Assembly: GCF_000234095.1 (NCBI RefSeq)
Contig: NZ_JH376797.1
Span: 136,493 to 200,492, forward strand
Length of the DNA: 64,000 bases
Origin: Centipeda infelix ATCC 43532
Lineage (GTDB): Bacteria > Bacillota > Negativicutes > Selenomonadales > Selenomonadaceae
Direction of reading: 5' to 3'
In this document: one piece after another, positions 1 through 64,000 of the stretch
Position numbering within the stretch: position 1 is the first letter of the stretch
How the letters are laid out: each line of letters starts with the position of its first letter
The notes under the pieces: generated by a model
The model's input: only the letters and a program-made list of their open reading frames with translations
Databases searched by the model: none
What the model was told of the DNA's origin: nothing
Translations under genes and position numbers: made by a program

Positions 1-40
1 ATGGCGGGGAAGGGGGACCGCGCAAGCGGTGAAAGGGGCA
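1..40. repeat. GC-rich palindromic repeat, copy A, cut by the window edge
   Basis: The palindrome ACCGC-GCAA-GCGGT at 17-30, flanked by G-rich sequence, matches in inverted orientation the block at 9003-9017 with its flanks. The match runs from the G-rich tract on the left through the GGGGC on the right, with one mismatch near the palindrome. The copy probably continues left of the window. Confidence 0.6.
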
Positions 41-47
41 CAAAGAA

Positions 48-88
48 GGGACTGCTGTAAGAAGTTTTTAGCTTCGTGCAACAGTCCC
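48..88. terminator. Hairpin ending the tonB operon
   Basis: An imperfect 17-bp stem starts GGGACTGCTG and closes with CAACAGTCCC around a T-rich loop. It lies 16 bases beyond the tonB stop codon. The arms resemble the hairpins at 8921-8962 and 46920-46956, so it belongs to a repeated terminator family. Confidence 0.6.
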
Positions 89-103
89 TATTTTATTGAA
101 ATC

Positions 104-901
104 CTATCGAATACTGAAACTTACATTTGTTGTGACCGATACCGTCGCGCCGGTGGGGTTCGGATAGCTGCCGACGGCGTATGCCGCAGCAACTGCCGCA
201 TCGTCGAGCACGCCGTGCCCCGAGGAGGAGGCAATCGACACGCTCGTAATCGCGCCCGAGGAGCTGATCGTCGTAACGATGGTCGTCGTTCCCTCCAGGC
301 GACGCTTCATCGCCATGTAGGGGTACTCCTTGTTCGCGTTGACTGCCGCCCAGAATCCGTTGGTATCAAACGGGGCACTGCCCGTTCCCGAGACATTGCC
401 GTCGCCCGAGCCCTGACCTGCACCCGAGCCGGAACCTACGCCCTGTCCGTCGCCTGAGCCGTCGCCGCTGCCCGTGCCCGATCCTGAGCCGGTGCCGCTG
501 CCCTCACCGCTGCCTGAGGCTGAACCGGAGGATGCGGCGGCAGGTGCGGCATCGGAGGAGGGGGCAGCTGTTTGAGAAGCTGCCTGTGGCACAGTCACGG
601 CATCCGGGGTCGGCACAACTGCCTCGGTCGGTGTCACAGGAGGAATCGTCTGCTGCACCGTCTCGACGCGCTTTGCGACCTCTTCCGCCTTGAGCGGCTC
701 GGGGAAGAGGTTTTCGGCACTTCCGCCGCCCTCGTGTCCGCTGCCCTGACTAAAATCAGATGCCTGCAGATCTATCTCGTAGACCTGCTGCTCCTGCTCG
801 GCAACAACGACCGCGAGACCGACGGCGAGCAGGAGAAAGATCACGAAGTGAATTCCGGCAGAGACGATATAGGCCTTTCTCCATGAGAGGTGTTGATCCA
901 T
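104..901 (-). CDS. tonB: TonB energy-transducing protein
   Basis: The 265-residue inner-membrane protein carries proton-motive energy from ExbB/ExbD to TonB-dependent outer-membrane receptors. One membrane segment lies at about residues 9-35. A long Ser/Gly/Asp-rich linker of GSGxGSG-type repeats spans about 105-180, in place of the usual Pro-Lys linker. The C-terminal 80 residues match the TonB C-terminal domain (YPYMAMKRRLEGTTTI, then a late YPNP). I place the start at 901, not 928, because AGAAGGG lies just upstream of that ATG. It begins 4 bases after exbD and is the last gene of the receptor-exbB-exbD-tonB operon. The Gly-rich linker is unusual but in frame. Confidence 0.9.
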   Translation of the reverse strand: MDQHLSWRKAYIVSAGIHFVIFLLLAVGLAVVVAEQEQQVYEIDLQASDFSQGSGHEGGGSAENLFPEPLKAEEVAKRVETVQQTIPPVTPTEAVVPTPDAVTVPQAASQTAAPSSDAAPAAASSGSASGSGEGSGTGSGSGTGSGDGSGDGQGVGSGSGAGQGSGDGNVSGTGSAPFDTNGFWAAVNANKEYPYMAMKRRLEGTTTIVTTISSSGAITSVSIASSSGHGVLDDAAVAAAYAVGSYPNPTGATVSVTTNVSFSIR

Positions 902-905
902 ATAT

Positions 906-1313
906 CTATCCCTTCTGTTCTGCGGCAATCGAGAGCCGTTTTACCCCCGCTCCTTTGAGCATATCCATCACGGCGACCACCTGACCGTGTGCCGTGCGCT
1001 TGTCCGCCTGCAGGACGACCGCCGCATTCGGGTTCTCCTCCATGTGACGCTTCATGATTGCCGCCGACTCCGTGATGCTCACGGGATTGTTGTCCAGCGT
1101 AATATGCCCCTGTTCGTCAATCGTCATAATGATTGGGAGCTGTGCCGGAGCAGTCGCAGACTGTGCCTGCGGCAGCTGGACGGCAAGTGCCTTCTGCGCG
1201 ACTGTCTGCAGGCTGTTCATCATGAAGAAGACAAGCAGGAAGAAGATGATGTCGATCATCGGGATAATCATGAACTCCGGCTTCTTTTTCAGTCGATGAT
1301 TGCTAAAATTCAT
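906..1313 (-). CDS. exbD: ExbD/TolR biopolymer transport protein
   Basis: The 135-residue protein has one N-terminal membrane helix (about residues 15-35) and a periplasmic domain, the size and shape of ExbD/TolR. The motif MIPMIDIIFFLLVFFMM holds the helix aspartate used for proton passage in the ExbB-ExbD motor. Its start overlaps the exbB stop by one base (TAATG), so the two are probably translationally coupled. Its position next to tonB and a TonB receptor favours ExbD over TolR. Confidence 0.93.
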   Translation of the reverse strand: MNFSNHRLKKKPEFMIIPMIDIIFFLLVFFMMNSLQTVAQKALAVQLPQAQSATAPAQLPIIMTIDEQGHITLDNNPVSITESAAIMKRHMEENPNAAVVLQADKRTAHGQVVAVMDMLKGAGVKRLSIAAEQKG

Positions 1314-1933
1314 TACGCATCCCAGCTTTCTTTCTTTGCAGTGACGATCGTCGCGCAGAGACGCTCCGTATCCGTCACAATCGTATCGAGCTGATGGCTG
1401 AAATAGGTGTAGACACAGAATGCAATGATCGCAACGCAGAGACCAGATGCCGTCGCGACAAGAGCCTCACCGACACCGCCCGTGATCGCGGCCGCGCCGC
1501 CGCCCGCATCGAGCACGCTGAACGTCTGAATCATACCCGTGACCGTGCCGAGCAGACCGAGCAGCGGGGCAATCGTGACAATCGCACTCAGATAGTCGAG
1601 ATAGCGACGGAAGTTGATCGATTCCATCGACATACGGTCGGAGAACGCGCCCTTCATCGAGGTCTCCGTGGATGCGTTCTCCATACCGCTCTCAATGATA
1701 CGGGCAATCGCGGAGGGGTACTCCTTGCAGAGGTTTACAATCGTGTCCCAGTCCTGTTGTACGGCAGCATGATAGACCCCGTGGAAGAACACACGCGAAC
1801 CCTTGCGGTTGATGCGGTAGTAGTAGAATCGCTCCACCGCAATCGCAATCGTGATGAGTGAGAGAATCAGAAGGGGATACATGACCAGTCCGCCGCTGTG
1901 AAAGAGGTGGACTGCGCTTTCAAAACCTGACAT
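1313..1933 (-). CDS. exbB: ExbB/TolQ/MotA-type proton channel protein
   Basis: The 206-residue protein has three hydrophobic segments (about residues 15-35, 115-140 and 155-180), the ExbB topology. The conserved block APLLGLLGTVTGMI and the following GG-rich turn leading to the VATASGL helix are diagnostic of the MotA/TolQ/ExbB channel. With ExbD it forms the proton-driven motor that energises TonB. It lies 22 bases downstream of the receptor gene in the same operon. Confidence 0.93.
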   Translation of the reverse strand: MSGFESAVHLFHSGGLVMYPLLILSLITIAIAVERFYYYRINRKGSRVFFHGVYHAAVQQDWDTIVNLCKEYPSAIARIIESGMENASTETSMKGAFSDRMSMESINFRRYLDYLSAIVTIAPLLGLLGTVTGMIQTFSVLDAGGGAAAITGGVGEALVATASGLCVAIIAFCVYTYFSHQLDTIVTDTERLCATIVTAKKESWDA

Positions 1934-1955
1934 AAGTTGAACTCCTTTGTATAGA

Positions 1956-4379
1956 TTAGAACATCATGCGCATACCGAGACGGTAGATGCGCCCGCCCAT
2001 TCCGAGGAACGGGTCATATTGGTTGAAGATGTTGGTGATGCCGGCGTAGAACGTAAGGAAGTGGTGGTAGTCCTTCTCGACCATCAGATTCCACAGACCG
2101 TAGTTCTTCTCGCGGGCGACTTTCTCGCGGGTGGCATCGTGTTGAATGTCGCCGCGCATATATGCTTTCGCATCTGCCTCATTCTTGAACATTCGATAGA
2201 CCTTTCCTGTATTGGGATCGGTAAATTCGACGTGTTCCAAGTTCCTGGCACCGCTGCCTGTGAGGCGTCCCGTTGCGATGCGGTCACGAATATCAAGGTA
2301 GTTGCGTGTATAGTCGCCCCAGAAGGTCGCACGCCATCCATTCTTCGGGTCGCTGTACGTCATCGTGAGGTTCAGCATGTGCCGGCCACGTCCCTCGAGG
2401 CGCTTGCCCGTCTGACGGTCATAAGCATCGAGATAGGTATATCCCGCCTTGATATTGAAATCACGTGCAACCTGATGAGAAACCTCTGCCTCGATGCCTT
2501 GTGTACGCGCCTTGGCGATGTTCTCATAGGTATAGATATCATCCGTAGCAGGAATGCCCTTCGCATAATCCGTCTCATCAATCACATCGTTTTCAATATC
2601 GCTCCAACTGTTCGCTGCGTTGAGATTGTTTACAAGATCGTCATAACTGTACCAGCCATAGGGATCCGGATATAGTATTTGCCGATCATAATAAGTACGT
2701 CCGTAGAGATTCTTGCTGTCCTTTTCTCCCTTATACATGATCTGCATATAGTCTTTGTAATCGTTGCGGAAGAGTGTGATCTTCGCACTCGTCTTCTTGT
2801 CGAAGTCCTTTTCGACGGAGATGTCCATGTTGAGTGCCTTCTCGGGCTTCAGCTCAGGATTGCCTTGGAAGAACCATCCGTTTCGAATGGGGGGGCTGGC
2901 ATTCAGCGATGGTTCATACATCTCCCAGTCATGGTAGAGCTCGGCAATGCCACCTGTCGCGAAGCTCGTGCCAATGTTCGTCTTAAAGCGCACATTGTTG
3001 CGTGCCTTATACGTTGCACCGATGGAGGGGGAGACGTTTACGCCGAAGTGACTGTGGTTCGTATAGCGCAGAGAAGGGATCACAAGCAACTTCTTGCCGA
3101 CCTGCCAGTCGTCCATGATGTAGGCGCTGTAGTAGCTCAGCGAGGTTTCATAGACATCGGCTTTTGCTGTCGTCTTTGAAATGATGGATGGATTATCCTT
3201 GGCGGGGCGGACATAGAGTCTGGATACTTCACGCGCCGTTTGCCCTGGGACGTGGATTCGTGTTCCCTCACCGTATTCATCGTGATAGTCCGCGCCGACG
3301 GTCACATAGTGCTTGTCGTGCGCCATTACACCGATCGATGCCTCCATGACATTATCTATGCGATTAAAGTAATCGAAGTACATATGACGGTAGGGGACAC
3401 CAGGCTTGCCAAAGACATCATAATTCACATCGGAATTGTGTTCCGTCTGATAGAGGCGCACGTGATAGTCCGTGCGGCTTGTCTGCTTCTTCCAATCGAT
3501 GCTGAAATTATTGCGCCATGCATCCTCATAGGCAATCATATCTATGACTCTGCCCAGTGATGTATCCTTCTGCAGGTCTTCCGTCTGGCGGTCTGCAGAG
3601 ATGGTGATCGTCTCGTCCTTGCCGATTGTAAACTCAGCGCGTGCACTCATCGGATTGCGCTCGCCGTAGTACTGCATGGACGAGCCGTCTCTGTCGTAGA
3701 GGAAGGGGGCGGTCTTGCTCCATCCGTAGGAGAAGTCCATATACGTCCCGCCCCCAAGGTCGCCCGTGGAGTATCCGATGCTGTGGTTGTACTGATGTCC
3801 CTTCACGTCGATCCACGATCCTTCGGTCGTGAGACGGACGCCCTGCCGATGCGAGACCTTCGTGATGATGTTGATGACACCGCCGATGGCGTCTGCACCG
3901 TAGCGTGCCGTACCCGAGCCTCGAATGATCTCAATGTGGTCGATGTCATCGAGCCCGATGCGGTTCACCTCGTCTGTCGCGCCATAGTACTTGCTGAGGC
4001 CGCCCGCCAGTCTGCGTCCGTCGACGAGGATGAGCGTGTGGCGCGGCTCGGCACCGCGAATGCTGACGGTCTTACGCCCCATGTTGTCCGTGCCCATCTG
4101 GACATCCTGCTCTGCCGCGAGTGCGTCCGAGAGCGTGCGTGCACCCTTGCGGTCAAGATCGGCACGGGAGATGATCGTCTTTGTCTCGGGAGCTTCCTTG
4201 AGCATCTCTTTATCGAAGTCCACCTCCACGTGGATATCTTTTGTTGAGACTTTTGACTTACTCCCCCCCCCCCCCGAAACGTCCTCTGCTGCGTATCCGT
4301 GCGGCGCACCAATGCAGGCGAGTACAGCAGCGGTCAGAAGTGCATATCGTCCATGACGCAATTTTCCTTTGAATGACAT
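1956..4379 (-). CDS. TonB-dependent outer-membrane receptor with a mutable G tract
   Basis: The 807-residue receptor has a signal peptide (residues 1-30, cleavage likely after HGYA) and a Gly4 run coded by 13 consecutive G. A candidate TonB box (DIHVEV) follows, then a plug domain of about 120 residues with VSIRG, LILVDGRR and YGADAIGGVINI motifs. A 22-strand-type barrel follows and ends in a terminal Phe (RLGMRMMF), as the outer-membrane assembly machinery requires. The barrel motifs (NPELKPEKA, YKDYMQI) are those of siderophore, haem or cobalamin receptors; the ligand cannot be told. It is transcribed first in an operon with exbB-exbD-tonB. A strong promoter and an AT-rich possible Fur operator precede it. 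Slippage in the G tract would shift the frame before the plug domain. Confidence 0.92.
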   Translation of the reverse strand: MSFKGKLRHGRYALLTAAVLACIGAPHGYAAEDVSGGGGSKSKVSTKDIHVEVDFDKEMLKEAPETKTIISRADLDRKGARTLSDALAAEQDVQMGTDNMGRKTVSIRGAEPRHTLILVDGRRLAGGLSKYYGATDEVNRIGLDDIDHIEIIRGSGTARYGADAIGGVINIITKVSHRQGVRLTTEGSWIDVKGHQYNHSIGYSTGDLGGGTYMDFSYGWSKTAPFLYDRDGSSMQYYGERNPMSARAEFTIGKDETITISADRQTEDLQKDTSLGRVIDMIAYEDAWRNNFSIDWKKQTSRTDYHVRLYQTEHNSDVNYDVFGKPGVPYRHMYFDYFNRIDNVMEASIGVMAHDKHYVTVGADYHDEYGEGTRIHVPGQTAREVSRLYVRPAKDNPSIISKTTAKADVYETSLSYYSAYIMDDWQVGKKLLVIPSLRYTNHSHFGVNVSPSIGATYKARNNVRFKTNIGTSFATGGIAELYHDWEMYEPSLNASPPIRNGWFFQGNPELKPEKALNMDISVEKDFDKKTSAKITLFRNDYKDYMQIMYKGEKDSKNLYGRTYYDRQILYPDPYGWYSYDDLVNNLNAANSWSDIENDVIDETDYAKGIPATDDIYTYENIAKARTQGIEAEVSHQVARDFNIKAGYTYLDAYDRQTGKRLEGRGRHMLNLTMTYSDPKNGWRATFWGDYTRNYLDIRDRIATGRLTGSGARNLEHVEFTDPNTGKVYRMFKNEADAKAYMRGDIQHDATREKVAREKNYGLWNLMVEKDYHHFLTFYAGITNIFNQYDPFLGMGGRIYRLGMRMMF
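4263..4275 (-). repeat. Poly-G tract of 13 in the receptor gene
   Basis: Thirteen consecutive C on the plus strand (G on the coding strand) encode Gly-Gly-Gly-Gly right after the signal peptide. Such tracts change length by slipped-strand mispairing in phase-variable surface genes of many bacteria. The present length keeps the gene open. Confidence 0.9.
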
Positions 4380-4404
4380 ACCTTGAAAAATCCTTTCCTG
4401 TAGA

Positions 4405-4436
4405 GATGATAAATAATGAGCACGATAATTATTATA
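4405..4436. promoter_or_regulatory. Possible Fur-type operator over the receptor promoter
   Basis: This AT-rich stretch contains GATAAA, TAATGA, GATAAT and TATTAT hexamers and an AATAAT/ATTATT inverted pair, and it covers the receptor -10. The match to the classical 19-bp Fur box is only partial. The iron-uptake context supports it, but it is a guess. Confidence 0.35.
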
Positions 4437-4458
4437 TGAAAAACCATATAGATGTCAA
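4431..4458 (-). promoter_or_regulatory. Promoter of the TonB receptor operon
   Basis: On the minus strand TTGACA (4453-4458) and TATAAT (4431-4436) are separated by 16 bases, a near-consensus vegetative promoter 52 bases before the receptor ATG. Confidence 0.75.
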
Positions 4459-4487
4459 GAGTAACATTCATTTTCAAAAGCTCTGTT

Positions 4488-4516
4488 TTGACAATGCGAA
4501 TTTTTTTTATTATACT
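4488..4516 (+). promoter_or_regulatory. Promoter of yacL-ispD-ispF-fabK
   Basis: TTGACA and TATACT are separated by exactly 17 bases, with the -10 ending 66 bases before the proposed yacL start. It diverges from the receptor promoter. Confidence 0.8.
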
Positions 4517-4582
4517 GAAAGAGTTGAGAAGGGAGAGATTCGTTTCTTTTCCAACCATAAACAGATGAGAGGAGGTGAATGC

Positions 4583-5731
4583 TTGTTATTCGATCGTATT
4601 TTACGTTTTTTCATTGTGCTCATCATGGCGATTGTCGGCGGAACTCTGTTTGAGCTTGCGATTCCGACGGTGAGCGGCTATTTCGCGGCATCGTTTTGGC
4701 ATGTCGAGCTCGGGGTGCTTGGGCTCTCGCCGGCGGGACTTCTCTGCATTCTCATCGGTACTGCTATCGGCGGCGTGGTCGGCTATCCGCTCGCGCCGTT
4801 CTTCACGGGACGCCTCAGACGTTTCTCCGTGTGGGTGGAGGGGCAGCTTGGCAAGATGCCGACGCGGGATGTGATCGCAGGGGCAATCGGACTTTTTATC
4901 GGACTCATCATTGCGCGTCTCCTCGGTGACGCGTTTTCTATGATACCGATTGTCGGCGACTATATTCCCATCGTGTTCAGCATTGTGCTTGGCTATCTCG
5001 GTGTTCATATCATGGTGCGAAAGCAGGAGGAGCTGGCGGCCGTCTTTGACTTTATCCCGCGTTTCCTGCGCGATATGTCGCGCGCTCGTGAGGGGCGTGT
5101 CTCCACGCAGACGGCGGCATCCTCCGCGCAGTCGGATCGGCAGTACAAGCTGCTCGATACGAGTGTCATCATTGACGGGCGCATCGCGGATATCTGTGAG
5201 ACGGGATTTCTTGAGGGGACGCTGCTCATTCCGGTGTTTGTTCTTGAGGAACTGCAGCATATTGCGGATTCGCCGGATTCTCTAAAGCGCGTGCGCGGAC
5301 GTAGAGGGCTTGACATTCTGCAAAAGATCCGCAAGGAGTCGCGCATGAAGGTGGAGGTCACGGAGACGGACTTTGAGGACATTGCAGAGGTGGACTCGAA
5401 GCTCCTGCAGCTGGCACAGGAGGTCGGCGGCAAGATCATCACGAACGATTTCAACCTGAACAAGGTTGCACAGCTGCGTGGTGTTCCCGTGCTGAACATC
5501 AACGCGCTCTCGAATGCGGTGAAGCCGGTCGCGATCCCCGGCGATCTCATGACGGTGCAGATTGTCCGTCCGGGCAAGGAGCACGGGCAGGGGCTCGCGT
5601 ATCTCGATGATGGCACGATGATCGTTGTGGACGGCGGGTTCCGCTGCATGAACGAGGTTGTGTCTGTCGAGGTGACTTCGGCACTGCAGACGGCGGCGGG
5701 GCGCATGATCTTTGCAAAGCTGACGCGGTAA
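4583..5731 (+). CDS. yacL: YacL-family PIN-TRAM membrane protein
   Basis: The protein is predicted at 382 residues from a TTG start at 4583, which has GGAGGTG 6 bases upstream; the longer in-frame ORF upstream overlaps the promoter. Four membrane helices occupy about residues 1-115. A PIN domain follows (YKLLDTSVIIDGRIADI, then acidic residues and ITNDFNLNKVAQ), then a C-terminal TRAM domain (about 320-380). PIN domains are Mg-dependent RNases and TRAM binds RNA. The cellular role of YacL is not settled in the literature I know. Its place just ahead of ispD-ispF is the same as in Bacillus. Confidence 0.88.
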   Translation: MLFDRILRFFIVLIMAIVGGTLFELAIPTVSGYFAASFWHVELGVLGLSPAGLLCILIGTAIGGVVGYPLAPFFTGRLRRFSVWVEGQLGKMPTRDVIAGAIGLFIGLIIARLLGDAFSMIPIVGDYIPIVFSIVLGYLGVHIMVRKQEELAAVFDFIPRFLRDMSRAREGRVSTQTAASSAQSDRQYKLLDTSVIIDGRIADICETGFLEGTLLIPVFVLEELQHIADSPDSLKRVRGRRGLDILQKIRKESRMKVEVTETDFEDIAEVDSKLLQLAQEVGGKIITNDFNLNKVAQLRGVPVLNINALSNAVKPVAIPGDLMTVQIVRPGKEHGQGLAYLDDGTMIVVDGGFRCMNEVVSVEVTSALQTAAGRMIFAKLTR

Positions 5732-5756
5732 TCACAGGGCGCACAGGAGGGAATAT

Positions 5757-6527
5757 ATGGTTAGTGTTGTCTTCCCTGCGGCGGGACAGGCACATCGGAT
5801 GAATGCTGGACTGAACAAGGTTTTTCTGACGCTCGCGGGCAAACCGATGCTCCTGCGGACGCTGCTCACGTTTTCCAAGGTGTCCGAGGTCGGTGAACTG
5901 ATCGTCGCCGTCGGTGCGGATGAGGTCGATGCGGTGAAGGGGCTTCTCAGCCGTGTGAAGGGGCTTGCTCCGTGGCAGGTAGTCGAGGGCGGCTCAGAGC
6001 GGCAGTATTCGATCCGCAACGGACTTGCCGTTGTCTCGGAGGAGGCGGATATTGTACTTGTGCACGATGCGGCGCGTCCGCTGATCCGCCGTGAGACGAT
6101 TGAGGCGCTCATTCGTGTGGTACGCGCGGAGGGGGCGGCGATTGTCGCCGTACCTGAGAAGAATACGATCAAGATTGCCTCGGAGGACAATATTGTCGTG
6201 TCGACGCCGCCGCGCAGTACGCTGTGGCAGGTGCAGACCCCGCAGGGGTTTCGCAAGGAGATCCTGCGCGAGGCGAACCGCCGCGCAGATGAGGATGGGT
6301 TTCTCGGGACGGACGACGCGAGCCTTGTGGAGCGCATCGGTGTTCCCGTGCACATTGTCAAGGGTGAGTACAGCAATATCAAGGTGACGACGCCCGAGGA
6401 CATGGTGGTCGCGGAGGCAATCCTGCGCAACGATATGGGCGCAGGTGAGCTGATGAAGACGGCTGTGCATGAGGCAAAGCGTCTCCTCGGGGGTGTCGTG
6501 CGGCGGCGGAAGGGAGAAGGCGAATGA
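5757..6527 (+). CDS. ispD: 2-C-methyl-D-erythritol 4-phosphate cytidylyltransferase (IspD)
   Basis: The 256-residue enzyme joins CTP and methylerythritol phosphate, the third step of the MEP isoprenoid pathway. The N-terminal nucleotide loop reads [18 protein letters not shown], a variant of the usual AAGxGxRM with the Lys retained. VHDAARPLI, the TPQGF motif and KVTTPEDM near the end are typical. It starts 25 bases after yacL with a GGAGGG site and overlaps ispF by 4 bases (ATGA), so steps three and five of the pathway are coupled. Confidence 0.95.
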
Positions 6528-7000
6528 CGCGTTTTGGCATGGGCTATGATGTGCATCGTCTGGTCGAGGGGCGAAAGCTGATCCTCGGCGGTGTGGATGT
6601 GCCGTATGAAAAGGGGCTGCTCGGACATTCGGATGCGGATGTGCTGCTGCATGCTGTCTCGGATGCGATTCTCGGTGCGGCGGCACTCGGGGACATTGGG
6701 ACGCATTTTCCGGATACGGATGAGCGTTTTCAGGGCGCGGACAGCGGCAAGCTCCTTGCGGAGGTCGTTCGTCTCGTGCGTGCGGAGGGCTATGCCATCG
6801 GCAATGTGGATGCAACGATTGTCGCGCAGGCACCGAAGCTGCTGCCGTATATCCCTCGGATGCGAGAGAATATTGCGCGTCTGCTCGGTGTGGCGGTCGG
6901 CGATGTCAATGTCAAGGCGACGACGGAGGAGCGGCTCGGGTTCACGGGCAGCGGTGAAGGGATGTCTGCTTATGCCGTTGCGGGCATAGAGCGCGTATAA
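6524..7000 (+). CDS. ispF: 2-C-methyl-D-erythritol 2,4-cyclodiphosphate synthase (IspF)
   Basis: The 158-residue protein is the normal size for this trimeric Zn enzyme of the MEP pathway. GMGYDVHRL supplies the Asp and His metal ligands, [11 protein letters not shown] gives the second His, and the C-terminal motif [15 protein letters not shown] is intact. It follows ispD with an ATGA overlap. Confidence 0.96.
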
Positions 7001-7016
7001 TATAGGAGGTAGTAAC

Positions 7017-7961
7017 GTGGCAAATCAGCTCAAAGAACTCTTGGGAATCGAGGTTCCTATCCTGCAGGGCGGCATGGCGTGGATCTCGGAGGCGAATCTC
7101 GCGTCTGCGGTGTCGAATGCGGGCGGTGCGGGCATCATCTCGACGGGCGGGCGTACGACGGAGTATACGCGCGATGAGATTCGCCGCTGCCGTACGCTGA
7201 CGGATCGCCCGTTTGGTGTCAATGTGATGCTCATGGCACCGAACAAGGACGAGATCGTGGATGTGATCTGTGAGGAAAAGCCGGCGTTCGTGACGCTCGG
7301 TGCGGGCAATCCCGTTCCGTACTTTGAGAAACTCCATGCGGCGGACGTGAAGGTCATCCCCGTTGTGCCGAGTGTGAAGCTCGCAAAGCGTGTGGAGGAA
7401 AAGGGCGCGGACGCGATCGTCGTCGAGGGCATGGAGGCAGGCGGTCACATCGGCGTGCTCTCAACGATGCCGCTGATGGAGCAGGTCATCCCAGAGGTAA
7501 ACCTCCCTGTCGTTATGGCGGGCGGCTTCGGCGACGGACGCGGGCTTGCGGCAGCACTTCTCATGGGTGCGGCGGGCATCCAGATGGGGACGCGCTTCCT
7601 CGTCGCCGAGGAGTGCGTTGTGCATGACAATATGAAGGCGAAGCTGATCGAGGCGGTGGACACGGATACGATTGTGACGGGCTTCACCATCGGTGGATCG
7701 GTACGCGGTATCAAGAACAAGTTCGCGGAGGACTTTGTCGCGCTCGAACTCTCGGGCAAGGCGACGAAACAGGAGCTGCTCGACCGTGCGACGGGCACGA
7801 ACAAGCTCGCCGCCGTGGAGGGTGATGTCGTCAATGGCATGATGCAGGCGGGCGAGACGCTGACACTCCTGCGTGAGGTCGAACCGGTCAAGGTGATTGT
7901 GGATCGCATTGTGCGCGAGGCGCGTGAGGTGCTTGCGCGTGCAGCGAAGATTGAAGTTTAA
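7017..7961 (+). CDS. fabK: Enoyl-ACP reductase II (FabK), flavoprotein
   Basis: The 314-residue protein starts at GTG behind an AGGAGG site and belongs to the FMN-dependent FabK/nitronate monooxygenase family. PILQGGMAWI, GVNVMLM, VTLGAGNP, the EGMEAGGHIG signature and MGTRF follow in the FabK order and match pneumococcal FabK closely by eye. FabK carries out the last reduction in fatty-acid elongation in bacteria lacking FabI. No other fab genes are adjacent, so a different substrate cannot be excluded. Confidence 0.85.
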   Translation: MANQLKELLGIEVPILQGGMAWISEANLASAVSNAGGAGIISTGGRTTEYTRDEIRRCRTLTDRPFGVNVMLMAPNKDEIVDVICEEKPAFVTLGAGNPVPYFEKLHAADVKVIPVVPSVKLAKRVEEKGADAIVVEGMEAGGHIGVLSTMPLMEQVIPEVNLPVVMAGGFGDGRGLAAALLMGAAGIQMGTRFLVAEECVVHDNMKAKLIEAVDTDTIVTGFTIGGSVRGIKNKFAEDFVALELSGKATKQELLDRATGTNKLAAVEGDVVNGMMQAGETLTLLREVEPVKVIVDRIVREAREVLARAAKIEV

Positions 7962-7977
7962 GGGGTAAATCAGGGGA

Positions 7978-8907
7978 ATGGGAACCGACGAACTGACACG
8001 GATTCATGAGCTCGCGAAGCGCGTCACGCTTCTCGAAAAGATGGCGCTGCGTCAGCAGAGTCGCCTTGATGAACTGGTAGAGCGGCTGGAGGCGGCAGAG
8101 CGGCGTGCGGGTGAGATACCGCCGCGCAGGGAGGTGCAGAAGGAGCAGCCTGACAATCCTGCGGCTGAGGCGAACGCCGCCGCACAGCGTGCTGTCCCAT
8201 CGGTGAGCGATCTCCTCAATGAGGAGATGAAACGCGACCTTTCGCGTGCATATACAGGAGCCGCCGCGCCGTCGCCGAATCCCTTGGCAGCGGGGCAGCC
8301 GGCGAAGCCGATGAATGCGATGGAGCGGGCAGCCGGAAGCTATGCGCGTGCGACGGGAGGCAAGGAAGCAACACCGAGTGACCGTGCGAAACAGGATGAA
8401 GCCGCACGAAAAAAAGCCGCCGATGCGGCGGCTTCGCTGGAGCAGATTCCTGTGCAGGAGCTGCGTGAACGAACCCCTGCCGAGCGTGCGGCAGACTATG
8501 TACGCGACTACAATGCGCTCTACGATGTCATGGGGACGATGTTCCAAAAGAAGAAGGCGCAGGACGACTTCATCAAGCTCTACGAAGTGCAGGGGATGCG
8601 CTGCACAAATATGCAGCTGCGCCTCAGCCGCCCCGAGCTCGAACCACGCTTTGTCGCCGTCACTCCGACGCGTGATGCGGACTTCTGGGGGATGCCGCTC
8701 GGCAACAATCTCTTTGCCGTCGTACCAAACCCCTTCCTCGTCTACGGGGAGGAGATGCACACGGCGGGCGGTATGCGCGAGGCATTCAACTCGAACTATC
8801 GCGCGGGGACTACCTACGGTCGCTTTACCGTCAAGGAAACGGCAACCTTCCAGTTCGGCACCATCGGCAAGGTGTTCAAGAAGGGACAGCTTGAGGTTAC
8901 GGTATAA
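7978..8907 (+). CDS. Uncharacterised coiled-coil protein
   Basis: I do not recognise this 309-residue protein. It has no signal peptide or membrane segment. Residues 5-45 form a predicted coiled coil with Leu/Met heptads. Residues 45-165 are low-complexity, rich in Ala, Pro, Arg and Lys. The last 125 residues look like a folded domain (FIKLYEVQGMRCTNMQL, DFWGMPLGNNLFAVVPNPF, TYGRFTVKETATFQFG). It starts 16 bases after fabK and may share its operon; a strong hairpin follows. Charged N-terminal assembly and a C-terminal beta domain might suggest a scaffold, but there is no evidence of function. Confidence 0.7.
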   Translation: MGTDELTRIHELAKRVTLLEKMALRQQSRLDELVERLEAAERRAGEIPPRREVQKEQPDNPAAEANAAAQRAVPSVSDLLNEEMKRDLSRAYTGAAAPSPNPLAAGQPAKPMNAMERAAGSYARATGGKEATPSDRAKQDEAARKKAADAAASLEQIPVQELRERTPAERAADYVRDYNALYDVMGTMFQKKKAQDDFIKLYEVQGMRCTNMQLRLSRPELEPRFVAVTPTRDADFWGMPLGNNLFAVVPNPFLVYGEEMHTAGGMREAFNSNYRAGTTYGRFTVKETATFQFGTIGKVFKKGQLEVTV

Positions 8908-8920
8908 AGGCAAAAAATAA

Positions 8921-8962
8921 GGGGCTGTCGCACGAAGTTTTCTAACTGCGTGCAACAGCCCC
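8921..8962. terminator. Strong hairpin after the 7978 gene
   Basis: Arms GGGGCTGTCGCACG and CGTGCAACAGCCCC pair almost perfectly around a 14-base loop. The run after it is only weakly T-rich. Its arms resemble those of the hairpins at 48-88 and 46920-46956. Confidence 0.6.
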
Positions 8963-8990
8963 TTGTCATTATGTCAACGGTATCGCTACA

Positions 8991-9237
8991 AGCGCCCCTT
9001 CCACCGCTTGCGCGGTCCCCCTCCCCCGTGTCGCACGGGGGAGGCTAGGATTATGGCATCTTAGCTTCCCCCGTCGCAACGGGGGAGCGGTCAACGTCAT
9101 CCAATCACACGTCGCTAACGCTCGTGTTCTTGGGTCGTTTTCCCATACGACCTGTTTCCCGATCAGCTACCCCCTTTGGGCTTGCTTCTCGGACAGGTCA
9201 GTAAGTGGCGAGCGCAGCGAGTCGATAGGGGCGTTTA
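8991..9237. repeat. GC-rich nested palindromic repeat, copy B
   Basis: The 342 bases between the gene ending at 8907 and the one ending at 9250 hold no credible gene. They contain stacked palindromes at 9003-9017, 9019-9046 and 9067-9087, joined by a TTAGCTTCCCCC block. A tail at 9201-9233 carries AAGTGGCGAGC and GATAGGGGCG. The palindromes and tail match the element inside the gene at 9250-11103. About 110 extra bases (9091-9200) separate them here. Confidence 0.75.
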
Positions 9238-9249
9238 TGCAACAGTCCC

Positions 9250-11103
9250 TTATTTTTTTGTCTGTTCATGCACCTGTCGTCCTGCGCCTGCGCCGTCGAT
9301 GGCGACGGCGACACCGGTCTCGGTGAAGGTTTTCATGTCGTTTACGACGTGGAGAGCAGCGTGTAGGATGTCGATGCCGAAGATGCCGGCGATGCCGGCG
9401 GTCAATTCCGTGTCGATGGTGAGCATATCGGGGAGAACATGGAGGAGATGGGGAGTGAGGGCGGGGGAGTTTGCTTCTGTCTTGTGTGCGAGACGATCTG
9501 TCCGTGCATCGCCGGGGAGGATGAGACTGCCGCCCACCGCCGCACCGTGCAGGGCATCTGTGAGCGCATCGGTGATGGCGGCACTCGCCTTGTGTTCATC
9601 TGTGCCGAGGATAAGGATCGGGGAGCTGCGGGCGAGACGGTATGCAGCTGCGTATGCGTCCTCGCTGTCGTGTGAGGTGAGGATGTGGACGGGGATGCCG
9701 CGTGTATCCGTCAGGGCTGAGAGGATGCGCACGAGAACTTCGGGAAGTGCTTCGCTCTCTGTGATCAGGAGCAGTGCCGCCTGTGTGTTCAGAGGAGGAC
9801 GCTCGCAGTGCATCACGCCCGCGAGCCGTACGGCAATCCGCTCAAGATAGCCGAGGCTGTGGATGGGCTTTGCGAGGTTATCGAGGCGGTATTGACAGGC
9901 GGACATAGAGGATTGGTTGGGAGGGGGAAGACGCAGTGACCCCACCGCCGCTTTGCGATTCCACTCCCCCTCTGTGACGGGGGCGGCTTTTAATAACGCC
10001 ATATTAGCTTCCCCCGCTTGCGGGGGAAGTGGCGAGCAAAGCGCGCCGATAAGGGGGCGGTGGATCGCCTCCTCTGGTGAAGTATCTATTGTTTCCCAGA
10101 CCTTTAGCATCTGCCCAAGCGTACGAAGCACAATCGACGAGCCTGCTGCTTCGCTTAGGCGTATATCGAGGCGGAGGATCGGCGTAGGTCCGAGGTGGTG
10201 CAGCGCGTGCGGATGCGAGTGTTCTGTCAGCGATGCGTGCGAGGCGAGGAGATAATGCACGCAGTTCGGCGCAAGTGCGTGTGCTACGAGTGCCGCAGAT
10301 GTGGTATTTGCCCCATCGAGAATGACGAGCATCCGCCGTGCAGCCGCCCCGAGAATGAGCCCTGCAATGCAGCCGAGCTCAAATCCTCCGACCTTTGCGA
10401 GCACGTCCAGACCGTCATGCGGATCGGGGCGGTTGACATCGAGGGTGCGGCGGACGATTTCAACCTTATGCGCGAGACGCGCGTCGGAGATATTCGCGCC
10501 GCGTCCCGTGACCTCCTCGGGGGGCAGTCCGAGGAATGCCGCGACCATCGCCGCACTCGATGTTGTGTTGGAAATGCCCATCTCACCGGGCAGGATGCAG
10601 CGGTCACCACGATTGGCACAGTCATTTGCGATTGCGATGCCCGTTTCAATGGACTGGATTGCCTGTGCGCGTGTCATGGCAGGTCCTTTGGTCATGTTTG
10701 CCGTTCCGCGTGCAATGCTGTGGTGTAGAAGTCCGTGGATGTCTGTGTGTTCCGTATTCACGCCAAGATCGGCAACGATAAGGTTTGCGTTTGCATAGTT
10801 TGCGGCGGCGTTCGCTGCACCGCCGCGTGCGATGAGGTAGTTGCACATCATGTTCAGCGTGGTCTCGGGCGGGTAGGCACTGACGCTCTCGGCGGCGACA
10901 CCGTGATCGGCGCAGGAGATGACAACGCTCGTCTGTGGGGGAGCGGGGTGGCGTTCGCCCGTGATACTGATATAGCGGAAAAGTACATCGTTCAGCCGCC
11001 CAAAGTCCACGCCGTCCTGTGACGTCATAGCCCTATCGATCTCGGCAGAAAGATCTGTGACGGGAATTGTGATCTTAGAAATTGTGCGTTCAAGAAGATT
11101 CAT
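9250..11103 (-). CDS. CobT-family tandem protein, ArsA-ArsB-like fusion
   Basis: The 617 residues hold two CobT-related modules. Module 1 (about 1-345) has the CobT core (SCADHGVAAESVSAYP, GEMGISNTTSSAA, RLSEAAGSS with the catalytic-type Glu) but lacks the usual N-terminal TKPPGSLG motif. Module 2 (400-617) has that motif as LAKPIHSLGYLERIAVRLAG and a CobT-like last helix (NDMKTFTETGV), but Ala replaces the catalytic Glu. CobT attaches nicotinate mononucleotide ribose phosphate to the lower-ligand base of cobamides. In Sporomusa, also Negativicutes, the CobT homologues ArsA and ArsB act as a heterodimer that accepts phenolics. Here both halves are in one frame, joined by about 53 residues coded by a palindromic repeat. 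The start overlaps the tex stop (ATGA). Confidence 0.82.
   Translation of the reverse strand: MNLLERTISKITIPVTDLSAEIDRAMTSQDGVDFGRLNDVLFRYISITGERHPAPPQTSVVISCADHGVAAESVSAYPPETTLNMMCNYLIARGGAANAAANYANANLIVADLGVNTEHTDIHGLLHHSIARGTANMTKGPAMTRAQAIQSIETGIAIANDCANRGDRCILPGEMGISNTTSSAAMVAAFLGLPPEEVTGRGANISDARLAHKVEIVRRTLDVNRPDPHDGLDVLAKVGGFELGCIAGLILGAAARRMLVILDGANTTSAALVAHALAPNCVHYLLASHASLTEHSHPHALHHLGPTPILRLDIRLSEAAGSSIVLRTLGQMLKVWETIDTSPEEAIHRPLIGALCSPLPPQAGEANMALLKAAPVTEGEWNRKAAVGSLRLPPPNQSSMSACQYRLDNLAKPIHSLGYLERIAVRLAGVMHCERPPLNTQAALLLITESEALPEVLVRILSALTDTRGIPVHILTSHDSEDAYAAAYRLARSSPILILGTDEHKASAAITDALTDALHGAAVGGSLILPGDARTDRLAHKTEANSPALTPHLLHVLPDMLTIDTELTAGIAGIFGIDILHAALHVVNDMKTFTETGVAVAIDGAGAGRQVHEQTKK
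9911..10068. repeat. Palindromic repeat, copy C, inside a coding region
   Basis: Palindromes CCCCCTCTGTGACGGGGG (9964-9982 region) and CTTCCCCCGCTTGCGGGGG (10010-10028 region) are separated by a TTAATAACGCCATATTAG linker, and a GTGGCGAGC...CGATAAGGGGGCG tail follows. This is the order seen in copy B at 9019-9233. It is read without a stop as residues about 346-398 of the CobT-family protein, with the low-complexity look of translated palindrome. Confidence 0.75.
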
Positions 11104-13289
11104 GCGCGTACCTTTTCCTTTTTCATGCGTTTCAGGGAGAGCCCGATACGGCCGCGTGCCTCGTCAATGCTGATAATCATAACGTCGAGGGAGTCGCCGA
11201 CGGAGAGTGCGTCGAGCGGATGGCGCACGCGGCGGTGGCTCATCTCGGAGATGTGGAGAAGCCCCGCCTGTTTCAGCCCAATGTCGATGAATGCGCCAAA
11301 GTCCGTGATGTTGCGTACCGTTCCTTTGAGGATGGTGCCAACGGCGAGATCGGAGAGCTTTACAATGTTCTGACGTGTGAGCGGTGCGGGCAGATCCTCG
11401 CGCGGATCACGCCCGGGACGTGCAATTGCCTTGAGGATGTCCGTGACGGTCGGAATACCCGCGCTGAGTTTTTTTGCAAGCGGTGCTGCCGCTGTCTGTG
11501 CGGTCTTTAAGGCGAGGGCAGGGAGCTTCGCACGGTCGCGCAGATCGTCCTCGCTGACACCGAGCTCCGCGAGGATGGAGCGTGTAAGCTCATAGGACTC
11601 GGGATGAATAGCAGTGCTATCAAGCGGCGTTTCGCCCTCGTGGATGCGCAGGAAGCCCGCGCACTGCGTAAAGGCGGCATCGCCGAGGCGTGCGACCTTT
11701 CGGAGTGTCTTGCGGCTTGTGAAGCGTCCGTGTTCGTTGCGATAGGCGACGATATTCTTTGCAATCGTCGCGTTGATTCCCGCAATGCGGTTCAGCAGAG
11801 CGGGGGAGGCGGTGTTGAGGTCAACGCCGACATGGTTCACCGCATCCTCTACGGTTGCGTCCAGTGTCTCCTTGAGCTGTTTTTGACTGACATCGTGCTG
11901 ATACTGTCCGACGCCAATCGCCTGCGGATCGATCTTCACAAGCTCTGCGAGCGGATCCTGTACGCGCCGCGCGATGGAGACTGCACCGCGAATCGTGACA
12001 TCGTAGTCGGGCAGTTCATCCTTCGCGAGTTGAGAGGCGGAGTAGACGGAGGCACCCGCCTCGTTCGTGATAAGGTAGTGCACATCCTTCAGATCGTTGT
12101 CGCGGATGAGTGCGGCAACGAATTGCTCCGTTTCGTAGGAAGCAGTGCCGTTGCCGATCGAGATGAGCGTAACCCCGTGCGCCTTGATGAGCTTCAGCAG
12201 GGTCTGTGCCGCCGATCTGCGTTCGCCGTCACTCCGTGTGACCTGTATCACGCCGCTTGCGAGGACGTTGCCCGTTGCGTCGACGAGTGCCATTTTGCAG
12301 CCCGTGCGATAGCCGGGGTCAAGCCCAAGAACGGTATGGCCTGCGAGGGGCGGCTGCAGGAGGAGTTGACGGAGGTTGTGCCCGAACACGGCGATCGCCT
12401 TTTCCTCGGCAGCCTCAGTCAGCTGTGTGCGCAGTTCACGTTCGAGCGCGGGGACGAGCAGACGCTTGTAGCCATCCTCAATCGCCGCATGCAGTTCTCC
12501 TTCGAAAATCGAGGGACGCTGATGGATCCTCTTGTCAATCCACGCGATGTTGTCCTCGTGGTTGACAGCGATGCGGACAACGAGACAGCCCTTTTTCTCA
12601 CCGCGATTGACGGCGAGAATCCGATGCGAGGGAAGTGTGCGGACGGGCTCGCTGTAGCCGTCGTACATCTGAAAGACCTGTGCATCCTCGGCATCGGCAT
12701 TGAGCGTCGTTTCAAGGACGGCACTTCTCCAAAACTTTTCGCGCATGAGGCGGCGCAGCTCCGCCTCGTCCATGATCGTCTCGGCGAGGATATCACGCGC
12801 ACCCGCAAGTGCGTCGGCGACCGTTGGGACTTCCTTTTCTGCATTTACATACGGTGTAGCAGCTTCCTTGGGCGAGCCTTTGGCCTCTCGTTGGAGCAGC
12901 ATCGTGTTTGCAAGGTTTTCCAGCCCCCGCTCACGGGCAATGGAGGCGCGTGTGCGTTTCTTCTGTTTGTAGGGGCGGTAGAGATCTTCGAGTGTCTGAA
13001 GTTTTTCGGCGGCTTCGATTTCTGTACGCAGATCGTCCGTCAGCTTACCCTGCTCCTCGATGCGTGCAAGGATTTCCTCCTGGCGTTTGACAAGGCTGCG
13101 CAGGTAGGTGAGACGCGTCTCCACTTGACGCAGCACCTCGTCCTCAAGGGAGCCGGTCGCCTCCTTGCGGTAGCGTGCAATGAAGGGAATCGTGTTGCCG
13201 TCGTCGAGGAGTGTGATAACGGATTCGACCTGCTGCGGACGAATGGAGAGTTCGCCTGCAATCGCTGCGGGAATATCGGAGATGCGCAT
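11100..13289 (-). CDS. tex: Tex-family transcription accessory protein
   Basis: Predicted at 729 residues, this is the size of Tex, a conserved cytoplasmic nucleic-acid-binding protein. Order: N-terminal Tex helical domain, a YqgF-like RNase H fold (GLDPGYRTGCKMALVD, about residues 320-460), a helix-hairpin-helix pair (LNTASPALLNRIAGI) and a C-terminal S1 RNA-binding domain (GTILKGTVRNITDFGAFIDIG, about 640-710). I start at the ATG at 13289; the ORF could extend to 13373 but that stretch contains the promoter. It is followed directly by the CobT-family gene with an overlapping start. Confidence 0.95.
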   Translation of the reverse strand: MRISDIPAAIAGELSIRPQQVESVITLLDDGNTIPFIARYRKEATGSLEDEVLRQVETRLTYLRSLVKRQEEILARIEEQGKLTDDLRTEIEAAEKLQTLEDLYRPYKQKKRTRASIARERGLENLANTMLLQREAKGSPKEAATPYVNAEKEVPTVADALAGARDILAETIMDEAELRRLMREKFWRSAVLETTLNADAEDAQVFQMYDGYSEPVRTLPSHRILAVNRGEKKGCLVVRIAVNHEDNIAWIDKRIHQRPSIFEGELHAAIEDGYKRLLVPALERELRTQLTEAAEEKAIAVFGHNLRQLLLQPPLAGHTVLGLDPGYRTGCKMALVDATGNVLASGVIQVTRSDGERRSAAQTLLKLIKAHGVTLISIGNGTASYETEQFVAALIRDNDLKDVHYLITNEAGASVYSASQLAKDELPDYDVTIRGAVSIARRVQDPLAELVKIDPQAIGVGQYQHDVSQKQLKETLDATVEDAVNHVGVDLNTASPALLNRIAGINATIAKNIVAYRNEHGRFTSRKTLRKVARLGDAAFTQCAGFLRIHEGETPLDSTAIHPESYELTRSILAELGVSEDDLRDRAKLPALALKTAQTAAAPLAKKLSAGIPTVTDILKAIARPGRDPREDLPAPLTRQNIVKLSDLAVGTILKGTVRNITDFGAFIDIGLKQAGLLHISEMSHRRVRHPLDALSVGDSLDVMIISIDEARGRIGLSLKRMKKEKVRA

Positions 13290-13325
13290 GAAACCAAACC
13301 TTTCTTTTTCGATTGAATGTTTTCC

Positions 13326-13354
13326 ATTATACCATGATTTTCGTGCCGTGCAAA
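13326..13354 (-). promoter_or_regulatory. Promoter of tex
   Basis: On the minus strand TTTGCA (13349-13354), 17 bases and TATAAT (13326-13331) with a TGG extension lie 37 bases before the proposed ATG, supporting the shorter tex start. Confidence 0.65.
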
Positions 13355-13383
13355 AGATATCATCGATTCTCATAACGGGACTA

Positions 13384-13412
13384 TTGACAGGCGTTTTCGG
13401 ATAGAGTATTAT
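13384..13412 (+). promoter_or_regulatory. Promoter of perR
   Basis: TTGACA, 17 bases, then TATTAT. The -10 overlaps an AT palindrome that may be an operator. Confidence 0.7.
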
Positions 13413-13429
13413 AATACATAAATAATAAT
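13408..13429 (+). promoter_or_regulatory. Possible PerR/Fur operator, autoregulatory
   Basis: The segment starts ATTATAAT and ends ATAATAAT around six bases, giving an imperfect inverted repeat with a perfect left half (TTATAAT) of the Bacillus PerR box. It overlaps the -10 and the expected transcript start of perR. The right half matches poorly. Confidence 0.4.
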
Positions 13430-13461
13430 GATTTTAGATTTGATAGAAAAGAAATGTAGGA

Positions 13462-13923
13462 ATGATTATGCGAGAACATACGATGCTGACCCTTGGTGAG
13501 GTGACGGATATCCTCCGTCAGAATAAAAAGAAGGTGACACCGCAGCGCCTTGCCGTCTATGCCGCACTTGCTGCGACAACGGAGCATCCGACGGCAGAGA
13601 CGCTCTACAAGGAGCTGCGTCCAAACTATCCGACGATGAGCCTTGCAACGGTCTACAAGTCACTTGATGCGTTCTGTGAGATTGGCATTGTACGAGAGCT
13701 GAATGTAGGGGAGGAGGCGTTCCGTTACGATGCGGATATCTCTGCGCATCCTCATGTGCGATGCATTGTCTGTGATAAGGTCGCGGATGTTCCCATTGCA
13801 TCGCTTCCGTCTCTTGACAAGAACGTTGCTTCCGTCACGGGGTATCGTATTGTTTCACAGCAGATGTATTTTTTTGGGTACTGTCCGGACTGTCAGAAAA
13901 CAAATGTCGAATCGTCTTCGTGA
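13462..13923 (+). CDS. perR: PerR-type peroxide-sensing Fur-family repressor
   Basis: The 153-residue protein (151 if started at the second ATG) has a winged helix at about residues 10-85 (VTPQRLAVYAAL, SLATVYKSLDAF). A dimerisation and metal domain follows. The sensor ligands of PerR can be aligned: His in HPTAETLY, Asp in FRYDA, two His in SAHPHVRC and Asp in KVAD. CIVC and CPDC form the structural Zn site. The C-terminal half resembles Bacillus PerR more than Fur, which has more His here. PerR represses peroxide-defence genes and is inactivated by Fe-catalysed His oxidation. A short promoter region and its own terminator make it a single-gene unit. Confidence 0.87.
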   Translation: MIMREHTMLTLGEVTDILRQNKKKVTPQRLAVYAALAATTEHPTAETLYKELRPNYPTMSLATVYKSLDAFCEIGIVRELNVGEEAFRYDADISAHPHVRCIVCDKVADVPIASLPSLDKNVASVTGYRIVSQQMYFFGYCPDCQKTNVESSS

Positions 13924-13940
13924 ACAAAGCAATTCTGTGG

Positions 13941-13975
13941 AACAGGTTCATCTGATTGGATGAGCCTGTTTTTTT
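13941..13975 (+). terminator. Terminator of perR
   Basis: Stem AACAGGTTCATC with GATGAGCCTGTT, then a run of T. It starts 18 bases after the perR stop. Confidence 0.85.
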
Positions 13976-14389
13976 GGAGGAAGTTCGTCCTTACTTTATT
14001 TCGCGTGAAAAATAAAAAATATTTTTCCATACTATGTAAAAAGTCCTGTATCAAAATTTCAGAAATGCAGGAATTTATATGCGAAATTCTTGTCTTTTGT
14101 ATCAATTTTATGCAAAAAGGAACCGCCTACTGCCTCTGTGTTGCTTTATCTACATCATATCAATAGAAGGAACGTAGACGTTTGTTTTATTTTCTGAATT
14201 TTTGTTTGACTAATATTTTTTCTTTTTTAAGAAAATTTTTTCTTGACTAAACTTACTACATGATGAGAAAATAACGATAAAAATAATGGGGCTATCATCC
14301 TAAATTAAATGATTCATTATTCCTTTGAAGTACAGATCATAGACGTATAATTATTTCACATTACGCCATTGTGGAGGGACAACAGATTC
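13976..14389 (+). other. AT-rich intergenic leader before the polysaccharide locus
   Basis: These 414 bases contain no believable gene. They are far more AT-rich than the surroundings, with long T and A runs at about 14214-14245 and a direct repeat of TTGACTAA at 14206-14213 and 14243-14250, 37 bases apart. This looks like regulatory DNA, perhaps for an activator or a nucleoid protein. Confidence 0.5.
14325..14351 (+). promoter_or_regulatory. Candidate promoter of the polysaccharide locus
   Basis: A consensus TATAAT (14346-14351) lies 38 bases before the ATG. TTGAAG at 14325-14330 gives only 15-base spacing, so the -35 is weak and activator help is plausible. Confidence 0.45.
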
Positions 14390-16024
14390 ATGATTCGATA
14401 TCGATACGGAACTGCCTGCTTGTTGTGCATGCTTGCGGGAACACTGCCGCACGCAACATTTGCGCAGACAACACCGTCATGGGTATATGATGCGGTGCAT
14501 CATCTGGAAGAGGAAGGCTACATTGATCTTGGCGGGCGGGAAGCCGCAAGCATTCCGCACGATGATCTGACAAAGATTGTGGCACAGGGACTGCATGAGA
14601 TCGACCGCATCCAGCAGGGGACGCTGGCGGATGAGTACGGACGCATCACGAGCCTTGCCGTACGCGATGAAGCACATATGAAGCTCTATTGGGAGCAGGA
14701 GAGGTATGCGCTGAAAGGGTACGAAGCAGCGCAGACAGACGCGCGAAAGGCGGAAGAACTGCTCGCTCGCCAATCCATGCGCGGGGAGAATCGTCTCGAG
14801 GTCATGCAGCCGTTGCAGGAGCGGACTGCTGCCGCGAGTCGTCGGCTTCAGTTCGCTGCTCGTGATTATGCACTTGCAAAGGTGCGCCGTCAAAAACGGG
14901 AGCTTGCCCTGGCGAAGGTGCGGGAGCGTCAGCAGATGATCTTCACCTCCCTGACGGGGGAGGACGGCGGCGATTCTTCCATATCTGCCGAGCCCCTGGT
15001 CGAGCCGCAGGTTCTTGCGCTTGCCGCGCGTTTGCGCTCTGCATTCATTGAGGATTTGGCAGAGACAGGTTATATGGATCGGGAGAATGCCGAGCAGCAG
15101 CTCTATGCATCGGTGCTTCTGCCCGAAGCAAAGGTTCCGCGTGTGAAGGTCGATGCCGAGGTGCGGATTGATGCCTCCCGCTCCGCCGGGGGTGAGCGCG
15201 GGGACAGTCGTTCCCGCGTACGTGCCCGCATCTATCCGGACTATGACATTGATGGGAATTGGCACGCCGCAGGGATGGTCGAGTATGAAAAGCGACTGAC
15301 GGGCGGCGGAGGCGATAAGGATGGAAAACTGAAGCTGGATCGTTACTATTTGACCGGAAGCCTGGGAGCTGCTCAAACAACCGTCGGCGTGTTTGGTGCA
15401 ACGATGGCAGAGGGGAATATCTACGACAGCAAGTTTCGTGGCGTACGATTTTCGATGGGAGCGCCGATTACCTATGCGGCGGAATACGGACGAATTGACC
15501 GTGCACACACGGTCGCGAATCTGACCGCCTCCTACGATGCGAAAACCTATAAGGCGGAAGCGGGGATGTACCGCTTTGACAAGATCGGCAATGCGACGCG
15601 CAATATCTATATGCTGAACTATCGAAAGCCGATCGGTGCATTCGATTTTGGTGCAATGCTCCTCTATGGAAGGGATCACGCGGCCGGCAATGGAACGGGG
15701 TATGTTTTCACTTTGGAGCGCGGCGGTGCGAGTGCATGGCGACCGGGTTCTTCCTCCTATTTTCTGAAGTATTATCATCAGCCGAGTTCCACGTACGTGA
15801 GCCATACGATGAATGGCTCTGCGGACTATATGAGCTATGACGCTGCGCTCAGAGGTCCAGTGCGCGGCGGCTTCCGTGGTTGGGGTGTAGGGTGGTCGTA
15901 TACGGTGAAAAAAGATCTGAACTTCTCTATCGAGTATTTTCATCTGTGGGATTTGCAGACGCACGAGCGGAGCAGGACAATCTGGGGGGCACTGACGCGA
16001 TATTTCAAAAATTATGAAGAATAA
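14390..16024 (+). CDS. Outer-membrane beta-barrel protein at the head of the polysaccharide locus
   Basis: The product is 544 residues from the ATG at 14390, with GGAGGG 13 bases upstream. A signal peptide ends at about residue 25 (ATFA, then QTT). Residues 26-75 resemble a short surface-layer-homology-like segment (VYDAVHHLEEEGYI). Residues 95-190 are a charged helical, probably coiled-coil stretch. From about 235 to the end the chain alternates in beta-strand fashion (DAEVRIDAS, YFLKYYHQPSS, SIEYFHLWDL), as in porins of diderm Firmicutes that tether the outer membrane to the cell wall. It heads a tight operon, so export of the polymer is a fair guess. The family is not certain. Confidence 0.72.
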   Translation: MIRYRYGTACLLCMLAGTLPHATFAQTTPSWVYDAVHHLEEEGYIDLGGREAASIPHDDLTKIVAQGLHEIDRIQQGTLADEYGRITSLAVRDEAHMKLYWEQERYALKGYEAAQTDARKAEELLARQSMRGENRLEVMQPLQERTAAASRRLQFAARDYALAKVRRQKRELALAKVRERQQMIFTSLTGEDGGDSSISAEPLVEPQVLALAARLRSAFIEDLAETGYMDRENAEQQLYASVLLPEAKVPRVKVDAEVRIDASRSAGGERGDSRSRVRARIYPDYDIDGNWHAAGMVEYEKRLTGGGGDKDGKLKLDRYYLTGSLGAAQTTVGVFGATMAEGNIYDSKFRGVRFSMGAPITYAAEYGRIDRAHTVANLTASYDAKTYKAEAGMYRFDKIGNATRNIYMLNYRKPIGAFDFGAMLLYGRDHAAGNGTGYVFTLERGGASAWRPGSSSYFLKYYHQPSSTYVSHTMNGSADYMSYDAALRGPVRGGFRGWGVGWSYTVKKDLNFSIEYFHLWDLQTHERSRTIWGALTRYFKNYEE

Positions 16025-16042
16025 TCGGAGAAAGGAGAATTT

Positions 16043-16948
16043 TTGAATATGTTGGAGCGACTGGAACGGGGCAGTGAAAAACTGGCTGTTGTAGGACTGG
16101 GCTATGTTGGACTGCCCCTGGCGGCATCCTTTTCCGAGCATTTTTCAGTCATCGGGTATGATTACAATGTGGACAAGATTGCCGCATACCGTATGGGCAG
16201 GGATCTCACCGGAGAGCTTGGTGCACAGGGAATACGCGAGACGAGGATTGACTTTACGTCGAACGAGGAGCGTATCCATGAGGCATCCTTTATCGTCGTT
16301 GCTGTGCCGACACCGATCAATGGTGACAAGACACCTGACCTTGAGCCGCTGAAGGAGGCGACGCGCACGGTAGGACGCAATCTGCGGCGCGGCAGCATCG
16401 TGGTCTACGAGTCCACAGTTTATCCCGGCGTGACGGAGGATATCTGCTGCCCGCTCCTCGAGGAGATCTCGGGGCTGCGCGCAGGTGTGGATTTCAAGGT
16501 GGGCTACTCGCCCGAGCGAATCAATCCGGGTGACCGTGTGAACCGCCTTGAAAATATCGTAAAGATCGTCTCGGGTATGGACGGGGATACACTGAATGAC
16601 GTTGCGGATGTCTATGGGCGGATCATTCGTCAGCTCTTCCGTGCCTCGTGTATTCGCGTGGCGGAGGCGGCGAAGGTGGCGGAGAATGCCCAGCGGGACA
16701 TCAATATTGCCTTTATGAATGAGCTCGCCATGGTATTTCATCGGATGGAGATCGACACGGGCGAGGTTGTCGAGGCGATGAATACAAAGTGGAACGCGCT
16801 CGGCTTCCGCCCCGGACTTGTCGGCGGCCACTGCATCGGTGTGGATCCGTACTACTTTATCTATCAGGCGCAGAACCTCGGCTATCACTCGCAGCTCATC
16901 TCGACGGGTCGACGCATCAATGACGACATGAGCAGCTACATTGCATAG
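16043..16948 (+). pseudogene. UDP-GlcNAc 6-dehydrogenase, N-terminal part (split by TAG)
   Basis: This is 301 codons of a nucleotide-sugar dehydrogenase, ended by TAG at 16946-16948. The NAD-binding [10 protein letters not shown] loop, [32 protein letters not shown] and the catalytic Cys in [12 protein letters not shown] are all present. By eye it matches the Vi-antigen enzyme TviB best, so the substrate is probably UDP-N-acetyl-hexosamine, giving an aminouronic acid. The reading frame continues without any shift after the TAG and completes the protein (see the next feature). The start is TTG at 16043 or ATG at 16049; an AAAGGAG site precedes both. Together they would make a normal enzyme of about 436 residues. 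Confidence 0.85.
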
Positions 16949-17353
16949 ACGGTTGTGCGCGAACTTGTGCGCGCAAAGGTTGATCTTGCCGAGGCACGTG
17001 TCTATCTCATGGGAATGACGTTTAAGGAGAACTGCCCCGACACCCGAAACTCGCGTGCCGCAGATGTCTATCGCAGGCTTGCGGAGTACAATCTGAATCT
17101 TTGGGCGGTCGACCCACGTGTAGATGATGAGGTATTTCGCGATGAATACGGTTTTGATATCACACATCGGGATGCGGTGCGTGATGCGGACTGCATTGTC
17201 TATCTCGTGGCACATGATGAGTTCCGCAGTATGACGTGGAGTGAGCAGAGCAGACTGTTCCGCGCGGACGGTCCGCATCTCATCATTGATGTGAAGGGGC
17301 TTTTTTCGCGTGAGGAAACCATGCGCGAGGGCTTTCAATACTGGAGCCTTTGA
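16949..17353 (+). pseudogene. UDP-GlcNAc 6-dehydrogenase, C-terminal part
   Basis: In the same frame, directly after the TAG, lies the UDP-binding C-terminal domain: MTFKENCPDTRNSRAADVYR, a Rossmann-like WAVDPRVDDE and VYLVAHDEF. Homologues read straight through this point with a polar residue where the stop lies, so GAG-to-TAG or CAG-to-TAG is the simplest origin. ATG or GTG codons nearby lack a convincing ribosome site, so separate translation is doubtful. Without this domain the enzyme should not work; loss would starve the adjacent synthase of its uronic sugar. Sequencing error or a suppressor tRNA remain possible. Confidence 0.8.
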
Positions 17354-17368
17354 GGAAAGGAGCTGCAG

Positions 17369-18304
17369 ATGAATTATCGTAAGTTGGGGGGCGTTGCACT
17401 CCTTGGACTTCTGCTCGTCTGCGGCATATGGATCCTCTTTCGGGACTATGTGATTGAGAAGTCGGATACACAGGCGGAGCTGACGGATCTCAGTGCGTCG
17501 TATGCAGCGTCCGAGGAGATTGCTGCTGCCGCGCAGCGTTTGACGAACGGGGAGAAGCCGGCGGAGGTTGTGACGCGACTTTTGGATGACAGCGCACGTG
17601 TCGCCATCGTGTTCGACGGTTTGCCGGAACGCCCCCTTGCGGAGCGGCTTCTGGATGTTCTGCAGAAACACAATGCCTCGGCGATATTCTTCGTCGAGGG
17701 ACAAAATGCGGCAGAGCAGCCGGAGACAATCCGTCGAATCTATGATACCGGGTATGAGATCGGTAACTACACCTTTGTCGGTATCAGTGGCGCGGAGAAG
17801 CTCCCGACGGATCGTTTGCTCGCGGAACTTTGCCGCACCCAGCAGGTTGTCGCGACGCTCTCGCCAAAAGCGCCGACACTTTTTCGTGCGCCGCGCACGA
17901 CATTCACAGATCCACTGCTACAGGCGGTAAAGGCGGCAGGGATCGATTATGCTGTCAAGGAAAATGTACGTCATGCGGCGGGGACGTTCCGGAATGCCGC
18001 GGATGCAGCCGCGTTTGCCGCGACCATACCGCGCGGCAGCATTATTTCCATCGCTCTGACGCGACCTGTAGATCCGCTCCCGAAAGATGTGGGCAAGACG
18101 GATGAGCGACCTGCGGTGGACAAGAAGCCGAACATCGAAGACCCTCCCGCCGTACGCAATACACCGCCGCCGCCAGATCCTGCTGATGAGCTGGATTGGC
18201 TGCTTACAGCACTTGAGAGCACGGGCATAAAGGCGGTGGATCTTCACGATTTCCGTAAAATCCATTACATACCGGTGATTCCCGCGGTAGATCCCGGAAA
18301 ATAG
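17369..18304 (+). CDS. Membrane-anchored NodB-fold protein, catalytic motifs lost
   Basis: The 311 residues start with an uncleaved membrane anchor (about 8-28). A polysaccharide-deacetylase (NodB) fold follows at about 70-225: VAIVFDGLPERPL, ASAIFFVEGQ, YEIGNYTFVG, LFRAPRTT. The metal-binding TFDDG is VFDGL and the HxxxH pair is absent (NYTFV), so deacetylase activity is unlikely. A Pro-rich tail (about 250-280) precedes a short conserved end. It lies 15 bases after the dehydrogenase and 18 before the synthase gene. It may bind the polymer or act as a subunit, as in other degenerate NodB proteins. Confidence 0.68.
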   Translation: MNYRKLGGVALLGLLLVCGIWILFRDYVIEKSDTQAELTDLSASYAASEEIAAAAQRLTNGEKPAEVVTRLLDDSARVAIVFDGLPERPLAERLLDVLQKHNASAIFFVEGQNAAEQPETIRRIYDTGYEIGNYTFVGISGAEKLPTDRLLAELCRTQQVVATLSPKAPTLFRAPRTTFTDPLLQAVKAAGIDYAVKENVRHAAGTFRNAADAAAFAATIPRGSIISIALTRPVDPLPKDVGKTDERPAVDKKPNIEDPPAVRNTPPPPDPADELDWLLTALESTGIKAVDLHDFRKIHYIPVIPAVDPGK

Positions 18305-18322
18305 AGAGGCAGGTGAGAGTAT

Positions 18323-20224
18323 TTGGCGCAGCAGACAATGGAGCTTGATGAGCGGCACAAGCTGAAGCAGCTCGCAGGGCAGGCTTCGGACGGCGTGCAG
18401 GATGTCCTGTATGAGGAGAAGCAGGATCGCCGCCTCCTCTCCCATGTGCCGGATTCGACAGGACATCGCAGCAATCACAGTCGCCGTGGAGCCTCGGAGG
18501 AAATGAATACCGAGGACTATGTACGCTATGAACAGGATGCAAAGAATGGACAGCGTTATCTCGTTGACTATCCGATCGAGATGCGCCTGCCGGGCGGCAG
18601 CAGCCTCACCGGGCGTGCGGTCGACATCTCCACGACGGGCATCCTCGTACGGATAGATACCGTTCCGGGGCGGGCTGCACCGACGTTTGAATGCGATGTC
18701 AAGCTGACCTTCGAGATCACGCCCGGCTCTATGCCCGAGGGCTATGAGATGAAGGTGAAAAAACTCCCCGCATCGGTGGTGCGTCGCTTTGAGACGGAGG
18801 CAGGGGTACTCTACGGTATGGAGTTCAAAAAGAGTCTCGCGGAATATGCTGCCGCTCAGCGTCGCGATTACATGCTGTGGATTGCATCATTTTGTCTTGC
18901 AGTTATTGCATTCATCATTGTACTTATGCGTGCGGAGTCTGTCATCTATTTCAAATTTAACCGATGGCTCTATCTCTACAGCATCATAGCGGCGACATTC
19001 CTTCTGACGCGTTATCTCTTTGCGTCGTTCTACCGTCCTGTACGCATTGACCCCGATTTTACACCGGCCGTGACGATCATCATACCATGCTTTGATGAGG
19101 AGAAGTGGATTCAGCGCACGATCCACAGTTGTATCAATCAGGACTATCCCGTAGACAAACTTGAGGTGATCGTTGTCGACGATCATTCCAATGACCGCTC
19201 TGCCGAGCGCGTTGTAGAGATGATCGAGCAGCTCAAGGCAGCGGATACGAGCGACAACGCCTATCATGTTTCCGAGCGCATTCGCTTTTTGCAGCAGCCG
19301 TTCAATATGGGCAAGCGCGACGCGATGGCGCGTGGTGCACGGGAGGCAAAGCACGAGCTGTTGGTCTTTGTGGACTCGGACAGTTTCCTTGATCCGTTTG
19401 CCGTACGCAACATCGTACAGCCTTTTCGTGACAAGGAGATGGGCGGCGTGTCAGGGCGCACAGATGTTGCCAATACCTACACCAATTCCCTGACGAAGAT
19501 GCAGGCCGTACGCTATTCGGTCGCCTTCCGCATCATGAAGGCGGCGGAGGGGTATTTTGATGCAGCGACCTGTCTCTCAGGACCTCTGTCTTGCTACCGC
19601 AAGGATCTTGTGCTGAAGTATCTGGACGATTGGCTGAACCAGACCTTTCTCGGACAGAAGGCGACGTTTGGGGACGACCGCAGCATGACGAATTTTATCC
19701 TGCGTCATCATCGGACGACGTATCAGGACTCTGCCGTCTGTATGACGATCGTGCCGCGCTCCTATCATGTATTCCTGCGCCAGCAGATGCGATGGAAACG
19801 TTCGTGGCTGCGCGAGTCACTGATCGCCTCTAAGTTCATGTGGAAGAAAGAGCCGTTCATGTCGCTCGGGTTTTACATGGGCGTCCTTGTTCCGATCGCC
19901 GCACCGATCATCGTGCTCTACAACTTTCTCTATGTTCCGATCATGCACCGTGTATTCCCGACGAGCTTTATCATTGGCATGATGATGATGGCGCTGCTTA
20001 TGAGTATGGCGCAGCTTCTTATCCGACGGAGTACGACGTGGATCTATGCGCTGTGGTTCTGCATCTACTATGAGGCTGTGTTGCTCTGGCAGATGCCTGT
20101 CGCATGGGTCACATTTTGGAAGACAACGTGGGGTACGCGTCTCACACAGGCAGATCTGGAGGAGCTGAAAAAGAGGCAGGAAAAGGAACAGGCGAAGAAG
20201 ATGGAAATGGGAGGGGTAGGATGA
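18323..20224 (+). CDS. PilZ-domain hyaluronan-synthase-like glycosyltransferase
   Basis: The 633-residue inner-membrane synthase starts at TTG with AGGTGAG upstream. A PilZ domain lies at about residues 70-175 (VDISTTGILVRID keeps DxSxxG, while the preceding RxxxR is not clear). Two membrane helices follow at about 190-240, then a GT2 domain with VTIIIPCFDE, VDDHS, the DSDS metal site, SGPLSCYR, GDDRSMTN and QQMRWKRSW. Further helices end in WGTR. The block from SGPLS to GDDR and the WGTR end resemble streptococcal HasA, so a processive polymer of N-acetylhexosamine and uronic or aminouronic acid is inferred. PilZ placed before the GT2 domain is unlike BcsA. Cyclic-di-GMP control is suggested, but binding is uncertain because of the missing Arg. 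Confidence 0.82.
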   Translation: MAQQTMELDERHKLKQLAGQASDGVQDVLYEEKQDRRLLSHVPDSTGHRSNHSRRGASEEMNTEDYVRYEQDAKNGQRYLVDYPIEMRLPGGSSLTGRAVDISTTGILVRIDTVPGRAAPTFECDVKLTFEITPGSMPEGYEMKVKKLPASVVRRFETEAGVLYGMEFKKSLAEYAAAQRRDYMLWIASFCLAVIAFIIVLMRAESVIYFKFNRWLYLYSIIAATFLLTRYLFASFYRPVRIDPDFTPAVTIIIPCFDEEKWIQRTIHSCINQDYPVDKLEVIVVDDHSNDRSAERVVEMIEQLKAADTSDNAYHVSERIRFLQQPFNMGKRDAMARGAREAKHELLVFVDSDSFLDPFAVRNIVQPFRDKEMGGVSGRTDVANTYTNSLTKMQAVRYSVAFRIMKAAEGYFDAATCLSGPLSCYRKDLVLKYLDDWLNQTFLGQKATFGDDRSMTNFILRHHRTTYQDSAVCMTIVPRSYHVFLRQQMRWKRSWLRESLIASKFMWKKEPFMSLGFYMGVLVPIAAPIIVLYNFLYVPIMHRVFPTSFIIGMMMMALLMSMAQLLIRRSTTWIYALWFCIYYEAVLLWQMPVAWVTFWKTTWGTRLTQADLEELKKRQEKEQAKKMEMGGVG

Positions 20225-22128
20225 ACGAGAGGGAAGCCCCGACGAATGCCCCCGTAGAAATCGGTCATGAGGATTTTACAAGACGGAAGAAACGATGGAA
20301 AAAGGTACGTGTCTGCATGCAGTTTGTCATCCTGATTGCGGCAGTCTATGTCATTGTGAATCTCTTCTTTACATTCAAATCCTATGTAGCGTTTACAAAT
20401 GATGATGTCAGTGACGTGGATCAGGGCTTTATTGCACTTTCGTACTTCGGTGTCGACCGTATCGGCGATACGAGCACGCTCATTGGCAAGGAGCAGCTGC
20501 GCCGGCAGCTGACGGAGCTGCGGGATCAGGGCTATGTCACGATCACGCAGAAGGACATCCTCGACTACTACCGCAACGGGAAGCCGCTGCCGCCGCGCTC
20601 CCTCTATCTGATGTTCGAGGATGGGCGGCGGGATACGGCGATCTTCGCGCAGGAGATCATGGAGGATCTGAACTTCAAGGCGACGATGATGACCTATCCG
20701 GAGAAGTTTGCGCAGAAGGATCCGAAATTTCTCATGCCAAAGGATCTGCACGAGATGGAGGAGTCCTCATTCTGGGAGATGGGGACAAACGGATACCGTC
20801 TGGAATACATCAATGTGTTCGATCGCTACAATAATTTTATTGGGGAAATCGATCCGCTGCGGTTTGATATGGTGCGCCCCTACCTCGGACGACGTTACAA
20901 TCACTATCTGATGGATTACATCCGCGACAAGGATGATCTTCCGACGGAGAGCGAACGCCATATGAAGGCGCGTGTGAGCTATGATTACATGCGCCTGCGT
21001 GATATCTATGAGAATGAACTCGGCTATGTGCCGCAGACACATGTCCTGATGCATGCGAATACGGGGCGTTTCGGCAATCATCCGCTGGTCAGCGCGGTCA
21101 ATGAGCGTTGGATTCGCGATCTCTTTCCGATGAATTTCAATCGTGAGGGCTTTGTGCTTAATGAGCGGGGAAGCAGCCTCTACGATCTCACACGGATGCA
21201 GCCGCAGCCGTATTGGCCGATCAATCACTTACTTATGCGGATCAAATACGATACGAATGACGATCTTGTGTTCGTGGAGGGGGAGCAGGAGACCCGCAGG
21301 GCGTGGGAGCTGCTGGAAGGAGCGCTGGAAGCGCATGATGAGTCCCTGATCCTCACGACGCTCCCGGAAGGAAACGCACTTGTACGTCTGCAGGAGGGAA
21401 TGGAGCTGCGTGACCTGCGCTTTGAGGCATATGTCGAGGGCAATGCCTTTGGCGCGCAGCAGGTCTATCTGCGCAGCACATCGGACTGCAGCAATGCGAT
21501 CCGCGTGCAGCTGGTCAACAATCAGCTTGTGGTCGAGGAGATCATCGGCGGTTCGGAACGTGAACTCTATCGGGAGAAGCTGCCCGTCATTCTGGAGGAG
21601 ACGATTCCGTCCGTCGAGGAGGATCGTCGTGATGCGATGGTGCGCGAGAACGAGGCGTTTGCGCGCTATGCACCGTCGCCCATTGCCGCGCGGGAATACC
21701 TCGGACGTGCCGAGGCATTGCGTGATACGCCGGTTGCGACCGTCGCAGATGGTGCGGAACCGTACGAGGGCACGCAGAGCTTTCATCGGCGCAGCAAACA
21801 TAGGATGGCGATTCTCCTGCGCGATGATCTCCTGTCCGTCGAGATCGACGGACATATGGGGCCACAGGAGCTGCCTGTGCGCCTCACAGAGCGGGGCAGT
21901 ATTTTCCTCGGCGCTTCATGGAAGGGAGCTGCGTGGAGTCAACGAAATCTTGCGGATGATGTATATGACGGTATCTTTCATAAGGTCCGGCTTCTTGCGC
22001 ATACGGGGCGCGACGCCGGTGAGGGGCGTGTGCTCTATACGAGCGAGTATACAGGTTGGGAAAAGACGAAGAAGAATATGAAAGAGCGATGGGATGCGCT
22101 CATCGCTTGGTTCTTGGAGTATTTGTAA
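20221..22128 (+). CDS. NodB-like glycan-active membrane protein with lectin-like C-terminus
   Basis: The 635-residue protein starts in an ATGA overlap with the synthase gene. One membrane helix at about residues 29-52 puts the rest outside the cytoplasm. Residues 70-200 follow the PgaB/IcaB-type deacetylase layout: a helix of QLTELRDQGYVTIT, then LPPRSLYLMFEDGRRDT in place of TFDDG, then FKATMMTYPEKF. The Asp-to-Glu change and lack of an obvious HxxxH make activity doubtful. Residues 420-620 look like a beta-sandwich with concanavalin-like features (FEAYVEGNAF, LLSVEIDGHMG, FLGASWKG). I infer a polymer-binding or modifying role coupled to the synthase. Confidence 0.65.
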   Translation: MNEREAPTNAPVEIGHEDFTRRKKRWKKVRVCMQFVILIAAVYVIVNLFFTFKSYVAFTNDDVSDVDQGFIALSYFGVDRIGDTSTLIGKEQLRRQLTELRDQGYVTITQKDILDYYRNGKPLPPRSLYLMFEDGRRDTAIFAQEIMEDLNFKATMMTYPEKFAQKDPKFLMPKDLHEMEESSFWEMGTNGYRLEYINVFDRYNNFIGEIDPLRFDMVRPYLGRRYNHYLMDYIRDKDDLPTESERHMKARVSYDYMRLRDIYENELGYVPQTHVLMHANTGRFGNHPLVSAVNERWIRDLFPMNFNREGFVLNERGSSLYDLTRMQPQPYWPINHLLMRIKYDTNDDLVFVEGEQETRRAWELLEGALEAHDESLILTTLPEGNALVRLQEGMELRDLRFEAYVEGNAFGAQQVYLRSTSDCSNAIRVQLVNNQLVVEEIIGGSERELYREKLPVILEETIPSVEEDRRDAMVRENEAFARYAPSPIAAREYLGRAEALRDTPVATVADGAEPYEGTQSFHRRSKHRMAILLRDDLLSVEIDGHMGPQELPVRLTERGSIFLGASWKGAAWSQRNLADDVYDGIFHKVRLLAHTGRDAGEGRVLYTSEYTGWEKTKKNMKERWDALIAWFLEYL

Positions 22129-22152
22129 GAGATGAACAAAGGAGAATACCCT

Positions 22153-23178
22153 ATGCGGCCCGGCATGATCTGCCTGCTGTTTGCTGCGAGCGTGCTGCTC
22201 GGCGGATGCGTGGAAGCGGAGCCGCTCAGGAGTGGTCCGCACCCGCTGGTACATCTGACGGCATGGCAGACCTATTGGGATATGGAGGGGGGCAGGAACG
22301 ACTATGACCTGCTCCGCAAAAAGATGGACGCTATTTCCTATTTCGCTGTCGCCTATGACGAAAATGATGCTCTCTATGTGCCGGAAGCGGTTCGTGCGAT
22401 GGCAGAAACATATAAGGGGAAAAAAATTGAAACATATCTGAGTTTCACAAATGACATTGTGGGGAAGCGTCGTTTGGAAAAGGACAGGGAACTCCTGTGG
22501 CGTCTGCTTGGCGATGATGCCGCCCTCGACCGTACGGTCGAGGGAATTGTCTCGCTTGCAGCCCAATTCGGTGTGCGCGGCGTGGAGCTGGACTATGAGA
22601 ACTTTGCGAAGGATGAGAAGCTGTTGCAGCGTTATCTGGTCTTTACCTATCGTCTGTCGACAGCGTGTGTGCATCAGGGGCTAAAGCTGCGTATCGTTCT
22701 CGAGCCGTCCGTACCGTTTGATGCCGGCTTTGCAAAAGGACCTGAGTACGTCGTCATGCTCTACAATCTCTATGGCAAACACAGCGGACCCGGGGCGAAG
22801 GCGGACGGTGCATTCATCGAAAAGACGCTTGTGAGGATGGAGGCTCTGCCCGAAAAGCGTGCCGTTGCCTTTGCGACGGGGGGATGTCTCTGGCAGGATT
22901 ACGGTCTCTTTGGACGAAAGAGTGGTGAGTGTCGTTTTATCACGGAACGAGAGGCGGTCGATCTTGCGAAAAAACACCGTGTCATGCCTGAACGGGATGA
23001 GGAAAGTGCCGCGCTGCACTTTCGCTTTGATGCGGACGGACATGAAACAGAGGTATGGTATGCAGACAGCGAAACGCTGAATACCTGGATCACGCTCGCT
23101 GCCAACCGCGGCATCTCATCTGTGAGCATCTGGCGGCTCGGCGGAAATGTGGATCTTGGACAGGTGCATAACAAATAA
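22153..23178 (+). CDS. GH18-like glycan hydrolase lipoprotein
   Basis: The product is predicted at 341 residues from the ATG at 22153, which has AAAGGAGA 7-8 bases upstream; an earlier in-frame ATG has none. A lipoprotein signal ends in LLGGC. The rest fits a TIM barrel of the GH18 (chitinase) clan: KIETYLSFTND, then GVRGVELDYENF, a variant of the DxDxE active site that keeps the acid Glu, and late AANRGISSVSIWRLGG. GH18 enzymes cut beta-1,4 N-acetylhexosamine bonds, which fits a GlcNAc-containing polymer from the neighbouring synthase. It may trim or release chains, like the hydrolases of PNAG or alginate loci. Confidence 0.7.
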   Translation: MRPGMICLLFAASVLLGGCVEAEPLRSGPHPLVHLTAWQTYWDMEGGRNDYDLLRKKMDAISYFAVAYDENDALYVPEAVRAMAETYKGKKIETYLSFTNDIVGKRRLEKDRELLWRLLGDDAALDRTVEGIVSLAAQFGVRGVELDYENFAKDEKLLQRYLVFTYRLSTACVHQGLKLRIVLEPSVPFDAGFAKGPEYVVMLYNLYGKHSGPGAKADGAFIEKTLVRMEALPEKRAVAFATGGCLWQDYGLFGRKSGECRFITEREAVDLAKKHRVMPERDEESAALHFRFDADGHETEVWYADSETLNTWITLAANRGISSVSIWRLGGNVDLGQVHNK

Positions 23179-23206
23179 AAACTTTTCGATGAAAAGGAGG
23201 GCGATG

Positions 23207-24949
23207 ATGCGGCATAAGAATGTAGTTTGTATTCTCATCGGCATATTCTGTCTCCTTGGGCTGTGCACCGATATGCGTGCGGCGGCTGCGGCAGACTATG
23301 CGGCACTGCGCATTGCGAACGGGGGGCGAATTGCACACGCGCAGCGGTTTATCACCTCGGTAAAGCCGGCCGTCATTTTTACCTTTGGCGGGTTGTCAAA
23401 GCAGGAGGCACTGAATGATATTCTGCATGAGATGGAAGCGCAGGGGATGCGTGGGACGTTCTTTGTCACGGAGCGCGAACTCCAACGCAATGGTGACAAT
23501 ATTGCCCGCATTGTCGCTGAGGGGCAGGATCTCGGCGTAGGTCTGCGCCCCGTGGAAGGGGCGGATTTTGCGGACTACTGTGCACAGATCGAGCGCATTC
23601 AAACGGCACTTCGGACGCGTTACGGCACTGAGACGAATGTTGTGCGTCAGATGTCGGGGGCGGAAGAAGATGTGATTGGTGAGGCTGTTTCTGCGATGGG
23701 ATGCGTTCTCGTCGGGCAGAGCGTCAATATTGTGCAGTCCAAGCATAAGAATGCACAGAGCGCAGAGGAGGTGATGCCGCAGTTGTTTGGGCGGTGGACG
23801 ACATCACTGAATCGCGGTGCGATTGTCTATCTGCGCACGGACTTTTACACGCGCCCTGCGCTCGCGGCGGAGATGCTGCATGCGGTGGTGACGGCAAAGG
23901 TGGATAACATCGCCTACACGAGTTTCGGTTCTGCAGGCGCACAGGCAATGCACGAGCGGGAGGCATCGCGCTATGCGATGATCTCGGTTGCGGATGGACT
24001 GCGTGATACAGCGGCATGTTATACGTATCCCGTAGATTTGAGCGCGCTGCCCGAGGAGATGCGTCCCTGCGTGCGCTCCCCCTTGCTGGAGGGAAGGGCG
24101 TTTTCGAAGGAGTTCTTCAAACGGTATATTGGTGCGCCCGAGGTCGGTGAGAATGACCGTATGCTCGGATTTTCGCGCAGTGAGATTGCACAGGCGGATC
24201 AGACGGGCATTGTCAAAACGGTTGCGGACAATACGGTCTTTCTGACGTTTGACGACTGGGGCAGCGACGACACCATCAATCATCTGCTCTACGTCCTGCG
24301 TAAACATGAGGTGCATGGGACATTCTTCGTCATTACATGGAACATCCACAACAACCCGAATCTCCTGCGTGCGATTGCAGCGGAGGGGAATGAGATCGGC
24401 AGTCATACGGACGGACATAAACCGATGACGATTCAGGACGAAAAGGGGCGGCAGATTCCCGTACAGAATCCGGAGGAGTACGATGAGGATGTGCGTTCTT
24501 CCTATGAAAAGCTGGCGGCGACCGTTGGCGACATGAAGCTGCAGTCGGGACGATACGTGCTTACGCGTCTCCTGCGCCCGCCGACGCTTGCCGTCAGTCG
24601 TATGGGCGTTGCGGCGATTCTGAACAATGGATTTACCTATGTGGTCAACGGCAGTGGCAGCACGGAGGACTACGATGCAGTTACGATGGAATCCCTCGTC
24701 GGCATCATGCACCGCCTGACGCATGAAACAGACGGTTCGGTGAAGCGCGGTGCGATCCTCGTCATGCACATGAGCTCGACTGCTGCGCGGACGGCGGAGG
24801 CCCTCGATATCCTCCTTACAGCGAATGACGCACTGCCCGAGGGACATCCCGGCAAGTTTAAGATCGGACTGCTCGGCGACTATCTCACGGGTGACTACGA
24901 TCAGACGATGAAGCAGGTGAAGCCTGCGGCAGGATATAAACTTCACTAA
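23207..24949 (+). CDS. Tandem NodB polysaccharide deacetylase, second domain active-type
   Basis: The product is predicted at 580 residues from the ATG at 23207, 6 bases after AAGGAGG (an adjacent ATG at 23204 is too close). The signal peptide ends at about residue 25 (AAAA, then DYA). Domain 1 (about 45-270) is NodB-like but degenerate (IFTFGGLSKQ). Domain 2 (about 345-560) keeps the Zn and catalytic set: FLTFDDWGSDD, IGSHTDGHKPM with HxxxH, and LLRPPT. It should deacetylate N-acetylated sugars in the periplasm. It is the last gene of the locus and the only one of three NodB proteins with an intact active site. Confidence 0.8.
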   Translation: MRHKNVVCILIGIFCLLGLCTDMRAAAAADYAALRIANGGRIAHAQRFITSVKPAVIFTFGGLSKQEALNDILHEMEAQGMRGTFFVTERELQRNGDNIARIVAEGQDLGVGLRPVEGADFADYCAQIERIQTALRTRYGTETNVVRQMSGAEEDVIGEAVSAMGCVLVGQSVNIVQSKHKNAQSAEEVMPQLFGRWTTSLNRGAIVYLRTDFYTRPALAAEMLHAVVTAKVDNIAYTSFGSAGAQAMHEREASRYAMISVADGLRDTAACYTYPVDLSALPEEMRPCVRSPLLEGRAFSKEFFKRYIGAPEVGENDRMLGFSRSEIAQADQTGIVKTVADNTVFLTFDDWGSDDTINHLLYVLRKHEVHGTFFVITWNIHNNPNLLRAIAAEGNEIGSHTDGHKPMTIQDEKGRQIPVQNPEEYDEDVRSSYEKLAATVGDMKLQSGRYVLTRLLRPPTLAVSRMGVAAILNNGFTYVVNGSGSTEDYDAVTMESLVGIMHRLTHETDGSVKRGAILVMHMSSTAARTAEALDILLTANDALPEGHPGKFKIGLLGDYLTGDYDQTMKQVKPAAGYKLH

Positions 24950-24951
24950 AA

Positions 24952-24994
24952 AACCCCTTGAACAACTCCGTTGGTCGGAATTTGTTCAAGGGGA
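24952..24994. terminator. Bidirectional terminator after the polysaccharide locus
   Basis: CCCCTTGAACAA pairs with TTGTTCAAGGGG. The A run on the left gives a T run on the minus strand, so it suits the SpeD-like gene best, but it can also stop the plus-strand operon. Confidence 0.75.
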
Positions 24995-25005
24995 TTCTGT
25001 TTGTC

Positions 25006-25469
25006 TCAGCCGCGGTTACGCCGTGCAAGGATGCGGATGACTTTTGCCCCTGTACTCTTGATCTTGCGGATCGGGGCGACGCGTGTCGTGGTCTTCGGAC
25101 GAATCTCAGAGGGCGAGCGGAAATCTCCGCGCCTGAGATGGGTGGTTTTTGTTTTTCGGGTTGAAATGCGTTGCGCAGAGTGCGTGCGATCGGGTCGAGC
25201 GCCGCGTCCTCCATGCAGAGATAAACGTCGAGCGAGACATGGTGCAGGTCGGGATGGACATGCAGTGCCAAATGCCCGTCCGGCAGAAGCGCCATGAGTG
25301 AGATGTGTCCGCTTTTCTGCACATCGCTGATGATCTGCAGGGGAACGAGATCGAGTTCTCTGAGTGCATCGGAGACTTTTGTACGTAGCTCTTCCTCGCT
25401 GCTGCATTTGCCGGCCTTGCAATTATAAAAATCCACTGTCAGCATCCTTGATTGAATGTTCATGCGCAT
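25006..25469 (-). pseudogene. SpeD-like protein gene with an internal frameshift
   Basis: The first 100 or so codons resemble the S-adenosylmethionine decarboxylase fold (LTVDFYNC, SGHISLMALLPDGHLALHVHP, SLDVYLC). The pyruvoyl-forming Ser of the ESH cleavage site is Gly (DGH), so self-processing is not expected. After FQPEK the frame runs on into low-quality sequence. Moving back one base at the A-runs (25146-25156) restores a believable basic tail (RPKTTTRVAPIRKIKSTGAK) that stops at 25006, before the terminator. A one-base loss in an A-run is the likely cause. With the frame restored the protein is about 154 residues. A consensus promoter and ribosome site suggest the gene was recently intact. 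Function unknown. Confidence 0.7.
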
Positions 25470-25501
25470 CCGTCTCCTTACACAGTGTATATCTTGTTCT
25501 C

Positions 25502-25530
25502 ATTATAGAGGAAAGGACGGCGTACGTCAA
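25502..25530 (-). promoter_or_regulatory. Promoter of the SpeD-like gene
   Basis: On the minus strand TTGACG (25525-25530), 17 bases and TATAAT (25502-25507) lie 32 bases before the ATG, a strong vegetative promoter. Confidence 0.78.
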
Positions 25531-25597
25531 GAAATATGGTCGAATTGTCCTAAATGGATGTCCGTCCATATGAATTGCTTTTCCCAATAAAATCTCA

Positions 25598-25626
25598 TGG
25601 AAAAATATACGCGCTTATGATATACT
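25598..25626 (+). promoter_or_regulatory. Candidate promoter of the mreB operon
   Basis: TATACT (25621-25626) with a TGA extended -10 has TGGAAA (4 of 6 matches) 17 bases upstream. The distance to the mreB ATG is 82 bases. Confidence 0.5.
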
Positions 25627-25708
25627 GATTCTGCACGCCTGATGGGCGGTGCAATGGAATTATTGATACGAATACATCTTAACTTGACGGAAGGAGACTT
25701 CTTTTATA

Positions 25709-26743
25709 ATGTTTGGTCTTTTTGGTGGACACGATATGGGGATTGACCTCGGAACGGCAAATACACTGGTACATGTCAAGGGGCGCGGCATCGTTCTGCG
25801 CGAACCCTCTGTTGTTGCAATAAAGAGTGATTCGGGTGATGTTCTTGCGGTGGGCGAGGAAGCGAAGCAGATGATCGGTCGCACGCCTGGCAACATTGTC
25901 GCGATTCGTCCGATGAAAGACGGTGTGATTGCGGATTTCGACGTGACGCAGGCGATGCTGAAATACTTCATCCGCAAGGCAATGCGCTCGCGGTCATTTG
26001 TGCGTCCGCGCGTTGTGGTCGGCGTTCCCTCCGGTGTCACGGAGGTGGAGAAGCGTGCGGTCATTGACGCGGCACAGCAGGCAGGTGCGCGTGAGGCGTA
26101 TCTGATCGAGGAGCCGATGGCGGCGGCGATTGGCGCGGGGCTTCCGGTGGAGGAGGCAACGGGCAGCATGGTTGTCGATATTGGCGGCGGCACGACGGAG
26201 ATTGCGGTCATCTCGCTCGGCGGTATCGTGACGAGTCGTTCCATCCGCATCGGCGGCGATGAGATGGACTCGTCGATCGTGCAGTACATCAAGCGGATGT
26301 ATAATCTCATGATTGGTGAGCGCACGGCGGAGGAGATCAAGATCACCGTCGGCACGGCGATTGTCACCCCCGATACAGATCGTACCATGGATATCCGTGG
26401 GCGCGACCTTGTAAGCGGTTTGCCAAAGACGCTGACGATCCATGCGAAGGAGATTCGCGAGGCTCTGAATGAGCCGATCTACAAGATCATCGACGCGGTA
26501 AAGGGAACTCTTGAAAAGACACCGCCGGAACTTGCGGCGGATGTTATGGATCACGGCATCATGATGACGGGTGGCGGTGCGCTGCTCATGAATCTGGACA
26601 AGCTGCTCTCACATGAGACGGGGATGCCCGTACTCGTGTCGGAGGACGCGCTCTCCTGTGTCGGCGAGGGGACGGGACGTACCCTTGAGAACATCGGTCT
26701 TCTCAAGAACGTTGTCATGTCCTCGAAGAAGTTGAAGCAATGA
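25709..26743 (+). CDS. mreB: Rod-shape actin homologue MreB
   Basis: The 344-residue protein polymerises under the membrane and guides lateral wall synthesis. Actin-fold ATP motifs are present: [63 protein letters not shown] and [11 protein letters not shown]. It heads a run of shape genes (mreC, mreD, mrdA) joined by overlaps. An AAGGAGA site lies before the ATG. Confidence 0.97.
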
Positions 26744-27681
26744 TTGACCGAATCGGACGGGCAAGACAGGCGGGACGGAAGATATGGGCACTGCTCTTCG
26801 TTCTGCTCGCTCTGTTCTGCGTCATTTTCTTTGCCGCCCGTGGACGTTTTCAGGCGACCGCATCGACGAGCACAGTGGGAACGGTGCTTGCGCCGTTCGA
26901 GATGGCATTTTCCTTTGTAGGACAGCAGGTTCGCCATGTGACCTCGAATCTTTGGGAAATTGCAACGGTACATGAGCAGAATCAAATGCTCAAAAATGAG
27001 GTCGAGCAGCTGCGCCGGCAGAATACGATGGCAGAGGAATATGCAGCGGAAAATGTGCGTCTGCGTGAACTCCTCGCGTACAAACAGGCGGCGCAGCAGT
27101 TCGATCTTCTTGCAGCGCGCGTCATCGGGCGTGATGCGGCACTCTGGACGAGTACGATCGTTGTGGACCGCGGATCGAAGGACGGCGTACGTGAAAATAT
27201 GCCCGTGGTTACGGGCAAGGGATTGGTGGGCCGCGTAACGGAGGTTGCTCCGCTCTCGTCGAAGGTGCAGCTGATTCTTGATGTGCGTTCTTCGGTCGGC
27301 ACACTTGTCCAACGCACGGAGTCGCGTGTGACGGGCATCGTCACGGGGACGATGGATAATCCCTATATGCCGCAGATGGTGAACATCCCGCGCAATGCGG
27401 ATGTGCAGGACGGTGATGCCGTTGTTACCTCTGGTTTTGGCGGCATCTACCCCAAGGGAATTCCCGTGGGCAGCATTGTCTCGCAGCACAGTGACGACAC
27501 GGGACTTTTGAAGGTTGCTATCATTGAGACGGCGGTAGATTTTCAGCGCCTTGAGGATGTGGCGATCATCACGGCATCGCGCGAGGCTCCGCCGGCTCCG
27601 ATTCAGCCGACACCGCTCAGTCCGGGGGCGGCTGCTGCGGCGCAGATCTCTGCAGAACAGGCAAAGGCGGCGGGGCAGTGA
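26740..27681 (+). CDS. mreC: Rod-shape protein MreC
   Basis: The 313 residues have an N-terminal membrane helix (about 12-33), a coiled coil at about 70-115 ([17 protein letters not shown]) and the two beta-barrels of MreC ([51 protein letters not shown]). An Ala/Pro-rich tail follows. MreC links MreB to PBP2 in the periplasm. The start overlaps mreB by 4 bases. Confidence 0.95.
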
Positions 27682-28175
27682 AGAAATACAAGTTTTTTTT
27701 CGTGTTTTTTATTGCTTTGTTTGTCCTGCAATTTTCTTTTTTGCCGCTGGTATCCGTTTATGGGATTGTTCCCGATTTGCTCCTCCTTGCAACGGTTTCT
27801 TACGCTTTTCTGCGCGGCAGCGTGTGGGGGGGATTTGTCGGTTTTGCCCTTGGCATGGTGGAGGATCTGAGTGTCGGATCGTTTTTCGGGCTGCACGCAT
27901 TCACGTTGACGCTGATCGGACTCTTTTTCGGACGTTTCTCTGATCGCGTGTTCAAGGAACAGTTCTTTCTCCCGATTACAGCATCGGTTGCGGCAACCTT
28001 CGCAAAGTATGTGATTTCTGCGATGCTTGTATATTTGCTTGGCTATCATTTTAACCTGTTTTTGCATATGGGACGTGTACTCTTTATTCTGCTCCTGTTT
28101 CAGCTGATCTTTGCATATCCGATTCACTGGGCGACCTTCCATTTGGATAAGCGCGTACGCGACCCCGAGCGTTAG
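27678..28175 (+). CDS. mreD: Rod-shape protein MreD
   Basis: The 165-residue, very hydrophobic protein has about five membrane helices, starting at GTG in a 4-base overlap with mreC. PDLLLLATVSYAFLRG and the GFALGMVEDL motif fit MreD, the integral-membrane partner of MreC and the elongasome. Confidence 0.92.
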   Translation: MKKYKFFFVFFIALFVLQFSFLPLVSVYGIVPDLLLLATVSYAFLRGSVWGGFVGFALGMVEDLSVGSFFGLHAFTLTLIGLFFGRFSDRVFKEQFFLPITASVAATFAKYVISAMLVYLLGYHFNLFLHMGRVLFILLLFQLIFAYPIHWATFHLDKRVRDPER

Positions 28176-28198
28176 AATGCATTTCTCGGAGTGTAATT

Positions 28199-29989
28199 GT
28201 GAACGAAAATGAAGATTTTAGCGGACGTCTGCAATTCTTAAACTTTGTGCTTGTGCTTATCATTGTGGTGCTGATCGGACGGGCGGGCTATCTGCAGGTC
28301 TATGACGGCGCGTTTTATGCGCGTCTTGCCGAGGGGAACCGCATCCGCATTATCCCAGCGGAGGCGGCACGCGGGACATTCTATGACCGTAACGGCGAGC
28401 TGCTCGTGACGAACCGTCCCGGTTTTGCGGTGTCACTGCTTCCCCTGACCGAACCGATTTCGCCCGAGGTGATTGCGCGTGTATCCAAGCTTATCAATGT
28501 GCCGGTGGAAGAGATTCAGCAGAAAATTGACGCGCATGTGGGCTTTGATCCGATCCGCATTAAGACCGACGTGCTGCCCGATATTGTTACGATTATTGAG
28601 GAGCAGAAGGACAACTACCCCGGTGTTGTAATCGAAGTTCTGCCGATTCGTGACTATATTTATGGAGAATATGCGGCGCATGTATTCGGCTATGTGAGCG
28701 AGATTAACGAGGAGGAACTGGAACGCCGCAAGGATGATGGCTACAAGTCGGGCTATATCATCGGGAAATTTGGTCTTGAACGCATCTACGATAAGGATGT
28801 GCGCGGCATCAACGGCGGTGACCAGGTCGAGGTGGATGTATCGGGGCGGCCCATACAGCTGCTCGGGCGGCAGTCGCCTGTTCCCGGCAACGATCTCGTC
28901 CTAACGATCGACAAGCACCTTCAGGAGGCAGCAGAGCAGGCGGTAGACGCCCAACTTGCGTTGGTGCACGCGTATGCTGCTGCTGCTGTCGTGATGAATC
29001 CGCAGACAGGTGAGGTGTTGGCGATGGTCAGCCGCCCCGCGTTCAATCCGAATCTTTTTGCGGGCGGTATCTCCACGCTGAACTGGAATGTATTGAACAA
29101 CAATCCCTATCACCCGATGGACAACAAAGCGATTACGGGCGAGTATCCTCCCGGTTCGACATTCAAGATTGTAACGGGCACGGCGGCGCTCGCCGAGCAC
29201 AAGGTGACACCGCAGGAAAAGATATTTGATTCGGGGCATCACTGGATCATCCCGAAGACGAATGCGGGCGGCGAGGCGCTCGGCTGGATCAACTTCCAGG
29301 AGGCGATGGCGCACTCGGACAATGTCTACTTTTATGAGATGGGCAATCGCCTTGGCGTCGATGCACTGGAACGCTATGCGCGGATGTTTGGGTTGGGTGA
29401 ACGCACGGGGATTGATCTGCCATATGAGGCAGAGGGGCTCGTGCCGAACCGCAAGTACAAGGCGGACAACTACGAGGACGGTGAGTGGTATCTCTCCGAG
29501 ACGTTCGATGCGGCGATCGGGCAAGGCTTCAACCTTGTGACCCCGCTGCAGGCGGCGATGGTGATGGGGGAGATTGCGGCGAACGGCAAGCGTTATCAGC
29601 CGCATCTCGTCCAGCGAATTGTGGATGTCCATGGGAATACGGTGCGCGAGTTTCAGCCGAAGCTGCTCTCAGAGTTGGATGTGAGCCCGTCCGTCATTCG
29701 CAATGTGCAGGAGGGACTGCACAGCGTGACAAAAATCGGTACGGCGGCAGGCGTGTTTGCCGGATTCCCGATCGATATCGCAGGCAAGACGGGCACGGCG
29801 GAGAATTCACAGGGACGCGACCACGGCTGGTTTGTGGCGTATGGTCCCTATGCAAATCCGACGATTGTTGTCGCGGTGATCGTGGAGCAGGGCGGCTTTG
29901 GTTCGCTGTCTGCGGTGCCGATCGGCCGCAGGATTATGGAGGCGGCATTTCGACTGGATCGTGTTCCGCAGGATGCAGGGAAGAAATGA
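28199..29989 (+). CDS. mrdA: Penicillin-binding protein 2, elongation transpeptidase
   Basis: The 596 residues have one N-terminal membrane anchor (about 12-33) and a PBP dimerisation domain (GTFYDRNGELLVTNRPG onward). The transpeptidase domain has SxxK at Ser320-Lys323 (PPGSTFK), SDN at 373-375 and KTGT at 530-533. It crosslinks new peptidoglycan in the rod complex with RodA, encoded 1.8 kb downstream. The start is GTG. It lies 23 bases after mreD. Confidence 0.96.
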   Translation: MNENEDFSGRLQFLNFVLVLIIVVLIGRAGYLQVYDGAFYARLAEGNRIRIIPAEAARGTFYDRNGELLVTNRPGFAVSLLPLTEPISPEVIARVSKLINVPVEEIQQKIDAHVGFDPIRIKTDVLPDIVTIIEEQKDNYPGVVIEVLPIRDYIYGEYAAHVFGYVSEINEEELERRKDDGYKSGYIIGKFGLERIYDKDVRGINGGDQVEVDVSGRPIQLLGRQSPVPGNDLVLTIDKHLQEAAEQAVDAQLALVHAYAAAAVVMNPQTGEVLAMVSRPAFNPNLFAGGISTLNWNVLNNNPYHPMDNKAITGEYPPGSTFKIVTGTAALAEHKVTPQEKIFDSGHHWIIPKTNAGGEALGWINFQEAMAHSDNVYFYEMGNRLGVDALERYARMFGLGERTGIDLPYEAEGLVPNRKYKADNYEDGEWYLSETFDAAIGQGFNLVTPLQAAMVMGEIAANGKRYQPHLVQRIVDVHGNTVREFQPKLLSELDVSPSVIRNVQEGLHSVTKIGTAAGVFAGFPIDIAGKTGTAENSQGRDHGWFVAYGPYANPTIVVAVIVEQGGFGSLSAVPIGRRIMEAAFRLDRVPQDAGKK

Positions 29990-29998
29990 GGGACGGAA

Positions 29999-30655
29999 AT
30001 GAGCGAGGATAAGATCAAAATCAAAGGGGAGAACGGCGGGCTCATGCTTGGATTCCCCGCCGATATGGATTTTTCGGAGATCGTGGCGGAGCTGGGGGCG
30101 AAACTGGAATCCGGTTCGGGTTTCTTCCTGCGCGGTACATTGGTGCGTGTTCCAAGGGATCGCTTTGCGAAAGAAGAATTTGCCGAGCTGCAGGAACTCT
30201 TTCGGACCCATGGGCTGATCTGCCGTCTGGCAAAACCAGAACCGGTTGCTCCCTTCGTGCCTCCTGCTGCCGCGCATCCGCGTGAAGTAGAGCCCGTGCC
30301 GCCGCAGGAAAAACCACAGGAAGAACTGCAGCGTATGCTCGTCATCGACAAGACCTTGCGCGGCGGTCAGGCGGTGGAGACGGAAGGCTCTGTCATTGTC
30401 TTTGGAAATGTCAACCCAGGTGCGCAGATCACGGCGGGCGGCAGTGTGGATATCCGCGGCACATGCCGTGGTGTGATTCATGCGGGTGCCGCAGGGGACT
30501 CGACTGCGTTTATTATTGCAGATCATCTGATGCCGACACAGATCCGTATTGCGAACTATGTTGCGCGTTCGCCGGATGAGCCGGAGGACTCAGGAAAGGC
30601 GGAGCGCGCCTATGTGAAGGACGGTCAGATCGTCATTGAGCCAATAGAGAGGTAG
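29999..30655 (+). CDS. minC: Septum-site inhibitor MinC
   Basis: The 218 residues have an N-terminal FtsZ-inhibiting domain (about 1-100; FPADMDFSEIVAELGAKL) and a Pro/Glu-rich linker. The C-terminal beta-helix that binds MinD follows (LRGGQAVETEGSVIVFGNV, PGAQITAGGSVDIRGTCRG). With MinD it blocks Z-ring assembly at the poles. It starts 9 bases after mrdA, so shape and division genes are probably co-transcribed. Confidence 0.94.
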   Translation: MSEDKIKIKGENGGLMLGFPADMDFSEIVAELGAKLESGSGFFLRGTLVRVPRDRFAKEEFAELQELFRTHGLICRLAKPEPVAPFVPPAAAHPREVEPVPPQEKPQEELQRMLVIDKTLRGGQAVETEGSVIVFGNVNPGAQITAGGSVDIRGTCRGVIHAGAAGDSTAFIIADHLMPTQIRIANYVARSPDEPEDSGKAERAYVKDGQIVIEPIER

Positions 30656-30665
30656 GTTTTGAAAT

Positions 30666-31460
30666 ATGAGTGATATCTACGTGGTGACATCGGGAAAGGG
30701 AGGCGTCGGAAAGACAACGACGACGGCGAATCTGGGCGTGGGCTTTGCCATGCGCGGAAAGAGCGTCGTTCTCATCGATACGGATACGGGGCTTCGGAAT
30801 CTCGATCTCCTGCTTGGACTTGAAAACCGCATTATGTACGATCTGGTCGATGTGACCTCGGGGCGTGTGCCGTACAAGAAGGCACTCGTGCGTCACAAAA
30901 AATATGATTCGCTCTTTCTCCTGCCGACCTCTCAGGTCAAGGACAAGAGTGCGGTGAATCCCGATGAGCTTGCGACGCTCTGCGATGAGCTGCGCCGCTC
31001 CTACGATGTCATCATCATCGACTGCCCCGCCGGCATTGAGCAGGGGTTCAAGACGGCAATCGCGGCTGCCGATACGGCGATCGTCGTGACAATGCCGGAG
31101 ATCTCGGCAGTGCGTGATGCAGACAAGATCATCGGCGAGCTGGGGCGCGCAGACAAGGAGGATATCCGCCTCATCGTCAACCGCATCCGTCCGAAGATGA
31201 TTGAAAAGGGCGATATGCTCGATATGGACGATATTGATGAAATCCTTTCCGTCAGCTGCATCGGTCAGATTCCGGACGATGAGATGGTTGTAACGAGTAC
31301 GAACCGCGGTGAACCCTGCGTCACGATGCCGGATTCTCCTGCGGGGCAGGCGTACCTCGACGTGGTTGGACGTCTCTCGGGCGAGGAGATTCCGTTCCGC
31401 GAGTTTGCGAAGGAAAGTATCTGGGAGTCGATCAAGAGCAAACTCTTTGGGAAAAAGTAA
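30666..31460 (+). CDS. minD: Septum-site ATPase MinD
   Basis: The 264 residues carry the deviant Walker A GKGGVGKTTTTANLG, the switch II region IIIDCPAGIEQGF, and a C-terminal amphipathic helix (SIWESIKSKLFGKK) that targets the membrane. ATP-bound MinD recruits MinC, and MinE releases it, giving pole-to-pole oscillation in species that have MinE, as here. Confidence 0.97.
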   Translation: MSDIYVVTSGKGGVGKTTTTANLGVGFAMRGKSVVLIDTDTGLRNLDLLLGLENRIMYDLVDVTSGRVPYKKALVRHKKYDSLFLLPTSQVKDKSAVNPDELATLCDELRRSYDVIIIDCPAGIEQGFKTAIAAADTAIVVTMPEISAVRDADKIIGELGRADKEDIRLIVNRIRPKMIEKGDMLDMDDIDEILSVSCIGQIPDDEMVVTSTNRGEPCVTMPDSPAGQAYLDVVGRLSGEEIPFREFAKESIWESIKSKLFGKK

Positions 31461-31472
31461 GGAGGGGACAGC

Positions 31473-31760
31473 GTGATTGAAATGCTGAGAAAGCTTCTTG
31501 GAAAAAAGGAAACTTCCGGCGACGTTGCGCGCCGTCGTCTCCAGCTGGTTATCATCAACGATCGAGCGAATGTCTCGCCGGAGATTATGGACAATATGCG
31601 CGCGGAGATCATTCAGGTAATCTCGAAGTATATGTATATTGATACGCGCGAGATGGAATTTTCTCTCGAAAACGAAAATGACACGATGGCACTTGTCGTC
31701 AACATCCCTGTCGTCAGTGTTCAGCATGGTGGCAGTGATATCTCAAGGCGCAGACGATGA
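31473..31760 (+). CDS. minE: Topological specificity factor MinE
   Basis: The 95-residue protein starts at GTG with AGGAGGGG upstream. The N-terminal membrane-targeting helix (MIEMLRKLLGKK) is followed by RLQLVIINDRANVSP, the MinD-contact and beta-strand segment, and a C-terminal dimer domain. The stop overlaps the rodA start by 4 bases. MinE rather than DivIVA-only control is a Negativicutes and Gram-negative trait. Confidence 0.93.
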   Translation: MIEMLRKLLGKKETSGDVARRRLQLVIINDRANVSPEIMDNMRAEIIQVISKYMYIDTREMEFSLENENDTMALVVNIPVVSVQHGGSDISRRRR

Positions 31761-32863
31761 TTCTCTCAAAACGTCTCCTGCGCCGTACGGATCTGACACT
31801 GATTGCGGCTACGGCGGCAATCGTCATCATGAGCCTCGTCATCATCGGCAGTGCAACCCATGTCAACACGCCAAGCGAGGAGCGCTACTGGTTCGTTCAG
31901 CGGCAGGGCATCTCGATCATTGTAGACATCGCACTTGCGGCATTCCTGATGAATTTCGACTACAAGATCCTGCAGCGTTACGGCAACCATTTCTACGTGT
32001 TTAATCTCGTGCTCCTAATCCTTGTTATGCTGATCGGGCAGACAGCACTTGGTGCACAGCGGTGGATCGCACTCGGCCCTATCAGCATACAGCCCTCGGA
32101 GTTCTCGAAGCTCATCATGATTATCGCGCTTGCGGCGATGATGGAAAAGCGCGGCAGGATACATACGCTCAGTGATCTCGCGCCAGTCGCGACATATGTC
32201 GGCGTACCGTTCCTACTTGTCTTAAAGCAGCCGGATCTTGGAACATCGCTTGTCTTTCTTGCGATCTTCTTCGGCATGGTGTTTGTCGCTGGGATTCGTC
32301 TGCGCATCCTCTTTGCCATTTTCGGTCTGGGGCTGGCGGCACTGCCTGTCCTCTGGCATTTTTTGAAGGACTATCAAAAGATGCGCATTATGGTGTTCAT
32401 GGATCCGAATGTCGATCCGCTCGGTGCGGGCTATCACATCATCCAGTCGAAGATCGCGATTGGCTCGGGGCTGCTCTTCGGCAAGGGGCTGTTCGGCGGA
32501 ACGCAGAGTCAGCTGAACTTCCTGCCCGAGAACCATACGGACTTCATCTTCTCTGTTGTGGGAGAGGAACTGGGCTTCGTCGGTTGTACCGTCCTTCTGC
32601 TGCTCTATCTCATCGTGCTCTGGCGCGGCGTGCGGATTGCACAGAATGCGAGCGATACGTTTGGTCGGCTGCTCGCAGTCGGCATTACGTCGATGATCGC
32701 ATTCCATGTGCTCGTCAATGTCGGAATGACGATGGGAATTATGCCCGTTACGGGCATCCCGCTCCCACTGATGAGCTACGGTGTGAGTTCACTCACAACC
32801 AATATCATGGCAATTGCCATTCTGCTGAACATTCAGCTGCGACGACAAAAATTACTGTTTTAG
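31757..32863 (+). CDS. rodA: Rod-shape peptidoglycan polymerase RodA
   Basis: The 368-residue SEDS-family protein has ten or so membrane helices. SEDS hallmarks are present: ALGAQRWIALGPISIQPSEFSK, KQPDLGTSLVFL, QSKIAIGSG, LPENHTDFIFSVVGEELGF and the GIPLPLMSYG loop. It polymerises lipid II with PBP2. The TAG stop at 32861-32863 shares its last base with the terminal repeat of a MITE; the C-terminus (NIQLRRQKLLF) is otherwise normal for RodA. Confidence 0.95.
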   Translation: MILSKRLLRRTDLTLIAATAAIVIMSLVIIGSATHVNTPSEERYWFVQRQGISIIVDIALAAFLMNFDYKILQRYGNHFYVFNLVLLILVMLIGQTALGAQRWIALGPISIQPSEFSKLIMIIALAAMMEKRGRIHTLSDLAPVATYVGVPFLLVLKQPDLGTSLVFLAIFFGMVFVAGIRLRILFAIFGLGLAALPVLWHFLKDYQKMRIMVFMDPNVDPLGAGYHIIQSKIAIGSGLLFGKGLFGGTQSQLNFLPENHTDFIFSVVGEELGFVGCTVLLLLYLIVLWRGVRIAQNASDTFGRLLAVGITSMIAFHVLVNVGMTMGIMPVTGIPLPLMSYGVSSLTTNIMAIAILLNIQLRRQKLLF

Positions 32864-33025
32864 GGAATCGCTGATAAAATGAAGTCTGCCAGATTGGCGT
32901 AGATTTTTTCGTCCGAACAAGGCGGAAAACCGGACGCAGAGTGGTGCTCTGTGGAGGATTTTCCGCCGAAGTGCGGGCAAAAAAGATGCGTCAAGATAGT
33001 AGTGCTGAATTTATCAGTGCTTCCT
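32863..33025 (+). mobile_element. MITE copy 1, about 163 bp
   Basis: Terminal inverted repeats are GGGAATCGCTGATAAA and TTTATCAGTGCTTCC(T), 13 of 16 pairing when the ends are compared. The interior matches the element at 49752-49915 in the opposite orientation over its whole length, at roughly 75-80% by eye. No reading frame of note lies inside, so it must move with a transposase supplied elsewhere. Confidence 0.8.
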
Positions 33026-33109
33026 GAGACTTTCTGAGGCTGTGCGCCTTCGCGTGGCAGTCTCTTTTCTTTTCTGTGTATATATTGATGTATGGGGGAT
33101 AATGAAACA

Positions 33110-35725
33110 ATGGTGCAGCTCGATCACAGCATCCTGCAATCGGTACTGAAACCTGCGCGGTATACGGGTGGTGAATGGAATGCCGTGCATAAGGATTGGT
33201 CATCGGTTCAATGTAAATTCGCGCTTGCGCTGCCCGATGTCTATGAGGTTGGCATGAGCAATCTCGGGCTTGCCATCCTCTATGAGATTCTGAACCGCCG
33301 TGCGGATATTGCAGCAGAGCGCGTCTATGCCCCATGGGTCGATATGGAGGAGAAGATGCGCGAGCGGGGAATTCCTCTTTTCTCCCTTGAGAGCCGCCAC
33401 CCGATTGCGGAGTTCGATTTTCTCGGTTTTTCGCTGCAATACGAGATGATCTACTCAAATGTGCTGAATATGCTCGACCTTGCGGGGACCCCGCTCTATG
33501 CACATGAGCGCGGAGACGATATGCCATTTGTCATGGGCGGCGGACCGTGCGTCTACAATGTCGAGCCGATTGCGGACTTCTTCGATTTCTTCGTGATCGG
33601 AGAGGGCGAGGAAGTTCTTCTTGAGATATGCGATGCTTTTATTGCGTGGGATTCCGCAGGAAGGGCCGGCGGACGCAGAGGCTTCCTCACGCGGCTTCTC
33701 TCGGTTGATGGCATCTATGTGCCCTCGTTCTATGAGCCTGTCTATGATACGGCGGGCAATTTCCGCGAACTGCGTCCGCTGCACCCCGAGGCACGTCCCG
33801 TGATCTACAAGCGCGTCGTGCGGGATATGAATGCAGTTATGTCCGTAGAGCATCCGCTTGTGCCCTATATGGACATCGTGCACAACCGCATGATGATGGA
33901 GCTCTTTCGCGGCTGCTCGCGCGGCTGCCGCTTTTGTCAGGCGGGTATTGCCTACCGCCCCGCGCGCGAGCGCACGGAGGAACATTTGCGCGAGATGGCG
34001 AATGGTCTGATCGAATCGACGGGCTACGATGAAATGAGCCTCACTTCGCTCTCCTCAGCGGACTACTCCTGCCTCGGTCGGCTTGTGGACGATCTGATGA
34101 CAGATTATGCAGGGGAAAAGCTCAGCTTTTCTCTGCCGTCACTGCGCATCGACAGCTTTTCGATTGACCTCGCGCATCGGATGCAGCAGGTGCGTAAATC
34201 GGGGCTGACCTTTGCACCCGAAGCGGGGACGCAACGTATGCGCGATGTCATCAACAAGGGCGTGACGGAGGAGAATCTGCTGACTGCGTGCGGCGCGGCG
34301 TTCCGTCATGGGTGGAAGCAGGTGAAGCTCTACTTCATGATGGGGCTGCCGACGGAGACAGATGAGGACATCATCGGCATTGCACGCCTTGCGAAAAAGG
34401 TGGTCGATCTCTATACGGAGATCCGTGGGCGTCGTGGCTGCAAGGTGACGGTCTCCGTCTCCTGCTTTGTGCCAAAGCCCTATACGCCGTTCCAGTGGTT
34501 CGGACAGCTGCCGATTGAGGAGTTTCAGCGGCGGCAGCAGCTCCTCAAGGAGCACATCACCGATCGCTCGATTACGTTCCACTACCACGATGCGCGTCTC
34601 TCCGTGATCGAGGGGGTCTTTGCGCGCGGCGACCGCCGCCTTGCGCCTGCACTCTATGAGGCGTGGAAGAACGGTGCAAAGTTTGACGGTTGGTCGGATC
34701 TCTTTGACGACAGCCGCTACTTCGCTGCGTTTGAGAAGTGCGGCATTGACTGGGAATATTTCAGTCGTCGCACGCGCACGATTGGCGAGCCGCTGCCGTG
34801 GGCACATACATCGCCCGGTGTGCTCGAACGATTCCTGAAGTCCGAGTGGCAGAAGGCACTTGCGGCCTCGCTCACGGAGGACTGCCGCCGCACGCACTGC
34901 ACGGGCTGCGGCATCTGTCCGACGCTCGGTGTGGACGTGATCGACTATGCCGGCACGGAGGCAGAGCAGACATCTGCGCCTGTGGAGGTGCATCCACGCG
35001 CGGCTGAGACGGACGCAGAGCATGCGCCTGCAGCGCGCAGCCTCTTCGTCTATCGCGGGCTGATTACAAAGGGGGAGGAGTTGCGCTATGTCTCCCACCT
35101 CGACTATGCGAATCTCTTCGTGCGTGCGTGCAAGCGCGCAAAACTCCCGATGGCGTATTCGGAGGGGTTCAACCCGCACATGAAGGTCGCGTTTGCGTCC
35201 GCGCTCTCGCTTGGTGCGGCGAGCGATGCGGAGTATGTGGACTTCGAGATGACGGAGGCACTTCCGCCGAGTGTGGTTATGAAGCGTCTCGGAGAACACC
35301 TGCCGCGCGGGGCGCAGATGGTGCGGCTCAAACTATTGGAAGGCAAGCATAAGGCTCTGATGGCGGATGTGGACGAGGCGCGCTATCGGATTGCCGTACC
35401 CTATGCGGGCGATCTCGATGCGGTGCGCGAGAGCGTGCGCCGCTACAACGCGGCGGAGAGTGCCGTATGGGAGCGCGTGACACCGAAGAAGAAGCGTACG
35501 ATTGAGACAAAGACATACATAAAAACGCCCGTCTCCTTTACGTTGGAGCACGAGCGTCTGACGTTTTGGATGAATCTCGTCGTGACCTCGGAGGGCAGTG
35601 TCAAGCCCATCGAAGTGCTGTCCGTGATGGTGCGGGATTTTGCCCTGCCGATTGATCCGAACGAGGCGTATGTGACGCGCATCGGACTGTTTGCAGACGG
35701 TGTGGCACTGATCGACCGGGCATGA
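33110..35725 (+). CDS. Radical SAM protein (TIGR03960-like) fused to a DUF2344 domain
   Basis: The product is about 871 residues; an upstream in-frame ATG at 33092 has no ribosome site. A B12-binding-like N-terminal region (about 1-190; LPDVYEVGMSNLGLAILYE) leads to the radical SAM domain with the CxxxCxxC cluster in FRGCSRGCRFCQAG and the PSLRIDSF and FAPEAGTQRMRDVINKG blocks. A four-Cys motif CxxxxCxxCxxC (CRRTHCTGCGIC) near residue 605 suggests a second cluster. The last 225 residues are DUF2344 (YRGLITKGEELRYVSHLDY, YSEGFNPHMKVAFASALSLG). In many Firmicutes the two parts are separate adjacent genes. The reaction is unknown to me. Confidence 0.85.
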   Translation: MVQLDHSILQSVLKPARYTGGEWNAVHKDWSSVQCKFALALPDVYEVGMSNLGLAILYEILNRRADIAAERVYAPWVDMEEKMRERGIPLFSLESRHPIAEFDFLGFSLQYEMIYSNVLNMLDLAGTPLYAHERGDDMPFVMGGGPCVYNVEPIADFFDFFVIGEGEEVLLEICDAFIAWDSAGRAGGRRGFLTRLLSVDGIYVPSFYEPVYDTAGNFRELRPLHPEARPVIYKRVVRDMNAVMSVEHPLVPYMDIVHNRMMMELFRGCSRGCRFCQAGIAYRPARERTEEHLREMANGLIESTGYDEMSLTSLSSADYSCLGRLVDDLMTDYAGEKLSFSLPSLRIDSFSIDLAHRMQQVRKSGLTFAPEAGTQRMRDVINKGVTEENLLTACGAAFRHGWKQVKLYFMMGLPTETDEDIIGIARLAKKVVDLYTEIRGRRGCKVTVSVSCFVPKPYTPFQWFGQLPIEEFQRRQQLLKEHITDRSITFHYHDARLSVIEGVFARGDRRLAPALYEAWKNGAKFDGWSDLFDDSRYFAAFEKCGIDWEYFSRRTRTIGEPLPWAHTSPGVLERFLKSEWQKALAASLTEDCRRTHCTGCGICPTLGVDVIDYAGTEAEQTSAPVEVHPRAAETDAEHAPAARSLFVYRGLITKGEELRYVSHLDYANLFVRACKRAKLPMAYSEGFNPHMKVAFASALSLGAASDAEYVDFEMTEALPPSVVMKRLGEHLPRGAQMVRLKLLEGKHKALMADVDEARYRIAVPYAGDLDAVRESVRRYNAAESAVWERVTPKKKRTIETKTYIKTPVSFTLEHERLTFWMNLVVTSEGSVKPIEVLSVMVRDFALPIDPNEAYVTRIGLFADGVALIDRA

Positions 35726-35743
35726 TTTCACGCCTGAGACCAC

Positions 35744-35773
35744 TTGATAGAGTGATATGAAGTAAGGTATCAT
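35744..35773 (+). promoter_or_regulatory. Promoter of the feo operon
   Basis: TTGATA, 18 bases, then TATCAT (35768-35773), 68 bases before the feoA start codon. Confidence 0.5.
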
Positions 35774-35794
35774 ACACAATGCAGAGATAGTTTC

Positions 35795-35815
35795 ATTATC
35801 ATTTGCATTGATAAT
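35795..35815. promoter_or_regulatory. Possible Fur-family operator before feoA
   Basis: A perfect inverted repeat ATTATCA-7-TGATAAT lies about 15 bases past the expected transcript start. Its half-sites are Fur-box hexamers. The position suits iron-dependent repression of feo. Confidence 0.55.
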
Positions 35816-35841
35816 AATGTGGATTTTAGGAGGTATCTTGA

Positions 35842-36066
35842 TTGACACTGAAGGATGGGAAGACAGGAATGACGCTGAAGATTTTGCAAATCGGTGAGTC
35901 ACCGCTCAAGCAGCGTCTCATGTCGATGGGACTCATTCCGGGAACGAAGGTGACGGTTCTGCGCTCAGCCCCCATGGGGGATCCGATCGCGATTGGCATT
36001 CGCTCGTACAATCTCGCGCTGCGCCGTGAGGATGCAGCACTTATATCCGTCGAGCAGGTCGGTTAG
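35842..36066 (+). CDS. feoA: Ferrous iron transport protein FeoA
   Basis: The 74-residue SH3-like cytosolic protein starts at TTG with TAGGAGG 8 bases upstream. LKQRLMSMGLIPGTKVTVLRSAPMGDP is the FeoA signature. It probably tunes FeoB GTPase-driven Fe(II) uptake. feoB follows 14 bases later. Confidence 0.93.
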   Translation: MTLKDGKTGMTLKILQIGESPLKQRLMSMGLIPGTKVTVLRSAPMGDPIAIGIRSYNLALRREDAALISVEQVG

Positions 36067-36080
36067 GGGAGGACCGGAAT

Positions 36081-37976
36081 ATGTCAACACTTGCAGTCGC
36101 TCTGACCGGCAATCCGAATACCGGTAAATCGACCATTTTCAACGCGCTGACGGGAGCACGTCAGAAAATCGGCAACTGGCCGGGGGTTACGGTCGACAAA
36201 AAGATCGGCCACACGCATTATAAGGGGCGGGCAATTTCCGTCGTCGATCTTCCGGGGACGTACAGCATCAACGCACGCTCGCCGGAGGAGAAAATCGTCA
36301 TTGACTATCTGACGAATACGAAGCTGGATCTCGTCCTGAATGTCGTGGACAGTTCGAACATCGAGCGCAATCTTTTCCTCACGGTGCAGCTCCTTGAGAA
36401 GGGGATTCCGCTCCTCATCGACCTCAATATGCAGGACGATGCACAGCGACGCGGCATCAAGATCAACACAGCAAAGCTCGAAGAGGCACTCGGTATGCCC
36501 ACCGTAGAGACGACGGGGCGCAGCAGCAAGAGTACAAAGACGCTGCTCGATGTCTTTACGAGTACGGTCATGGCAAAGTATCAGCCGAGTGATCTTGTCA
36601 AGGAGCACATTGCGAAGATCCATGAAATTGAGGGCAGTTCGCGTACAGAGGCGGAGAAGGAGGAGGCGATCATTGAGGCGCGTTACGCACTCATCGATCA
36701 GGTCATGGCGCAGGCAGTGACGGTTCAGAGTGTCGGTGCAACGCGCTCGGAGAAGATGGATCGTTTCCTTGCAAATGGTGCTCTTGCGCTGCCGATCTTC
36801 TTCCTGATTCTCTATGCTGTGTTTCAGATCACGTTTACATGGATTGGTCAGCCCATTGCCGACGAGCTTGAGGTACTCATCAACGATGAGTTCTTGAACT
36901 TTGCAAAGGATTCACTTGTGGCGGCGGGGGTTGCGGACTGGATGGTCTCGCTCGTTACGGACGGCATCATCGCGGGTGTCGGCTCGGTGCTGACATTCGT
37001 CCCGCTCATCTTCGTCCTGTTCTTCTGCCTCTCGTTCCTCGACGGCACTGGCTACATGGCACGCATCGCGTTCATCACCGATCCGATCATGCGCCGCTGC
37101 GGTCTGACGGGCAAGGGCATCATGCCGCTGATGATGGGCTTCGGCTGCGCTGTTCCGTCCATCATGGGTGCACGTGCGCTCGACTCGGAAAAAGACCGCA
37201 TGGTCTCGATCCTCGTTACGCCATTCCTGACGTGCGGTGCGAAGCTGCCGATCATGGCACTGTTTGCAGCGATGTTCTTCCCCGATAATGCGGCGAACGT
37301 TGTCTTCCTCATGTATGTTATCGGCATGGTTATGGCAATCGTCGTGGCAAAGCTGCTCGGCTCGACCATGTTCAAGGCACAGGGCTCAACCTTCCTGTTG
37401 GAGCTTCCGCCGTACCGTATGCCCGATATGAATTCGGTTCTCTTGGAGACATGGGATAAGGGCAAGGGATACCTCATCAAGGCCGGTACGATTATCTTTG
37501 CGGCATCGGTCATCCTCTGGTTTATGTCGAACTACAACTTCAGCGGACCGTGCGAGATCGAGGACAGCATCCTCGCAACACTTGGCAGCTGGATGTCTGT
37601 GCTCTTCACATTCCACGGCTTTGCAACGTGGGAGGCCGGCGCGGCTGTCCTCTCCGGCATCATGGCGAAGGAGACGGTTGTTGCGACAATCGGCATTCTC
37701 TACGGTGTTGCCGATGTCTCGACAGAGGCGGCAGATGCGGTCGACACGGCCTCCACGATGCTCCAGACGGGAATGGGTGCAGCGTTTACAAGTCTTTCGG
37801 CACTTGCCTTCATGGTGTTCTCACAGCTCTATACGCCGTGTGTCACGTCACTCGGTACGCTCAAGAAAGAGACGGGCGCGTGGAAATGGGTCGGCTTCTC
37901 TGCCGTCTATATGTTCGCGATTGCTTGGTTTGTTTCACTTCTCGTCTATCAGATCGGTCGGGCACTCGGATTCTGA
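36081..37976 (+). CDS. feoB: Ferrous iron permease FeoB
   Basis: The 631-residue protein has an N-terminal G domain (GNPNTGKSTIFNALTG, the DLPGTYSI switch) with a helical regulator. The core of about eight or nine membrane helices follows, with the Gate motifs and conserved Cys (GFGCAVPSIMGAR, FLTCGAKLPIMALF, AVLSGIMAKETVVATIGI). It imports Fe(II), the form available in anaerobic niches. It is shorter than E. coli FeoB (about 770 residues). Confidence 0.96.
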   Translation: MSTLAVALTGNPNTGKSTIFNALTGARQKIGNWPGVTVDKKIGHTHYKGRAISVVDLPGTYSINARSPEEKIVIDYLTNTKLDLVLNVVDSSNIERNLFLTVQLLEKGIPLLIDLNMQDDAQRRGIKINTAKLEEALGMPTVETTGRSSKSTKTLLDVFTSTVMAKYQPSDLVKEHIAKIHEIEGSSRTEAEKEEAIIEARYALIDQVMAQAVTVQSVGATRSEKMDRFLANGALALPIFFLILYAVFQITFTWIGQPIADELEVLINDEFLNFAKDSLVAAGVADWMVSLVTDGIIAGVGSVLTFVPLIFVLFFCLSFLDGTGYMARIAFITDPIMRRCGLTGKGIMPLMMGFGCAVPSIMGARALDSEKDRMVSILVTPFLTCGAKLPIMALFAAMFFPDNAANVVFLMYVIGMVMAIVVAKLLGSTMFKAQGSTFLLELPPYRMPDMNSVLLETWDKGKGYLIKAGTIIFAASVILWFMSNYNFSGPCEIEDSILATLGSWMSVLFTFHGFATWEAGAAVLSGIMAKETVVATIGILYGVADVSTEAADAVDTASTMLQTGMGAAFTSLSALAFMVFSQLYTPCVTSLGTLKKETGAWKWVGFSAVYMFAIAWFVSLLVYQIGRALGF

Positions 37977-38008
37977 TGAAAGGATTCGTTTTCTGAGGAG
38001 GGATTCCT

Positions 38009-38176
38009 ATGGCGACCTATGTCGTTGGTGCATTCGTGGCGGTCGCACTCTTTTTTGCAGTCCGCCACGTCTATCGGAACTTTTGTCTGGGCAGGGAGGA
38101 CTGCTGCGGCAGCAGCTGCTCGTCCTGTGATGAACCGCCTTCTTGCTGCCATTCATCGGAACAACTGAAAAAATAA
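38009..38176 (+). CDS. FeoB-associated Cys-rich membrane protein
   Basis: The 55-residue protein has GAGGAGGG 6 bases before its ATG. One membrane helix (about residues 4-20) is followed by a tail with eight Cys, including CC, CSSC and CC clusters. Small proteins of this make-up follow feoB in many Firmicutes and may replace FeoC or hand iron to the pore. The gene lies 32 bases after feoB and before a terminator. Confidence 0.85.
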   Translation: MATYVVGAFVAVALFFAVRHVYRNFCLGREDCCGSSCSSCDEPPSCCHSSEQLKK

Positions 38177-38180
38177 GACA

Positions 38181-38210
38181 AGCGCGCTCTCTAGGGGGGG
38201 CGCGCTTTTT
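38181..38210 (+). terminator. Terminator of the feo operon
   Basis: AGCGCGC pairs with GCGCGCT, followed by five T. Confidence 0.75.
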
Positions 38211-38280
38211 GCTGTGTGCAAACGAGCACAGGGATATCGCATATGAAGGAACGCTGAAAATAGTGCCATGTTTGCGGATA

Positions 38281-39237
38281 TCATTCGCCGGATTGTGTCT
38301 TTCGGATTCGCTGTGCGATCAGCGCGAGTACAGGCAGCTCAATCAGCGGGCCGATGATGAGGGCGAGTATGGTCAGAGGGCGGTCGGGGAATGCAGCAGC
38401 GGCGATTGCCAGTGCGAGCGGTGAGTTGCGTGCGAGGGTGGTGAAGCTGAGTGCCGTGAGGTCTGCGCCACGAAATCCCAGCCGTGTGCCAAGACGGCGT
38501 ACGAACACATAGTTGACGATGAAGAAGATCAGCATGACGAGGAGCATATCGGCGAAGAGCTTAGGATGTGCAAACAGCAGCGTGCTTTCCGATGCAAACA
38601 TAGCAAGGACAGCGGTCATGAGAAAAGCGAGCTGCAGCCCGTCTCCCCATCTGCGGAGGTGTGTGATGCCATGTGCCGCGCGCGGAAAGGAACGTCCAAG
38701 TATCCGGCTGCATACGGCAAGAGTCAACGGCAGGAGCAGCACAATCAGTGCGCTGCGAACAACCTCTGCATCGGTCATGTGGACAATATCCCCGTAGAAT
38801 AGAGCCAGATCGACGGGCAGGAGCAGGATTTGCAGTGTGAGGTTCAGCGGCAGGATTGATGCCCCGAGCACGGTGTTTCCACGCGCCTGTGCCGTAAAGA
38901 CAAGGTACCAGTCCGTGCATGGCGTTACGAGAAGCATCATCAGGCCGATCTGCATATCAATGCTTTCATGAAAGAAAAGAAGTCCCAATGCATAGGAAAA
39001 AACGGGAGTCCACAGGAAATTGACAGCGACGGCGGTCAGCGTGAAGCGGACATTCTGAAACGCCGCACGCAGCTTGCTGCCGTCGGCGGAGAGGAAGACC
39101 ATGTAGAGCAGTGCCCCCAGTGCGGGCGTAATGATATGAGCAGAGGCTTCGCGGAGTCCCTCCACAGATCCGAGCCAAATCCCTGCCAGTGCCGCTGCAA
39201 TGATGAGCAGCGGCTGATAGATTGCAGCTAAATTCAT
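38281..39237 (-). CDS. Acr3/bile-acid-sodium-symporter family carrier
   Basis: The product is 318 residues from the ATG at 39237, with AAAGGA 9 bases upstream. Ten hydrophobic helices fill its length. LLVTPCTDWYLVFTAQARGN resembles the Acr3 arsenite-carrier block containing the essential Cys, and TLARNSPLALAIA matches the later Acr3 motif (RNSxxLAIA). Acr3 exports arsenite by proton exchange. No arsR, arsC or arsA lies near, and the Acr3 PCTAMV is changed to PCTDWY, so another anion or organic substrate is possible. Confidence 0.7.
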   Translation of the reverse strand: MNLAAIYQPLLIIAAALAGIWLGSVEGLREASAHIITPALGALLYMVFLSADGSKLRAAFQNVRFTLTAVAVNFLWTPVFSYALGLLFFHESIDMQIGLMMLLVTPCTDWYLVFTAQARGNTVLGASILPLNLTLQILLLPVDLALFYGDIVHMTDAEVVRSALIVLLLPLTLAVCSRILGRSFPRAAHGITHLRRWGDGLQLAFLMTAVLAMFASESTLLFAHPKLFADMLLVMLIFFIVNYVFVRRLGTRLGFRGADLTALSFTTLARNSPLALAIAAAAFPDRPLTILALIIGPLIELPVLALIAQRIRKTQSGE

Positions 39238-39262
39238 CCGTTCATCCTTTATCCGTGATTCC

Positions 39263-40168
39263 TTACCTCTTTTCCTTTGCGCTCTCCTCGGGGCGGAAAT
39301 CCAGCGGCTGCATCTTTGCATCTTCGGCTGTGCGTGCGTCGATCAGTCCCTGTGCTTCCATTGTATCGAGGACGACTGCCTGCCGCTTCTTTGCGGCGAT
39401 GAAGTTTTCAAATGGGGAGAGTTCGGAGGGGGCATTGGGGATGCCCGCGAGCATGGAGGCTTCGGGCAGGTCGAGCGCGGCCGGTGCTTTTCCATAGTAT
39501 CCCTCGGCTGCGGCATTCACACCGTAGAAGCCCGAACCGTAGTAAACGACGTTCAAATACATCTCGAGAATCTCATCCTTCGAGTAGGCGATCTCGATGT
39601 CGAGGGCGAGCAGAAGCTCCTGCACTTTGCGCGTGAAGGTCTGCTCGTTCGCGAGAAAGAGATTCTTTACAAGCTGCTGTGTGATTGTGCTCGCGCCTTC
39701 CTCGATACGTCCATGCTGGATGTTGACGAGGGCGGCGCGTGCCATGCCCGTCATGTCAAAGCCCCAATGATCGTAGAAACGCCGATCCTCGATCGCCACC
39801 ATTGCACGCTTGAGGTCGGGGGAAATGTGTCCGATGGGGACATAGTCGGAGCGGTTCAGGCGCGCGTTGATCGCGCGGCGGATGAAGAGGACGCGTGCGA
39901 GCTGTTCGAAGGCATCGGGATCGTGGATCTCGTGCAGCTGATTTGCGGGCAGCTGCCGCTCGGCAGAGGGCAGGAGTTCACCGATGCTCTGCCAGACCTG
40001 TGGGACGAAGAGAAATGTGCCAACGGAAACGAGGACGGCGCACAGCAGCATACTCAAGAAAAAACGCCCAAATTTGCGGGGCGTTTTTTTCTTTCCTGTG
40101 CGTTTTCGTGCCGTTGTTTTGCGTCTGCGCGTGCGTTTCGGCGGGGTCTCGTTGATCGTATCGTTCAT
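39263..40168 (-). CDS. mtgA: Monofunctional peptidoglycan glycosyltransferase (GT51)
   Basis: The product is 301 residues from the ATG at 40168, which has GGAG 6 bases upstream. A Lys/Arg-rich cytoplasmic head of about 30 residues and one membrane helix (about 35-58) precede a complete GT51 domain: AIEDRRFYDHWGFD with the catalytic Glu, EGASTITQQLVKNLFL, and YLNVVYYGSGFYGV. No transpeptidase domain follows, so it only polymerises glycan strands from lipid II. It ends 26 bases before the Acr3-like gene, with which it may be co-transcribed. Confidence 0.88.
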   Translation of the reverse strand: MNDTINETPPKRTRRRKTTARKRTGKKKTPRKFGRFFLSMLLCAVLVSVGTFLFVPQVWQSIGELLPSAERQLPANQLHEIHDPDAFEQLARVLFIRRAINARLNRSDYVPIGHISPDLKRAMVAIEDRRFYDHWGFDMTGMARAALVNIQHGRIEEGASTITQQLVKNLFLANEQTFTRKVQELLLALDIEIAYSKDEILEMYLNVVYYGSGFYGVNAAAEGYYGKAPAALDLPEASMLAGIPNAPSELSPFENFIAAKKRQAVVLDTMEAQGLIDARTAEDAKMQPLDFRPEESAKEKR

Positions 40169-40188
40169 ACTGTACTCCACATATTGTT

Positions 40189-40956
40189 TTAGTGCTTCCC
40201 AAAGTATTTTGCACGTATCCGATCCCGCACCTCCACAAGGTTGGACGGGAGCAGACGGATGTTGTAGCCGATGAAGACGGGGGAGGTGGCAAAGCGCGGC
40301 ATGATCTTGATGAAGATGTCTGCGCCATCATTGTAGAAGAAGATGTTGTAGCTCGTCAGCGGACGGCGGAAGGCATTCATAAAGAAGTCAACCGCGATCT
40401 GGATGTAGTCGGCGATGGTTGCAGTCGCCCCCGCATCCGCAGGGACGATGTTCAGCTCCCAAAAGCCGACGCGCGGTGTGGTGGAGATGTTCAGCGTGAC
40501 GCCGTCCCGCTCGTCCACGGTCAGTCCCTCGAACTCGGCGCGGCGAAAGGCAAGCTCCTGCCGAAACGTGGGGAAGCCGACGAGCTGCATATGCGGGTGA
40601 CGGATTGTTCCGCCCGAGTACGGTCCATAGTTCTTGAAAAAGAGCACCGTGTCATACTTTCCGCTCGCACGCATCTGCGCCCAATGCTCCATGCCGAACG
40701 CGATGAGGCGGTGCATATGGTCGCGCGTGTAGGCGGGCATATCTGCATCGCAGTCCCTGCCCTCGATGAGGACGAATTGATCCGCCTCCTCGATGACGTT
40801 GTACTTGTTTTTGAGCAGGATGATATCGCCGTCTGTCGCGATGATGTCTGTCAGCTTGTCCGTTGCACAGAACGGACAAGCCGCATTGCTGTGAATGATG
40901 TTTTCGGGCTTCTGCCGCCCGATATCCGTATTGAAATGGGCAAGGTTGATGTCCAT
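40189..40956 (-). CDS. GalT-like HIT-superfamily protein (DUF4931 type)
   Basis: The product is 255 residues from the ATG at 40956 (AGGAG 6 bases upstream; an ATG at 40980 is possible). ACPFCATDKL gives a Zn-type CxxC near the N-terminus, and IRHPHMQLVGFP is the HxHxQ nucleotide-transfer motif of galactose-1-phosphate uridylyltransferase relatives. The second Zn His pair of GalT is not obvious. No galactose genes are near, so the natural substrate is unknown; a nucleotidyl transferase or hydrolase is likely. Confidence 0.72.
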   Translation of the reverse strand: MDINLAHFNTDIGRQKPENIIHSNAACPFCATDKLTDIIATDGDIILLKNKYNVIEEADQFVLIEGRDCDADMPAYTRDHMHRLIAFGMEHWAQMRASGKYDTVLFFKNYGPYSGGTIRHPHMQLVGFPTFRQELAFRRAEFEGLTVDERDGVTLNISTTPRVGFWELNIVPADAGATATIADYIQIAVDFFMNAFRRPLTSYNIFFYNDGADIFIKIMPRFATSPVFIGYNIRLLPSNLVEVRDRIRAKYFGKH

Positions 40957-41036
40957 AAAATGCTCCTGAGTTCCATTCATCCCTTTCCCTATTATATATC
41001 TTCCGTGTCGATTCGTAAAATATTTTATCGAAAGCG

Positions 41037-41066
41037 TGCAATTCACAAATGCATTCATGTTATAAT
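41037..41066 (+). promoter_or_regulatory. Candidate promoter of trmD
   Basis: TATAAT (41061-41066) with a TGT extended -10 lies 32 bases before the ATG. The -35 region (TGCAAT) is poor. Confidence 0.5.
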
Positions 41067-41098
41067 GAAAGACATTGCAATGAGGATAAGGAGTTCCT

Positions 41099-41839
41099 AT
41101 GAGAATCGATCTTGTAACGCTCTTTCCCGAGATGTTTGCGGGCGTATTTGGCACGAGCATCATCGGGCGTGCGGCAGAGCGCGGCATATTGGATGTTCAC
41201 TATACAAATTTTCGTGACTACTCGACGGATAAACACCGTCATGTGGACGATACCCCGTGCGGCGGCGGGGCGGGCATGGTCTTAAAGCCCGAGCCCCTTT
41301 ATGCTGCCGTGCGTGACATTCGTGCCAAGACCACCGATTGTGAGGGGCGGCGGTGCACCATCATCTTCGATCCTGCGGGCGAGGCATTCACGCAGAAGAC
41401 GGCAAAGGAACTGGCGGCATACGAACAGCTCATTCTTATCTGCGGACACTATGAAGGTTTTGATGCGCGCGTCTACGATCTCGCCGACCGCCTTATTTCC
41501 GTCGGGGACTTCGTACTGACGGGCGGGGAGATCCCTGCGATGCTCGTGGTCGATGCGACGGCGCGCATGCTGCCGGGTGTGCTCGGCGACGATACGTCTG
41601 CACCGACGGATTCATTTTTTGATGTGCTGCTCGGCTATCCGCAGTACACGCGTCCGCGTGTGTTTGAGGGCAAAGCGGTGCCCGATGTCCTGCTCTCCGG
41701 CAATCATGCGGAGATTGCACGCTGGCGGCGTGAGCAGTCCCTGCTTCGTACCATGCGCCACCGTCCGGAGCTACTGCCATTGGCAAAGCTCACAACGGAG
41801 GATCTGCTCTTTCTGTCAAAACAGAACGAAAAATGGTGA
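41099..41839 (+). CDS. trmD: tRNA (guanine-37 N1)-methyltransferase TrmD
   Basis: The 246-residue SPOUT enzyme methylates G37 of tRNAs and prevents frameshifting. TLFPEMF, VDDTPCGGGAGMVLKPEP, CGHYEGFDARV and the knot GDFVLTGGEIPAMLVVD are intact. It normally sits between rimM and rplS in the rpsP operon; here it stands alone with its own promoter and AAGGAG site. Confidence 0.96.
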   Translation: MRIDLVTLFPEMFAGVFGTSIIGRAAERGILDVHYTNFRDYSTDKHRHVDDTPCGGGAGMVLKPEPLYAAVRDIRAKTTDCEGRRCTIIFDPAGEAFTQKTAKELAAYEQLILICGHYEGFDARVYDLADRLISVGDFVLTGGEIPAMLVVDATARMLPGVLGDDTSAPTDSFFDVLLGYPQYTRPRVFEGKAVPDVLLSGNHAEIARWRREQSLLRTMRHRPELLPLAKLTTEDLLFLSKQNEKW

Positions 41840-41849
41840 GAAACTATTT

Positions 41850-41878
41850 TTGCGTGAATCTTGAGGAAATGGTATAAT
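41850..41878 (+). promoter_or_regulatory. Promoter of pncB-aroE
   Basis: TTGCGT, 17 bases, then TATAAT (41873-41878), 53 bases before the GTG start. Confidence 0.55.
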
Positions 41879-41931
41879 GCAAAGGAATGATTGTTATGCC
41901 ATTTCTTTCTGCCCGATAGGGGGACTGTACT

Positions 41932-43389
41932 GTGACGCAATTTGATAAGCGAAACTTGTCGATGATGATGGATTTCTACGAGATGACGATGTCCTACGGA
42001 TACTTTCGTCAGACACACGGCGACGTGCGCGTTGCCTTCGATCTCTTCTTTCGCTCGGTTCCCGACAGGGGGGGCTATGCCGTCTTTGCAGGGCTTGAGC
42101 ATGTGATCGAGTTCGTGGAGAATCTTTCCTTTTCGGATGAAGACATCGATTATTTTCGTGCACAGAATCTGTTTTCGGAGGAGTTTTTGTCGTTTCTGCG
42201 CGGCTTCCGCTTCCGTGGGGACATCTACGCCGTGCCGGAAGGGACGATCATCTATCCCAACGAGCCTCTGATGACGATTGTTGCGCCCATCATCGATGCG
42301 CAGCTGATTGAGACGGCGATTCTCGCACAGATCAATCATCAGTCTCTGATTGCAACGAAGGCTTCGCGCATCGTTCGTGCGGCTGAGGGGCGCAAGGTGT
42401 CGGACTTCGGCGCGCGGCGTGCGCACAACATGGACGCTGCGACCTACGGCGCACGCGCGGCCTACATTGGCGGTGTCGATATGACGGCAACGGTGTCGGC
42501 AGGACAGCAGTTCGGCATTCCCATATCGGGGACGATGGCGCACAGCTGGGTCATGTTCTTCGAGGATGAGTTCACGGCGTTCAAAAAATATGCGGAGCTC
42601 TATCCGCAGGCGACCGTGCTCCTCGTCGATACCTACGATGTCATTCATTCGGGGATTCCGAACGCCATTCGTACGGCGCATGAAGTGCTTGCGCCGCAGG
42701 GGCACCGCCTTGCGGGGGTGCGCATCGACTCGGGCGATCTGGCATATCTCTCGAAGCGCGTCCGCACGATGCTGGATGATGCAGGGCTTACGGACTGCAA
42801 GATTATCCTGTCGAACAGCCTCGATGAGTTTACGATTTCCTCGCTCCTTCTCCAGGGCGCGCAGGTGGACAGCTTCGGTGTGGGCGAGCGTCTGATTACG
42901 GCGAAGTCCGATCCCGTCTTTGGTGCAGTCTACAAGCTTGTTGCTGTAGAAAAGGACGGCGTGTTTGCGCCGCGCATCAAGATGTCGGAAAACGTGGAAA
43001 AGCTGACGAATCCCGGGCTCAAGGATCTCTACCGTATCTACGACAGGCACGGCAAGGCGGTCGCAGATATGCTTGCCGTACGGGGGGAGGAGATCGATCT
43101 CACGAGGCCGTTCCGCTATGTCGATCCGCGCAAGCCGTGGAAGAACCGCTTCTTTGAGGGGGTCACGGCGGTGAATCTGCGCCGTCTCTATGTACGTTCG
43201 GGCAAGCGCGTAGAGCAGCTGCCGACGCTCGAAGAGATCCGCTGCTATGTGCAAAAGCAGCTGGCGGAGGAGATCTGGCCGGAGGAGCAGCGTTTTGAGA
43301 ATCCGCACCGTCACTATCTCGATATGACACCGATGTATTACGAGATCAAGATGGGTCTGCTCGACGATATGCGCGGCAAGCATAGTTAG
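41932..43389 (+). CDS. pncB: Nicotinate phosphoribosyltransferase
   Basis: The 485 residues start at GTG. The N-terminal MMDFYEMTMSYGYF, the FGARRAHN loop with its His, HSWVMFF, VDTYDV and GVRIDSGDLA place it in the NAPRTase family (the long Firmicutes form). It makes nicotinate mononucleotide from nicotinate for NAD salvage; nicotinate mononucleotide is also the donor for CobT-type enzymes such as the one at 9250. aroE begins 7 bases after its stop. Confidence 0.94.
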   Translation: MTQFDKRNLSMMMDFYEMTMSYGYFRQTHGDVRVAFDLFFRSVPDRGGYAVFAGLEHVIEFVENLSFSDEDIDYFRAQNLFSEEFLSFLRGFRFRGDIYAVPEGTIIYPNEPLMTIVAPIIDAQLIETAILAQINHQSLIATKASRIVRAAEGRKVSDFGARRAHNMDAATYGARAAYIGGVDMTATVSAGQQFGIPISGTMAHSWVMFFEDEFTAFKKYAELYPQATVLLVDTYDVIHSGIPNAIRTAHEVLAPQGHRLAGVRIDSGDLAYLSKRVRTMLDDAGLTDCKIILSNSLDEFTISSLLLQGAQVDSFGVGERLITAKSDPVFGAVYKLVAVEKDGVFAPRIKMSENVEKLTNPGLKDLYRIYDRHGKAVADMLAVRGEEIDLTRPFRYVDPRKPWKNRFFEGVTAVNLRRLYVRSGKRVEQLPTLEEIRCYVQKQLAEEIWPEEQRFENPHRHYLDMTPMYYEIKMGLLDDMRGKHS

Positions 43390-43396
43390 GATATAT

Positions 43397-44263
43397 ATGA
43401 TTACAGGAAAGACAAGACTGCTTGCCGTCATCGGTGCCCCCATCGCCCACAGCCTCTCACCGATCATACAGAATGCAGCCCTGCACGCCGCAGGGCTTGA
43501 CTATGTCTATACGGCTCTGCCCGTACGTGCGGATGCTCTCGCATCTGCGGTGCGCGGTCTCCGCGATGCGGGCATTGCGGGATTCAACGTGACGATTCCG
43601 TTCAAGACGGAGATCATTCCGCTGCTGGATGCGCTGAGTGAGGATGCGCGGCGCATTCAGGCGGTGAATACCGTTGTGATCGAGGACGGCAGAATGGTCG
43701 GTCACAATACGGATGTCGCCGGGTTCCTCGCGGGCTTTGCGGAGCGGGGGATTGCGCTCACAGGGAAAAAAGCTGTACTCATCGGCGCGGGCGGCGCAGC
43801 GCGGGCGGCTCTGTGGGGACTTCTGCGCAGCGGTGTTTCCTCCGTCGTGATCGGCGTACGCAGTGTGGAAAAAGGCGCGGCACTTGCGGCAGACTTTGCA
43901 GTGGACGGCGATGTGCGGGCGGTATCTTTTGATGATACCGCATGGATTGTTGCGTGCAGCGATGCCGATATTGTCGTGCAGACAACGCCGCTGGGTATGA
44001 CACCGCACACAGCGGAGATGCCGCCCGTCGACACTGCGTCGATGAATCCCGCCGCAGTTGTATACGATCTGATCTATACGCCTGCCGAGACGCGCTTTCT
44101 GCGCGAGGCACGGGCGCAGGGATGTGAAACGATCAACGGCGAGACAATGCTCGTCGCGCAGGGGGCGGAGGCATTTCATCTCTGGGCAGGTGTGCGTCCC
44201 GATATGGAACTGATGAAACGAACGCTGCGTGAGGAGCTTGCACGGAATACGTTGCGGTACTGA
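43397..44263 (+). CDS. aroE: Shikimate dehydrogenase
   Basis: The 288-residue enzyme reduces 3-dehydroshikimate with NADPH. GAPIAHSLSPIIQNAAL, FNVTIPFKTEI with the catalytic Lys, HNTDVAGF, GAGGAARAALWGLL and the C-terminal NGETMLVAQGAEAFHLW are all present. It is followed after 42 bases by the nitrogenase-like pair. Confidence 0.95.
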   Translation: MITGKTRLLAVIGAPIAHSLSPIIQNAALHAAGLDYVYTALPVRADALASAVRGLRDAGIAGFNVTIPFKTEIIPLLDALSEDARRIQAVNTVVIEDGRMVGHNTDVAGFLAGFAERGIALTGKKAVLIGAGGAARAALWGLLRSGVSSVVIGVRSVEKGAALAADFAVDGDVRAVSFDDTAWIVACSDADIVVQTTPLGMTPHTAEMPPVDTASMNPAAVVYDLIYTPAETRFLREARAQGCETINGETMLVAQGAEAFHLWAGVRPDMELMKRTLREELARNTLRY

Positions 44264-44305
44264 CACCGATGGCGGTTGAGGAACCGGAGGACTTGGTGGA
44301 GCAGT

Positions 44306-45613
44306 ATGGCAATTAAGGTAAAACGCGCGGGGGTGCGGCGTGCGCAGTGCAGCTGCAGTATGCCCGCTGTCTGGTGGGCGCTCTCGTACGCGCGGGGAGC
44401 ACTGGTTATCTTTCATAGTCCACGCTCCTGTGCACATGTGGTGCGTGAAAAGGATGTCGGTAGCTTTCACCGTCTGGTCGGTGCGGGCACGTATGCACCG
44501 CCGTCGCCCGTACCGCTCCTCACAAGCGGCATCGCTGAGGGCGACGCGGTGTTCGGTGCGGCGGAGCGTCTGCGTGCGTGCATCCGCTATGCGGCGGAGA
44601 AGTATCATCCGCATGCTGTCTTTATCGGCGGCTCCTGCGTGAGCGGCATCATCGGAGACGATACGCGGGCAGTGGCGGAAGAGATGGAGGAGGAACTCGA
44701 TCTGCCTGTTGTGGCAGTCCCCACGAGCGGCTTTTTGGACAATGAATCCTTTGACGGCTATCTCTCGGTTGCGCGTGTGCTGACCGACCGCTTTATGCAT
44801 CCACCCGCGCAGGTGAGGCAAGGGACGGTGGCGTTTCTCGGGGACTATGGCGGCTTCTACAGCTCCTATGTGCAGGAGCTGAAGCGGCTGCTCGCGGGGA
44901 TCGGACTGCAGCTTACGGTACAGTTTCCCACCTATACGCCGCTGGATGAGATACAGGCGGTATCGGAGGCGGAGCTACTCATTGTGCTCGGCAGTTCGAT
45001 GTCGGACGAGAAGCAGGAGATGCTCGTCGCGTTCGCAGAGGAGCTGCATACGCGCTTCGGTACGCCGTACTTTGCCGAGGCGTTTGCGGGCGGTGCGGAG
45101 GAGACGGCGCATTGGCTGCGCTGCATCGGTGTACAATGCGGGCGTACGTCGGAGGCGGAGGAGGTGATCCGACGCGAGGAGGAGGCGTTCGAGCGCGTTC
45201 TCGTGCGTGCGCGGAAGATGCTTGACGGGCGGCGCACGGTGCTGGTCGTTGGGCGTGAGCTGCACTGGCTGCAGCCAGAGATCCTCCTGCACCTGATCGA
45301 AAAGGCGGGCGTATGTCTCGCCGGGATCATCTTGCTCGCACTCTTTACCGAGGAACAGCGTACCACAGTAGAGGAAGGGCTGCGTCAGTGCACGGATGTA
45401 CCGATCCTTGCGGTGGAGGATTCCGCGAGTGAGGAACTGCTGCGGGCGGTGGATTTCGTATTTACCACGCATGAACTCGTGGACGTAGGGCTGCGGCAGA
45501 TCCTGCTCGGCAAGCTGCCCACGGTCGGCTGGGCGATGGAACGGCAGCTCATCGAGGATATGGAGCACGTACTCTATCGGCATACGGACAGAGGAGGGCT
45601 GATCTATGGATGA
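44306..45613 (+). CDS. Nitrogenase component 1-like protein A
   Basis: The product is 435 residues from the ATG at 44306 (GTGGAG just upstream; a TTG at 44276 is less likely). Cys15/Cys17 (QCSCSMP), Cys42 (HSPRSCAHV) and Cys111 (GGSCVSGIIGDD) occupy the places of the three P-cluster Cys of NifD. The Rossmann-like repeats of the component-1 fold follow (VAFLGDYGGFYSSYV, LLIVLGSSMSD, VLVVGRELHW). An obvious FeMo-co Cys/His pair is not seen. Relatives reduce dinitrogen, chlorophyllide, Ni-sirohydrochlorin or thioethers. No nifH is in the window. It overlaps the next gene by 8 bases. Confidence 0.82.
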   Translation: MAIKVKRAGVRRAQCSCSMPAVWWALSYARGALVIFHSPRSCAHVVREKDVGSFHRLVGAGTYAPPSPVPLLTSGIAEGDAVFGAAERLRACIRYAAEKYHPHAVFIGGSCVSGIIGDDTRAVAEEMEEELDLPVVAVPTSGFLDNESFDGYLSVARVLTDRFMHPPAQVRQGTVAFLGDYGGFYSSYVQELKRLLAGIGLQLTVQFPTYTPLDEIQAVSEAELLIVLGSSMSDEKQEMLVAFAEELHTRFGTPYFAEAFAGGAEETAHWLRCIGVQCGRTSEAEEVIRREEEAFERVLVRARKMLDGRRTVLVVGRELHWLQPEILLHLIEKAGVCLAGIILLALFTEEQRTTVEEGLRQCTDVPILAVEDSASEELLRAVDFVFTTHELVDVGLRQILLGKLPTVGWAMERQLIEDMEHVLYRHTDRGGLIYG

Positions 45614-46898
45614 GGCGGTTCTCTCCTTCGACGATATGTCCGTGTGGATGGAGAGCTGTGCGCTGACAGGCGCGGCGGCGTTCTTCGCGGGGCTGCGCGG
45701 CTGTGCCGTGATCGTCAACGGCCCGCTGTGGTGCTATCTCTTTACGCAGCGGCACATCGAGCAGAGCCAGAGCGACATCTCGCACCGCATGAAGTGCACA
45801 CAGCTCGACAACGATGCAATTGTGTTCGGTGCGGAGGATTATCTGCGCGAAGCCCTGCAGCCGCATATCGACCATCCGCCCGCGCTGCTCGCCGTCATTA
45901 GCGGTAGTTCGGCAAGTCTGATCGGCGATGATGTCGGTGCGATTGCACGCGCGGCGGGGGTGACCTGCCCCGTGGTCGCTATTGACAGCGGCGGGCTGGT
46001 CGGCAGCTTTGCGGATGGATGGGCGCGTGCTTCCTGCGCGATGATCGATGTGTTGCTCAGAGAGACACGGGGAGAGGTGCGGTGCGGGGTCAACCTCATC
46101 GGCATGACCTCATCCTACTACAACGGTGAGAACGATGTACGGGAGCTTGTACGCCTGTTGACGGGGGCGGGCTATGAGGTGCGCCACGTATTCGGTTGCG
46201 ACATGCCACCCGAGAGCATTGGCGATCTCTCACAGGCGGAGCTCAATATCGTTGTGCATGATGAGCTCGGGCTTGCAGCGGCAAAGCACATCGAACAGCA
46301 CTGCGGCACGCCGTATATCGCACCGCTTCCCCCGTACGGCCGCGCGGGGACGAAGCGGTGGCTTGCGGCGATCTTTTCCGCACTGCCGCCCGTACGCGGC
46401 GAGGATGCCATGGAGGAGATTGCGGCGGCGGAGCGCAGGGACTTCCTACGGATCAACGATCTCAAGAATACGTGGGGAGAGCTGCTCTTTGATACCGCGC
46501 TCATCCGTGCGCCGCGCTCGTCGGCGTGGGGGCTTGCCGAGGCACTGCGGACGGAGTGGGCGGATGTGCGCCACCTCGCGGTTGCAGCGCAGCTGCGCGA
46601 GGACGCTGCTGCCGTAAAGATCGCGGACGAGCGGCTCGCGGAGACGGATACGGCGCGGGCGCAGGGAGTGCTCGCGGCGATGGAGCGTGGTCTGCTCATG
46701 GGGAGCAGCAGTGAGTCCGTGCTTGCCGACCCGCGCAGGATGCTCTACGTCCCCGTCTCTTATCCTGTCGTGGATCGGCTCCACATCTCGGATCAGCCGT
46801 TTATGGGACTGCGCGGCGCACGGCACATCGAGGACATGCTCTGGAACGGGAGCGTCCTCAGGCGGGAACTGTCTGTCCGCGCAGGTATACATGGATAA
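45606..46898 (+). CDS. Nitrogenase component 1-like protein B
   Basis: This is the 430-residue partner of protein A. Cys18 (ESCALTGAAAFFAGLRG) and Cys43 (NGPLWCYLF) align with the first two P-cluster ligands of NifK. The third position is Ser/Ala (SGSSASLIGDD), as happens in asymmetric family members such as BchB or NifN. NLIGMTSSYYNGENDVREL and VFGCDMPPESIGDL are the later fold landmarks. With A it should form a heterotetramer carrying a modified or single [4Fe-4S] cluster. Substrate unknown. A hairpin terminator follows. Confidence 0.8.
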   Translation: MDEAVLSFDDMSVWMESCALTGAAAFFAGLRGCAVIVNGPLWCYLFTQRHIEQSQSDISHRMKCTQLDNDAIVFGAEDYLREALQPHIDHPPALLAVISGSSASLIGDDVGAIARAAGVTCPVVAIDSGGLVGSFADGWARASCAMIDVLLRETRGEVRCGVNLIGMTSSYYNGENDVRELVRLLTGAGYEVRHVFGCDMPPESIGDLSQAELNIVVHDELGLAAAKHIEQHCGTPYIAPLPPYGRAGTKRWLAAIFSALPPVRGEDAMEEIAAAERRDFLRINDLKNTWGELLFDTALIRAPRSSAWGLAEALRTEWADVRHLAVAAQLREDAAAVKIADERLAETDTARAQGVLAAMERGLLMGSSSESVLADPRRMLYVPVSYPVVDRLHISDQPFMGLRGARHIEDMLWNGSVLRRELSVRAGIHG

Positions 46899-46919
46899 GA
46901 TGGATGCTCTATGAAAAAT

Positions 46920-46956
46920 CGGGGCTGCTGCACATTTCTTTCGTGCAGCAGCCCCG
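46920..46956. terminator. Strong hairpin after the nitrogenase-like pair
   Basis: A perfect 14-bp stem (CGGGGCTGCTGCAC with GTGCAGCAGCCCCG) has a 9-base loop and three T after. It probably stops both the plus-strand operon and the minus-strand ABC remnant. Confidence 0.75.
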
Positions 46957-46960
46957 TTTC

Positions 46961-47347
46961 TCATTGATGAGCTTGTGGTGGGAGGGGGACACAGGTGCGT
47001 GTCTCGGGGATGTGTTCATACCCGACAATCTTCGCGGTGACCCCATACAGTTTTGTGAGTCGTTCCTCTGTGATTGTATCGTTTGTCTGTCCCACGAAAA
47101 ACACGCCGTCCCGCCCCATGATGGCCGTCTGATCTGCACAGTAAAAGGCATGACTTGGTGCATGTGTCGTCATCATAACCGTGATCCCCGCCGCACTGAG
47201 TGTACGGATGCGGTTCATCACGAGCACCTGATTGCCGAAATCGAGGCTCGCCGTGGGCTCGTCCATGCAGAGGAGCTGCGGCTGCTGCGCAATCGCACGT
47301 GCCAAGAGGACAAGCTGCCGCTCTCCGCCGCTGATCTTTGTATGGTC
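46961..47347 (-). pseudogene. ABC transporter ATPase, C-terminal remnant
   Basis: About 125 codons of a FepC/BtuD-type ATPase remain: the signature SGGERQLVLLARA, Walker B QLLCMDEPTASLD and the H-loop TTHAPSHA, then a normal C-terminus and stop. The Walker A half is missing. Upstream the sequence passes directly into the binding-protein gene in another frame, at about 47341-47352. The lost segment must have held the rest of the binding protein, the permease and the front of the ATPase. Confidence 0.85.
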
Positions 47348-47736
47348 TCCTTCTTCTCTCCAACGTCGATAATGACCTGCGGATTCGCGGAGAGCACTGC
47401 CTCCTTGTTGAAATTCTTCATGCCGTAAAACTGACCGAGCACGGGAAGATCGCGGTACTGAGCCCCCACATAGGGGAGCGTAGCATCTTTCCACTGTCCG
47501 GAAATACCGACGAGCTTGTCCGGAGCAATGGCAAAGAGTGCCATCTGGGCAAGACCGCCGGATGGTGCGATGCGATCAATCTGTTTTGGGAGCTCGACTG
47601 TACGTCCTGCGGAATCCGTGAAGGTATATGTCGCGGCGACAGGATTCTCCTTTTCCTCCTGGCCGCATCCGACGAGCAGAATAAGGAGGAGGAATAATAC
47701 GGTGAGCAGTGCATTTCTTTTTTTCACAATCATCAT
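47345..47736 (-). pseudogene. Metallophore-type binding lipoprotein, N-terminal remnant
   Basis: The first 130 or so residues of a cluster A-II substrate-binding lipoprotein remain. The lipobox ends at Cys24 (LLVGC), and the mature start YTFTDSAGRTVELPKQIDRI is typical of siderophore, haem or cobalamin binding proteins. QVIIDVGEKKE is the end of the first lobe. The frame then enters the ATPase remnant out of phase and stops at 47218. The protein cannot fold as a bilobed receptor. The family is clear, the ligand is not. Confidence 0.82.
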
Positions 47737-47757
47737 CCTTTCGTTCTCTGTTCACGG

Positions 47758-47786
47758 TTGAATCTGCTGAATCGCTGTGTTATCCT
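47758..47786 (+). promoter_or_regulatory. Promoter of the first DUF364 gene
   Basis: TTGAAT, 17 bases, then TATCCT, 31 bases before the GTG start. Confidence 0.5.
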
Positions 47787-47817
47787 AGGGGCAACAGATC
47801 TGTGAGGAGGTATTTTC

Positions 47818-48597
47818 GTGAACTACTGGAATCTTTACGATGAGATCATCGACGGATTGCCACAGGACATCTATATCGACGACTATGCCGTCGGACGCCC
47901 ATGGACGTATGTGCGTGCAGGGGATTTGGTCGGCATCTGCATGACGATCCCTGCGTACAGCCGCCCGCGTCTACGAAAGGAGAGCTTTCTCGGCTATTCG
48001 CTGCGCGAAGCGGGAGAGTACGTGCGCTCGTGGCAAGGGCAGGAGGCATCCATTGCCGCTGCTGCCATCAACGCATTTTACAATCAGCCGTCCAAGGTGG
48101 AGGCGATGCAGGGATTCCACGGCGAGGATGCATCCGCCGAAACACTGGATGAGCGCAAGAAGCTGGAAGCATTCGCCATGTATACGGAGCAAATTCGCGG
48201 CAAGAAAGTCGCTGTCATCGGTCACTTTCCGAATTTCCAAAAGAAATGGGAATCGATATGCGACCTCTCCATCCTTGAGATGCAGCCCGAGTGGGGGGAC
48301 TATCCGGCGGAAGCGGCAGAGTTCCTTCTGCCGCAGCAGGACTTTGTCTTTATGACAGGGGCGACCTTTGCCAACAAGACCATGCCGCGCCTTTTAGAGC
48401 TCTCAAAGAATGCCGTGACCGTCCTCGTTGGCCCCTCCGTGCCCATGCATCCATGTCTTTTTGACTACGGTGCAAACGGTCTTTCGGGATTTACAGCAAC
48501 CGATGCTGCACTCGCTGCCGATCTCGTTCATTTCGGCTATGAAACCGATATTGCAAGCTGTGGAAAAATGGCGGACGTTCTTCCACATTTTGTCTGA
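47818..48597 (+). CDS. DUF4213/DUF364 heavy-metal-chelation family protein 1
   Basis: The 259 residues start at GTG behind GAGGAGG. The N-terminal third resembles DUF4213 (an enolase-like cap; GRPWTYVRAGDLVGICMT) and the rest DUF364 (KVAVIGHFPNFQKKW, DFVFMTGATFANKTMPRLLEL, VTVLVGPSVPMHPCLFDYG). The family is annotated as putative metal chelators and tends to occur with metal or tetrapyrrole genes; no activity is firmly known to me. It has its own promoter and terminator between two broken uptake genes, so it survived their loss. Confidence 0.78.
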   Translation: MNYWNLYDEIIDGLPQDIYIDDYAVGRPWTYVRAGDLVGICMTIPAYSRPRLRKESFLGYSLREAGEYVRSWQGQEASIAAAAINAFYNQPSKVEAMQGFHGEDASAETLDERKKLEAFAMYTEQIRGKKVAVIGHFPNFQKKWESICDLSILEMQPEWGDYPAEAAEFLLPQQDFVFMTGATFANKTMPRLLELSKNAVTVLVGPSVPMHPCLFDYGANGLSGFTATDAALAADLVHFGYETDIASCGKMADVLPHFV

Positions 48598-48606
48598 ATA
48601 CAACAT

Positions 48607-48654
48607 AACAGAGTTGCCGTACGTTTTCAAAGCGTACAGCAACTCTGTTTTATT
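48607..48654 (+). terminator. Terminator of DUF364 gene 1
   Basis: AACAGAGTTGC and GTACG pair with CGTAC and GCAACTCTGTT around a short loop, with one bulge and a T-rich tail. It may also act on the minus strand. Confidence 0.75.
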
Positions 48655-48662
48655 TTACGAGG

Positions 48663-48758
48663 TTAGAACGTCATATCCACGCCGAGGAGGAAGTTTGCTC
48701 CTTCTGCCGGATGATAGAGCTTGTCCTGATCGTCCCCGCAAAAGAACTGTTTACGCAC
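48663..48758 (-). pseudogene. TonB-dependent receptor, last 31 codons only
   Basis: On the minus strand the codons read DQDKLYHPAEGANFLLGVDMTF and then stop, the last strand and terminal Phe of an outer-membrane receptor. Upstream the similarity fades within about 10 codons and a live gene (DUF364 gene 2) begins. It is a scar of a receptor that once lay here, probably for the same ligand as the broken ABC system. Confidence 0.65.
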
Positions 48759-48816
48759 CCTTGGAACGAGGCAACAAAGAAGTTCCTCGGGATTACGAAA
48801 TGAGTGAAGAAGCAAC

Positions 48817-49587
48817 ATGACGAAAGAAGAGTTGTTTGGACGGCTGCGCAGCCGCTTTGGCGAGGTCTTGCGGCGGTATCATATGGAGGATGATGCGGTC
48901 GACATTACTTGCCGCTCTCTGACACCGGAGGAGGCGATTGGCAGTCATACGAAGCGCATGGATTTCCCGATCCTGACGGGAAAGGATGTGATGATACAGG
49001 CGGAGTATCGGGGGTGCAAGGGGCAGGCGTTTACCGATGCGCCCGCAGAATATCATGGCAGGCTGAAGGATGTACTGACCATGGATCTGTGCGGTGATCG
49101 ATATGCGCGAAGTCTCTTTCTGGCGACGCTCAATGCGGTCATAGGCGCAGTTGGCCTCTGTGTCGGAACCAGTCACTGCCGCAACGATGGCCCGGAACAA
49201 TGCGCGATGGATATTCGCTCGTATCTGGATGAGTTCTATCCAAATGTCAAGCGCATCGGACAGGTGGGATTCCAGCCGGCGATGGTGGAGATGTTGGTGA
49301 ACTCAAACTATGAGGTTCGCGTCATGGACTTGAATCCGCAGAACATCGGGCAGATCAAATACGGCATTCAGATTGAAAATGGTGCTGACCCGAAGGCAAA
49401 AGATGATATTGTCAAAAACTATGCTGATATTATCTTTTGTACGGGCAGTACGCTTGCCAATGGAACCATCGTGGACTATCTGGATGTTCAGCCGGAGGTT
49501 CATTTCTACGGCATAACGGCAGCGGGTGCTTGTGCCCTGCTAGGACTGAAGCGTCTTTGCTTTGCCCATCGGTATGAGGCATCATAA
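48817..49587 (+). CDS. DUF364-family protein 2 with a Cys-His motif
   Basis: The 256 residues include VGLCVGTSHCRNDGPEQCA, with three Cys and one His in 14 residues, a likely metal or cluster site missing from protein 1. VKRIGQVGFQPAMVEML, YEVRVMDLNPQNIG and IIFCTGSTLANGTIVDYL give the DUF364 fold. The ribosome site is weak and no promoter stands out; the upstream DNA was rearranged by loss of the receptor gene. It probably works with protein 1 and the nitrogenase-like pair. Confidence 0.75.
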   Translation: MTKEELFGRLRSRFGEVLRRYHMEDDAVDITCRSLTPEEAIGSHTKRMDFPILTGKDVMIQAEYRGCKGQAFTDAPAEYHGRLKDVLTMDLCGDRYARSLFLATLNAVIGAVGLCVGTSHCRNDGPEQCAMDIRSYLDEFYPNVKRIGQVGFQPAMVEMLVNSNYEVRVMDLNPQNIGQIKYGIQIENGADPKAKDDIVKNYADIIFCTGSTLANGTIVDYLDVQPEVHFYGITAAGACALLGLKRLCFAHRYEAS

Positions 49588-49618
49588 ATCTCGCGTATCT
49601 CTTCGGGCAAAAAATCAA

Positions 49619-49667
49619 AAAAGGTGCGGCATAAAGGGGGATCCTCGTGCAGCACCTATTTTTGTAT
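49619..49667 (+). terminator. Likely terminator after DUF364 gene 2
   Basis: AAAAAGGTGC pairs with GCACCTATTTTT around a long loop. Confidence 0.45.
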
Positions 49668-49751
49668 GCGACGGGATACGAGATTATCAGGGCTTGCTGG
49701 ATTTATCCTTGTGTTCCGTAATCATCCTTTGCAATATTTGACAAATAGCAT

Positions 49752-49915
49752 GGGAAGCACTGATAAATTCAGTCGCGCCATATTAGTGTATCTTTTTTGC
49801 CCGCTCAATGCCTGCAAATCCTCCATATAGCTTTGGCTATGCGTCCGGTTTGCTGCCTCAATCGGACAGAAAAATCTACGCCAATCTGACGAACTTCATT
49901 TTATCAGCGATTCCC
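49752..49915 (-). mobile_element. MITE copy 2, about 164 bp
   Basis: Ends are GGGAAGCACTGATAAA and TTTATCAGCGATTCCC. The sequence is the reverse of copy 1 at 32863-33025. It is flanked by AT on both sides, possibly a 2-base target duplication. The other bases between 49588 and 49986 hold a hairpin and the tgt promoter and no gene I can support. Confidence 0.8.
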
Positions 49916-49928
49916 ATGGATTTGTGTT

Positions 49929-49957
49929 TTGAAAATCTCTCGCTTTTGTGTTATGAT
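49929..49957 (+). promoter_or_regulatory. Promoter of tgt
   Basis: TTGAAA, 17 bases, then TATGAT, 30 bases before the GTG start and 14 bases outside the MITE. Confidence 0.7.
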
Positions 49958-49986
49958 ACAGGGTGTTTTGAGATGGGAGGGTATGA

Positions 49987-51108
<1,122 letters not shown>

Positions 51109-51134
51109 GGTTATTAAATGAAGGAGTTGTATTT

Positions 51135-51413
51135 ATGGATGCAGAAATGATGGCACAGCTGAGCTCGTGGGGGCCCATTATCATATTGGTGCTCTTCTTT
51201 TATTTTCTCCTCTATCGTCCGCAGAAGCAGGCGCAGAAGAAGCGTGATGCCATGCTTGCCGCGCTGAAAGTTGGCGATGAGATCATCACGCTCGGCGGGA
51301 TGCACGGCAAGATCACGGCACTTGATGATAAGAGCGTGACGCTGCGTGTGGCAGACGGCGTGAACATCGTGTTTGAACGCTCGGCGATCAGTGCTGTGAA
51401 TACGTCCGAGTGA
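51135..51413 (+). CDS. yajC: Sec translocon accessory protein YajC
   Basis: The 92-residue protein has one membrane helix (about 12-32), then FLLYRPQKQAQKKRDAML and GDEIITLGGMHGKI, the YajC signature. It associates with SecDF, whose genes follow after one intervening gene. Confidence 0.94.
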   Translation: MDAEMMAQLSSWGPIIILVLFFYFLLYRPQKQAQKKRDAMLAALKVGDEIITLGGMHGKITALDDKSVTLRVADGVNIVFERSAISAVNTSE

Positions 51414-52030
51414 TGCGGCGTATGGCAGATGAGATTTTAGCGGAACAAAAGAGCATACTGCGGCGGGAGATGCTTGCCCGCCGCCGTGTATTTTCGGCGG
51501 CGGAGCGCAAAGATGCGAGCCGCACCATATGTGCGCGCGCGGCACAGCTGTCCGCGCTGAAGGCCGCGCAGACCATTATGCTCTATGCCTCCATGGCAGA
51601 GGAGATTGATCTGGTTCCGTTCATGGAGACCCTGCTCGCGGACGGACGGCGTATCGTCCTGCCTGAGATCACGGGCAGGGGGACGATGGAGGCGCGGGAG
51701 CTGCCCGCGATCGATGCGCTGACGGACGGTGTCTTCGGTATAGCAACACCGGATCCCACGCGCGGCAGCATTGTCCCCCCCGAGGAGATTGATGTTATCA
51801 TTGTCCCGGGAGCGGCATTTTCTTCGGACGGCGGACGTTTGGGGCTGGGCGGTGGTTACTATGACCGTTTCCTGCCGCGTGCGCGAAACGCCGTGCGGGT
51901 TGTGCTCGCCTTTGATTTTCAGATTGTTCCCGATGTCCCAATGGGCGTGCAGGACGCCCGCGTCGATGTCATTTTGACCGAGCGGCGCATGATTTCCTGC
52001 AATGGATACTACCTTGAGGAAGAGGTGTGA
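51413..52030 (+). CDS. 5-formyltetrahydrofolate cyclo-ligase family protein
   Basis: The product is 205 residues from the ATG at 51413, sharing a base with the yajC stop (TGATG). REMLARRR, LYASMAEEIDLVPFM, IIVPGAAFSSDGGRLGLGGGYYDRFL and the C-terminal DVILTERR are the family marks. It converts 5-formyl-THF to methenyl-THF with ATP. Its insertion between yajC and secD breaks a usual pair. Confidence 0.92.
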   Translation: MRRMADEILAEQKSILRREMLARRRVFSAAERKDASRTICARAAQLSALKAAQTIMLYASMAEEIDLVPFMETLLADGRRIVLPEITGRGTMEARELPAIDALTDGVFGIATPDPTRGSIVPPEEIDVIIVPGAAFSSDGGRLGLGGGYYDRFLPRARNAVRVVLAFDFQIVPDVPMGVQDARVDVILTERRMISCNGYYLEEEV

Positions 52031-52036
52031 GGACTG

Positions 52037-53296
52037 TTGAGACAACATAGTCTGTTAAAGCTGGTGATTTCGATTGTGGTCATCATCGGCGCGTTTTTTT
52101 TCCTAGTTCAGCCGCTCGCGAGCTCGATTCGGCAGGGACTTGACCTGCAGGGCGGAACGCACGTCGTTTTGGAGGCGGTCGATACGGAGCAGGCGCAGGT
52201 CAACGACGATGCGATGAACCGCGTCATTGCCATCATGGAGAAGCGCGTCAACTCGCTTGGACTGACCGAGCCAATCATCCAGCGCGAGGGGGAGCGCCGC
52301 GTCATCATCGAACTGCCGGGCATCAAGGATCCAGATGCTGCGATCCGAACGATCGGCAAGACGGCGATGCTCGAGTTCCGCGACGAAGAGGGGCATACGG
52401 TGCTCACGGGTACGGATCTGAAGGATGCACAGGCATCGACGAATCCGCAGTCGGGGCAGAACGTTGTCAACCTGGAGTTCTCGGATGAGGGCGCACAGAA
52501 ATTTGCCGATCTCACGATGAAGAACGTCGGGCGTACGATTGCGATCCTGCTCGACGGCGAGGTGCTGACTGCGCCGAACGTGCGTGAGCCGATTCTCGGC
52601 GGGCGTGCGGAGATCACGGGGCAGAAGACGCTTGAGGAGGCGCAGAACCTCGCGGTCGTCCTGCGCAGCGGCGCGCTGCCCGTGAAGGTTGAGATCATCG
52701 AGACGCGCACGGTCGGCCCGACGCTCGGACAGGATTCGAAGGACAAATCCCAGTTTGCCTTTGTCATCGGGCTTGGTGCAGTCGTTCTCTTCATGGTCTT
52801 CTTCTACCATCTTTCGGGATTCATCGCAGATGTAGCCCTGATGGCATACACGGTCATGCTGCTCGGCATTCTCTATCTAATGGATGCGACATTGACCTTG
52901 CCGGGCGTTGCTGGAATCATCCTCTCCATCGGTATGGCGGTCGATGCAAACGTCCTTATCTTCGAGCATTTCAAGGAGGAGTATCAGGTCAATCGAAAGT
53001 CCCTGCGGCTTGCAATGGATGCGGGCTTCAAGCGTGCGTTTACGACGATCTTTGACTCGAATGTCACAACGCTGATTGCTGCGGGCGTGCTTTTCTTCCT
53101 CGGAACGGGGACGATTCGCGGCTTTGCGATCACGCTCGGTGTCGGTACGATCCTTTCGATGTTTACGGCGATTACACTGACGCAGTATCTGCTGAAGCTC
53201 ATGATTAACTCGAAGCTGTCCGACAGTCCATGGCTCTACGGTGCGAACGGCTTCATGCTCGGTGTGAAGAAGAAGGGGGATGAGAAGAATGCCTAA
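52037..53296 (+). CDS. secD: Protein translocase subunit SecD
   Basis: The 419 residues start at TTG with GAGG upstream. A first membrane helix precedes the periplasmic domains (GLDLQGGTHVVLEAVD, RVIIELPGIKDPDAA, LRSGALPVKVEIIE). The RND-type transmembrane half follows (IILSIGMAVDANVLIFEHFKEE). It uses proton flow to pull preproteins outward. Confidence 0.95.
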   Translation: MRQHSLLKLVISIVVIIGAFFFLVQPLASSIRQGLDLQGGTHVVLEAVDTEQAQVNDDAMNRVIAIMEKRVNSLGLTEPIIQREGERRVIIELPGIKDPDAAIRTIGKTAMLEFRDEEGHTVLTGTDLKDAQASTNPQSGQNVVNLEFSDEGAQKFADLTMKNVGRTIAILLDGEVLTAPNVREPILGGRAEITGQKTLEEAQNLAVVLRSGALPVKVEIIETRTVGPTLGQDSKDKSQFAFVIGLGAVVLFMVFFYHLSGFIADVALMAYTVMLLGILYLMDATLTLPGVAGIILSIGMAVDANVLIFEHFKEEYQVNRKSLRLAMDAGFKRAFTTIFDSNVTTLIAAGVLFFLGTGTIRGFAITLGVGTILSMFTAITLTQYLLKLMINSKLSDSPWLYGANGFMLGVKKKGDEKNA

Positions 53297-54206
53297 GTTC
53301 GATATTGCGGGACATCGGAAAATCTGGTTTCTCATCTCCCTCGTGCTCATCATCCCCGGGTTGATCTGCATGGGGGTACGTGGCTTCAACTTCGGCATCG
53401 ACTTCACGGGCGGGACGATCATCGACCTGCGCTTTGAGCAGGCGGTCACGCTCTCCGATGTGCGTTCGAGCCTTGCGAAATACGATCTCGATGGGAGCAC
53501 GATTCAGCTTGCGGGGGCGGAGTCCGGCATCGAGTCTTCCGAGAACGTCATGATCCGCACGATCGACCTCGAGGAGAACCAGCGCAAGGAGGTTATGGCG
53601 TCGCTCACGCAGGATGTCGGCCCCTATACCGTGCTCCGCGAGGAGAAGGTCGGCGCGACCATCGGCGGAGAGCTGATTACAAATGCGGTGCTCGCACTTG
53701 TAATCTCGTGGGCACTCATCATCCTCTACGTCGCCTATCGCTTTGAGTGGCGATTCGGCGTATCGGCAGTGCTTGCGCTCATCCACGATATCATCATCGT
53801 GCTTGCTGTATTCTCGTTTACCCAGCGTCAGATTGACTCGTCCTTTATTGCGGCGCTGCTCACAATCGTTGGATACTCGATCAATGATACCATTGTTATC
53901 TTCGACCGCATCCGCGAGAATTTGAAACTGCATTTCAGGCGCGGCGGCGATGTGAACGAGCTTGTTAATACCTCCATCTATCAGACACTGACGCGTTCGC
54001 TCTACACGGTATTCACCGTTCTGTTTACAACGTTCGCACTCTATTGGTTCGGCGGCGAGACGACGAAGGATTTCGCATTTGCGCTTCTCGTCGGTTTTGC
54101 GTGCGGCTGTTACTCCTCTATCTTTATCGCGAGCCAGCTTTGGATCGAGCTGAGAAATCGCACGGAGCGGCGGCCGGCTGCCAAACCGGCTGCGGTGGAG
54201 GGGTAA
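53289..54206 (+). CDS. secF: Protein translocase subunit SecF
   Basis: The product is 305 residues from the ATG at 53289, because the GGGGG site lies too close to the ATG at 53280. It overlaps secD by 8 bases. GFNFGIDFTGGTIIDLRF, VGATIGGEL and TIVGYSINDTIVIFDRIREN are the SecF motifs, with six membrane helices. Confidence 0.95.
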   Translation: MPKFDIAGHRKIWFLISLVLIIPGLICMGVRGFNFGIDFTGGTIIDLRFEQAVTLSDVRSSLAKYDLDGSTIQLAGAESGIESSENVMIRTIDLEENQRKEVMASLTQDVGPYTVLREEKVGATIGGELITNAVLALVISWALIILYVAYRFEWRFGVSAVLALIHDIIIVLAVFSFTQRQIDSSFIAALLTIVGYSINDTIVIFDRIRENLKLHFRRGGDVNELVNTSIYQTLTRSLYTVFTVLFTTFALYWFGGETTKDFAFALLVGFACGCYSSIFIASQLWIELRNRTERRPAAKPAAVEG

Positions 54207-54208
54207 AG

Positions 54209-54238
54209 AAAAGAGCCTGTCCCATGACAGGCTCTTTT
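54209..54238 (+). terminator. Terminator after secF
   Basis: A perfect 13-bp stem AAAAGAGCCTGTC with GACAGGCTCTTTT has a 4-base loop. Confidence 0.9.
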
Positions 54239-54260
54239 CCTATTGGAAAGGGGGGAGACT

Positions 54261-56252
54261 ATGCTGAAAGAATGGATTGTGCACGAGGAGACTGCGGAGG
54301 GCAATGTCCTCGCGCACGCATTGGGGACTGCGCCGATCATCGGACAGATTCTGTGGCATCGCGGCATCAGGACAGAGGCGGCGGCACGAGCATTTCTCCA
54401 TCCGGAGAATGATCCGTTCCATGATCCCTTTCTCATGAGGGATATGGAAAAGGCAGCAGCGCGGATCATGCGCGCGATTCGCGGCGGGGAGCAGATTGTT
54501 GTCTATGGGGACTACGATGTGGACGGGATGACCTCGACCACGCTCTTGATGAAAAATATCCGTGCACTCGGCGGCACGGTCTCCTACTATATCCCGAATC
54601 GCTTTACGGAGGGATACGGCATCAACGGAGCGGCACTGCGTCAGATTGCAGCGGAGGGATGTGGGCTGCTCGTTACAGTGGACTGCGGCATTGCTTCTGT
54701 ACAGACGGTTGCGGATATGGAGCGGGGGATGGACATCATCATCACCGATCATCACTTGCCGGGGAGCACACTGCCACCCGCCTACACCGTCGTCAATCCA
54801 CATCGTTTGGACTGTCCCTATCCTGATAAGGAGCTTGCGGGGGTCGGCGTTGCGTTCAAGCTCGTGCAGGCGCTTTGGCAGATGGCGGAGCAGCGTCTCT
54901 ATACAGATGACATGGATATCGTTGCACTTGGAACAGTTGCAGATCTTGTTCCGCTTGTCGGGGAGAACCGCAAGATTGTTCAGATGGGGCTGCGGGTGAT
55001 GTCGGAGAACCCTTCCGAGGGCATTGCGGCACTGATCCGCGTTGCAGGGCTTGAGGGGAAGGCGATCAATACGGGTATGGTCGGCTTCCAGTTAGCTCCG
55101 CGTCTCAATGCTGCGGGGCGCATCGAGACCGCGCGGCACGGTGTGGAGCTGCTCCTCTCTGCGGACGCGCAGGAGGCGGATCGGACCGCGGGCGAACTGA
55201 ACATGCTCAACACGGAGCGTCGCGATTTGGAACAGAGAATACTCACAGCGGCGGAAGCAATGCTCACGGATTTTACCCCCGATGTGCCCGCTATCGTGGT
55301 TGCGGGTGAGGACTGGAACGCCGGTGTCATCGGTATTGTCGCATCCCGTCTCGTCGAGAAATACTACCGTCCGAGTATCGTGCTTACGCGGCAGGGGGAT
55401 GTCTACAAGGGGTCATGCCGCAGTATCACAGGTCTGCATATATATGAAGCTCTTGCCGCATGCAGAGAGACACTCATCCAATTCGGCGGGCACGAAATGG
55501 CGGCTGGGCTGACGCTTGCGCGTGATCGCGTGGAGGATTTTCGGCGTGCGTTCGCGAACTATGTAAATACGCATTTGACAATAGCGGACTTTACACCGAA
55601 GATCTCCATTGAGGGGATCTTCGCCCCTGCGGACTGGATGCTTGCGATGGTGGAGCAGCTCACTCTGCTTGAGCCGTACGGCATGGGCAATCCGCGCCCC
55701 GTCTTTGGGGTTAGGGATCTGCGTCCGCAGTCGGCGGCGGCGATTGGCGCGGAGGGAAAGCATCTGCGCATGGAGGTCGGAACGCGTACGCAGCACGTGG
55801 CAGCGCTCTACTGGAATGCGGGGGATCTCGCCGAGCTCGTGACAGAGGAGGCAGGGGATTTTGCCTACACGCCGAACATCAACGAGTGGCAGGGGATGCG
55901 CTCCGTGCAGTGCATGGTGGACTCCATCATGCCCGCCGCACATGAGCGCGTCTTTCCGAATCGCGATCTGCTGAAAGCAGTCTATACGTTTCTCAGCCGG
56001 CTGCGCGATGGGACGGATCGGATTCCGTACGGGGAAATTGCGCTTACACGTCATTTTTCACGTGAGGTTTTCCATGTTTCGAGGTATACGATGGAAACGT
56101 CCCTGTGTATTTTTCGCGAACTCGGACTGCTCGCACCTCTGACGGAGGGCGGCTGGCAGTTCATCCCGCCGACAGGAAAAATGGATCTTACGGATGCGCC
56201 GACCTTTCGTCGGCATGAGGACAGAAAGGGGGATATGAACGATGGCGGATGA
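54261..56252 (+). CDS. recJ: Single-strand DNA exonuclease RecJ
   Basis: The product is 663 residues from the ATG at 54261 (AAAGGGGGGAGA upstream). The DHH phosphoesterase motifs are VVYGDYDVDGMTSTTLL, IITDHHLPG, and the DHHA1 block FGGHEMAAGLTL. An OB-like region and an additional C-terminal segment of about 90 residues (ending in a winged-helix-like stretch) make it longer than E. coli RecJ. It acts in mismatch and recombination repair. Its end overlaps the rel start by 11 bases. Confidence 0.95.
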   Translation: MLKEWIVHEETAEGNVLAHALGTAPIIGQILWHRGIRTEAAARAFLHPENDPFHDPFLMRDMEKAAARIMRAIRGGEQIVVYGDYDVDGMTSTTLLMKNIRALGGTVSYYIPNRFTEGYGINGAALRQIAAEGCGLLVTVDCGIASVQTVADMERGMDIIITDHHLPGSTLPPAYTVVNPHRLDCPYPDKELAGVGVAFKLVQALWQMAEQRLYTDDMDIVALGTVADLVPLVGENRKIVQMGLRVMSENPSEGIAALIRVAGLEGKAINTGMVGFQLAPRLNAAGRIETARHGVELLLSADAQEADRTAGELNMLNTERRDLEQRILTAAEAMLTDFTPDVPAIVVAGEDWNAGVIGIVASRLVEKYYRPSIVLTRQGDVYKGSCRSITGLHIYEALAACRETLIQFGGHEMAAGLTLARDRVEDFRRAFANYVNTHLTIADFTPKISIEGIFAPADWMLAMVEQLTLLEPYGMGNPRPVFGVRDLRPQSAAAIGAEGKHLRMEVGTRTQHVAALYWNAGDLAELVTEEAGDFAYTPNINEWQGMRSVQCMVDSIMPAAHERVFPNRDLLKAVYTFLSRLRDGTDRIPYGEIALTRHFSREVFHVSRYTMETSLCIFRELGLLAPLTEGGWQFIPPTGKMDLTDAPTFRRHEDRKGDMNDGG

Positions 56253-58473
56253 TGCTCAAAGGGGTGTCACCATAGATATGATTTTGGATAAGGTGCGCTC
56301 TTATCAGGCGGATGCCGATCTTGCGAAGATACGGAAAGCATACGACTGTGCGGAGAAGGCGCACAGCGGACAGGTTCGCATCTCAGGCGATGCCTACATC
56401 GTCCATCCGCTCAACGTCGCCTATATCCTCACGGGACTTCACCTCGATGACGAGACGATCTGCGCCGCACTCCTGCACGATGTGGTGGAGGATACCTGTG
56501 CGACGCTTGAGGAGATGGATGCGGAGTTCGGCAGGAACATCATGGAGCTCATCGACGGTGTGACGAAGCTCGGACGCATCGAGTATATGTCCAAGGAGGA
56601 TGTCAAGCTCGAGAACTACCGCAAGATGTTCCTCGCGATGGCGAAGGACATCCGCGTCATCATGATAAAACTCGCGGATCGCCTGCACAATATGCGGACG
56701 CTCAAGTATATGCGCGAGGACAAGCGTCAGCGCATCGCCAAGGAGACCATCGAGGTCTACGCACCGCTCGCGAACAGGCTCGGCATTTCCAGCATCAAGG
56801 TGGAGCTCGAGGATCTCTGTCTGCGCTACCTCGAACCAGAGGCGTACTATGCGCTGGTCGAGGAGGTCAAGCACAAGCGGCAGGAGCGGCAGGAGTTTAT
56901 ACGGGAGTCGATTCGGCAGATTCGTGAGAAACTCGAAGCCGCGGGAATTGAGGCGGAGATCAAGGGACGTGCGAAGCATTTTTACAGCATCTACCGCAAG
57001 ATGAAGCGCGATAACAAGAGTGTGAGTGAGATCTATGATCTCTCCGCTGTGCGCGTGCTCGTCTCCTCGGTCAAGGACTGCTACGGTGTGCTCGGGGTCA
57101 TTCACGCGATGTGGAAGCCGATCCCCGGCAGGTTCAAGGACTACATTGCCATGCCAAAGTCGAATGGCTATCAGTCCCTGCACACAACCGTCATGACGCA
57201 TGGCGATCCGCTCGAGATACAGATTCGAACGAAGGCGATGCACCAAGTCTCCGAGTTCGGCGTTGCCGCGCATTGGAAGTACAAGGAGGCGGGGCGCAGC
57301 ATCGGCGCGACCGACGAGAACGATCAGAAGATGTCGTGGCTGCGCCAGATGGTCAGCCTGCAGAAGGAATACGACGATCCGAAGGAATTCTTCGAGGCCC
57401 TGAAGCTCGATGTGTTCTCGGATGAGGTCTTTGTCTTTACGCCGCGCGGCGATGTCATCGACCTGCCGAAGGGGTCGAACCCGATTGACTTTGCCTATCA
57501 CATCCACACGGAGATCGGTCACCGCTGTGTCGGCGCGAAGGTTAACGGAAAGATTGTGCCGCTCGAATACAAGCTCAAGAACGGCGACATCGTGTCGATT
57601 GTCACAAACAAGGGGGGAGGCGGTCCGAGCCCCGATTGGCTGAATACGGTCGCCTCCTCTGCGACGCGCAGCAAGATCCGCGCGTGGTTCAAGAAGGAGA
57701 ACCGCGAGGAGAATGTCGAGCGCGGCATGAACCTCATCCGTGACGAGGCAAAGCGACTCGGCTACGCGCCGAAGGAACTGACGGCGGGCGGGCGGCTCGG
57801 CAAGGTTGCGGAGAAACTCAACGTGCAAAGCGAGGACGATCTCCTAGCTGCACTCGGTTACGGTGGTGTCTCTCTGCGCGGTGTCATGACGAAGCTCATT
57901 GAGCTTCACCAACAGGCGATCAAGGACAGCACGCCACCCGAGGTCTCGCAGATGCTCTCCGAGCTCAAGGCACCGCGTCGCGGCAAGCGCAAGAAGGCGA
58001 GTCACGGCGTCCTCGTCGAGGGCGAGGGCGGCTATCTCGTGCGTCTTGCACGCTGCTGCAACCCGATCCCCGGCGATCCCATCACGGGGTACATCACGCG
58101 CGGGCGCGGCGTATCCGTGCACCGCTCTGACTGTCCGAATGTGCTCAACGATACAGAGTTTACGCGTGTGATTGAGGTGAGCTGGGACATCGGGCTCGAC
58201 AAGGACTATATTGTTGGCATTGAGATTATATGCAACGACCGCAACGGTATGCTCGCTGAACTCCTCGCCGTACCCGCCGAGATGAAGGTCAACATTCACA
58301 CCGTCAACGCAACCCCGAATCGCCGGAACAAGACCTCAACCGTCCTCCTCGGGCTCAACGTCAGCAACATCGATCAGGTCACCCAGGTCATGACGAAAAT
58401 GCGTCTGCTCAAGGATGTTTACCGCGTCACACGTACCATCGGCAGCTCGGCACTCCCGAACGGGGAGGTGTGA
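56242..58473 (+). CDS. rel: Bifunctional (p)ppGpp synthetase/hydrolase Rel
   Basis: The 743 residues hold an HD hydrolase domain (about 45-150; LLHDVVEDTCATLEEM), a RelA/SpoT synthetase domain (about 235-350; FKDYIAMPKSNGYQSLHT, EFGVAAHWKYKE), TGS (about 395-460), a zinc-finger helical region and a C-terminal ACT domain. Both active sites look intact, so one protein would make and degrade the alarmone. recJ-rel adjacency is usual in Firmicutes, but the apt gene often between them is missing. Confidence 0.96.
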   Translation: MADDAQRGVTIDMILDKVRSYQADADLAKIRKAYDCAEKAHSGQVRISGDAYIVHPLNVAYILTGLHLDDETICAALLHDVVEDTCATLEEMDAEFGRNIMELIDGVTKLGRIEYMSKEDVKLENYRKMFLAMAKDIRVIMIKLADRLHNMRTLKYMREDKRQRIAKETIEVYAPLANRLGISSIKVELEDLCLRYLEPEAYYALVEEVKHKRQERQEFIRESIRQIREKLEAAGIEAEIKGRAKHFYSIYRKMKRDNKSVSEIYDLSAVRVLVSSVKDCYGVLGVIHAMWKPIPGRFKDYIAMPKSNGYQSLHTTVMTHGDPLEIQIRTKAMHQVSEFGVAAHWKYKEAGRSIGATDENDQKMSWLRQMVSLQKEYDDPKEFFEALKLDVFSDEVFVFTPRGDVIDLPKGSNPIDFAYHIHTEIGHRCVGAKVNGKIVPLEYKLKNGDIVSIVTNKGGGGPSPDWLNTVASSATRSKIRAWFKKENREENVERGMNLIRDEAKRLGYAPKELTAGGRLGKVAEKLNVQSEDDLLAALGYGGVSLRGVMTKLIELHQQAIKDSTPPEVSQMLSELKAPRRGKRKKASHGVLVEGEGGYLVRLARCCNPIPGDPITGYITRGRGVSVHRSDCPNVLNDTEFTRVIEVSWDIGLDKDYIVGIEIICNDRNGMLAELLAVPAEMKVNIHTVNATPNRRNKTSTVLLGLNVSNIDQVTQVMTKMRLLKDVYRVTRTIGSSALPNGEV

Positions 58474-58487
58474 CCCTTTCTGTCACA

Positions 58488-58516
58488 TTGTTTTTTCGCA
58501 TATTTTGTGGTAATAT
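58488..58516 (+). promoter_or_regulatory. Promoter of ireB-ruvX-DUF1292
   Basis: TTGTTT, 17 bases, then TAATAT with a TGG extension, 33 bases before the ireB ATG. Confidence 0.55.
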
Positions 58517-58549
58517 CAAGCGTATCAATTCCCCTGTGAGGTGAAACTA

Positions 58550-58801
58550 ATGGAAGATCAGAAAACAATGATGTTCTCCTTCGGCGAGGACAAGCCGAAA
58601 GCGGACACTGTCATACGCGAGGCCGCCGCAGCAATGCGGGAAAAGGGATACAACCCCATCAATCAGCTGGTCGGCTATCTGCTCTCGGGTGATCCGGCGT
58701 ATGTCACAAGCCATCATGACGCGCGGAGCAAGATTCGCAGCCTGGAGCGCGACGAACTTCTCGATGAACTTGTGCGGTTCTATCTGGAGCATGAGAAGTG
58801 A
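58550..58801 (+). CDS. ireB: IreB-family regulatory phosphoprotein (UPF0297)
   Basis: The product is 83 residues from the ATG at 58550, 6 bases after GTGAGGTG; a GTG at 58541 is part of that site. [28 protein letters not shown] and the C-terminal DELVRFYLE are typical. In Enterococcus the homologue is a target of the PASTA kinase IreK. It opens the conserved ireB-ruvX-DUF1292 operon. Confidence 0.93.
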
Positions 58802-59223
58802 AGCGCTATCTCTCACTGGACATCGGCGACGCGACGATCGGCATTGCCGTCAGCGACCTGCTCGGGCTCACGGCGCAGGGCGTTGAGACAATCCGCCGCA
58901 CAGAGCTCTCTGCTGATCTCGACCGGCTTGCACAGCTTGTGCAGGAGTATGAGCCCACGGGCTTTGTCGCAGGGCTGCCGAGGCACATGAACGGAGATGA
59001 GGGGGAACGCTGTGATATTGTCCGCGCCTTTATGGCAGAGGTGGCAGAACGGTTTCCATCGGTTGCAATCCACTACTGGGATGAGCGTCTGTCGACGGTC
59101 GCTGCCGCGCGTGCTCTCATCGCAGCAGATGTCTCGCGTAAGAAGCGGCGCAAGGTTATCGACAAGATGGCGGCGGTCTACATATTGCAGGGATTTTTGG
59201 ATCGGCAGCAGCATTTGAAATAA
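58798..59223 (+). CDS. ruvX: Putative Holliday junction resolvase RuvX (YqgF)
   Basis: The 141-residue RNase H-fold protein starts at GTG in a 4-base overlap with ireB. The acidic site is [14 protein letters not shown], the middle block [13 protein letters not shown], and the C-terminal [12 protein letters not shown] and [14 protein letters not shown] are present. Family members act in rRNA maturation or junction resolution. Confidence 0.94.
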
Positions 59224-59235
59224 AGGAGAAGTCAA

Positions 59236-59538
59236 ATGGCAGATCACGAAGAACTTCACGATGATGATGTCATCGTTGTGATGACGAATGAGGACGGCGA
59301 CGAGTTTTACTATCGTGAGGAGATGATTATTCCAATCGGGGAGGATCGCTTTGCCGTGCTGGTCGCGCTGAATGTTTCCTCCGAGGAAGATCTTGAGAAC
59401 GCCGAGGAAGGCGACGAGGCGACAATTGCGAAGATTGTCATGGATGACGATGGTGAAGAAATCTACACGGATCCAACGGATGAGGAGTTTGATGCGGTGC
59501 GCCGCGCTTACGAACTGATCGAAGACGAGGAAGAGTGA
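59236..59538 (+). CDS. DUF1292 protein
   Basis: The 100-residue, very acidic protein (VMTNEDGDEFYYREEMIIPIGEDRFAVL broken by a run of Asp/Glu) fits DUF1292/YrzB. The function is unknown. It lies 12 bases after ruvX with AAAGGAG upstream, the third gene of a conserved trio, and before a terminator. Confidence 0.88.
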   Translation: MADHEELHDDDVIVVMTNEDGDEFYYREEMIIPIGEDRFAVLVALNVSSEEDLENAEEGDEATIAKIVMDDDGEEIYTDPTDEEFDAVRRAYELIEDEEE

Positions 59539-59547
59539 GAATGAACG

Positions 59548-59577
59548 GCTGTCATCCGAGGGAGATGACAGCTTTTT
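59548..59577 (+). terminator. Terminator of the ireB operon
   Basis: GCTGTCATC pairs with GATGACAGC, followed by five T. Confidence 0.88.
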
Positions 59578-59617
59578 CTCATCAGTAAGGCAGCCGCAGG
59601 AGAGAGGGAGGATTTGC

Positions 59618-60715
59618 TTGAAGGAGTCGTTGCAGGGAATATGGGACTTCTTGAAGACCAATGGTTTGCGGCAGGCGTTTGATGCCGTCTACCGTGGAAG
59701 GGGAACACCGCTCCAGAAAAAAATTGTGTTCGGGATTCCGGTGCTGGGGATCTTATTCTTTTTGATTGTTCTCCTCGTTATCGTTCCGTTGTCCGAAGCA
59801 CCGTCCCGTACAGGAGCGTCGGGGACACAGATCTACTTTACCGTTCGTCCGGGCATGAGCGTGCGTGAGATCGGGAAAGAACTGCATGAGCGCGGTGTCA
59901 TCGACAGTGAGACAAAGTTCTGGTGGACGGCAAAGCTGAACGGCTTTGAAAACAAGGTCAAGAGCGGTACCTTTGCACTGGAGACGGGCATGGGCGAACG
60001 CGATGCTCTTGAGATGCTGGTCTATGGCAATACGGTGACGATACGATTCACGATTCCCGAGGGCTTCGGTGTGCGTGAGATTGCCGCACGGCTCGAGGAC
60101 GAGGGGCTGGTAAAGGCGGATGATTTTATCGCGCGTGCCAAGACCTACCGCCCCTACCCGTACATTGAGGAGCATGAGAACGTCCGTTATGCGGCAGAGG
60201 GGTTTCTCTTTCCCGATACCTATGAGATCAACGGTGCGTTTGACACCGCACGCATCATGGAGATGATGGCGGAGAACTTTGACCGCCGTCTGACAAAGGA
60301 GATGCGCGACCGTGCGAAAGAGATGAACCTCTCGATCTACGAGCTTGTGACGCTTGCCTCGCTTGTCGAAAAGGAGGCGTATCACGAGGAGGATCGTCCG
60401 ATCATCGCACAGATCTTTTTGAAGCGTCTGCGCATTGGTATGCCCCTGCAGGCGGACCCCACTGTGCAGTATCTCCTTGACGTGCCGAAGGAGGATCTGC
60501 TCTACCGTGATACGGAGATCGAATCTCCGTACAACACCTATCAAAATGTCGGACTGCCGCCGGGACCGATCGCAAGCCCCGGTACGGCATCATTGAATGC
60601 GGTATTGCACCCAGCGGATACGAACTATCTGTACTTCGTCGCCGACCGGAATGGCAACAATTATTATGCGACGAACTACGCGGATCATCTCGATCTTGTT
60701 GATCGAGTACGCTGA
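59618..60715 (+). CDS. mltG: Endolytic transglycosylase MltG
   Basis: The 365 residues start at TTG after a GGGAGGA site. A membrane anchor (about 38-60) is followed by a LysM-like domain (YFTVRPGMSVREIGKEL) and the YceG catalytic domain with the Glu in LVEKEAYHEEDRPIIAQIFLKRL and QADPTVQYLL. It cuts nascent glycan strands and so sets their length. It fits the shape genes elsewhere in the window. Confidence 0.94.
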   Translation: MKESLQGIWDFLKTNGLRQAFDAVYRGRGTPLQKKIVFGIPVLGILFFLIVLLVIVPLSEAPSRTGASGTQIYFTVRPGMSVREIGKELHERGVIDSETKFWWTAKLNGFENKVKSGTFALETGMGERDALEMLVYGNTVTIRFTIPEGFGVREIAARLEDEGLVKADDFIARAKTYRPYPYIEEHENVRYAAEGFLFPDTYEINGAFDTARIMEMMAENFDRRLTKEMRDRAKEMNLSIYELVTLASLVEKEAYHEEDRPIIAQIFLKRLRIGMPLQADPTVQYLLDVPKEDLLYRDTEIESPYNTYQNVGLPPGPIASPGTASLNAVLHPADTNYLYFVADRNGNNYYATNYADHLDLVDRVR

Positions 60716-60731
60716 AGTATTGGGAGGCTGA

Positions 60732-61970
60732 ATGAGAAAAAGACCGGAGCTGCTCGCACCCGCGGGAACGATGGAGAAGCTGCAGATGGCACTCGCCTAT
60801 GGTGCGGATGCCGCGTATCTTGGCGGTGCACAGTTCGGCTTGCGTGCGTTCGGCGGCAACTTCACGGACGAGGAGATACGAGCGGCGGTGCGGCTCGCAC
60901 ACAGGGCAGGGAAGAAGATCTATGTGACCGTCAATGTGTTCCCGCACAATGATGATCTTGTCTCCCTGCCGGATTATCTGCGTACTCTCTCTGAGGCAGA
61001 GGTGGATGCCGTGCTCGTTGCCGATCTCGGTGTCTTTATGCTTGCGCGTGAGGTCGTGCCTACTCTGTCTGTGCATATCAGCACACAGGCGAACAATGTC
61101 AACTGGCGCACGGTACACGCGTGGCAGGAACTCGGTGCGGAGCGCGTTGTGCTCGCGCGGGAGCTTTCGCGCGAGGAGATACGTGAGATTCGCCGACATA
61201 CCGACGTGGAACTGGAGCTGTTTGTACACGGGGCGATGTGCATCTCCTACTCGGGACGATGCCTACTCAGCAGCTATTTTACGGGGCGCGACGCGAACCG
61301 CGGCGAATGTGCGCAGTCCTGCCGTTGGAAGTATGCACTCGTGGAGATGTCGCGTCCCGGGGAATACTACCCCGTCGAGGAAGATGAGCGCGGTACCTAC
61401 ATCATGAACTCGAAGGATCTCTGCCTTCTGCCATATCTGGATGAGGTGGTCGACTGTAGGATTGACAGCCTAAAGATCGAGGGGCGTATGAAGAGTGTCC
61501 ACTATGTCGCGAGCGTGGTCAAGGCATACCGCATGGCGCTCGATGCTTGCCTTTCGGGGAAAACGTATGAGGTGCGGGCAGAGTGGCGGGCGGAGCTGGA
61601 AAAGGTCTCGCACCGCGCCTACACCACGGGATTTTTCTTTGGAAAGACAACGACGGAAGATCAGATCTATGGGTCATCCTCCTACGAACAAACCTCGGAT
61701 TTTGTCGGACTGGTGCGTTCCTATGACACAGAAAAACGGCTTGCGACGGTGGAACAGCGCAACAACATGAAGCTCGGGCAGGAGATCGAGATCTTTCAGC
61801 CTGTGGGCGCGCCCTTTCGACAGGAACTTGCCGAGATGTGGGACGCGGATGGACGGGAGATCACGGCAGCACCGCATCCACAGCAGATTGTCCGTATACG
61901 TATGGAACAGCCGGTTGAGGTGAGCAGTATTTTGCGTCGCGATGTACCGATGAAGAAGGAGGAGCGATGA
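60732..61970 (+). CDS. U32-family peptidase-like protein
   Basis: The 412 residues begin with LLAPAGTMEKLQMAL and carry the U32 signature ELELFVHGAMCISYSGRCLLS and the Cys pair in RGECAQSCRW. That Cys set binds an Fe-S cluster in the tRNA-hydroxylating relatives TrhP and RlhA. A role in 5-hydroxyuridine formation in tRNA is therefore more likely than proteolysis. It overlaps acyP by 4 bases. Confidence 0.9.
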   Translation: MRKRPELLAPAGTMEKLQMALAYGADAAYLGGAQFGLRAFGGNFTDEEIRAAVRLAHRAGKKIYVTVNVFPHNDDLVSLPDYLRTLSEAEVDAVLVADLGVFMLAREVVPTLSVHISTQANNVNWRTVHAWQELGAERVVLARELSREEIREIRRHTDVELELFVHGAMCISYSGRCLLSSYFTGRDANRGECAQSCRWKYALVEMSRPGEYYPVEEDERGTYIMNSKDLCLLPYLDEVVDCRIDSLKIEGRMKSVHYVASVVKAYRMALDACLSGKTYEVRAEWRAELEKVSHRAYTTGFFFGKTTTEDQIYGSSSYEQTSDFVGLVRSYDTEKRLATVEQRNNMKLGQEIEIFQPVGAPFRQELAEMWDADGREITAAPHPQQIVRIRMEQPVEVSSILRRDVPMKKEER

Positions 61971-62251
61971 TGGCAAATGTGATTCGTCGCTATGCATGTG
62001 CTGCAGGGCGTGTGCAGGGCGTAGGATTTCGCATGTTCGTGCGCCAACAAGCGGTGATGAATGACATCACGGGGTGGGTGATGAATATGTCCGACGGTAC
62101 GGTGACGATGGAGCTGCAGGGCGATGCCAATGCCGTCGAGGCTGCCTTTACCGCGATGCGTGCGGGCAATTATTTCATTCATGTGGAGCGTCTGGATATT
62201 GAGGAGCGTGAACCTGTGGACGGAGAGCGGGATTTCACCATCAAATATTAG
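61967..62251 (+). CDS. acyP: Acylphosphatase
   Basis: The 94 residues have GRVQGVGFRMFVRQQA, whose Arg binds phosphate, and GWVMNMSDGTVTMELQG, whose Asn is catalytic. It hydrolyses acyl phosphates such as 1,3-bisphosphoglycerate. The start may be either of two adjacent ATGs. Confidence 0.92.
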   Translation: MMANVIRRYACAAGRVQGVGFRMFVRQQAVMNDITGWVMNMSDGTVTMELQGDANAVEAAFTAMRAGNYFIHVERLDIEEREPVDGERDFTIKY

Positions 62252-62260
62252 GAGTGTATC

Positions 62261-62704
62261 ATGGGGAAAATACTCGTAATGAATGGACCGAACCTCAATC
62301 TGCTCGGTACGCGCGAGCCTGAAATCTATGGCTCTCTGACGCTTGCAGACATCCATGAGCGTCTGCGCTGCCGTGCCAATGAGGCAGGGCTGGAGATTGA
62401 ATTCATGCAGTCGAATCATGAGGGGGTGCTTGTGGATGCGATTCAGCGTGCACGCAGGACGGTGGACTACATCATCCTGAATGCCGCTGCACTCACACAC
62501 TACAGTATCGCCCTCCGTGACGCAATTGCGGCGGTTGATGTGCCCGTCATCGAGGTGCATCTCTCGAATATCCACAAGAGAGAGGAATTCCGTCACAAAT
62601 CTGTGATCGCCCCCGTTGTGGTCGGGCAGATTGCGGGGTTCGGTGCGGAGAGCTATCTGGCGGCACTTGAGATCATTATCTGGCGGATGGGAGACATGCG
62701 ATGA
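62261..62704 (+). CDS. aroQ: 3-dehydroquinate dehydratase, type II
   Basis: The 147-residue enzyme of the shikimate pathway has NGPNLNLLGTREPEIYG with the catalytic Tyr, QSNHEGVLVDAI and EVHLSNIHKREEFRHKS. Its product is the substrate of AroE, encoded at 43397. The stop overlaps the pepP start by 4 bases. Confidence 0.95.
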   Translation: MGKILVMNGPNLNLLGTREPEIYGSLTLADIHERLRCRANEAGLEIEFMQSNHEGVLVDAIQRARRTVDYIILNAAALTHYSIALRDAIAAVDVPVIEVHLSNIHKREEFRHKSVIAPVVVGQIAGFGAESYLAALEIIIWRMGDMR

Positions 62705-63777
62705 ACATGGAAGCGCGTATTGCGCGTTTACGTGCACTGCTCACTGAAAAGATTGTGGACGCAGTGCTCATAACAAAGGAGGAGAACGTTCACTACTTCA
62801 GTGGATTTCGCGGAGATTCAACGGTGCTCCTCGTGACGCATGAACGCCTTCTGCTCGTGACGGACAGCCGCTATACGGAGCAGGCTGCGGTACAGGCACC
62901 CCTCTATGAGGTTGTCGAGCAGCGGGACGGTCTGTATGGGAAAGCTGCGGAGCTTGCGGCGGACGCCGGTGTTGTCTCCCTTGCCTTCGAGGGCGGAGCA
63001 CTCGTCTACATCAAGGTGATATGGCTGCGCGAACGGCTCGGTGAAATTTCCTTCGATACGCCGCTGAATCTCGATCTGCTGCGGCAGGTGAAGGATGCGG
63101 ATGAGATTGCGCTCATCCGCCGTGCGTGCAAAATTGCGGACGAGGGCTTTGCCCATATCCTTTCATACATTCAGCCGGGTATGACGGAGATGGAGGTCGC
63201 TGCGGAGCTTGAGCATCACATGCGTATGCTTGGCTCGGAGCGTCCCGCGTTTCAGACCATCATCGCATCGGGGATACGCGGAAGTTTGCCGCACGGTGTC
63301 GCAAGCGATAAGACGATTGCACGTGGGGATCTTGTGACAATGGACTTTGGTGCGGTCTGCGCGGGTTATCATTCGGATATCACACGCACCATCTGTGTGG
63401 GGCACGCGGACGCGCGGCAGCGCGAACTCTATGATGCGGTTCTCACGGCACAGAAGCGTGCACTGACGGCATTGCGCCCCGGCGTTACGGGCATTGAGGT
63501 CGATCGCGTGGCGCGGGATTATCTCGCGGAGCACAATCTCAATCAGTATTTCGGGCACGGGCTTGGGCACAGCCTCGGACTTGAGATCCACGAGGAGCCG
63601 CGTCTCTCGAAGGCGGGCAAGGATGTTTTGCAGCCGAATATGCTCATTACGGATGAGCCCGGCGTCTACATCCCGAGCTGGGGCGGCATTCGCATCGAGG
63701 ATACCGTCCTCATCACGGCAGATGGCTCGGAGGCACTGACGCATGCGTCAAAAGAATTTATTGAAATCTGCACATAA
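62701..63777 (+). CDS. pepP: Xaa-Pro aminopeptidase-like M24 peptidase
   Basis: The 358 residues have a creatinase N-terminal domain (about 1-125; YFSGFRGDSTVLLVT) and the pita-bread M24 domain. The five metal ligands are visible: Asp in MDFGAVCAGYHSDITRT (two), His in GHGLGHSLGLEIHE, Glu in DEPGVYIP and Glu in GIRIEDT. It removes N-terminal residues before Pro. Placement before efp is common in Firmicutes. Confidence 0.92.
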   Translation: MNMEARIARLRALLTEKIVDAVLITKEENVHYFSGFRGDSTVLLVTHERLLLVTDSRYTEQAAVQAPLYEVVEQRDGLYGKAAELAADAGVVSLAFEGGALVYIKVIWLRERLGEISFDTPLNLDLLRQVKDADEIALIRRACKIADEGFAHILSYIQPGMTEMEVAAELEHHMRMLGSERPAFQTIIASGIRGSLPHGVASDKTIARGDLVTMDFGAVCAGYHSDITRTICVGHADARQRELYDAVLTAQKRALTALRPGVTGIEVDRVARDYLAEHNLNQYFGHGLGHSLGLEIHEEPRLSKAGKDVLQPNMLITDEPGVYIPSWGGIRIEDTVLITADGSEALTHASKEFIEICT

Positions 63778-63789
63778 AACCGCTATAAT
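63761..63789 (+). promoter_or_regulatory. Promoter of efp
   Basis: TTGAAA lies in the end of pepP, 17 bases before TATAAT, which is 36 bases before the efp ATG. Confidence 0.75.
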
Positions 63790-63825
63790 ATGCAGAGATG
63801 ATTACTATATGGAGGAACGAATAAT

Positions 63826-64000
63826 ATGATTAACAGCACCGATTTTCGCACCGGCCTTACCATTGAGTACGATGGGGGTGTCTGGCAGATTGTCGATTTC
63901 CAGCATGTAAAGCCGGGGAAGGGTGCCGCGTTCGTCCGTACGAAGATCAAGAACGTCGAGACGGGTGCCGTGGTTGAGCGTACGTTCAACCCGAACGAGA
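63826..64000 (+). CDS. efp: Elongation factor P, N-terminal part cut by the window end
   Basis: 58 codons are visible, starting 9 bases after GGAGG. The KOW-like first domain with [18 protein letters not shown] and the loop [14 protein letters not shown], whose Lys is the modification point in many species, is clear. EF-P relieves ribosome stalling at polyproline. Confidence 0.95.

Follow-up and report, generated by a model that had tools for sequence, protein, structure and literature searches.

A probable single-chain ArsAB with a reduced ArsB half, encoded by one gene in Centipeda infelix and throughout the Selenomonadaceae loci read

Among the described systems, the ArsAB of Sporomusa ovata (PDB 4hdk, 4hdm, 4hdn, 4hdr and 4hds) is the one to which both halves of the protein considered here are orthologous by tree. 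Sporomusa encodes ArsA and ArsB by two genes. CobT of Salmonella enterica (PDB 1d0s and 1l4e; 4kqj with p-cresol) is a homodimer with two active sites per molecule. In this enzyme, E174 contacts the ribose 2'-OH, E317 is the general base, and the base pocket is built by both chains (PMC9561151). In the survey of Shelton et al., arsAB was assigned only where two cobT genes of 300-800 aa lie side by side (27 species; PMC6461909); these tandem arsA/arsB genes of Negativicutes belong to the same bacterial class and to the same two protein families as the locus studied here. Because it needs tandem genes of that length, such a survey would miss a fused gene or an ArsB shorter than 300 aa. Another lower-ligand fusion enzyme, BluB/CobT2 of Propionibacterium freudenreichii, is reported to join DMB synthesis to CobT (PMC4657239), whereas the present gene joins two CobT-family subunits. 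Fused ArsAB is not described in the open-access literature that we searched, and subscription papers may hold such a description. Phenolyl cobamides account for 20-34% of the cobamides of the bovine rumen and 16% of those in human faeces, and their only proven producers are S. ovata and Veillonella parvula (PMC8123684).

The DNA analysed, hereafter the window, is a 64,000-nucleotide stretch of the genome of Centipeda infelix ATCC 43532. Positions 9250-11103 of the minus strand carry an open reading frame that starts with ATG at 11103, stops at 9250 and encodes 617 aa without an internal stop. In a profile search it was the sole PF02277 (CobT-family) gene of the whole 2.41-Mb genome. The closest named relatives are Selenomonas massiliensis, S. 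noxia, S. flueggei and Centipeda periodontii. The initial annotation had proposed that one frame encodes both ArsA and ArsB, and this is borne out by the 617-aa frame together with the assignment of its two modules by PDB matches and trees. Since ArsAB is otherwise recognized as two chains from tandem genes (PMC6461909) and the window has one 617-aa frame, we class the protein as a fused ArsAB variant and not as a classical member. The frame is kept in all 14 genomes of the genus, which excludes chance.

Immediately upstream lies tex (11100-13373, minus strand; Pfam Tex_N, Tex_YqgF and S1), the stop codon of which overlaps the arsAB start codon in an ATGA sequence (junction at 11099-11104). 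As tex is directly 5' of arsAB in most Selenomonadaceae loci read, this RNA-binding factor is possibly coupled to the cobamide gene. A scan for cobalamin riboswitches was negative for the window and for the further arsAB loci L033 and L142, in contrast to a Sporomusa-type genome (L140), where one occupies positions 4419-4601 right upstream of arsA. Two long plus-strand open reading frames in the window, 7978-8907 and 14369-16024, have no Pfam match; the former is kept beside arsAB across the genus.

Module 1 (aa 1-340; 10084-11103, minus strand) is the ArsA, catalytic half. Its residues 1-334 matched ArsA 4hdk_A with an E-value of 4.3e-99, far above any CobT, it is about 50% identical to Sporomusa ArsA, and its fold model superimposed on ArsA 4hdr_C with Z 43.3 and rmsd 1.4. 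The fold is also like that of S. enterica CobT (1l4e; Z 43.7, rmsd 2.5), with which the catalytic glutamates are shared: Glu174 (codon 10582-10584, minus strand; PGEMGISNTT) aligns with E174, and Glu318 (codon 10150-10152, minus strand; RLSEAAGSS), an invariant alignment column, is the equivalent of the general base E317. A tree built from 85 domains of ArsA, ArsB and CobT has a branch with full SH-aLRT support (100) that sets apart an ArsA clade of 47 rows, the window protein among them, from all 21 CobT rows. By phylogeny, Module 1 is thus an ArsA and not a CobT. It also departs from CobT in that the N-terminus is degenerate, without LTKPPGSLG, and the C-terminal MATFxEAGV is lacking, so that it does not hold all the CobT elements in the same domain.

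Module 2 (aa 393-617; 9253-9927, minus strand) is a reduced ArsB. When searched alone, its best PDB match was ArsB 4hdk_B (E 6.5e-14), with only ArsB residues 20-64 and 283-345 covered, and its model matched the fold of 4hdm_B (Z 14.0, rmsd 3.0, 181 residues aligned). In the tree, Module 2 rows join the separate ArsB proteins with a support of 100; the idea that Module 2 is a mere repeat of Module 1 was rejected on this basis. It carries LDNLAKPIHSLG and NDMKTFTETGVAVAIDGAGAGRQ, the N-terminal KPxxSLG and C-terminal MKTFxE segments, respectively. The latter is part of the ArsB C-terminal extension, NDMKTFxExxVxVAxDGxGAxxQ, which is present with its N, M, T, F, V, A, D, G, G and Q invariant. 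Compared with Sporomusa ArsB, Module 2 keeps both terminal signatures and has about 225 aa in place of 350. Both catalytic glutamates are lost: LTAGIAG stands where the E317-type glutamate is expected, and GEMG is gone. The initial annotation spoke of two CobT-like modules. This stands for Module 1; Module 2 is ArsB, but about 130 residues are missing from its middle and it falls short of a full-length CobT-type fold (~350 aa). The complementarity foreseen there was confirmed, as Module 1 has the glutamate but not the KPPGSLG-type segment and Module 2 the reverse, and it goes further than foreseen, since Module 2 also holds the C-terminal segment that Module 1 lacks. The elements of a single S. 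enterica CobT chain are thereby divided between two modules, and the fused protein would have one active site per molecule. The possibility that Module 2 aligns to no ArsB was checked by best match, C-terminal signature and tree, and all three identified it as ArsB.

Conservation within the reduced half is confined to its ends. Among 19 Negativicutes ArsB modules, the invariant columns (Sporomusa-type ArsB numbering) all fall within positions 13-46 (C13, L20, K22, P23, L27, E31 and P46) and 315-337 (N315, M317, T319, F320, V325, A328, D330, G331, G333 and Q337), and they include stretches matching LTKPPGSLG and MATFxEAGV of ordinary CobT. Selection followed the same pattern. Over 91 pairs from 14 genomes of the genus, the Module 1 core had a median pN/pS of 0.15. 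In Module 2 the N- and C-terminal ends gave 0.25 and 0.24, respectively, and the middle 0.59, while the linker between the modules reached 0.79. With synonymous sites near saturation (pS ~0.6), the values are meaningful only relative to one another. The N-terminal part with CQYRLDNLAKPIHSLGYLE (aa 393-437; 9793-9927, minus strand) and the C-terminal part with the ArsB signature ALHVVNDMKTFTETGVAVAIDGAGAGRQ (aa 561-613; 9265-9423, minus strand) are therefore the constrained regions, and the middle (aa 438-560; 9424-9792, minus strand; identity 0.43) is an eroded ArsB core without catalytic glutamates and with deletions relative to ArsB. One could read the eroded core, its fast evolution and the loss of catalytic residues as signs that Module 2 is a functionless, decaying remnant and that Module 1 acts alone or as a homodimer. 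We regard this as very improbable, as both ends are under purifying selection, they keep their invariant residues class-wide even where the core is nearly gone (L154 and L159), and the segments kept in Module 2 are exactly those absent from Module 1.

The linker (aa 341-392; 9928-10083, minus strand) is predicted to be disordered, with residues 353-386 mostly at pLDDT below 50. Across the genus it varies from 23 to 74 aa with a median identity of 0.21. A dispersed palindromic repeat supplies part of its coding sequence (about 9945-10058); the same genome holds 24 further matches to it at E <= 1e-4, and this copy shares repeats with an intergenic one at 8998-9231. The sister genome G120 has a longer linker derived from its own abundant dispersed repeat (C1:2016618-2016848; 52 other matches). 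With repeats inside the linkers of both genomes, insertions are thus tolerated there provided that the reading frame is preserved. An in-frame palindromic repeat that codes for protein resembles protein-coding palindromic elements. That part of the linker is a repeat copy might also indicate that repeat insertion, or an assembly error, produced the fusion by accident. We attach practically no weight to this: all genus members have the fused gene, in most cases with a linker far shorter than here, and the fusion is spread over the family and into other families. With sister genomes fused as well, an assembly artefact or recent accident was rejected.

The disordered linker is likewise compatible with two proteins being made, either because translation also starts internally, at Met400, or because the linker is cleaved, which would still give a heterodimer. 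In 13 of the 14 genus members, the Module 2 motif has a Met ahead of it. However, there is no Shine-Dalgarno-like sequence ahead of Met400 (CTTCCCCCTCCCAACCAATCCTCTATG), this position is Ile in L015, and all genus members preserve the frame across a linker of high variability, which would be needless for two proteins. Production of two chains thus seems highly unlikely.

The sister-strain comparison that the initial annotation called for revealed no split genes, either in the genus or at the further loci of the family that were read. All Selenomonadaceae open reading frames read, from 13 genera, carry the two modules in a single frame, and ArsA and ArsB models matched within frames of equal length in further genera. 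Fusions occur in other families of Negativicutes as well (f4, f6, f8, f12, f14, f15 and f20), and separate, tandem arsA and arsB genes are present in others; in f8, f12 and f20, some genera have the fused gene and others of the same family have separate genes. Parsimony gave at least six switches between the fused and separate states on a rapidly built tree in which several forks are weak. The size of ArsB in Negativicutes forms a series of about 350, 255, 225, 115 and 85 aa, and the distance between the N- and C-terminal motifs falls from about 304 aa in the Sporomusa type to 229 in most Selenomonadaceae, 187 in the window and 84 in L154 and L159. The most reduced form is that of a genus additional to the 13, g18 (L158 and L206), which retains about 85 aa of ArsB, and even the DGPG tail is gone. 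Separate ArsB proteins are also shortened (281 aa in L151 and 290 aa in L153), so the shrinking of ArsB does not require fusion. Family-wide fusion, progressive ArsB erosion and a repeat-derived linker are beyond what the initial annotation had foreseen.

Other unusual members of the protein family were noted. A genome of family f2 (L202) has a tandem CobT-like pair, one protein of which (355 aa) is sister to all ArsA (support 99) while the other groups with Negativicutes CobT; the pair may represent an intermediate stage in how ArsA arose. In Lachnospiraceae/Clostridia MAGs, two CobT-family proteins carry extra N-terminal sequence (709 aa, L096 at 4834; 465 aa, L085 at 5611).

AlphaFold2 (AF2) modelled the whole chain with a pLDDT of 86.6 and a pTM of 0.89, residues 601-617 being of low confidence. 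When Module 2 was modelled alone with the same fused relatives, the pLDDT was 64.8 and nearly all of the first 23 residues were below 50. That Module 2 is modelled more poorly alone than in the whole chain suggests that Module 1 orders it, and packing of Module 2 on Module 1 within the molecule is predicted by the model. Archaeal CobTs, which have the ligand site in one chain, align over model residues 34 to 595, so that the end of Module 2 maps onto the archaeal C-terminus. The C-terminal region of archaeal CobT moves to close the active site (PMC9561151); the predicted position of the Module 2 end at such a closing segment is suggestive only, given the low confidence of the final tail in the model.

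Elsewhere in the genome, about 460 kb from arsAB, lies an anaerobic corrin operon (C1:604655-616193; L212 12656-19887 plus L213 121-4293) comprising cbiD-E-T-F-G-H-J-C-A, cobU, cbiP, cbiB and cobS, in which no cobT was found. Benzimidazole synthesis was searched for with two families: BluB gave no match over the cut-off in this genome, and the ThiC-like bza family gave no match. With a full cbi/cob operon, a sole CobT-family gene, and neither BluB nor bza found, the fused gene encodes the only evident base-activating enzyme, and the case for phenolyl cobamides is strengthened.

Which base is activated was considered separately. The protein could be an ArsAB-type single-chain dimer that is a CobT by function, with scavenged benzimidazoles or purines as substrates and Module 2 serving only dimer geometry. 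The whole chain scored 339.4 against TIGR03160 (CobT equivalog; cut-off 319.3), and Module 1 alone scored 308.6, below the cut-off; on homology alone, benzimidazoles are therefore not excluded as substrates. Retention of the catalytic base Glu318 fits this reading, since an imidazole requires such a base more than a phenol would. In addition, Sporomusa ArsAB can also activate DMB according to a review (PMC8123684) and was crystallised with it (4hdr). Still, Module 1 is inside the ArsA clade and not with CobT, the bacteria proven to produce phenolyl cobamides have ArsAB (PMC8123684), and the two-family search yielded no benzimidazole synthesis genes. We consider benzimidazole or purine use unlikely, though with a real chance of being right. 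Tyr77, Met85 and Met175 of the window protein correspond to the p-cresol-binding CobT variant S80Y/Q88M/L175M (PDB 4kqj). This triad (S. enterica CobT positions 80, 88 and 175) was rejected as a test of phenol specificity, for many ordinary CobTs share Tyr/Phe-Met-Met.

We therefore favour, as a good probability, a fused, ArsB-reduced ArsAB variant that works like ArsAB, phenolic specificity being the least certain step. It would be a single-chain nicotinate-mononucleotide:base phosphoribosyltransferase, in which: Module 1 (ArsA) would bind NaMN and the base and provide both catalytic glutamates; Module 2 (ArsB), having no active site of its own, would fold back via the disordered linker and replace the second subunit of a CobT-type dimer; and the N-terminal KPxxSLG helix region and the C-terminal MKTF...DGxGAxRQ tail of Module 2 would supply the missing parts of the Module 1 base pocket and close it. 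This closing role of the Module 2 ends is deduced rather than observed. The fused chain would fix a 1:1 stoichiometry, and the ArsB core, being free of catalytic duty, may then have been worn away. Given that no other base-activating enzyme is evident and that no benzimidazole synthesis was detected, the lower ligand attached would most likely be phenol or p-cresol, giving phenolyl (p-cresolyl-type) cobamides. It is about an even question whether ArsB is on the way to becoming a pseudo-subunit that acts as a minimal trans-acting lid, with the core dispensable and only the N-terminal KPxxSLG helix and the C-terminal MKTF tail needed for the ArsA site.

The stepwise loss of the ArsB core provides a natural deletion series on what a pseudo-enzyme subunit must keep. 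If the fused gene does the same job as ArsAB, the list of predicted phenolyl-cobamide producers grows by an entire family, oral Selenomonas and Centipeda included. Selenomonas ruminantium, which shares its genus name with the oral Selenomonas, is named among the main cobamide makers of the rumen (PMC8123684). If the lid reading of ArsB is true, bacteria with this one gene, uncounted by surveys of tandem genes, could be major phenolyl-cobamide makers of the rumen and gut.

Follow-up and report, generated by a model that had tools for sequence, protein, structure and literature searches.

A palindromic repeat read in frame in the linker of an older arsA-arsB gene fusion of Centipeda and Selenomonas

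In the window, the 64,000-nt stretch of the Centipeda infelix ATCC 43532 genome analyzed here, one gene joins two enzyme modules through a linker that carries a palindromic repeat also found elsewhere in the genome. This raises the question of whether the repeat created the gene by joining two reading frames, as the initial annotation had proposed, or whether it entered the linker of a gene that was already fused.

ArsA and ArsB together prepare phenolic bases for vitamin B12-type cofactors. In the 617-aa product of this gene residues 1-334 match Sporomusa ovata ArsA (4hdk_A, E=4.3e-99) and the region from residue 400 onwards matches ArsB (4hdk_B, E=2.1e-14), with only the N- and C-terminal pieces of the latter being recognizable by sequence. 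The AlphaFold model can be superimposed on ArsA as seen in crystal structures of ArsAB, with a TM-score of 0.94 by target length. From these sequence matches and the superposition we identify the protein as a predicted fusion of ArsA to a shortened ArsB (Table 1), with phenol/p-cresol base activation for cobamides as its predicted activity. Its earlier description as a CobT-type fusion holds at the Pfam level (PF02277), but the parts are more exactly ArsA and a shortened ArsB. The ArsB module spans 218 aa, compared with the 350 aa of its S. ovata counterpart.

Table 1. Coordinates in the window of the fused arsAB gene, its parts and the adjacent repeats
Feature	Position	Strand	Basis
arsAB, fused ArsA-ArsB, 617 aa	9250..11103	-	ORF; 4hdk_A E 4e-99; 4hdk_B E 2e-14; fold match
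ArsA module, residues 1-345	10069..11103	-	PF02277 E 1.1e-95; 4hdk_A
Inter-module linker, residues 346-399, predicted disordered	9907..10068	-	pLDDT; alignment of relatives
Full-length palindromic element, forward relative to gene, in frame, residues 350-388	9940..10056	-	HMM, covariance model, BLAST
ArsB module, shortened, residues 400-617	9253..9906	-	4hdk_B N-/C-terminal pieces; PF02277 N-terminal motif
Larger part of intergenic element copy, downstream of arsAB (approximate)	8994..9086	-	element matches
Second, nested repeat in a hairpin of the intergenic copy	9087..9202		boundary read against intact copies
Remaining end of intergenic element copy (approximate)	9203..9232	-	element matches
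Outer inverted-repeat arm of intergenic cassette	8912..8932		pair I1, 90% complementary
Opposite outer arm, overlapping arsAB last codons and stop	9238..9258		pair I1; ORF end

The linker element is 117 bp long, i.e. 39 codons in frame. An HMM built from six other copies, with the linker copy left out, recovers it with 74.5 bits (E=2.3e-23), and by BLAST there are partial matches at 48 places in the genome, of which the best shows 79% identity over 114 bp. A covariance model, whose training set included this copy, places it seventh in the genome at 98.7 bits, and the RNA folding of the linker beats that of 200 out of 200 shuffles (z -3.7). Together these results set the in-frame linker repeat far beyond chance and confirm that a palindromic repeat lies in frame between two enzyme modules. 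The extent first given for it, 9911-10068 or about 53 residues, is that of the whole linker, the exact element being 9940-10056. The consensus of seven copies comprises four hairpins and is closed by complementary ends, GCCCCT and AGGGGC, which pair in six of the seven aligned copies, the remaining one being cut short; element length ranges from 117 to 122 bp. A search of Rfam returned no family for the element, only a sub-threshold chance match nearby, and a literature search found no description of this repeat in Selenomonas, nor of a fused arsAB there.

Genome-wide searches bore out the repeat's presence elsewhere: the window's genome holds about 77 copies, complete or partial (77 distinct HMM matches, 10 of them near full length), and gives 100 covariance-model matches with both strands counted. 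The copy count is probably too low because assembly breaks or masked stretches fall at element copies in genome G000, where the copies at L042, L045, L055 and L057 adjoin runs of N. Eight of 13 other genomes of the genus have from 22 to at least 59 covariance-model matches each (both strands), and the other five (G002, G003, G004, G012 and G013) have 1-5 model matches each. At the family level 12 of 23 genomes have some matches, though weaker ones, and among 23 more distant genomes 22 have none.

The copy noted outside genes at 9.0 kb is real and belongs to the same family as the linker element, though it is interrupted by a nested segment of about 116 bp. The nested segment belongs to a second repeat, about 116-130 bp long (AGCGGTCAACC...GGTCAGTAA), which lies within hairpins of the first element at several places in the genome, namely 9087-9202 in the window and L040, L043, L053, L058 and L060-L062. 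The outer arm of the intergenic cassette on the arsAB side provides the final Lys codons and the stop codon of that gene. At several loci (L039, L203-L208 and L224) a short arm upstream of a copy and a terminator-like hairpin downstream of it carry the same variant sequence, and arm and hairpin share at least 14 nt in 16 of 99 copies versus 3 of 99 mismatched pairs. The linker of G005 (L009) seems to contain this larger cassette, with upstream arm and downstream terminator-like hairpin, in frame.

Insertion of the repeat over the arsA stop codon, joining two separate genes, would fit its position exactly between the modules and its being open in frame, as well as the arrangement given in the literature for Negativicutes, in which arsAB is defined as two separate, tandem cobT-like genes (PMC6461909). 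However, a single open frame of at least 600 codons is present at the locus in all 13 other same-genus genomes and in 21 of 23 same-family genomes, and in the alignment of relatives the linker outside the genus is unrelated sequence (e.g. SALFFHEVMPPAAPPLSDKTFDFYLRTLPKLSKRAM). Even within the genus the HMM detected no element in the linkers of G003, G004, G009, G010 and G013, five species in which the gene is likewise fused. The fusion is thus older than the repeat and no stop codon needed removal, so that the proposals that the repeat had removed the stop of the first gene and had made the fusion gene both fall away; as the cause of the fusion the repeat is rejected, this origin being extremely improbable. 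The order of events, with the fusion first and the tether invaded later, is the reverse of the tempting story.

The linker varies from 165 to 318 nt, yet in all 18 sequences compared (14 of them from the genus) its length is a multiple of three and it is stop-free, which argues for translation as one chain; from this conservation we infer that ArsA and ArsB are made as a single polypeptide. Alternatively, two chains might be produced from one mRNA, with ArsB starting at an internal ATG (9906) and the linker being effectively intergenic, a possibility consistent with the common presence of Met at the start of the ArsB module and with the two-chain nature of the known enzyme (4hdk). This alternative is very unlikely given the open frame kept across such different linker lengths, the lack by inspection of an evident ribosome-binding site before the ATG at 9906 and the absence of the Met in some orthologs. 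In the model of the single chain pLDDT falls below 50 only at residues 348-357 and 360-389 and in the last six residues, the two longer of these stretches coinciding with the element-encoded residues 350-388. The linker is predicted to be a disordered tether, and to have been one already before the repeat.

The element or a remnant of it is found in the arsAB linker of nine related species, always in frame. By HMM it is forward in G000, G006, G001, G005, G008 and G007 (a weak remnant in the last, E=0.0024) and reverse in G002, G011 and G012. The nine element-carrying species cluster in the protein tree (92/97), and in the DNA tree G000 and G002 are sisters (99.4/99). Since the full-length elements of these two sisters point in opposite directions, the pattern calls for no fewer than two events, whether insertions or inversions, a count that is a minimum as the DNA tree of arsAB leaves deep nodes unresolved. 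G000 and G006 have the flank and element-specific substitutions in common, by which their element looks like one insertion. The species further differ in the frame and strand of the element that is read as linker. Orientation and similarity suggest that insertion took place as a discrete event. From one close relative to another a copy may be present or absent in an orthologous spacer, but such spacers differ in their entirety and no target duplication is readable; in the pair G008/G001 the spacers are too diverged for exact insertion boundaries and give no clean empty site. Mobilization of the RAYT/IS200 type was considered and rejected, a search for the Y1 transposase (PF01797) having returned no match in the copy-rich G005, G008 and G011.

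At least one open frame is present in 92 of 99 full element copies, with open frames spread over all six frames and averaging 1.90 per copy, versus 1.89 in dinucleotide shuffles. As the two means are equal, the repeat itself is not adapted for coding, and a conserved coding peptide within it is rejected; the scarcity of stops in it is a side effect of its composition. To survey the element's occurrence in other genes, about 180 matches with flanking sequence, from 10 of 14 genomes and from the arsAB loci of every genome, were screened for ORFs that run across the element and put through a codon-model test on either flank, and the candidates were judged by inspection. The survey is nearly complete for the window's genome and is elsewhere a sample biased to well-preserved copies. 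Among these matches no real gene other than arsAB was found to contain the element, the other sampled copies lying outside genes. Inspection placed the spanning ORFs at L169, L172, L194, L152 and L244 between real genes (one such position being flanked by a secA-like and a prfB-like gene) or as antisense shadow ORFs, and those at L036, L043, L232, L236 and L238 look like antisense shadows. At L194 in G006 the element copy (2030-2149) runs across the end of a methyltransferase-like ORF (3' end at 2094), to which it appears to give its stop codon.

We consider it highly probable that an old fusion with a disordered, length-tolerant linker was later invaded by a mobile palindrome, which has been neutrally tolerated in frame. 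Fusion of arsA and arsB would have given rise to a two-module enzyme with such a linker, and copies of an abundant MITE/REP-like element would have landed in it in the ancestry of the nine oral Selenomonas/Centipeda species, either at least once per orientation or once with a later inversion. An open in-frame copy could persist there because the element, being GC-rich, contains few stop codons whichever frame is read, and because the linker offers no structure that an insertion could disrupt; the retained copy would then decay through substitution and in-frame deletion. The repeat would be read as linker peptide, with an effect on the enzyme that is probably neutral.

The presence of the element in one linker of nine species and in no other gene of the sample could hint at more than neutrality. 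The arsAB linker might be a privileged landing site that time and again captures a mobile palindrome, or flips it, in frame; across the genus the selfish repeat would then go on providing this one enzyme with new linker sequence, and perhaps with an mRNA hairpin that can be switched, which we regard as unlikely. Alternatively, the linker repeat could be functional, with its mRNA hairpins or peptide tuning expression or module spacing and selection keeping or flipping the element. Its recurrence in nine species in both orientations and its strong RNA folding (z -3.7) would agree with this, but copies decay to short remnants in the G007, G010-like and G012 linkers, the frames and strands read differ among species, and five species of the genus have no element in the linker, so that such a function is distinctly unlikely.

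The locus provides a comparative case in a Negativicute of a selfish repeat apparently turned protein sequence, for which species from either side of the event are available, as are both orientations. The case is real and well-defined but of a kind already known, a mobile palindrome being tolerated in frame within a disordered linker; what is unusual is its recurrence at one linker in both orientations. The findings also suggest that the fused arsAB of Selenomonadaceae could escape surveys in which arsAB is taken to mean a pair of adjacent cobT genes (PMC6461909), and phenolyl-cobamide capacity in this family may be under-predicted.

Sequence similarity links both modules to ArsAB of S. ovata (PDB 4hdk), and for the ArsA module the fold agrees as well. 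The differences are that the two separate chains there appear to be a single one here, that ArsB is cut to 218 aa, and that the linker is repeat-derived. The Rickettsia palindromic elements (RPEs) lie in frame in many genes unrelated to one another, and the peptide that they encode is conserved (PMC10969869, PMC3767692). Like them, the present element is a palindromic repeat in the range of 100-150 bp with many copies (117-122 bp; about 77 copies, counting partial ones), located in frame within a gene at a site without fixed structure (PMC3767692, PMC10969869). The likeness to Rickettsia drawn initially stands to the extent that a genomic palindrome is read in frame as a linker; it does not extend to many genes, as the sample of about 180 matches contained no second gene with an in-frame copy, nor to a conserved peptide, as the element here lacks coding adaptation and both strands and several frames are used. 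On account of these two differences the element is not filed as an RPE, the comparison being one of features and not of sequence, though at the single arsAB site it would be RPE-like in action. MITE/REP-type repeats are occasionally found inside genes, in stretches that encode flexible parts of the protein (PMC3733652, PMC10969869), and the element resembles them in being short, high-copy, hairpin-rich and mostly intergenic, with complementary ends and presence or absence between relatives; as in MITEs, it is a short non-coding element with terminal inverted repeats. It differs from them in that no parent transposon, target duplication or correlation with Y1 transposase genes was seen, from typical REPs in its greater length of about 120 bp, and from RAYT-associated REPs in that the three copy-rich genomes searched gave no PF01797 match. 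With these distinctions, the element fits the broad class of MITE/REP-like repeats.

Follow-up and report, generated by a model that had tools for sequence, protein, structure and literature searches.

What do two nitrogenase component-1-like proteins do in a stretch of DNA that holds no intact nifH gene, next to two DUF364 proteins and the decayed remains of an importer and a receptor? This question is raised by Centipeda infelix ATCC 43532 in the 64,000-nucleotide stretch analysed here, hereafter the window, in which an initial annotation had seen one cluster performing a reductive step on an imported metal complex or tetrapyrrole. We find that this nitrogenase-like enzyme has its main copy in a B12-switched operon, in the same genome and in many relatives, that the window pair is a spare copy still under selection, and that the DUF364, importer, and receptor genes beside it are left over from a separate Mo/W uptake module.

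The Window Pair and Its Lost nifH

The two genes are intact and lie on the forward strand: a D-like (NifD/E-like) subunit of 435 aa at 44306-45613, of the paralogue that we call type B, and a K-like subunit of 430 aa at 45606-46898. Both belong to the nitrogenase component 1 superfamily (PF00148, 7.7e-55 and 2.6e-54; 186.8 and 185.1 bits vs. a gathering score of 28.6), and structure comparison gives both the component-1 subunit fold. The five P-cluster-type cysteines noticed initially are indeed present, as Cys17, Cys42, and Cys111 of D and Cys18 and Cys43 of K, and are invariant class-wide in our alignment and ligand table, the class having six Cys ligands overall in the alignment; at the third ligand position of K, the window has Ser101 and all nine type B copies have serine, vs. 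cysteine in all 11 type A/C copies of the genus. The type B pair is full-length in nine genomes, and the informative comparisons, run against G007 and G012, gave dN/dS values of 0.13-0.15 for the window D and 0.15-0.17 for the window K; the window pair is under purifying selection.

NifH had been described as absent from the window, which is correct for an intact gene, but its last 18 codons and stop survive at 44260-44316 on the forward strand, where they overlap both the stop of aroE and the start of D, a scar that had been overlooked. It reads LTPMAVEEPEDLVEQYGN before the stop, and the intact type B H tail of the relative L050 reads TPMAFEELEDLVEQYGD before the stop. The other type B loci retain a similar H tail ahead of D, with about 50 H residues remaining in L040, and the window pair has lost its own nifH. 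The distant nifH-like gene that was to be looked for elsewhere in this genome is found at C4:371192-371995, beside a second pair, in a complete nitrogenase-like H-D-K set of which the window pair is a paralogue; all nine genomes with the type B pair also hold this parent operon, including H.

Placement among Nitrogenase-like Enzymes

The view that the pair does not fix nitrogen is borne out. The window D falls below every curated nif, bch, and cfb cut-off; among the NifD/K/E/N equivalogs, the best is nifE with 109.6 bits vs. 505, and at the FeMo-cofactor Cys (NifD Cys275 position) D has Gly/Ser where MarD has Cys, as read from the alignment. The BchN/B/Z cut-offs are likewise not reached (BchB, 66 bits vs. 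490), nor is that of the CfbD model TIGR03282 (46.8 bits for D and 32 for K vs. 268.4). Of the tree suggested initially, of NifD/K, BchNB, MarDK, and CfbCD, the part built covered NifDKEN, BchNB/YZ, and a MarD fragment; D and K form their own clades apart from these sampled sequences. Among the families compared, the best fold match of the window D is MarD, to which its profile is also closest, and the window K folds most like BchB, a protochlorophyllide reductase subunit (Z 38.8, 3.0 A over 409 residues). A plasmid tblastn search returned Nif and Bch relatives only.

The system shares with the dark-operative protochlorophyllide reductase BchL/BchN/BchB a two-component ATP-driven reductase, a pathway shared with a class I chelatase, a K model nearest BchB, and the absence of the FeMo-cofactor Cys at the aligned position, but BchNB has three Cys plus Asp ligands (PMC11423573) vs. 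six Cys in the parent type, which is further set apart by its cobalamin riboswitch and by an operon whose identified families include no photosynthesis genes. CfbC/CfbD of coenzyme F430 synthesis is also a nitrogenase-like reductase acting on a metallo-tetrapyrrole, and H scores 368 bits against the CfbC model (cut-off 402), but CfbD is a homodimer without K, whereas here D is paired with K. MarHDK and IsrHDK are of the same group IV type, and Mar also retains the cluster Cys ligands; however, MarD carries an extra cofactor-type Cys (GFCYT) that is absent from D, IsrD has a single cluster Cys (PMC11423573), unlike D, and the gene context differs, with no sulfonate or sulfur genes seen here.

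The Parent Operon and Its Cobalamin Riboswitch

The parent operon comprises a cobalamin riboswitch, a radical SAM protein, ChlI, ChlD, CbiZ, a CobN-type subunit, H, D, K, the binding protein, ATPase, and permease of an Fe/B12-type importer, TonB, and a receptor (Pfam/NCBIfam). The riboswitch (RF00174, same strand) lies 138-292 nt before the first gene in all nine genus operons whose head is in hand, and 225 nt ahead of it in this genome; outside the genus, it precedes H (or K) by 74-370 nt in 11 loci and by 1.0-1.7 kb in four more. Because the background is about eight riboswitches per 2.4 Mb genome, such an adjacency would arise by chance in only ~0.1% of operons. An Rfam scan of the window gave no match, so there is no RF00174 aptamer 5' of the window pair.

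The large chelatase subunit of the parent operon (homologue L053) passes the CobN equivalog TIGR02257 (946.7 vs. 822.05 bits), and it is closer to solved CobN (772 bits) than to ChlH (541) or HmuS (395). As with the class I chelatases HmuS and CobN/ChlH, it is encoded with a TonB receptor and an importer, differing in that it is nearest CobN and accompanied by ChlI/ChlD and a nitrogenase-like reductase. The parent TonB receptor scores equally well for either ligand, with 131.9 bits for the B12 families and 130.7 bits for the haem families.

K of this system occurs in 72 of 300 Negativicutes genomes, and 41 named long loci include the chelatase large subunit in 28, ChlD in 25, and CbiZ in 17. 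About half of the class-wide loci have no cobalamin riboswitch next to H, many of them in Phascolarctobacterium MAGs, Dialister, and Acidaminococcaceae. CobN is not required by the anaerobic corrin route, and a need for salvage is not obvious, because synthesis of the corrin ring is nearly universal in Negativicutes (CbiD in 263 of the 300 genomes); for the same reason, the idea of B12 auxotrophy is not supported. The loci without an adjacent riboswitch, the ambiguity of the receptor between B12 and haem, the near-universal CbiD, the anaerobic route that can do without CobN, and the missing riboswitch of the window pair itself weigh against the explanation that we prefer below.

The initial impression of an undescribed system agrees with the searched PMC literature, where subscription journals are mostly absent and which therefore does not prove novelty: no link between a nitrogenase-like enzyme and a cobalamin riboswitch was found there, nor a description of the system under DUF364 with nitrogenase or riboswitch with nifH, cobN, or CbiZ, and the HmuS paper (PMC12583661) leaves nitrogenase unmentioned.

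The Neighbouring Mo/W Module

The reading of pair, importer, receptor, and DUF364 proteins as one cluster mixed two modules, the importer, receptor, and DUF364 genes being Moco-riboswitch-led; it holds insofar as the parent H-D-K has an importer and a TonB receptor of its own. The three scars recognized initially are real and lie on the reverse strand: that of the ABC ATPase at 46964-47344 (residues 172-298 of 298), that of the periplasmic binding protein at 47338-47733 (residues 1-132 of 353), and that of the TonB-dependent receptor at 48666-48839 (residues 610-665 of 665), the permease being entirely gone. Both DUF364 proteins are confirmed as intact genes on the forward strand, DUF364a (DUF4213+DUF364) at 47818-48597 (PF04016 5.7e-33, PF13938 5.6e-15; dN/dS 0.04-0.17) and DUF364b at 48817-49587 (PF04016 2.7e-9).

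The nearest intact version, L262/L042 of genome G011, is complete, including the ATPase, and has the identical gene order, so that two deletions account for the window scars. Its binding protein (L042:13893-14951) resembles binding proteins of the Fe-complex type, with a weak match to HI1472 as well, and its receptor has a Moco riboswitch upstream. In relatives, DUF364a is convergent to the Moco-riboswitch-led receptor, and in G011 and G002 DUF364b is gene four, after modA, modB, and an ABC ATPase, of a Moco-riboswitch-led operon. RF01055, the Moco riboswitch, precedes the receptor or mod genes in G011, G003, G007, G010, and G002 and was lost from the window by deletion. Published genome context ties DUF364 to transporters of molybdate, tungstate, and other metals (PMC2954201), a context that recurs, with Moco riboswitches, in the relatives of the window, differing in the additional TonB-dependent receptor and Fe-complex-type importer.

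The module adjoins the type B pair in four genomes (the window, L042, L044, and L046), with L050 having DUF364a alone; where adjacent, the two are convergent and not co-transcribed. In four genomes they are apart, a fifth module copy lies decayed in G004, a genome without the type B pair, and four of the nine type B copies have neither importer nor DUF364 nearby, which for this copy is one of the outcomes named initially as refuting the single cluster. DUF364a occurs somewhere in all nine genomes with the type B pair vs. one of five without it (Fisher ~0.005, by hand, among 14 related genomes and thus phylogenetically confounded), so a functional link between DUF364a and the pair may exist. 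Outside this genus, a class-wide test rejected DUF364 as a member of the nitrogenase-like cluster.

Proposed Mechanism and Rival Explanations

We consider it probable, though far from certain, that the window pair forms the catalytic part of a nitrogenase-like reductase and arose in the Selenomonas lineage by duplication from the complete H-D-K of a regulon that is controlled by cobalamin riboswitches and takes up and processes corrinoids, that the enzyme performs an ATP-driven reduction of imported corrinoid together with the chelatase, and that the window pair uses the parent H in trans. Under corrinoid scarcity, the receptor and importer would take up corrinoids, CbiZ would remove their nucleotide loop, and H (ATP-driven, with one [4Fe-4S] per dimer) would pass electrons via the D-K cluster to either the macrocycle or the cobalt of the corrinoid, while the CobN-ChlI-ChlD chelatase, acting alongside, would insert or remove the metal. 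Both substrate and reaction are inferred. Because the FeMo-cofactor-type Cys is absent at the aligned position, direct substrate binding of the kind seen in protochlorophyllide reductase is probable. The window pair, with its own H lost and Ser at one cluster ligand, probably borrows NifH in trans, most likely that of the parent operon, and would act on a related substrate, which is a guess drawn from its paralogue. The reductive step on an imported metal complex or tetrapyrrole proposed initially thus fits the parent system, with its cobalamin riboswitches, importer, and receptor, but the DUF364 cluster is not its context. Quite tentatively, the reductase and the CobN-type chelatase may act jointly, the ring being reduced so that its cobalt can be removed or exchanged, in an anaerobic corrinoid-dismantling or re-metalating system across Negativicutes, of which the window pair would be a specialised offshoot for another metal complex.

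A variant that we think unlikely has H-D-K acting on the cobalt instead of the ring, delivering low-potential electrons that would yield Co(I) for adenosylation once the chelatase has inserted the metal, and so replacing a CobR-type flavin reductase; the aerobic pathway runs from CobNST to CobR reduction to Co(I) (PMC7242693), and the same order of functions could apply, but ATP is a high price for a one-electron step, and the known tetrapyrrole-active nitrogenase-like enzymes reduce ring bonds. The parent system might also mine haem or porphyrin, with the nitrogenase-like enzyme saturating the ring of imported haem and the class I chelatase freeing its iron, as an anaerobic HmuS analogue with an ATP-driven reductase. 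HmuS, a CobN homologue, does strip iron from haem in gut anaerobes (PMC12583661), the receptor scores are equal for haem and B12, and BchB, the closest match of K, reduces a porphyrin ring; nevertheless, with a chelatase far nearer CobN than HmuS (772 vs. 395 bits), and with cobalamin riboswitches and CbiZ indicating corrinoids, haem mining appears improbable to us.

Two further alternatives concern the window pair itself. Having lost H and standing apart from the operon with the riboswitch, it could now serve the neighbouring Mo/W module by reducing an imported molybdenum or tungsten complex, as suggested by the DUF364a co-occurrence and the adjacencies given above, by an orphan Moco riboswitch that in L040 precedes the H scar by ~1.2 kb, and by the ligand changed to Ser in all type B copies. 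We judge this rather unlikely, since in four genomes the module lies well away from the pair, and where the two adjoin they are convergent, the co-occurrence comes from related genomes, and the window pair is still selected despite the dead importer and receptor beside it. That the pair is a duplicate being lost, without a present role, would fit its missing nifH, altered cluster ligand, and decayed neighbours, but is very improbable for a pair that is full-length in nine genomes, with dN/dS of 0.13-0.17 and its other ligands invariant. Corrinoid reduction by the parent H-D-K, with the window pair as its duplicated offshoot, is therefore the explanation that we retain.

Significance

To our knowledge, no function has been assigned to most nitrogenase-like enzymes of group IV, and a conserved operon under a B12 riboswitch offers a concrete, testable assignment for one group IV family. 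The two metal-uptake modules lying side by side in the window are now told apart. The hosts are human mouth and gut bacteria (Selenomonas, Veillonella, Phascolarctobacterium, Dialister) and also Sporomusa, a model for unusual cobamides. If true, our proposal would extend the tetrapyrrole chemistries of the nitrogenase superfamily by one more and account for the retention of a CobN-type chelatase in anaerobes that make B12 without CobN, possibly revealing an undescribed way to reduce or remodel imported B12-type molecules.

The Type B Pair and the Loss of Its H Partner

In profile searches, the window D (44306-45613, + strand) and K (45606-46898, + strand) are both strong PF00148 members, and both score far under every cut-off of the curated NifD/K/E/N, BchN/B/Z, and CfbD models. 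Their confidently predicted structures (mean pLDDT of 85.9 and 89.9) are closest to MarD in the case of D and to BchB of protochlorophyllide reductase in the case of K. The P-cluster ligands align with Cys17, 42, and 111 of D and Cys18 and 43 of K, invariant class-wide, thus bearing out the five P-cluster-type Cys of the initial annotation; at the position of the third K ligand, 9/9 copies of type B, the paralogue of the window, have Ser, vs. Cys in 11/11 copies of the other genus types, A and C. It had also been asked whether the pair falls inside a known clade, and in a tree sampling NifD/E/K/N, BchN/B/Y/Z, and a MarD fragment, D and K formed their own clades, separate from all of these, with type B branching from within the Selenomonas branch. 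Selenomonas artemidis carries a second, different PF00148 pair (L036, G001:C1:252621-255172) outside this D-K family.

The frame just 5′ of window D still encodes the final 18 residues of the nifH-like partner H (LTPMAVEEPEDLVEQYGN, then the stop), a stretch that shares bases with both the stop of aroE and the start of D. Given this tail, together with an intact type B H-D-K set in one relative (G012, locus L050) and some 50 H residues remaining at the type B locus of G003 (L040), type B was originally H-D-K and later lost H. The window D and K are nonetheless under purifying selection, with a dN/dS of 0.13-0.17 against G007 and G012; comparison with the very close G013 gives higher values, which derive from few changes. 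A distant nifH-like gene, as the initial annotation had suggested seeking, does exist: the sole true one of this genome (C4:371192-371995, 362 bits) directly precedes a second D-K pair. The operon of this second pair, the parent operon, is present in 9/9 genomes with type B and is a possible source of H for the type B pair.

The Parent Operon and Its Cobalamin Riboswitches

With gene families assigned from genus homologues, the parent operon of this genome reads riboswitch, radical SAM/SPASM, ChlI-like, ChlD-like, CbiZ, CobN-type chelatase, H, D, K, binding protein, ATPase, permease, TonB, TonB-dependent receptor, and TIM-barrel protein. The chelatase (about 1230-1290 aa) scores above the cut-off of the CobN equivalog model, and solved CobN is a closer match to it than either ChlH or HmuS. 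Among 300 Negativicutes, 72 genomes score 296 bits or more with the K profile, with a clear gap beneath, including Sporomusa ovata, S. acidovorans, Pelosinus propionicus, Phascolarctobacterium faecium, Pectinatus frisingensis, Dialister succinatiphilus, Veillonella ratti, and V. seminalis; beyond the class, Pelotomaculum propionicicum carries it. The 41 long named loci excluding type B contain H (36), chelatase (28), permease (28), ChlD (25), receptor (22), and CbiZ (17).

A cobalamin riboswitch (RF00174) lies 138-292 nt 5′ of the first gene in all nine genus operons whose head was covered, a placement far from chance given a background of about eight per 2.4 Mb in genomes of the genus. In other genera, 11 loci have it 74-370 nt upstream of H (or of K at loci lacking H) and four more at 1.0-1.7 kb, and it is missing at loci of several families, chiefly Acidaminococcaceae and Dialister. 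Sporomusa ovata has its H-D-K-system genes inside an island of ~135 kb (L265-L271; G139:C4, about 484-619 kb) in which at least 13 cobalamin riboswitches are crowded together with 11 TonB receptors and two ORFs of >2,100 aa. Similar riboswitch clusters occur in G047 and G053, and of the two K-like genes in Pelosinus (L090, L091), one accompanies D and the other stands by itself, immediately downstream of a cobalamin riboswitch of its own.

The DUF364 Module

In G011, the intact counterpart of the window site, D and K are followed by ATPase, permease, and binding protein on the opposite strand, then DUF364a, receptor, two divergent Moco riboswitches, modA, modB, an ABC ATPase called modC by position, and DUF364b. 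The window site, with DUF364a (47818-48597, + strand) and DUF364b (48817-49587, + strand), is this arrangement after two deletions. The single cluster of pair, importer, receptor, and DUF364 proposed earlier is not supported: the receptor/DUF364a/importer module has no nearby pair in G003, G005, G007, and G010; in G003, G007, and G010, a Moco riboswitch precedes the receptor. Conversely, the type B pairs of L048, L051, and L054 have neither importer nor DUF364 genes, which counts against the initial annotation. These pairs also lack H and adjoin an ORF of ~2,250 aa, adhesin-like by size only; in L048 and L051, this arrangement follows a tRNA array.

Because the module occurs apart, with Moco riboswitches and mod genes (DUF364b follows the latter in G011 and G002), and because DUF364 is known to adjoin molybdate and tungstate transporters (PMC2954201), the best interpretation of these window genes is that they form a Mo/W uptake module. 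DUF364a occurs in 9/9 type B genomes and in 1/5 without type B, so a working link of the pair with the DUF364 module is conceivable, although we consider it unlikely. The Moco-riboswitch module is itself decaying (L257-L261), with receptor frames split in L258 and L259 and fragments only in L261. In Selenomonas felix, an orphan Moco riboswitch (L040:12571-12721) lies ~1.2 kb upstream of the type B nifH scar, separated from it by an aldo/keto reductase gene on the opposite strand; a homologue of this reductase in L050 adjoins DUF364a.

Proposed Function

Beyond the gene anatomy, regulatory RNA, loss of H, and selection observed here, we propose that H would pass electrons, driven by ATP, by way of the D-K cluster to a corrinoid that would probably bind directly, in the manner of protochlorophyllide in the BchNB complex. 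The D-K reductase would work together with the CobN-type chelatase; the reduction may target either the ring or the cobalt, and the chelatase may either insert or remove metal. The presence of CbiZ, whose name stands for adenosylcobinamide amidohydrolase, is in keeping with corrinoid remodelling. The initial annotation knew of no such system described, and no description of this combination of genes and riboswitch turned up in the PMC library searched, which includes few subscription journals. Since CbiD is found in 263/300 Negativicutes, making de novo corrin synthesis nearly universal, simple B12 auxotrophy does not explain the system; the remodelling of foreign cobamides or the recovery of cobalt would account for it.
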